Shown here: one piece after another, positions 1 through 8,713 of the stretch | Position numbering within the stretch: position 1 is the first letter of the stretch | Layout of the letters: the number at the start of each line of letters is the position of its first letter | Assembly (NCBI GenBank): GCA_017964325.1 | Contig: JAGCSE010000311.1 | Span: 1-8,713 of the forward strand | DNA length: 8,713 bases | From: Victivallales bacterium | GTDB taxonomy: Bacteria > Verrucomicrobiota > Lentisphaeria > Oligosphaerales > Oligosphaeraceae | Direction of reading: 5' to 3' | Made by a program: the position numbers and the translations under genes | Notes under the pieces: generated by a model | The model's database searches: none | What the model was told of the DNA's origin: nothing | The model's input: the letters and a program-made list of their open reading frames with translations, nothing else

Positions 1-995
1 AAGACGAACTTCTCGCCAGGCATGAATTCGAAATCGCGCGGGCCACGTCCAAGCGTCGGATTGATCGCCATCAACGTCAGCTTGCCTGTCGCGGCATCGA
101 CATCATAGACGGCAATGCTGTCATGGCCACGGTTGGAGGCCAGAAGACGCGTTCCGTCCGCTGTCAGGCGGATGGCGGAAGCCGTGTTCTTGTCTTTATT
201 CGGATAGTCGTCTGGCAGCATCGCGACCGTCTGAATGCGCGCGTAACCACCGTTGGATTCTTCGAACAGCGTGACCGTCGAAGCCAGTTCGTTGACGACG
301 TAGATGCGCTTTCCGCCCTGCGTGAACCACACATGGCGCGGCCCCGCTCCGGGCTCCGCCTTCAAGTCGAGGCCGGGCAGCGGCGAGAAGTCGCCATTGC
401 CGTTGTCAAAATTATAGGCTTTCACCGTATCCAGCCCCAAATCAACAAAGTACAGCGTCTTGTTGTCCGGTGTCGCTTCGCACCAATGGACATGCGCCTT
501 CTCCTGCCGCGTCGGATGCGGACCGCGGCCCGTATGGACGAAATGCTTCACTTCCTTCACGAGTTCGCCTTTCGCGTCCAGCTTGAATGCGCAGCCCGTC
601 CCTTCGCCGTAGTTTGCCGCGAAGAGATAGCCTTCATTCCGATCCAACGACACATAGCACGGCTTCGCGCTGTGGCACGACTGGAAGCTCGTGAACACGA
701 GATCGTCGCCCTTCACGTCAAAAGCCGCCACGCCGCCGTCGTTTTCAGGGGCACCCGCGATTTTCACTTTTCCGCAGCCGACATAGACCTTCGTCTTCGC
801 CTTATTCATGCAAAGATACGTTGGATCGGCGATGCCCGTCACGACGCGCAGTTCGCGGAAAGCGCCCGTCTCGCCGTCGATTTCCAACACATGGACGCCG
901 CCGTCCGGTTTCGCGTAAGTGCCGATGTATGCGATATGTTTCGCCATAATCTCCATTGCTCCAAATAAAAGGGCCACCGTTAAAAACAGTCTCAC
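1..995 (-). CDS. Lactonase-family beta-propeller protein (YbhE/6-phosphogluconolactonase-like), 3' end cut off by the window edge
   Basis: 331 codons are visible and the reading frame runs off base 1, so the C-terminus is missing. The family (7-bladed propeller lactonases; E. coli Pgl/YbhE is 331 aa) hydrolyses sugar lactones such as 6-phosphogluconolactone. Family landmarks read directly: IAYIGTYA at the first blade (about residues 21-28), YLFAANYGEGT (123-133), GAGPRHVWF (216-224) followed by IYVVNELASTV (231-241), and a final GRGPRDFEF. Start choice: GTG at 995 has GGAGG at 1004-1008, 8 nt away. It gives an N-terminus MRLFLTVALLFGAMEIMA, with one Arg and then a hydrophobic run, which resembles a signal peptide. 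ATG codons at 956 and 947 are in frame but poorly spaced from any SD; they would give a cytoplasmic protein. The gene lies 135 bp downstream of fucI on the same strand. The family assignment is firm; the substrate and cell location are inference. Confidence 0.88.
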   Translation of the reverse strand, partial: MRLFLTVALLFGAMEIMAKHIAYIGTYAKPDGGVHVLEIDGETGAFRELRVVTGIADPTYLCMNKAKTKVYVGCGKVKIAGAPENDGGVAAFDVKGDDLVFTSFQSCHSAKPCYVSLDRNEGYLFAANYGEGTGCAFKLDAKGELVKEVKHFVHTGRGPHPTRQEKAHVHWCEATPDNKTLYFVDLGLDTVKAYNFDNGNGDFSPLPGLDLKAEPGAGPRHVWFTQGGKRIYVVNELASTVTLFEESNGGYARIQTVAMLPDDYPNKDKNTASAIRLTADGTRLLASNRGHDSIAVYDVDAATGKLTLMAINPTLGRGPRDFEFMPGEKFV

Positions 996-1042
996 AATCA
1001 CTTCCTCCCGCAGCCTGAATGCAAATCGCATTCTAAAACATA

Positions 1043-1076
1043 GCAAATGCAGAAACCGAAAGACCTCTGCATTTGC
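1043..1076 (-). terminator. Perfect 11-bp stem-loop between fucI and the lactonase gene
   Basis: The arms GCAAATGCAGA (1043-1053) and TCTGCATTTGC (1066-1076) are exact reverse complements around a 12-nt loop. The hairpin sits 55 bp past the fucI stop codon and about 48 bp before the lactonase GTG. On the minus strand it is followed only by TATGTTTTAG, a weak U-tract, so full Rho-independent termination is doubtful. Attenuation, mRNA 3'-end protection or a processing site between two cotranscribed genes are alternatives. The stem is seen directly; its role is inference. Confidence 0.45.
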
Positions 1077-1129
1077 TTTAAGCTTTTAGTCTTCGTATTT
1101 GCTTTAAGCTTTAGGCTTTAGGCTTTTAG
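1071..1129. repeat. Tandem GCTTTAG-type heptamers with a 16-bp direct repeat, next to the fucI stop
   Basis: The 16-mer ATTTGCTTTAAGCTTT occurs at 1071-1086 and 1097-1112 (26-bp period). Both copies are built from heptamer-like words: GCTTTAA, GCTTTTAG, then after a gap GCTTTAA, GCTTTAG (1108-1114), GCTTTAG (1115-1121) and GCTTTTAG (1122-1129). The last word abuts the fucI stop codon at 1131-1133. The right arm of the neighbouring hairpin overlaps the first copy. No reading frame or known element explains the patch. It may be a slippage-generated intergenic repeat. Confidence 0.7.
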
Positions 1130-1130
1130 C

Positions 1131-3005
1131 TTACATATACATCGGGCCGAGTGCTGCGCAGGCGCGGTAGTCGTCCTGACCGAAGCGCTGCCACATCGTC
1201 GGGCGGAAGATGTCCTTTTTGTCGACATTCGTCATGTCGATCGGAATACGGAGCATCGCGTTGAACGTGATGAAATCCGCGCCAACAAGGCCGAAGGAGC
1301 TGCCGTCATGGTTCGGGCCGATGTTCGTCATGTATTCATGGGATGTCATGTCGCGCGGCGTCCAGTAGGTTTCGGGCCACGTCGGATCGGTCACTTTGCT
1401 GATATGGTCGGCGACTTTCTTCGGCAGTGCGACGGATTCGCCTTCAACGACGGAGCAGGTCAGCAGGTCGCCAACCATGTTGTAGCGGTAGGATGTCAGC
1501 GGGATGCCGCCGGGCGTCGTGAAATGGCTGGAGAGACCATCGCCTGGGAAATATGTCAACGCGGCGTTCATGTACGTCGTGTTCTTGATGGCAAGTTCCA
1601 TCAACTTGGCCTGCAATTTCTTATCAGCCTTGATGACATTCCAGACTTCGTTTACGCTCATCTTCTCGCTGCCTTTGACGAGCTTGAAGATATCGACGGC
1701 GTAGTCCAATGCCGCCGCGCCGGAATTGCGTTTGTCGATGATGCCGTTCGGGCAGATTTTGGAGACATCGACGCCTGTCGCCTTCTTGATGGAGGCGGGT
1801 GTCCAGTTCGTGCGGATGTCCGCGAACATCTGCGGGACGCCGCCCGTCAGGATGTTGCCGATCATCATGCCGAGGCCGTTCTTCGAATCGTTTTCCGTTG
1901 CAACAACATACGGAGCGCGGAAACCATCCCAGTCAAACGATGAATTCAGCATGGATTCCGTCACATCAAAATTCGGATTGTAGTCCGTCCATTGGCGCTG
2001 CCCCTGCGTACCAGCCGCGATGGCGTTGACGCCCTGTGCGTATTCGACGTCCGCCACGAAGCCGCATTTCTTGCCGTAGGCGGCGTCCGCCAACTTCGCG
2101 TTGCCGTGCATCAAGTCTTTCACGATACAGCTCATCTTGATGGTGAACTCTTCCAGTTCGTCATTGGACATGCCCGTGCGACGTTCACTCGGCTTGTTGC
2201 TGTGGACACGCTTGAACTGACGGAGGAACTTCAATCCTTTCTTCACTTCTTCCGGATCGAAGAAATTCGTCTTGATACGGCCCGTGATGATGCTCATGTC
2301 AACGGACACCGTGCCCATGCCCAAGTAGTTGAGGAACATGTTGCGGCGGACGTCCGAACCGATGATGCCCATCGCCACGCCACCGACCGACAGGTAGTTC
2401 TTGCCGCGCAGATACGCAACCGCCGCCGCGCAACGTGCGAAACGGAGCAGACGTGTCGCGACAAAGTCGTTCAACGGGCCGTCTTCATCTTCCAAATCGG
2501 GCGAATACACGCAGAAAATCGGCCGTTTCTTTTCGTCCATGGCGGCTGTAAATGCCTTCAGCCAAACAGCTCCGGGGCGGTCCGTCTGGTTCAAACCATA
2601 CGCGCACTGCTGCCATTCCGTGGAGCCAATGCCCATCATCGCACCCATCAATTCATCGGAATACGACCAGCTGCGGCCAACCCAGATGTTCGCGCCGACG
2701 CCCTGCGTCGCATAGTATGCCTGCGCACGGGCCGCCGTACGCGCTCCATAGACGATTTCCGGCGCGACGACAACGTTGATTTCGCCGCCATCGACTGTCT
2801 TAACGTTCTTCTTGATCAAATCATAGACCTTCTCGACGATGGCCCATGTCTTGATGACATTGTCTTCGTAAGCGCCGCGGCGACCGTCAGATACGGGTGT
2901 GATGGCAATTGTCGGGACCTGCCCGAGAATGCTCTTGTCCGCTTCTTGGAATGAACGGTTTGGATTCGCAAGTTTCTTGAAATCAGGACGGCACGTACAA
3001 CTCAT
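1131..3005 (-). CDS. fucI: L-fucose isomerase
   Basis: The 624-aa product matches FucI along its length and should interconvert L-fucose and L-fuculose (also D-arabinose/D-ribulose in characterised enzymes) in the cytoplasm, using Mn2+. Visible landmarks: TPVSDGRRGAYED near residue 36, GLNQTDRPGAVWL (138-149), LSVGGVAMGIIGS (205-217), AAGTQGQRQWTD (330-341), and the metal ligands Glu371 in ATENDS, Asp396 in FADIRT and His566 in GPNH, corresponding to E. coli Glu337, Asp361 and His528. The end, YRACAALGPMYM, matches the family C-terminus. Start choice: ATG at 3005 has AGGAG 8 nt upstream; a TTG at 3038 is also in frame but has no SD and would add 11 residues. Compared with E. coli FucI (591 aa) there is an N-terminal extension of roughly 25 residues beginning MSCTC. 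The gene has its own promoter upstream. The alpha-L-fucosidase that could supply its substrate lies 4.4 kb away on the other strand. Confidence 0.96.
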   Translation of the reverse strand: MSCTCRPDFKKLANPNRSFQEADKSILGQVPTIAITPVSDGRRGAYEDNVIKTWAIVEKVYDLIKKNVKTVDGGEINVVVAPEIVYGARTAARAQAYYATQGVGANIWVGRSWSYSDELMGAMMGIGSTEWQQCAYGLNQTDRPGAVWLKAFTAAMDEKKRPIFCVYSPDLEDEDGPLNDFVATRLLRFARCAAAVAYLRGKNYLSVGGVAMGIIGSDVRRNMFLNYLGMGTVSVDMSIITGRIKTNFFDPEEVKKGLKFLRQFKRVHSNKPSERRTGMSNDELEEFTIKMSCIVKDLMHGNAKLADAAYGKKCGFVADVEYAQGVNAIAAGTQGQRQWTDYNPNFDVTESMLNSSFDWDGFRAPYVVATENDSKNGLGMMIGNILTGGVPQMFADIRTNWTPASIKKATGVDVSKICPNGIIDKRNSGAAALDYAVDIFKLVKGSEKMSVNEVWNVIKADKKLQAKLMELAIKNTTYMNAALTYFPGDGLSSHFTTPGGIPLTSYRYNMVGDLLTCSVVEGESVALPKKVADHISKVTDPTWPETYWTPRDMTSHEYMTNIGPNHDGSSFGLVGADFITFNAMLRIPIDMTNVDKKDIFRPTMWQRFGQDDYRACAALGPMYM

Positions 3006-3067
3006 GGTCTTTGCTCCTTTTATTGCTTTTCTATACAAAAAATTATAATGAAAATCAACGTAAGACT

Positions 3068-3096
3068 AAAATAACGCTTGGCCTCTCAAATGTCAA
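3068..3096 (-). promoter_or_regulatory. Sigma70-like promoter of fucI
   Basis: Read on the minus strand, a perfect -35 box TTGACA (3096-3091) is followed by a 17-bp spacer and a -10 box TATTTT (3073-3068). Transcription would start near 3061, leaving a leader of about 55 nt before the fucI ATG with its AGGAG ribosome site. A TATAAT also occurs a little downstream (about 3048-3043) but has no properly spaced -35. The elements are seen; activity is inferred. Confidence 0.65.
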
Positions 3097-3133
3097 TTGC
3101 CACAGACAGTAAAAAACAAAGCAATCCCCCTGT

Positions 3134-3148
3134 TGAATGCAGCATTCA
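3134..3148. promoter_or_regulatory. 15-nt palindrome upstream of the fucI promoter
   Basis: TGAATGC-A-GCATTCA is a perfect inverted repeat with 7-bp arms around one base. It lies 38 bp upstream of the fucI -35 box and 22 bp past the mutY stop codon. It could be a regulator-binding site for fucI or a weak mutY terminator; on the minus strand a T-run (GTTTTTT) follows only about 20 nt later. A single palindrome of this size can arise by chance. Confidence 0.25.
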
Positions 3149-3170
3149 CGCATCATCCATGTTGTTCAGC

Positions 3171-4253
3171 CTATTCCTGTATTTCCCTCCCGACATTCAA
3201 ATGCATGGCTTCGAATATCTTATGATTGGCTTTCGGAAATGCGAAATCCTTCAATTCCTCTTCCGCAATCCAATGCCATGGGCGGTCGCTGTTCGGTGTT
3301 TTCACATCTCCTTGCAACTCACAGCGAAACGCGTGCATCGTAATCGAAAAATGGCTGTACGCATGTTTGACGACCGCCAGTTTTTTCCCCACAGCCACCG
3401 TCAGTCCCGTCTCCTCCATGATTTCGCGTTTGACTGCTTGCTTGGGCGTCTCGCCTTCTTCCAGTTTCCCGCCAGGAAACTCCCACAACCCGCCGAGCAT
3501 CTGTTCATCCGAACGCTTCAGTATCAACAACTTATCACCGTCATACACGAGTCCGACCGCCACATCGAAATGCGGTGGCTTCTTCTTTGGCGTCTTTTTC
3601 GGATAATCCGCGACACATCCCGCTTGAAACGCCTTGCACCATGCCGCCACAGGGCACCCATCGCAATCCGCCTCGGAAGGCTTGCAGATAAGCGATCCAA
3701 GCTCCATCATCGCCTGATTGAACGTTCCTGGAATATCCACATTCTGAATGACTTCCGACAATTCTTCAAAATACCGTGTTTTCACTTTCGGCATGTCGAT
3801 TGACGTGTCGTCCATCGTCATGCGCGACCAAACGCGCAGCACGTTTCCATCGACAACTGGCACCTTCTTCCCGAAGCCGATGCTCGCAACTGCCGCCGCC
3901 GTATATGCCCCGATTCCAGGCAGTTTCTTCAATGCCTCGAAATCCGACGGCACTTCACCGCCTAGTTCCTCAATCGCCTTCGCGCAAGCGTGCAGATGCC
4001 GCGCCCGTGAATAGTAGCCCAATCCCTCCCATAACTTTAATATCTGTTCTTCAGGGGCTGAAGCCAAGTCACCGACAGTCGGAAAAAAGTGCATAAACCG
4101 ATGGAAATACGGAATCACCGTGACCACTTGCGTCTGCTGCAACATCACTTCGCTAACCAATATGCGGTAAGGACTTGCATCTTCCCGCCAAGGCATGGCT
4201 CGTTTGTTCTTTTCAAACCAATCCATCAAAGCTGTCGGCCATTCTATCTTCAT
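3171..4253 (-). CDS. mutY: A/G-specific adenine DNA glycosylase with a Nudix-box C-terminal domain
   Basis: The 360-aa protein removes adenine mispaired with 8-oxoguanine (base-excision repair). Catalytic domain: SEVMLQQTQV with catalytic Glu35; helix-hairpin-helix LPGIGAYTAAAV (111-122); VVDGNV with catalytic Asp135; [4Fe-4S] ligands Cys190, Cys197, Cys200 and Cys206 in the exact C-x6-C-x2-C-x5-C spacing. C-terminal domain from about residue 228: LLILKRSD, GGLWEFPGGKL, then a complete Nudix box (Gly262 to Leu284, with the REIMEETGL core). The MutY-style HAYSHF motif (297-302) follows. E. coli MutY has a MutT-related C-domain without the catalytic box, so the intact box is notable. Start: ATG 4253 aligns with the family N-terminus and has GGAAG close upstream. 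TTG 4310 and ATGs at 4295 and 4289 are also in frame, with poorer ribosome sites. Confidence 0.95.
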   Translation of the reverse strand: MKIEWPTALMDWFEKNKRAMPWREDASPYRILVSEVMLQQTQVVTVIPYFHRFMHFFPTVGDLASAPEEQILKLWEGLGYYSRARHLHACAKAIEELGGEVPSDFEALKKLPGIGAYTAAAVASIGFGKKVPVVDGNVLRVWSRMTMDDTSIDMPKVKTRYFEELSEVIQNVDIPGTFNQAMMELGSLICKPSEADCDGCPVAAWCKAFQAGCVADYPKKTPKKKPPHFDVAVGLVYDGDKLLILKRSDEQMLGGLWEFPGGKLEEGETPKQAVKREIMEETGLTVAVGKKLAVVKHAYSHFSITMHAFRCELQGDVKTPNSDRPWHWIAEEELKDFAFPKANHKIFEAMHLNVGREIQE

Positions 4254-4378
4254 AATCTTCCATTCATTTTTCGGTCCAAATACACGCATATCCATGACAT
4301 TACCAGACAATCATGCTTTTTCAAACTTTTCCAATCAAACTTCGCAGCCATCGCTTAATTGAAATTCCTCCGATTTCT

Positions 4379-4408
4379 TTGAATCTGACTAAAAAAACAT
4401 CATATTAT
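4379..4408 (+). promoter_or_regulatory. Candidate thrC promoter
   Basis: TTGAAT (4379-4384) and TATTAT (4403-4408) are separated by 18 bp and would start transcription around 4415, about 43 nt before the thrC ATG. The 4254-4457 region between the divergent mutY and thrC genes is very A/T-rich from 4390 to 4440, so several other hexamer pairs are possible. The thrC ribosome site is AAGGAA at 4442-4447, about 10 nt from the ATG, which is slightly long. No leader-peptide attenuator with threonine or isoleucine codons is seen. Confidence 0.4.
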
Positions 4409-4457
4409 ATATTGGTATATTGTCATTATATCATTAAAAAGAAGGAACACATTTTTT

Positions 4458-5849
4458 ATGAGCGCATTTTCCAGCTATATCAGCACGCGGGGCGGCGTCG
4501 CTCCCGTCGATTTCGCACAGGCCGTCATGATGGGGCTCGCCGATGACGGCGGTCTTCTCATTCCGTCACAAATACCGTCCATTGAAAAAGATATATTGGA
4601 CAGATGGCGATCGCTCACCTACCCTGAACTGGCATGCGAAGTCATGCGTCCGTTCGTTGGAGACGCCATCCCATACGATGATTTCAAACAGCTTGTCGCC
4701 AAAAGCTACGCGACGTTCCAAGCCGACGACGTCATTCCTGTCAAAAAAGTTGGAAAAGTCTTCATCTGCGAACTCTTCCACGGCCCGACATTGGCCTTCA
4801 AAGACGTTGCGCTCCAACTGCTTGGAAATCTCTTTGAATATCTGCTCAAACGCGACGGCGGCAAGCTGAACATCATCGGCGCCACAAGCGGTGACACAGG
4901 CAGCGCCGCCATCCATGGCGTCCGCGGCAAACAGGGCATCGACATTTTCATCATGTTCCCAGACGGCCGTGTCAGCCCGTTGCAGGAACGCCAGATGACC
5001 ACCGTTCCGGACGCCAACGTCCACTGCATCGCCGTCAAAGGCACGTTCGACGATGGCCAGCGCGTTCTGAAAGAAGTCTTCAACGATCTTGATTTCAAAC
5101 GTTCCTACCATCTAGGTGCCGTCAATTCCGTCAACTGGGCCCGCGTTCTCGCACAGGTCGTCTATTATTTCTGGGCATCTTTCAAGGCGCAGAAAGAGAC
5201 AGGCGCCGCTGCTGTCCAAATCGCCGTTCCGACAGGCAATTTCGGCGATATCTTCGCGGGCTACGTCGCCCTCCGCATGGGAGCCCCCATCCGCCGTCTC
5301 ATTCTCGCCACGAATGAAAATGACATTCTCAGCCGTTTCTTCAACACGGGCGTCTATAGCCGCGGGAATGTCTGCCCCACGCTCAGCCCGAGCATGGACA
5401 TCCAGGTGGCCTCCAACTTCGAACGCTACCTCTACTATCGCGTCGGCCAGAATCCGGAAAAAGTCCGCGCCCTCATGGCGCAGTTCGCCACCGAAAAATC
5501 CCTCACGATTCAAGACGGCGGTGACGCCACGTTCGCGGCCGGCCGCGGCGACACGGCGATGACGCTGGATGCCATCAAACGTTATTATGATTCAGATGGT
5601 TATATCCTCGATCCGCACACCGCCGTCGGCATCTCCGTCGCGGAAAAATTCCTTGCGGACGACATCCCGACGGTCTGCCTGGCAACCGCCCATCCCTCCA
5701 AATTCGCCGCCGCCATCCAGAAGGCTCTCGGACAGGATCTGGCTCATCATCCTACGCTGGACGCATTGGTCAATCTTCCGACGCGCCGCGTCACGCTCGA
5801 TCCGCAAAAGGACGTCATTGAAAAATATGTTTCGGATTGCTTGAAGTGA
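4458..5849 (+). CDS. thrC: Threonine synthase
   Basis: The 463-aa PLP enzyme converts O-phospho-L-homoserine to L-threonine plus phosphate, the last step of threonine synthesis, in the cytoplasm. Visible landmarks: YISTRGG (7-13) and MMGLADDGGLLIP (24-36), the typical ThrC N-terminus; PLP Schiff-base Lys115 in TLAFKDVALQ; phosphate-binding GATSGDTGSA (141-150); QERQMTT (176-182); VNSVNWARV (222-230); PTGNFGDIFAGY (258-269); and a late DPHTAVG (385-391) and ATAHPSKF (409-416). Length and motif order fit the E. coli/yeast-type enzyme. The ATG is preceded by AAGGAA. The gene is GC-rich (38 of 60 bases in 5221-5280 are G or C), unlike the gene that follows. No other threonine-pathway gene (thrA, thrB) is in view, so this copy stands alone here. 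Confidence 0.97.
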   Translation: MSAFSSYISTRGGVAPVDFAQAVMMGLADDGGLLIPSQIPSIEKDILDRWRSLTYPELACEVMRPFVGDAIPYDDFKQLVAKSYATFQADDVIPVKKVGKVFICELFHGPTLAFKDVALQLLGNLFEYLLKRDGGKLNIIGATSGDTGSAAIHGVRGKQGIDIFIMFPDGRVSPLQERQMTTVPDANVHCIAVKGTFDDGQRVLKEVFNDLDFKRSYHLGAVNSVNWARVLAQVVYYFWASFKAQKETGAAAVQIAVPTGNFGDIFAGYVALRMGAPIRRLILATNENDILSRFFNTGVYSRGNVCPTLSPSMDIQVASNFERYLYYRVGQNPEKVRALMAQFATEKSLTIQDGGDATFAAGRGDTAMTLDAIKRYYDSDGYILDPHTAVGISVAEKFLADDIPTVCLATAHPSKFAAAIQKALGQDLAHHPTLDALVNLPTRRVTLDPQKDVIEKYVSDCLK

Positions 5850-5879
5850 GATTTTCCCTTCCTTTTTAAACATATTTTT
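5821..5879 (+). terminator. Inverted repeat spanning the thrC stop codon, possible weak terminator
   Basis: AAAAATATGTTT (5821-5832, inside the last thrC codons) and AAACATATTTTT (5868-5879) are exact 12-bp reverse complements separated by 35 nt that include the TGA stop. The right arm runs into a T-rich stretch. The stem is almost all A/T, so it would be a weak terminator. The left arm lies in coding sequence, which also allows chance or an effect on the mRNA 3' end. Confidence 0.3.
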
Positions 5880-5888
5880 TGCTTTTGC

Positions 5889-6003
5889 CCTTGTTTTGGT
5901 GTAGAATTGCGCTATCTTAAACCTTGTTTTGGTGTAGAATTGCATTTCCTGAAGCCTTGTTTTGGTGTAGAATTCACCTCTATCAAATCCTCGTTTTGGT
6001 GTA
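5889..6003 (+). repeat. Array of four phased direct repeats directly upstream of the AAA+ ATPase gene
   Basis: The 20-mer CCTTGTTTTGGTGTAGAATT is exact at 5889-5908, 5922-5941 and 5955-5974; the first two copies share a further GC, making 22 bp. A fourth, diverged copy, CCTCGTTTTGGTGTA, is at 5989-6003. The 11-mer GTTTTGGTGTA is common to all four, starting at 5893, 5926, 5959 and 5993, with periods of 33, 33 and 34 bp. The 11-14 bp between copies are unrelated. The array ends 9 nt before the ATPase ATG. The period is close to three helical turns, as in iteron or operator arrays, but no binding protein is known from the sequence. Each of the first three copies carries a -10-like TAGAAT. Confidence 0.9.
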
Positions 6004-6012
6004 AGTACTTTT

Positions 6013-7362
6013 ATGAAGCGCAAGATTTACAACAAATTGAAAAAATGGAAAAATGAGTGGAATGGAAAGAGTGCTATTTTGATTGACGGTGCACGCCGTG
6101 TCGGTAAAAGCTACATCGTGGAGGAATTCGCCCAAAACGAATACAAGTCCAACATCATCATTGACTTCAGCAAGGGAAACCAACACATCAATTCGCTGTT
6201 TGTCGAATACCTGTCTGATTTGGACACTTTTTTCCATCATTTGAGCCTCCTGACGAATGTCCGATTATATCCACGTCAATCAATTATTGTGTTTGACGAA
6301 GTCCAGCAGTTTCCACCAGCACGAGCCGCCATTAAGCATTTGGTAAAGGACGGGCGTTTCGACTATATCGAAACTGGTTCATTAGTCAGTATCAACAGAA
6401 ACGTGAAGGATATCGTCATCCCTTCCGAAGAGGAGAGAATCGATATGTTTCCCATGGATTTCGAAGAATTTCTATGGGCGATAGGCAAAGACGATCTGAT
6501 GGACTATATCCGTGAATGCTTTGAAAACAAAAAGCCATTAGGAGGGGGACTTCATCGTAAGACAATGGAACTTTTCAGGCAGTACATGATTGTCGGTGGT
6601 ATGCCGCAGGCAGTGGAAATATACACAAAAAACACAGACTTTGACAAAGTCGATAAAGTGAAGCGCAGTATCCTGAATATATACCGTGCGGACATAAGTA
6701 AATATGCAACAGGATATGAACAAAGGGTGACCAGAATTTTCGATTCCGTCCCGCCACAGCTCCAAAAGCATGAAAAGCGATTCCGCATTGGAGCATTGAA
6801 AAAAGGAGCACGTACACGCGATTACACCAATGCTTTCTTCTGGCTAGAGGAGGCAAGGGTGGTCAATGTCTGTTATGCTGCCACCGAACCAAATGTCGGA
6901 TTGTATCTCAATCGCGATGACGCCCGCATGAAACTATACATGGCCGATACAGGCTTGCTTATCGCCATGGCGTTCAGTGAAAAGGACATCCATCATGAAC
7001 AGCTTTATACAAAACTGATGTTTGACAAACTGGAAATCAATAAAGGAATGCTTATTGAAAACATTGTGGCGCAAATGCTTAAAGCAACCGGAAATGACTT
7101 GTTCTTCTACTCGAAATCTTCACGTAATGCAGAAGACCGTATGGAAATCGACTTTCTTGTACGCAAACCATCTATTACATCACGCCACAATATATCCCCT
7201 GTGGAAGTGAAATCGTCTTCCCGTTATTCCCTGACATCACTTGAAAAGTTTATCAGAAAATACGGTAGATATCTATCCACGCCATACGTTCTGCACCAAG
7301 GCGATCTTGTGGAAAAAGATGGCATCACCTACCTTCCGCTGTATATGGCATCATGCTTGTAA
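6013..7362 (+). CDS. AAA+ ATPase with C-terminal DUF4143 (PD-(D/E)XK-like) domain
   Basis: The 449-aa protein has the architecture of the AAA_14-DUF4143 family, whose cellular role is unknown; individual members are often called archaeal-ATPase-like. Seen: Walker A GARRVGKS (26-33, Lys32); Walker B SIIVFDEVQQF (90-100, Asp95/Glu96); a sensor-1-like ETGS (120-123); MFPMDFEEFLWA (145-156), a family hallmark; YMIVGGMPQAV (191-201); and KLYMADTGLL (307-316). The C-terminus has Glu349 in GMLIENIVAQ, Asp380 in MEIDFLV and Glu398-x-Lys400 in PVEVKSS, in the order expected of a PD-(D/E)XK nuclease fold. No signal peptide or membrane segment is seen. The ATG has no clear SD, and in-frame upstream codons offer no other start. 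Base composition is lower in GC than the neighbours (20 of 60 bases in 7021-7080). The repeat array sits just upstream. Family call is confident; function is unassigned. Confidence 0.93.
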   Translation: MKRKIYNKLKKWKNEWNGKSAILIDGARRVGKSYIVEEFAQNEYKSNIIIDFSKGNQHINSLFVEYLSDLDTFFHHLSLLTNVRLYPRQSIIVFDEVQQFPPARAAIKHLVKDGRFDYIETGSLVSINRNVKDIVIPSEEERIDMFPMDFEEFLWAIGKDDLMDYIRECFENKKPLGGGLHRKTMELFRQYMIVGGMPQAVEIYTKNTDFDKVDKVKRSILNIYRADISKYATGYEQRVTRIFDSVPPQLQKHEKRFRIGALKKGARTRDYTNAFFWLEEARVVNVCYAATEPNVGLYLNRDDARMKLYMADTGLLIAMAFSEKDIHHEQLYTKLMFDKLEINKGMLIENIVAQMLKATGNDLFFYSKSSRNAEDRMEIDFLVRKPSITSRHNISPVEVKSSSRYSLTSLEKFIRKYGRYLSTPYVLHQGDLVEKDGITYLPLYMASCL

Positions 7363-7414
7363 ATCCATAAACATGGTGTTCTATCGTCACTTACCCAAAA
7401 CAAGAGAAAGAAAT

Positions 7415-8473
7415 ATGTCCATCTCCACTTGCCCCAAATACCTCCTGCCCTACGCGGACCTTTGGCAAAAGAACCACAAGGAGGCCATTCTCGCGTGGTT
7501 CAAAGACGCGAAATTCGGCCTTTTCCTCCACTATGGCCTGTATTCGCTGCTCCATCGCCATGAATGGACCATGTTCATGGACAAGATCCCGCTCGCAAAA
7601 TACGAACAACTTGCGACGCAGTTCACCGCCCATCACTTCAACGCGGACGCCATCACGGATCTCGCCCTCGCGGCCGGCATGAAATACATCAATCTGACGA
7701 CATGCCATCACGAAGGCTTCTGCCTGTGGGATTCCAAAATCGAGCCGTTCAACGTCATGAACACGCCCTGCGGCCGCGATCTTGTCGGCGAACTCAGCGA
7801 GGCCTGCGACCGCAAAGGCCTCGGCTTCTTCGCCTACTACACGTTCATGCAGAGCTGGCGGCATCCGTATTTCGTCGATCGTTCCATCCTCAAGACGGCA
7901 CGGCCGGACTATCCGACGCCCGAGCCACGCTATCTTTATCGCAAGAAGGAAGATTTCGCACGCTACATCGACTACATCAACGATGTCATGGACGAACTGC
8001 TCTCCAACTACAAAATCACCGGCATCTGGCTGGATCTCATCTCCGCATGGTGGTGCATGGGAGAGGATTACATTCCCATCGAAGGCATCTACGCCCGCAT
8101 CCGCAAGAACCATCCGGACGTGCTGATTTCATGGAAACAAGGCGCCACGGGAACGGAGGATTTCGCGTCGCCGGAGAACAACTTCGAAAGCGCCGTCGAA
8201 AACGCCCGCAAGAATTTCGGCAACGCGGGTGCGGAACGCGCCCAGCGCGGCTTCGCGGGCAACATGCACAAGCATAACGAAGTCTGCTCCAGCATTCAAC
8301 GCGGCACATGGGGCTACTGTCCGCTCTATGAAAACCGTACGGCGGACGAACTACGCGCCTTCCTGCGGGAAATCAACGCCAAAAACTGCAACCTGCTCCT
8401 CAACGCAGGCCCCATGGCCGACGGCGCAATCAGCCCCATCCATCAGAAAATCCTGCTGGACATAAATGCGTAA
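7415..8473 (+). CDS. Alpha-L-fucosidase, GH29, short catalytic-domain-only form
   Basis: The 352-aa protein should hydrolyse terminal alpha-L-fucose by the retaining GH29 mechanism. Seen: AWFKDAKFGLFLHYGLYS (27-44), the GH29 opening with substrate-site His39; YEQLATQFTAHHFNADAI (63-80); MKYINLTTCHHEGFCLWDS (89-107) with His98/His99; TGIWLDLISAW (202-212) with the predicted nucleophile Asp207; SPENNF (252-257); EVCSSI..WGYCP (289-303); and CNLLLNAGPMADG (325-337). The protein ends there, without the C-terminal beta-sandwich of longer GH29 enzymes. The acid/base residue cannot be fixed by eye. No signal peptide follows ATG 7415, so a cytoplasmic enzyme acting on imported oligosaccharides is inferred. 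The frame stays open upstream to 7241, but that part overlaps the ATPase gene. The ribosome site is weak (GAGAAAG). It begins 52 bp after the ATPase stop with no terminator seen between. Confidence 0.9.
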   Translation: MSISTCPKYLLPYADLWQKNHKEAILAWFKDAKFGLFLHYGLYSLLHRHEWTMFMDKIPLAKYEQLATQFTAHHFNADAITDLALAAGMKYINLTTCHHEGFCLWDSKIEPFNVMNTPCGRDLVGELSEACDRKGLGFFAYYTFMQSWRHPYFVDRSILKTARPDYPTPEPRYLYRKKEDFARYIDYINDVMDELLSNYKITGIWLDLISAWWCMGEDYIPIEGIYARIRKNHPDVLISWKQGATGTEDFASPENNFESAVENARKNFGNAGAERAQRGFAGNMHKHNEVCSSIQRGTWGYCPLYENRTADELRAFLREINAKNCNLLLNAGPMADGAISPIHQKILLDINA

Positions 8474-8575
8474 TTAACAATTAACAATTAACAATTTATC
8501 TATCGCCTCTAGTGCCTCTAGATCATCTAGAGCCTCCAGAATTTCTTGAAAAAAGTTAATTGTTAATTGATAATT
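8472..8575. terminator. Large heptamer-built inverted repeat between convergent genes, likely bidirectional terminator
   Basis: The left arm (8472-8492) is three exact AATTAAC heptamers, starting inside the fucosidase TAA stop; the right arm (8555-8575) is GTTAATT, GTTAATT, GATAATT. The arms are reverse complements over 21 bp with one mismatch, around a 62-nt insert. The right arm ends 2 nt before the stop codon of the minus-strand gene. Right-arm flank AAAAAAG and the A/T-rich stem leave only short U-tracts, so intrinsic termination would be imperfect. The symmetrical placement between two stops supports a two-way 3'-end role, which is inference. Confidence 0.6.
8505..8539. repeat. GCCTCTAG direct repeats and a 17-nt palindrome inside the large hairpin
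   Basis: GCCTCTAG occurs at 8505-8512 and 8514-8521 and, with one change (GCCTCCAG), at 8532-8539. A perfect palindrome CTCTAGAT-C-ATCTAGAG lies at 8516-8532 and would form a small stem in the loop of the surrounding inverted repeat. There is no open coding frame through this stretch. Confidence 0.65.
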
Positions 8576-8576
8576 C

Positions 8577-8713
8577 CTATTTCAGCCCCATCTTTACGCG
8601 GAATAGCGCTTTGCCGTCTTCCGATGCGGTCATCACGATTTCCACGCGGTGCGTGTTCTTGTTCATGGAATTCCCCTTGAATTCGGGCTGCGGAACCGTC
8701 ACATCGACGACGC
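8577..8713 (-). CDS. Unidentified protein, C-terminal 44 residues only
   Basis: Read on the minus strand, a frame is open from the window edge to a TAG at 8579-8577. The visible end contains VVDVTVPQPEFKG, NTHRVEIVMTASEDG and a final ALFRVKMGLK. Alternating hydrophobic and polar residues suggest beta strands, as in the last strands of a beta-sandwich domain. Codon choice is GC-rich like the fucosidase and thrC, which supports a real gene. The gene is convergent with the fucosidase and both end at the shared hairpin. I do not recognise the family; the fragment is too short for a function to be proposed. Confidence 0.6.
   Translation of the reverse strand, partial: VVDVTVPQPEFKGNSMNKNTHRVEIVMTASEDGKALFRVKMGLK

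Follow-up and report, generated by a model that had tools for sequence, protein, structure and literature searches.

A 33-bp-phased direct-repeat array upstream of PDC-S01 ATPase-nuclease genes, a probable private operator of the encoded protein

Introduction

Direct repeats beside the gene of their binding protein are known from plasmid iterons and from Orc1/Cdc6 origin boxes, and an initiator gene next to its own boxes is a known archaeal layout. CRISPR arrays, another class of regularly repeated DNA, consist of long repeats with protospacer-sized spacers. For the promoters of defence genes, a tested case is the operator of RptR, in which direct repeats lie over the -10 box and full repression requires two intact repeats, according to the available part of the source (PMC12255303). 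PMC12988326 describes PDC-S01 as a fusion of an ATPase with a PD-(D/E)XK member, ranks it fourth by frequency among the defences of prokaryotes and regards validation as still pending for most PDCs; in the rumen genome survey of PMC13356809, no individual locus is reported to be more frequent.

The locus presented here lies in an 8,713-nucleotide contig of a Victivallales bacterium (GCA_017964325.1, JAGCSE010000311.1), the whole of which is called the window. It carries a gene of the PDC-S01 family preceded by an array of direct repeats, an element that goes unmentioned in the passages of PMC12988326 and PMC13356809 on the protein and its distribution. An initial annotation, made from the letters alone, had proposed that the array could be an autoregulatory site, the DNA target of the encoded protein or the end by which a mobile cassette is recognised.

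Results

The array and its gene

The three exact 20-bp copies and one diverged copy described in the initial annotation were confirmed by exact matching, shuffling and TRF (Table 1). The unit CCTTGTTTTGGTGTAGAATT occurs three times in the window, whereas 200 dinucleotide shuffles gave a mean of 0.00, and TRF placed the array at 5889-6003 with a period of 33, 3.5 copies and a score of 135. Exact copies of the core GTTTTGGTGTA lie at 5893, 5926, 5959 and 5993, in agreement with the spacing of 33, 33 and 34 bp given before, while its chance mean with up to one mismatch was 0.12. Self-alignment of the array yielded 42-nt stretches at 86% and 76%, with the agreement mostly within units. The final core ends at 6003, and the ATG of the gene is at 6013. 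Since 33 bp corresponds to 3.14 turns at 10.5 bp per turn, the idea that all copies share one face of the DNA holds roughly, not exactly.

Table 1. Coordinates of the array, the hexamers within it and the gene behind it (window numbering).
Feature	Position	Strand	Remark
Array unit 1, CCTTGTTTTGGTGTAGAATT	5889..5908	+	exact copy; TRF
Array unit 2, identical to unit 1	5922..5941	+	exact copy
Array unit 3, identical to unit 1	5955..5974	+	exact copy
Array unit 4, diverged	5989..6008	+	core GTTTTGGTGTA exact at 5993-6003
TAGAAT, -10-like hexamer, 3 nt from the unit's GTG	5902..5907, 5935-5940, 5968-5973	+	weak candidate
AAA_14-DUF4143 gene, 449 aa, PDC-S01 family	6013..7362	+	domain and PADLOC matches
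AAA_14 domain, residues 20-154	6070..6474	+	domain match
DUF4143 domain, residues 226-402	6688..7218	+	winged-helix-like region, then PD-(D/E)XK-like motif
Codons 369-371	7117..7125	+	encode the residues linked by covariation to bases 1-3 in the unit's variable 7-nt core

Other short repeats were observed elsewhere in the window. Intergenic CTAGA-type repeats at 8505-8540 are similar to repeats upstream of the genes of two other Victivallales loci (L083 and L085), and at 8472-8575, 3' of the fucosidase gene, an AATTAAC tandem repeat is set opposite an inverted copy. No plasmid-type Rep was detected in the five window genes scanned (the gene at 1-1046 was left out; contig of 8.7 kb).

The gene behind the array is flanked by threonine synthase on one side and alpha-L-fucosidase on the other. 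A protein 99% identical to a window protein is recorded under the name of a Victivallales bacterium, in keeping with the probable host. PADLOC model PDLC04786 (PDC-S01) matched the full protein (residues 1-449, E 8.2e-115), and both domains are present in a single gene with intact catalytic residues, as expected of a PDC-S01 member. Within the AAA_14 domain, GARRVGKS and FDE are taken to be Walker A and Walker B, respectively, and E378, D380, E398 and K400 presumably represent the PD-(D/E)XK-like motif. This reading of the nuclease motif agrees with the available part of PMC12988326.

A PDB sequence search with the window protein returned no meaningful match and an NCBIfam search no match. The structure model (pLDDT 87.9, pTM 0.88), searched as a whole and matched mainly over residues 1-360, appears to resemble the ATPases PAB2304 and SSO1545 and, to a lesser degree, STAND and Orc1/Cdc6 proteins. 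As Orc1/Cdc6 on origin DNA (2qby) was among these predicted structural matches, an origin-like element, with an initiator beside its own origin boxes, was considered. This reading is very improbable: the top structural matches are PAB2304 and SSO1545, the protein has a nuclease domain, and such genes occur in many copies per genome, as exemplified by the 26 DUF4143 matches in the host of the related locus L034 (genome G060).

Occurrence of the array in the gene family

Arrays were scored upstream of homologous genes as 15-mer units with up to four mismatches, 31-35 bp apart, within 250 bp upstream and with a score of at least 9. Removal of 7 duplicates and of 5 sequences failing length, start or upstream filters from 158 family ORFs left 146 PDC-S01-like genes, of which 121 had an array of two to six units at 31-34 bp and 25 had none by this criterion. 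Arrays were scored for only 1 of 292 sequences shuffled by dinucleotide and for 7 of the 522 unrelated ORFs in these loci. The 283 spacings were distributed as 1, 45, 194, 43 and 0 at 31, 32, 33, 34 and 35 bp, respectively, the last having been allowed. ATPase and nuclease residues are intact in 118 of the 121 array-bearing proteins and in 21 of the 25 array-less ones. A CRISPR array was ruled out by these unit counts and by the 20-bp unit and 13-bp spacer between the exact copies of the window.

Arrays were also present in 21 of 22 genes absent from the 146, a set that is no random sample because it was picked by similarity to locus L081. This set was derived from 33 loci (L309-L341): seven were dropped for being at least 97% identical to training proteins and L330 had no usable ORF, leaving 25, and three of those are G060 paralogues within the 146, so that array presence was counted over 22. 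On named plasmids, arrays preceded 11 of 14 PDC-S01-like genes, chosen for variety among 59 records (for L346 the start of the match, not an annotated start, was used), and these span Bacteroidota, Bacillota, Actinomycetota, Fusobacteriota, Gammaproteobacteria and Chlamydiota; among the 14, those of Bacteroides pMMCAT, Ruminococcus albus 7 and Vibrio coralliilyticus had no array by the criterion. An array was also observed at a PDC-S01 gene of Segatella copri DSM 18205. The array thus belongs to the gene family and not to the window sequence alone.

In a sister subfamily of 390-aa AAA_14-DUF4143 proteins, for which start codons were picked less carefully, arrays were found in only 13 of 103 genes. 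Ten of 18 spacings in this subfamily (L219, L230, L078 on the minus strand, and others) were 32 bp, and some of its units are palindromic.

Spelling of the repeats

Upstream of homologues, the direct repeats have an equal period and other letters. Between genomes, the proportion of gene pairs sharing units (up to two mismatches) was 82% at protein identities of at least 80% (n=186), 14% at 65-80%, 7% at 55-65%, 7% at 45-55%, 1% at 35-45% and 0.00 (rounded) below 35% (n=7796). Among same-genome paralogues, taken from 17 genomes or contigs that each carry at least two arrays, 4 or 5 of 200 ordered pairs shared a unit; three of these cases fell in the 35-45% identity bin, where they make up 0.14 of 22 pairs, above the between-genome rate. 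Eleven PDC-S01-subfamily genes were read in G060, eight of them with an array by the criterion, and all eight repeats differ. Because sharing tracks protein identity and paralogues differ, the repeat goes with the protein and not with the host. On one G060 contig, two PDC-S01 paralogues (L034 and L164/L243) stand back to back, and their arrays differ.

This private spelling bears on the genome search proposed in the initial annotation, which was too narrow in using the exact letters, since spacing and layout are conserved and letters are not. A two-unit pattern in the window spelling had four matches in 395 Bacteroidota genomes, which is not above the reversed control (six matches in two genomes); one of the four is intergenic and directly 5' of a DUF4143 gene, and three are inside ORFs. 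A looser repeat pattern gave matches in relatives close in number to its reversed control. Given that the letters change between genes, exact-repeat searches are little informative. Genome-wide scattering of the repeat, or its absence upstream of close homologues, had been named as grounds for doubt; the window-spelled repeat is not scattered over the 395 Bacteroidota genomes, and an array stands upstream of the close homologues at L034-L036.

Overlap with the promoter

Alignments of the clade to which the window protein belongs show units of the form A(A)(T/C)CT-N7-GTG(T/C)A. The motif TAnnTTTG, which we take to be the -7 promoter element of the Bacteroidales relatives, was present at 57 of the 76 Bacteroidales loci with an array, compared to 11% in shuffles. 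Among 47 loci with an N7-type array and this element, a unit lies 5' of the element in 34, where TAnnTTTG starts exactly 3 nt from the GTG of the unit in 21 cases and 11-13 nt from it in 8, and the element is ahead of the first unit in the other 13. A promoter-like stretch downstream of the array was read from the sequence at L007/L008. In the window itself, a sigma-70 scan scored no promoter, and the TAGAAT hexamers are phased as the -7 element is in many of the Bacteroidales relatives.

As judged from these motif positions, the overlap of array and promoter occurs in part of the relatives, and units phased over a core promoter represent an operator-like layout. The roles as an autoregulatory site and as DNA target of the protein are both favoured by the promoter overlap in Bacteroidales relatives, the family-wide occurrence and the covariation presented below, which held in part on held-out loci; both roles are predictions from sequence.

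Covariation of residues and bases

In an analysis of 67 loci (effective number 30), bases 1-3 of the N7 segment covaried best with residues 369-371, which form a loop ahead of the catalytic strand in the nuclease domain. With G at base 2, residue 371 was Arg in 43 of 51 loci; with A, it was Glu or Asn in 11 of 12; and with G at base 3, residue 369 was Tyr in 9 of 10. For residue 371 against bases 1 and 2, the tree-aware family-wise p values were, respectively, 0.032 and 0.037, and 0.063 and 0.007 in a rerun, while residue 369 was top-ranked for base 3 and not significant (p 0.18, rerun 0.27). The region of residues 369-371 was picked after seeing the covariation scan, so the p values of the region test flatter the result, and the spacer control and held-out loci are safer.

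The seven spacer positions showed no link with this region (p 0.06-0.93). For one of them, the unrelated column of residue 7 gave p 0.033, which indicates that a single p of such size is not rare. Residue 30 (V/I, in Walker A) covaried with base 4 of the unit about as strongly as residue 371 with base 2 (family-wise p 0.023 and 0.013); this covariation extends to bases 4-5, has no structural reason, and was right in 8 of 12 held-out loci.

The 25 held-out loci are related to the training loci, with identities of 47-84%, and thus not independent; one of them, L335, has no array by the criterion, and 12 are without an N7-type unit, leaving 13 able to score the code. Residue 371 predicted base 2 correctly in 8 of 9 loci and Tyr at 369 predicted G in 3 of 3, with L341, whose unit assignment is doubtful, giving both the single failure for 371 and one of the successes for 369. 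Rules derived for the winged-helix region, which had seemed sound in the discovery set, failed on these loci (residue 265 for base 7, 2 of 11; residue 234 for base 6, 4 of 7). Taken together, the covariation suggests that the protein probably reads its own array and that the loop of the nuclease domain probably takes part in the reading, with the rest of the code tentative.

The covariation of a nuclease-domain loop with the unit, the retention of catalytic residues and the place of PDC-S01 among candidate defence families (PADLOC; accessible part of PMC12988326) are also what would be expected if the array were a working site of the nuclease in immunity, for parking, licensing or self-cutting, with transcription secondary. 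We consider this decidedly unlikely, because the phase relative to the promoter is simplest as that of an operator and a nuclease cutting its own promoter would demand tight control. Least credible of all is a short tandem duplication that is neutral, or an RNA leader with structure: TRF does score the array as a tandem repeat, but spacing is equal and letters differ across phyla, fitted rates are 11-33 at spacer positions and 1.4-7.1 at core positions, showing that spacers evolve faster, the RNA folding z is -0.29, and no Rfam match reached the gathering score.

Joint transfer of array and gene

Homology between distant genomes covers the array and the gene and stops near the stop codon. The window shares 76% with L034 and with L036 from about -95 to +1349, with no other match in the compared flanks, and the hosts of the window and of L034 belong to different phyla. 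The same was observed for L087/L090 (94%, -161 to +1363) and L096/L097 (94%, -157 to +1385), whose flanks are without other match, and for L060/L082 (92%), in which array and gene are accompanied by one 71-bp piece; L083/L085 (upstream side only) and L093/L095 (mainly downstream side) agree with these limits. Array and gene travel together. The pair L081/L105 was rejected as an example with unrelated flanks, as displaced homologous pieces were found on both sides.

In two near relatives of the window (G001 and G003), the gap between threonine synthase and fucosidase is empty, and in G005 it holds two units of the window repeat, where homology ends one base before the ATG and no gene follows; the flanks in these comparisons have drifted. 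The solo array of G005 (L116, about 1407-1465) and one at about 4458-4508 of L113 end approximately at a would-be start codon. Such gene-less arrays are possibly remnants of gene loss or decoys.

Over 115 downstream regions, inverted unit copies with up to three mismatches were absent (0 regions, 0.45 expected), and no matching inverted or direct transposon end was recognised behind the gene. Direct unit copies were present in 4 of the 115 at up to one mismatch (0.00 expected) and in 12 at four mismatches (3.7 expected). A close second array with an equal repeat follows the gene in L061, L101, L113 and L293. At L101, two extra arrays of the same repeat lie 3' of the gene, at about 4354-4435 (a near copy of the upstream array) and about 5963-6044. 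In the window, CCCAAAACAAGAG at 7394-7406, about 30 bp past the stop codon, is an inverted partial copy of the unit.

The proposal of a mobile cassette end stood in part, since array and gene move as one, and failed in part, as a matching far end was not found over these regions. A minimal mobile element, in which the ATPase-nuclease would bind the array as a recognition end and move array and gene, could account for the homology limits, the empty sites in G001 and G003, the two-unit leftover in G005 and the second arrays of the four loci. It is nevertheless unlikely: the right end is not constant, inverted copies are at chance, direct arrays are found in 4 of 115 regions, and ordinary recombination moving a functional unit would look alike. 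Without a constant far end, the transposon reading is not supported.

Viral and phage sequences

A scan of viral contigs by peptide patterns found nothing. Twelve phage records matched, the best 62% identical over the full length, and the ten listed are unannotated. On a 418-kb viral contig (L308), an exact 20-nt unit at 4691-4710 lies 25 bp before an ORF in a promoter-like place; by estimate, this is roughly what chance would permit in so large a collection, and the match is probably fortuitous.

Discussion

The occurrence, spelling and covariation of the array are, on balance, best explained if it is a private operator or docking site of the protein encoded behind it, with a role that is chiefly autoregulatory, and we regard this reading as probable. 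Multiple molecules of this AAA+/winged-helix/nuclease protein would bind the 33-bp-spaced units side by side, perhaps cooperatively, reading bases through the nuclease-domain loop (residues 369-371) and probably also through the winged-helix region. Because units overlap the core promoter in part of the relatives, the bound protein would most likely repress its own gene. Under repression, a dangerous nuclease may stay scarce and parked, to be freed by a signal such as ATP state, phage DNA or titration in what would presumably be a defence response. With many paralogues per genome, each would need its own spelling, and so loop and repeat would change together, while array and gene would form a self-sufficient unit that survives horizontal transfer.

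A more far-reaching form of this operator reading is offered only tentatively, as one joint claim. The family would be a one-gene addressable system in which the 33-bp-phased array is the own DNA address of each copy; the nuclease loop would do part of the reading through the simple pairings Arg371-G, Glu/Asn371-A and Tyr369-G, so that paralogues are insulated; and the array would also assemble and hold the nuclease, with orphan arrays possibly acting as decoys.

The array provides a handle on PDC-S01, as it supplies each protein with a candidate DNA ligand and points to a promoter for assays and to residues for mutagenesis. More generally, it touches on the question of how numerous similar regulators in one genome avoid cross-talk, for which the PDC-S01 family offers many natural specificity switches. 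Searches by title and start of the abstract gave, among the matches listed, no paper on repeats upstream of PDC-S01 genes, preprints and most subscription papers lying outside their scope. As far as these searches go, the private, protein-matched array phased at 33 bp is an undescribed cis element of a common candidate defence gene.

Compared to known systems, the archaeal ATPases PAB2304 (2qen) and SSO1545 (2fna) correspond to part of the protein, their matches ending near residue 320 with the nuclease part outside. Plasmid iterons and Orc1/Cdc6 origin boxes share the arrangement of repeats beside a gene, whereas PDC-S01 arrays have many copies per genome, a 33-bp spacing and a protein with a nuclease domain. 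A further likeness is to RptR, whose direct repeats overlap a defence promoter (PMC12255303), as the units appear to overlap the promoter in part of the Bacteroidales relatives. According to that source, RptR is a separate regulator, and its operator has one conserved 6-bp palindrome in three 9-bp repeats located 58-31 bp before the start codon, whereas in PDC-S01 the private site, with its 33-bp spacing, appears to be read by the ATPase-nuclease itself.
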